From Deltaproteobacteria bacterium (lineage in GTDB: Bacteria > Desulfobacterota > DSM-4660 > Desulfatiglandales > B25-G16), in contig JAFDHR010000198.1 in assembly GCA_019308645.1 (NCBI GenBank), positions 1-6,434 on the forward strand: 6,434 bases of DNA, read 5' to 3'. How positions within the stretch are numbered: position 1 is the first letter of the stretch; each line of letters starts with the position of its first letter. Both the position numbers and the translations under genes were made by a program. Positions 1 to 6,434 of this stretch are shown here, piece by piece. A model generated the notes under the pieces. That model worked only from the letters and a program-made list of their open reading frames with translations, did no database searches and was not told where the DNA came from.

Positions 1-17
1 AAACGAGCTACCTTTAA

Positions 18-1760
18 ATGACCAAAATTAGTATAAAAAATGTGCTGCTCGCAGGACTTTCAGGTCTCATGTTAACTGCCAGCTTTGCCCCGATCAATTT
101 GGACTGGATAGCATGGATATCCCTCATACCTCTCCTCATTAGCCTTGAGGATAAATCCCTATCAGATGCATTTAAGATAGGGCTTTTTGCTGGTCTTCTC
201 CACTACCTAACCCTTATTTATTGGGTAGTTAATGTACTTTCCCGTTACGGCAATATTAGCCTTATCTTAAGCCTTGTAGCATTCTTGCTTCTTTCGTTCT
301 ATCTTGCTCTCTATATAGCCTTTTTTGCACTTATTGTGACTAATTTTAAAAACAATAGGCTATCACCATTTTGGGGAGCGAGCATCTGGGTCGCACTTGA
401 ATACGCAAAATCTTATATTATGACCGGTCTCCCTTGGTGCCTTTTAGGGTACAGCCAATATTCCAGGTTGCCACTAATACAGATATCAGATATTGCCGGT
501 GTCTATGGCATATCATTTGTTATCGTTCTGGTAAATTTTTCCATATATAATGTAGCTTCTCTCATGATTAAGAAAAAAATATCGGCTTACACTATAGAGC
601 GCAAGTCAGAAGTCACGAGGGATGATCATAACAAACACAACGGACAACGGAAAACGGACCCGCCTGCCGACCGTCTGGCAGGGCCTGAGCCCGCCCGGCA
701 TTCGCCTGAGGCGAAGCCGATGGCGGACGGGCGAGAGCGACCCGCCCTCCTCGCATTGCGAAGCATTGCAGGCAGGTGGCAGGCAGGCAACAGGCATACC
801 TTCCAACGTGTCAGGATAGAAACAATTTTCACCTTTTTCCTTGTAGGATGTATACTTGTATATGGCTACAGTCGTTTGAAAGAAAAAGGAGATAATAACT
901 CAAAAGGCAGGGAATTAAGGGCAGTGATTGTCCAGGGGAATATCGATCAGTCTTTAAAATGGGACTCAGATTTTCAAGAAGAGACATTGTCTATTTATAA
1001 GAAGCTATCCTTAGAATCAGCAGATTTTAAACCTCAGCTCATCATTTGGCCTGAAACTGCGCTTCCATGTTTTTTTCAAGACACATCTCATCTTTCTGAG
1101 GAAATATTCGAGGTTGCTAAAATAACCAATGCAAATATTCTGTTTGGTTCTCCTGCATATGTAAAAGATAAGGACAGCATCTTCTATTACAACAGGGCAT
1201 ATATGATATCTAAAAGCAGGGTATTTGATTATTATGACAAGGTTCATCTTGTCCCCTTTGGTGAATATGTTCCACTGAAAAAATACATCCCATTTGTACA
1301 TCGCTTAGTTACAGCGGCAGGAGACTTCTCCACTGGTAAGAAAGTAAAACCCATACATTCTCCAGGTCTTAAAATAGGGGCATTAATCTGTTTTGAGACT
1401 ATCTTTCCTGATATCTCTCGAAAATTCGCTGCCCAAGGAGCTGAGCTTTTAGTAAACCTCACCAATGACGCATGGTTTGGCCGTACAAGTGCCCCTTATC
1501 AACACCTGAGCATGGCTGTTTTTAGGTGCGTAGAAAATGGTTTACCTATGGCACGGGCTGCAAACACTGGGATAAGCGCCTTTATTCTTGCAAATGGAAA
1601 GATAGTAGATAAAAGCGAGCTTTTTGCGAGGGAAATCTTGCAAAAGAAGATAAAATTAACACAGAAAAAAACATTCTATTCACAATTAGGTAATATTTTT
1701 GCTATACTATTAACAATCGCAACAATTATTAAATTTCTTTGGATATTAAAGCGTCGTTAA
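18..1760 (+). CDS. lnt: Apolipoprotein N-acyltransferase, carrying an in-frame repeat insertion
   Basis: Lnt is the inner-membrane enzyme that transfers an acyl chain from a phospholipid to the amino group of the diacylglyceryl-cysteine of lipoproteins, the last maturation step. The protein has 580 residues. Hydrophobic helices fill residues 8-185, another spans about 267-285, and a last one about 556-576. The periplasmic nitrilase-like domain lies between the last two. The catalytic triad is visible: E346 (in WPETALP), K408 (in YYDKVH) and C458 (in LICFE). E416 (FGEYVP) and E460 match other residues important in E. coli Lnt, but the tyrosine after the catalytic cysteine is Phe459 here. Residues 195-268 are a foreign-looking Arg/Pro/Gly-rich block; without them the length is 506, close to E. 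coli (512). The ATG has no clear Shine-Dalgarno. It directly follows TAA (15-17) and also overlaps a TGA in another frame (ATGA, 18-21), so coupling to an upstream gene outside the window is likely. prfB follows 91 bp downstream. Confidence 0.96.
   Translation: MTKISIKNVLLAGLSGLMLTASFAPINLDWIAWISLIPLLISLEDKSLSDAFKIGLFAGLLHYLTLIYWVVNVLSRYGNISLILSLVAFLLLSFYLALYIAFFALIVTNFKNNRLSPFWGASIWVALEYAKSYIMTGLPWCLLGYSQYSRLPLIQISDIAGVYGISFVIVLVNFSIYNVASLMIKKKISAYTIERKSEVTRDDHNKHNGQRKTDPPADRLAGPEPARHSPEAKPMADGRERPALLALRSIAGRWQAGNRHTFQRVRIETIFTFFLVGCILVYGYSRLKEKGDNNSKGRELRAVIVQGNIDQSLKWDSDFQEETLSIYKKLSLESADFKPQLIIWPETALPCFFQDTSHLSEEIFEVAKITNANILFGSPAYVKDKDSIFYYNRAYMISKSRVFDYYDKVHLVPFGEYVPLKKYIPFVHRLVTAAGDFSTGKKVKPIHSPGLKIGALICFETIFPDISRKFAAQGAELLVNLTNDAWFGRTSAPYQHLSMAVFRCVENGLPMARAANTGISAFILANGKIVDKSELFAREILQKKIKLTQKKTFYSQLGNIFAILLTIATIIKFLWILKRR
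603..657. repeat. Two runs of 7-bp tandem repeats at the left end of the lnt insert
   Basis: AAGTCAG/AAGTCAC occurs as two adjacent copies at 603-616. ACAACGG, ACAACGG and AAAACGG run as three adjacent copies at 637-657. Both have a 7-bp period and mark the left part of the inserted block. Confidence 0.7.
663..682. repeat. Hairpin CCTGCC-N8-GGCAGG in the lnt insert
   Basis: CCTGCC (663-668) and GGCAGG (677-682) form a perfect 6-bp inverted repeat with an 8-nt loop. The same arms and loop length recur at 4894-4913 in the lapB-amidase spacer, where the loop also keeps the central CCG. Confidence 0.7.
692..733. repeat. Nested inverted repeat in the lnt insert
   Basis: The outer arms are CGCCCG (692-697) and CGGGCG (728-733). 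The inner arms are TTCGCC (701-706) and GGCGAA (710-715) around a TGA loop. The imperfect stretch between arms makes this a bulged cruciform or RNA stem. It lies wholly inside the lnt reading frame. Confidence 0.6.
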
Positions 1761-1782
1761 TATGAAGTGATATGGAGAAATT

Positions 1783-1830
1783 TAGTGATAATAACTTTAG
1801 GCACCTATAATTTTAGTTCACTTTAGGCAC
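1783..1830 (+). promoter_or_regulatory. Possible prfB promoter with flanking direct repeats
   Basis: A perfect -10 hexamer TATAAT lies at 1806-1811 in the lnt-prfB spacer, 40 bp before the prfB ATG. The -35 position (about 1783-1788, TAGTGA) is poor. The 11-mer ACTTTAGGCAC occurs twice, at 1794-1804 and 1820-1830, on either side of the -10, a layout compatible with a regulator site. AT-rich spacers throw up TATAAT by chance, and prfB could equally be read from an lnt transcript. Confidence 0.35.
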
Positions 1831-1837
1831 TTAATAT

Positions 1838-1843
1838 AAGGAG
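1838..1843 (+). promoter_or_regulatory. Ribosome binding site of prfB
   Basis: AAGGAG ends 8 nt before the ATG at 1852. It fixes the real start upstream of the frameshift rather than at the in-frame ATG at 1904 of the downstream frame. Confidence 0.85.
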
Positions 1844-1851
1844 ATAAAAGT

Positions 1852-2956
1852 ATGAATTATACAGAGATAATAGAAAAAATAGATACCCTGAATAGGAAAT
1901 TAGATGATATTTGGGAGCATCTTTGACTTAACTGATGGTGAACAAAGGCTGAAAAAAATAGAACAAATATTATCTAAAACGGATACTTGGCAAAACAACC
2001 AGAATGAAGCCACCAAACTAAGCCAGGAAAGAGGGGTGCTCAGCAACCAATTAGAGGAATGGCATAGATACAAAAATGAGTTAGAAGAGCTTGACATCCT
2101 GACCAAGTTAGCCCAGGAAGAAAACGATGAGAAAATGATTTCAGAGGCAAGCACCGACCTTTCTGAGCTGGAAAAAGAGATAAATAGATACGAGCTTCAG
2201 ACCCTCTTCATAGATAAAGATGATAAAAGAAATGCAATTGTAGCCATAAATGCAGGCGCAGGAGGAACAGAGGCTCAAGATTGGGTTGAAATGTTATTCA
2301 GGCTGTATCTCAAATGGGCAGAGTCCAGAAAGATGCAGACCAAAATCGTTGATCACCTGGCAGGCGATGAGGCAGGGATAAAAAATGTTACCTTCACTGT
2401 AAGTGGCACTCATGCATACGGTTACCTTAAATCGGAGCATGGCATTCACCGTATGGTCAGGATCTCTCCTTTTGATGCCAGTAGTCGAAGACATACATCA
2501 TTTGCATCGGTATCTATCTTGCCAGAGATTGAAGATGACATCAAAATAGATATTAACGAGAAAGATTTACGAATAGAAACCTTTAGGGCTAGCGGTCCAG
2601 GTGGACAGCATGTTAATAAGACCAGCTCTGCTGTAAGGATTACCCACTTACCAACCAATATAGCTGTCCAGTGCCAAAATGAAAAATCTCAGCATCGAAA
2701 TAAAGAAGTGGCACTAAAAATTCTTAAAGCACGACTCTATGCATTGGAAAAGGAGAAAAAAATCAAAGAAAAAGATCTCAGACACCAATCCCAGAAAGAG
2801 ATAGCATGGGGCAATCAAATACGGTCATACACATTCAATCCTTACAGATTAGTAAAAGATCACAGGACAAACCTTGAAGTTGGAGATGTTGAGAGGGTGA
2901 TGAATGGGGATATTGATATGTTTATTGATGCCTACCTAAAATGGCTGCAGAATTAA
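1852..2956 (+). CDS. prfB: Peptide chain release factor 2, made by programmed +1 frameshift
   Basis: RF2 recognises UGA and UAA in the ribosomal A site and triggers peptide release. Translation starts at ATG 1852 behind a good Shine-Dalgarno and runs 24 codons to CTT (1921-1923). A TGA (1924-1926) then blocks frame 0. Skipping one base resumes at GAC (1925-1927) and continues to TAA 2954-2956, giving 367 residues (E. coli 365). In the shifted protein the stop-codon recognition tripeptide SPF is at 205-207 and the peptide-release motif GGQ at 250-252, the same numbers as in E. coli. SPF rather than PxT separates RF2 from RF1. The N-terminal helical domain is followed by the typical NAGAGGTEAQDW segment. 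Regulation is autogenous: low RF2 slows termination at the internal UGA and favours the shift. The gene ends 4 bp from the convergent amidase stop. Confidence 0.98.
1913..1927 (+). promoter_or_regulatory. prfB: Programmed +1 frameshift signal of prfB
   Basis: The SD-like GGGAG (1913-1917) is followed by CAT, the slippery codon CTT (1921-1923) and the stop TGA with a following C (1924-1927). Spacing equals that of E. coli prfB, where an SD-like sequence sits one codon upstream of CUU UGA C. UGAC is a weak terminator context. A second frame-0 TGA lies at 1933-1935, three codons on, as a back-up stop for ribosomes that do not shift. Confidence 0.96.
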
Positions 2957-2960
2957 AATC

Positions 2961-4700
2961 TTATCCACCTTTATAGGCCAACTCCATATCCTTAATGTAT
3001 AAATCAATGCCCTTCACAATACCAGAAGCAGCCCTCTTAAGATACGACATGCTTTTAAGACGTCTATTTTCTATCGAATTTGTAATGTAACCTACCTCTA
3101 CCAGAATTGCGGGCATCTCCGCACCAATCAAGACATAAAATGGTGCCTGCCGCACACCCCTGTTCTTAACTATCTTGTATCCTCTCCGCACCTCCTTTAC
3201 CAAACCATTGTGCACAAATTTTGCCAGTCTACTCGACTCATTTATCTTTGTATTAAGCATAAGGTCATTGAGAATCATCTGGAGGTCACTTATGTTTTTT
3301 GTAGAAGTAGCATTTTCTCTTGCAGCTACATTCATGCTTTCCTCATCTAAGGCTATATTTAAAATATAGGTCTCTAAGCCCTGACATCTGATATTCTTAT
3401 GGGCATTTACATGGAGAGAAATAAATAGATCTGCTTTTTTCATATTCGCAATTGCAGTCCTCTTTTCCAAAGGCAAGAATACATCATTTCTTCGGGTTAA
3501 AATGGCCTGACAATGAAGATCTCCTCTCACCCTTTCTGCTACTAAATTTGCAAGCTTAAGCACAACATCTTTCTCTCTTAGGCCATTTCTTCCAATAGCA
3601 CCCGGATCTTTTCCGCCATGGCCTGCATCAATTACAATCTTCTTTACTCCTAATCCTAACTGTTTAGCTAAAGATATGCCTTTTTTTTTGCCTTTTTTTG
3701 TTGCTTTTTCTTTCTGAGACCTGGGAGCAACTACTGTTTTTACGGGCTTTACCTTCGGCTCCTTGCCTTGCACATCGACCACAATCCGAAAGGGATCATA
3801 AAGGTGAAAAATCCTATATCCCTCCATATTATCAATATCGAGGACAACCCTGACTGTTTTTTTGTCGTGTTGAGCAGCCCGTGCCCTTCTTAACAGTCCG
3901 TCTTTAATGACTATAGAACTTTCTATCTCCTTGCTAATGCATGAATTTTGTAGATCAAAAAAAAGGCGTCTTGGCTTACTAAGGTCTAGGTCCTTCTTTA
4001 ATAAATGTTTCTTGTATTTGACCGGGTTCTCCAAGTCGACAACCACCCTCGTGTAAGTTGGGGTCGACCAATGCCTGATACCCTTTATTGCAATTAATTT
4101 CTTTTTCTTGGACTTGATTTCCTTGACACTTCCTTTTGCCAATTTTTTCTTGCCTAAGAGACGTTCCAGCTTATCCATCATCTTAGACGCTTTGACCTTT
4201 GCATCTCCATTTGGAAACTTGATCTCTACCTTTAAAAATTCAACATAGGCCTGCTTTAAATCCTTTTTATACCTATAAAAGATTTCCCCCAATCTGTATT
4301 GGGCATCATCAGCCAATCTATGGGTCTGGTATTTGGCTATCATTTTTCGATAGAGTGATACGGCCGTGTCAATATCAGAATTCCTCCCTGAGTAACCATA
4401 GAGATTAGTCCATAATTTACAAGCAGCGAACATAGCCCGCGCTGCCCCATCTGTTCCTGGAAATGTCTTATAAGTCTTTTCATACCTCTTGATGCATTTC
4501 TCCCAATTATGTCTATATTTCTTTTTAGCTTTAGATTGATAAAGCTGTTTTGTGCACGCCTCTGCCTTGTGTAAAAGAATTTTTGCAGAATTGGGCTTTG
4601 CGATAGCAACTCGATTAAAGGCATTGAAAAAGAGGACAAGGAACAGGGGTAAAAAGAAAAATATCAGCACATGTTTTGCAAGTAGTAATCTGCGTATCAT
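2961..4700 (-). CDS. Periplasmic N-acetylmuramoyl-L-alanine amidase (TPR-like, AMIN, Amidase_3)
   Basis: This 579-residue zinc enzyme should cut the bond between N-acetylmuramic acid and L-alanine in peptidoglycan, typically to split the septum. It has a signal peptide (basic MIRR, hydrophobic core 11-28, likely cleavage after VAIA34). Helical TPR-like repeats cover about 40-185 (for example DDAQYRLGEIFYRYKKD). An AMIN domain at about 203-312, which targets the envelope, is joined by a Lys-rich linker (313-345) to Amidase_3 (354-570). Zinc ligands are H361 (DAGHGG), E376 (LREKD) and H430 (SLHVNA); the catalytic Glu is E535 (VEVGYITN). The roughly 100 residues between H430 and E535 include the segment that acts as a regulatory helix in AmiB/AmiC relatives. 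The ATG has a weak AAGG (4708-4711) 7 nt upstream. It lies 268 bp behind lapB on the same strand. It is AmiC-like, but N-terminal helices before AMIN differ from E. coli, so no symbol is given. Confidence 0.95.
   Translation of the reverse strand: MIRRLLLAKHVLIFFFLPLFLVLFFNAFNRVAIAKPNSAKILLHKAEACTKQLYQSKAKKKYRHNWEKCIKRYEKTYKTFPGTDGAARAMFAACKLWTNLYGYSGRNSDIDTAVSLYRKMIAKYQTHRLADDAQYRLGEIFYRYKKDLKQAYVEFLKVEIKFPNGDAKVKASKMMDKLERLLGKKKLAKGSVKEIKSKKKKLIAIKGIRHWSTPTYTRVVVDLENPVKYKKHLLKKDLDLSKPRRLFFDLQNSCISKEIESSIVIKDGLLRRARAAQHDKKTVRVVLDIDNMEGYRIFHLYDPFRIVVDVQGKEPKVKPVKTVVAPRSQKEKATKKGKKKGISLAKQLGLGVKKIVIDAGHGGKDPGAIGRNGLREKDVVLKLANLVAERVRGDLHCQAILTRRNDVFLPLEKRTAIANMKKADLFISLHVNAHKNIRCQGLETYILNIALDEESMNVAARENATSTKNISDLQMILNDLMLNTKINESSRLAKFVHNGLVKEVRRGYKIVKNRGVRQAPFYVLIGAEMPAILVEVGYITNSIENRRLKSMSYLKRAASGIVKGIDLYIKDMELAYKGG
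3681..3699 (-). repeat. Adjacent A9 and A7 homopolymers in the amidase linker
   Basis: On the coding strand seven A (3699-3693) and nine A (3689-3681), separated by GGC, encode the KKGKKKG part of the linker (residues about 335-341) between AMIN and the catalytic domain. Such runs are prone to slippage. The frame is intact here. Confidence 0.8.
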
Positions 4701-4785
4701 ATAAGAACCTTATAATTTAACGTATAGGAAATTCTATCCTGCTGTAGGTGAGAAAATATGCCATTCACCTGCAATGATGGCTCGC

Positions 4786-4814
4786 CCTCCCCGTCCCGAG
4801 ACGGGATCGGGAGG
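4786..4814. repeat. 13-bp-arm hairpin
   Basis: CCTCCCCGTCCCG (4786-4798) and CGGGATCGGGAGG (4802-4814) pair over 13 positions with two mismatches around an AGA loop. Flanking TCGC/GCGA can extend the stem with a bulge. It is the strongest stem in the spacer. It could slow RNA decay or polymerase between lapB and the amidase, but lacks a terminator T-run. Confidence 0.75.
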
Positions 4815-4892
4815 CGCGACTTCCTTGGCAAATATTGCAATTTCTATATTATTTATAATTCCTGGCAATACAGCCTAAGCATTGCATGCCAG

Positions 4893-4917
4893 GCCTGCCC
4901 GCCGGACGGCAGGCGGG
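4893..4917. repeat. Interleaved inverted repeats with two alternative stems
   Basis: GCCTGCC (4893-4899) pairs with GGCAGGC (4908-4914). The overlapping CCCGCC (4898-4903) pairs with GGCGGG (4912-4917). Both loops are 8 nt and the two stems exclude each other. The first matches the hairpin at 663-682 inside lnt. Confidence 0.65.
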
Positions 4918-4930
4918 TCTGGGCCAGGGA
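4916..4930 (+). repeat. 15-mer GGTCTGGGCCAGGGA, copy 1
   Basis: This sequence is identical to 6305-6319 in the same orientation. It directly adjoins the interleaved hairpin at 4893-4917 and appears to be the right edge of a dispersed element. Confidence 0.7.
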
Positions 4931-4968
4931 GTATTGGGACAAAGCCCTAAATACGAGAATACAGAAAT

Positions 4969-6178
4969 TTAAGAAGACATATTACCATTAGACACGTTAG
5001 GAAAAGATGACTTTATGATATCTATAGAATCCCATTTCAAGCACTGTGGGCACTTCCACACGAGTTCATCTGGTATGTATCCACAATTGCTGCATTGAAA
5101 CTTGAAATAAGGTAATATTACAAGAAGATCTTTGTATGCCTCTAAGGCCTCTTCATTTCTGCCTTCCTTAAAAAGTATCTCCCCTAAAAATTTTCTCGCA
5201 TTTAAAAATGACGGGACCGATTTAATAGCCTGATTCAGTTCATCCAAAGCAGAGTCTGTCTCCCCCTTATTATAGAGATACTTGGCTAAGGCTAAACTTA
5301 TAACGCTATCAGAATTTTTTCGGGCAGACCCGCGTAAAAAATCCTCTACGCCCTTTAGGTTCTTCATCGTCGAATAGGTCTTTTCTAACCTTTGATAGAC
5401 CAGAAAAGTAAACTTAGGTGCCACATCAACTACCCTCTTCCATGTAGATAAAGCTTTTTGATGGTCCTGCTGACTAAAATAGAGATCACCCAAATGAAGA
5501 TAGGTATCAACGCATTTATCAAAGATAGAGATAGCCTTTTTATAGGATTTCTCAGCCCTTGCTCTATCACCATTTCTTTCCTGTACCTTCCCAAGCTCTG
5601 TTTTTTGGTGGGCAAGTATATGCCGATGATCACCCTTTACGAGTTTTGAAATAGACTCTCTCGTTTTAAAGGCCTTTTCCCAATCGTACATATCCTCATA
5701 AATTCGTTCGGCCTGCTCAAGGGCTTCTATATTGTTTGGATCATCCTCAAGAACCTCCTGAAATGCCGATATCGCACGATTTAAAAATCCACCCTTCCTG
5801 TAATCTAGTCCCAGATCAAAGATTGCTCTCAACCTTACCTCTTTGTCCAGATTAGGTCTTAAAATTATTCCCTGCCGTATCCTGATAGCCCTCTCTATAT
5901 CCCCCTTAGATCTATAAAGATGGCCCAAAGCGACATAGGTCTCGATAGTATCTGAGTTAATCTTAACCGACTTTGTGAACTGTTCGATAGCCTGATCTGG
6001 CTCATTGGAAAGTATGTGCTGAATGCCCTGAAAGAAGGCCTTATCTCCCCTATCCAGTTTTTTTCTAAGCTTTTCAGCATGTCTCTATAAGGAGACCACA
6101 TACAAAGGCAATGATTAACCAGGCACCAAATCTAATATCAAGATTGCTAAAAAATAAATTTTTGATTCCTTCCCACAT
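4969..6178 (-). CDS. lapB: LapB (YciM)-like TPR protein with apparent N-terminal frameshift
   Basis: LapB is a membrane-anchored, cytoplasm-facing TPR protein that in E. coli brings LpxC to the FtsH protease and so limits LPS synthesis. The long frame from 6084 down to 4969 gives 371 residues of tandem TPRs. It includes ALGHLYRSKGDIERAIRI, close to the E. coli LapB segment LGNLFRSRGEVDRAIRI. It ends in a rubredoxin-like knuckle, CSNC near 5090 and CPQC near 5045. The frame's first possible start (TTG 5928) falls inside the second TPR and would lose the anchor. In another frame, ATG 6178 begins 34 residues with a membrane helix (about 18-31, GAWLIIAFVCGLL) exactly where LapB carries its anchor, then stops at TGA 6074. 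Joining them needs a +1 shift or two restored bases and gives about 402-403 residues (E. coli 389). It may be a true mutation, recoding or a sequence error. lapA is not visible. Confidence 0.85.
6074..6087 (-). other. lapB: Frame-change site in lapB
   Basis: The anchor frame ends at TGA (6076-6074). The TPR frame is closed upstream by TAG (6087-6085). The change must therefore occur within these bases, which read TAGAGACATGCTGA on the coding strand. The tract AGAGA is a short dinucleotide repeat. One more GA unit would give Leu-Ile-Glu-Arg-His-Ala-Glu-Lys with no stop. The A7 run at 6064-6058 lies beyond the stop and cannot be the cause. Confidence 0.75.
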
Positions 6179-6189
6179 ATAGAACTTAG

Positions 6190-6205
6190 CTCCGACATGT
6201 CGGAG
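6190..6205. promoter_or_regulatory. Perfect 16-bp palindrome over the lapB Shine-Dalgarno
   Basis: CTCCGACATGTCGGAG reads the same on both strands. On the lapB strand its last four bases, GGAG, are the only Shine-Dalgarno-like sequence before ATG 6178 (11-nt spacing). As RNA it can fold into a 6-bp stem with a CATG loop and hide that site; as DNA it is a possible operator. On the + strand it is followed by AAC and T6 (6209-6214), which looks like a terminator, but no + gene precedes it. Confidence 0.6.
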
Positions 6206-6304
6206 AACTTTTTTGACAGGCCCGCCCTGCGACTTGCTTGGAATAAGCTATTCTCGCTGTAATATTTCAGGAGTTTAGTTTTTGGAACTTTTGCTTATAA
6301 ATCA

Positions 6305-6319
6305 GGTCTGGGCCAGGGA
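6305..6319 (+). repeat. 15-mer GGTCTGGGCCAGGGA, copy 2
   Basis: An exact copy of 4916-4930, here without the adjoining hairpin, followed by TTAACTGGATTTACATGATT. It suggests a truncated relative of the spacer element. Confidence 0.7.
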
Positions 6320-6346
6320 TTAACTGGATTTACATGATTTTTTATT

Positions 6347-6373
6347 TATCCTGACTATCCTGTCTATCCTGTC
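6347..6373 (+). repeat. Three tandem 9-bp repeats (TATCCTGTC)
   Basis: TATCCTGAC (6347-6355), TATCCTGTC (6356-6364) and TATCCTGTC (6365-6373) are contiguous. Similar TCCTGTC-rich tracts are common in intergenic DNA of several environmental Gram-negative lineages, so I treat this as a dispersed intergenic repeat. Confidence 0.75.
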
Positions 6374-6406
6374 TAAAAAATGGAATTTCCGATATATTAA
6401 ATTAGC

Positions 6407-6434
6407 CTAATCTCCCGCTAATCAGCTTCTAATC
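6407..6434 (+). repeat. CTAATC repeated every 11 bp at the window edge
   Basis: CTAATC begins at 6407, 6418 and 6429, a strict 11-bp period that puts the copies on one face of the helix. The last copy touches the window end, so the array may continue. It could be a regulator binding array or a short degenerate repeat. Confidence 0.5.

Follow-up and report, generated by a model that had tools for sequence, protein, structure and literature searches.

The window analyzed here, a stretch of 6,434 nucleotides from a Desulfobacterota genome, carries lnt together with prfB, an AmiC-like amidase gene and a LapB-like gene (Table 1). The lnt frame (18-1760) is open throughout, and its 580-residue product is identified as Lnt by its LNT_N and CN_hydrolase domains, by the Lnt equivalog score and by its fold. 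Columns E346, K408 and C458, which we take to be the Lnt catalytic triad, are invariant in 39 as well as in 100 aligned sequences. The original prediction of an uninterrupted frame with all catalytic residues in place, made from the letters alone, was thus borne out.

Table 1. Features of the window discussed in the text.
Feature	Position	Strand	Remarks
lnt, apolipoprotein N-acyltransferase, 580 aa, with insert	18..1760	+	ORF list; TIGR00546 336 bits; PF20154, PF00795
5' part of older loop layer, residues ~193-210, including the AACAAACACAACGGACA stretch	594..646	+	common to G006, G007 and G001; no sharp limit towards the short-loop class
GC-rich insert, 150 bp, 50 codons, 70% GC	647..796	+	missing at the site in G006, G007 and G001; ends uncertain by a few bases
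Hairpin module M1 (CCTGCC ... GGCAGG) of the dispersed repeat	657..690	.	
Hairpin module M2 (contains GCCCGGCATTCGCCTGAGGCGAAGCCGATGGC), strongest fold	683..733	.	
Module M3 (TCGCATTGCGAAGCATTGC...), fold of the copy in the window not in excess	737..792	.	
3' side of loop, leading into the next membrane helix; outside the GC-rich insert	797..820	+	
Further stretch between the amidase and LapB-like ORFs	4778..4929	.	matches loci from related genomes
Module M1, second copy, inverted, between the amidase and LapB-like ORFs	4890..4919	-	

The AlphaFold model obtained with 100 aligned sequences (pLDDT 86, pTM 0.87) keeps the Lnt fold, and the solved structures closest to it are the Lnt proteins of P. 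aeruginosa and E. coli; a model based on a 39-row alignment (pLDDT 44) was set aside. The long loop under study lies between residue ~180 and the nitrilase domain; helices 157-206 and 241-293 flank it, and mean pLDDT by block is 45-64 over residues 201-240 and 74-75 over residues 241-260. Much of the insert is thus modeled with low confidence, as a loop joining the final two helices ahead of the nitrilase domain, in agreement with its predicted place between two membrane helices. By the known topology of the enzyme, this loop presumably faces the cytoplasm, away from the periplasmic active site, so it is plausible that Lnt could tolerate an extra loop here. A 50-residue insertion could also be harmful, and the insert might mark a gene that is decaying on its way to loss. 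We regard this as very unlikely, because the frame is full, the catalytic columns are invariant and the predicted fold is confident; moreover, 14 relatives with loops of 71-106 residues retain the rest of Lnt.

The insertion had originally been described as a single element of 222 bp bounded by ATAGA at both edges (594-598 and 816-820) and contributing residues 195-268. However, the DNA of three relatives, G006, G007 and G001, aligns to the window on both sides of a 150-bp gap corresponding to positions 647-796, and the outer parts of 594-820 are present in their loop. The 222 bp are therefore made up of an older layer, a loop of about 24 residues (roughly 72 bp) common to the three relatives, and a GC-rich insertion of 150 bp; residues 195-268 are not one acquisition. 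The GC-rich hairpin block stands as 150 bp at 70% GC, in a window whose GC content is 39% outside the insert, but its extent of 222 bp does not. Alignment with orthologs is similarly divided: a short homologous loop is present in close orthologs, but the long part is missing in many. Judged from these alignments, the lnt insertion is real, though it consists of layers. The ATAGA edges are not insertion marks, as the relatives carry other letters there; we also considered the pair as a target duplication and rejected this, since it is not conserved in the relatives. No clean target-site duplication was seen by eye at 646/797.

The ends of the GC-rich block can pair (CCTGCC with GGCAGG), and folding potential is concentrated in part of the insert. 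When the 227 bases of 594-820 were folded as RNA, a z-score of -2.25 was obtained, with 6 of 200 shuffled sequences folding as well. Folded as DNA, the stretch 655-796 has a z-score of -2.83 (1 of 200 shuffles as good) and 688-734 one of -3.54 (0 of 200); the fold of 657-690 is weak (z -1.37), and 738-790 has no excess of DNA fold at all (z +0.65, 145 of 200 shuffles as good). Matches to the block elsewhere correspond to block positions 66-97, 90-140 and 146-195, and to a heptamer stretch at 29-75. These modules are combined differently in different places, which makes the insert a mosaic. Strong hairpin potential in part of the insert could recall a sequence that never reaches the working protein, being removed as an intron or intein or skipped by ribosome bypass. 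At 150 bp, however, the insert falls well below the size of inteins and self-splicing introns. An Rfam search of the window returned no match, and the open frame makes removal needless, so that we consider removal extremely improbable. We also examined whether the repeat might have a stop-free design, the insert being open in five of six frames where 2.5 are expected. Over 59 copies, however, the mean number of open frames is 4.75 versus 4.37, and such a design is not claimed.

Among 18 family genomes, 15 contain pieces of the block (best E-value 2.7e-29), as do 5 of 67 further genomes in the rest of the order at an E-value of 1e-4; up to 40 candidates per genome were considered in the family and up to 10 in the rest of the order. 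Among the matches listed, the best show 86-87% identity over about 105 bp, or 98% over 59 bp. Discarding matched pieces shorter than 24 bp, we counted, again among the matches listed, 122 nonredundant copies or pieces of at least 24 bp in the loci examined, which cover part of those matches. Of these, 94 touch no stop-to-stop frame of at least 150 aa, 25 lie wholly within such a frame and 3 partly so; the frames were taken without gene calling and some are surely spurious. The expectation that the block would have other copies in its own genome is answered within the 6.4-kb window by the piece at 4890-4919, and the other copies found are in the genomes of relatives. Another stretch of the window outside the main ORFs, 6216-6399, matches several related loci at 71-83%. 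When the older layer was used as query, the only matches besides Lnt genes were of 22-29 bp, and for this layer a repeat origin is therefore only suggested, by L273 and L144.

Copies of the modules are also found in frame in other genes. Eleven copies among the matches listed lie inside frames of at least 150 aa and are flanked there by no fewer than 40 aa in either direction. Four of them are in Lnt, three of these being the older layer only, and one (L184) is in a frame without Pfam match. The remaining hosts are nrdD, an amidohydrolase gene, a vanZ-like ORF whose VanZ score is under the Pfam cut-off, truB (at its N-terminus), flhF and lpxK. An open frame was required when seeking genic copies: in-frame copies are the only kind visible to this count, and in-frame placement is not in itself a statistical result. 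Across the 18 genomes, the site is filled in 2 of 16 orthologs of nrdD (a fragment, L267, being left out), in 3 of 16 of lpxK, in 4 of 15 at one site of the amidohydrolase gene, in 2 of 16 truB loci and, for flhF, fully in one of nine and in a shorter, partial form in another. In these counts, one filled site per gene is established by DNA identity to the modules and the others by protein alignment, with similar or diverged residues. The truB gene of G007 (L335) has the DNA stretch ACAACGGAAAACGGACCCGCC in common with the window lnt insert. The truB frames of G008 and G007 (L334 and L335) contain MNTTN followed by repeat-coded residues, and extensions at the truB start could be partly untranslated.

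The empty site in relatives, the dispersal of the repeat in the family and the presence of its modules in other genes uphold the original idea of a dispersed repeat carried in frame as an extra loop. We conclude that 647-796 is very probably a mosaic copy of a dispersed palindromic repeat, which entered lnt without breaking its frame and which the protein presumably tolerates as a loop.

The protein family gives a further view of the loop. Out of 7997 candidates scored in a protein search, 7946 were relatives; within the best 120 of these 7946, near relatives vary in length at exactly the loop site, and the nearest named records are from Desulfobacteraceae, Desulfobacterales, Deltaproteobacteria and one Pseudomonadota MAG. 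We compared 74 sequences in a tree, namely 53 of P0001-P0054, 9 of P0056-P0085, the window and 11 genome sequences, some genome rows duplicating P rows; the set excludes the apparently chimeric P0036 as well as the greater part of P0055-P0120. Between two landmarks, the loop measures 32-35 residues in 29 of the 74 sequences (the short class), 44-58 residues and mostly of HNK type in 14, 65 residues in 11, and 71-106 residues in 15, including the window and P0001; the last 5 have a different insertion (67). These five classes were defined on protein only, by loop length, with a motif used additionally for the 33-residue type; P0034 (44 residues) is thus placed in the HNK class by length and lacks the motif. 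As DNA, a GC-rich insert within lnt is known only from the window.

In the tree, the window falls near G006, on weakly supported nodes (0.19 to 0.78); the flanks of the window loop (KKKISAYTI ... HTFQRV) are more like those of the P0003 type than those of G006. Parsimony assigns 10 changes to the long-loop state, where 500 shuffles gave 14.0 on average and 10 at the least; the state is widely scattered, node support is low in places, and gains are indistinguishable from losses, so that we claim no number of insertions. P0040, with a short loop, falls inside a longer-loop group, while P0048, with a longer loop, lies deep in the tree. At the protein level, comparison of RKAGNEHTF in P0011 to RKLKTDPPASPEREQWRAGNGHTF in P0008 suggests what looks like a deletion scar. 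A sixteen-residue direct duplication (ILVYGYSRLKEKKDAT) adjoins the loop in P0055.

Since repeats do cause misassembly, we also considered an assembly or binning artefact, in which a repeat-driven false join would have created the insert inside lnt. One Lnt cluster, P0036, may illustrate this kind of error: its C-terminal part after NLTNDAWFG is unlike the family, and by its look it is a chimeric assembly. However, P0001, a protein 99% identical to that of the window, is encoded on a separate 2473-bp contig, from the same or another sample, and carries this insert at an identical position with small differences; in-frame loops are also present at that point in several relatives. The insert is therefore hardly an artefact, and we give this explanation almost no weight.

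In the G002 branch, the same Lnt loop contains an unrelated repeat, present as a 33-residue in-frame insertion (L105:1385-1500). The DNA of this element matches 12 of the 18 genomes. Its inverted repeats, ACCCTGTTAGAAAG and CTTTCTAACAGGGT, are 14 bp long in L332, the best of the copies, and 12 bp long in lnt; their spacing is nearly constant, 89-93 bp in the nine loci checked. With terminal inverted repeats and dispersed copies, the G002 Lnt-loop element is MITE-like. Among 13 other copies, L325 is the only one in a frame of at least 120 aa (124 aa) with more than 60 bp on each side. An Rfam search of five loci, four MITE-like ones outside lnt and the G002 lnt locus, returned tRNA only.

This other occupant bears on whether the loop could simply be an ordinary, functional and fast-evolving part of Lnt, its likeness to repeats being incidental or the repeats being themselves derived from the loop. 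Many relatives do have 44-94 residues between the same landmarks where the short class has 32-35, and HNK residues recur in the older layer. However, the DNA of the insert matches L131, L132 and L143, which lie outside ORFs of at least 120 aa, with 86-98% identity over 59-106 bp; modules also occur in unrelated genes, and an unrelated repeat occupies the same loop in another branch. We therefore judge an ordinary loop to be unlikely.

If 647-796 is indeed a mosaic copy of a GC-rich palindromic, REP/BIME-like repeat dispersed in this Desulfobacterota family, the following history may be proposed. The repeat would have entered lnt where an older short loop with ACGGACA-type heptamers had already added length. 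As the insert keeps the frame and contains no stop, it should be translated, probably adding 50 partly disordered residues to the loop that connects the final two helices ahead of the nitrilase domain. Selection would remove copies breaking frame or fold, so that most survivors would lie outside genes and a small number would persist in frame where a loop tolerates them. That relatives have related loops of differing size is suggestive of later turnover.

Two candidate routes of movement are considered: an IS200-like Y1 transposase could copy the repeat, or heptamer tracts could undergo gene conversion with one another. A Y1 transposase (PF01797), the type of enzyme (RAYT) with which GTAG/CGTC REPs are associated, is present in 16 of the 18 genomes. 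Location of the transposase beside the repeats was tried as a link and found weak, only one of 20 Y1 loci examined having a repeat piece nearby. An ACGGACA-type heptamer or AACAAAC is found at most 50 bp upstream of 9 of 72 distinct ACCCRCCYGCC sites, including that of the window, versus 41 of 1440 random 50-mers. Modules thus lie just downstream of these motifs in some sites, which makes recombination between heptamer tracts possible. A wider reading, which we hold to be quite possible but short of probable, is that the Lnt loop is a landing pad: heptamers, the GC-rich mosaic and the MITE would each have been added in different branches, tracts seeding the next insertion and deletions leaving in-frame scars. 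If so, an essential enzyme would be gaining new protein sequence from dispersed repeats, time after time at a single spot.

The phenomenon is known from the literature on RPEs and intragenic REPs, which already describes in-frame repeats. RPEs are about 105-150 bp long and fused in frame in many Rickettsia genes, and one RPE-bearing product, guanylate kinase, is reported to be translated and active (PMC10969869, PMC2229807). The present repeats resemble them in being hairpin-forming, dispersed and found both in frame in unrelated conserved genes and in intergenic regions (PMC10969869, PMC2229807). Here too, several unrelated genes have in-frame insertions with empty sites in relatives, and the palindromic unit is of 150 bp, with the fold excess noted above for 655-796 (z -2.83) although M3 alone has none. 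However, the host is outside Rickettsia, in another phylum, and the present repeats are GC-rich modules, mosaic and mostly outside long open frames. We liken them to RPEs by description, not by sequence: they appear to work like RPEs and are not filed as such.

REPs are found inside ORFs of many species, with truB a target in several; clusters of them can code for 43-82 residues, and in recB of two Xanthomonas species about the same site is occupied by different REPs (PMC3733652). By the same source, truB is a target common to RPEs and the present repeats, and intragenic REPs share with the latter short palindromes, single or clustered, mainly intergenic with some in ORFs (PMC3733652). GTAG/CGTC REPs are defined there as palindromes of 20-40 bp with GTAG or CGTC at one end (PMC3733652). 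By eye, no such tag is found at the module ends, CGTC being in the M1 loop, and the unit ends are not sharp. A further difference is that nesting in an older Lnt loop is visible here through living relatives. ERIC, QMITE and other MITEs are small non-autonomous repeats that can extend ORFs (PMC5896051, PMC2229807). The G002 lnt element, with its inverted repeats, resembles these small ORF-extending repeats, whereas the window GC-rich block has pairable ends and no visible target duplication, and is not classed with MITEs.

Relative to the open-licence literature searched, novelty appears to lie in the lineage, in the element families and in the finding that different repeats have repeatedly occupied a single Lnt loop. 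Among the papers listed there for nested in-frame MITEs, no title concerns bacteria, and among those listed for RPEs none carries the term Lnt. Rickettsia, which is an intracellular lineage, offers the best-known examples of conserved genes with in-frame repeats. In this uncultured Desulfobacterota family, sequence comparison points to repeat DNA that is apparently being turned into extra protein loops, and its empty, partly filled and filled sites may represent natural stages of a repeat becoming protein. As several genes have matched empty orthologs, the cost and tolerance of such loops are measurable. Annotators of such genomes should be aware that a variable Pro/Arg-rich loop can be a translated repeat.

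Other parts of the window deserve brief mention. In the region 5928-6180 (minus strand), the profile match of the LapB-like ORF starts only at position ~75, and immediately upstream a different frame offers a start resembling a membrane helix; the gene thus looks frameshifted or misassembled there. In prfB, positions 1921-1927 read CTTTGAC, presumably the known frameshift site of release factor 2, with identical letters in nine aligned relatives. The lnt-prfB spacer (1761-1849) holds a repeated TTTAGGCAC motif and appears shorter in G006 and G018. It is 93% identical to the G017 spacer over 89 bp, despite Lnt proteins that are only about 75% identical between the window and G017.
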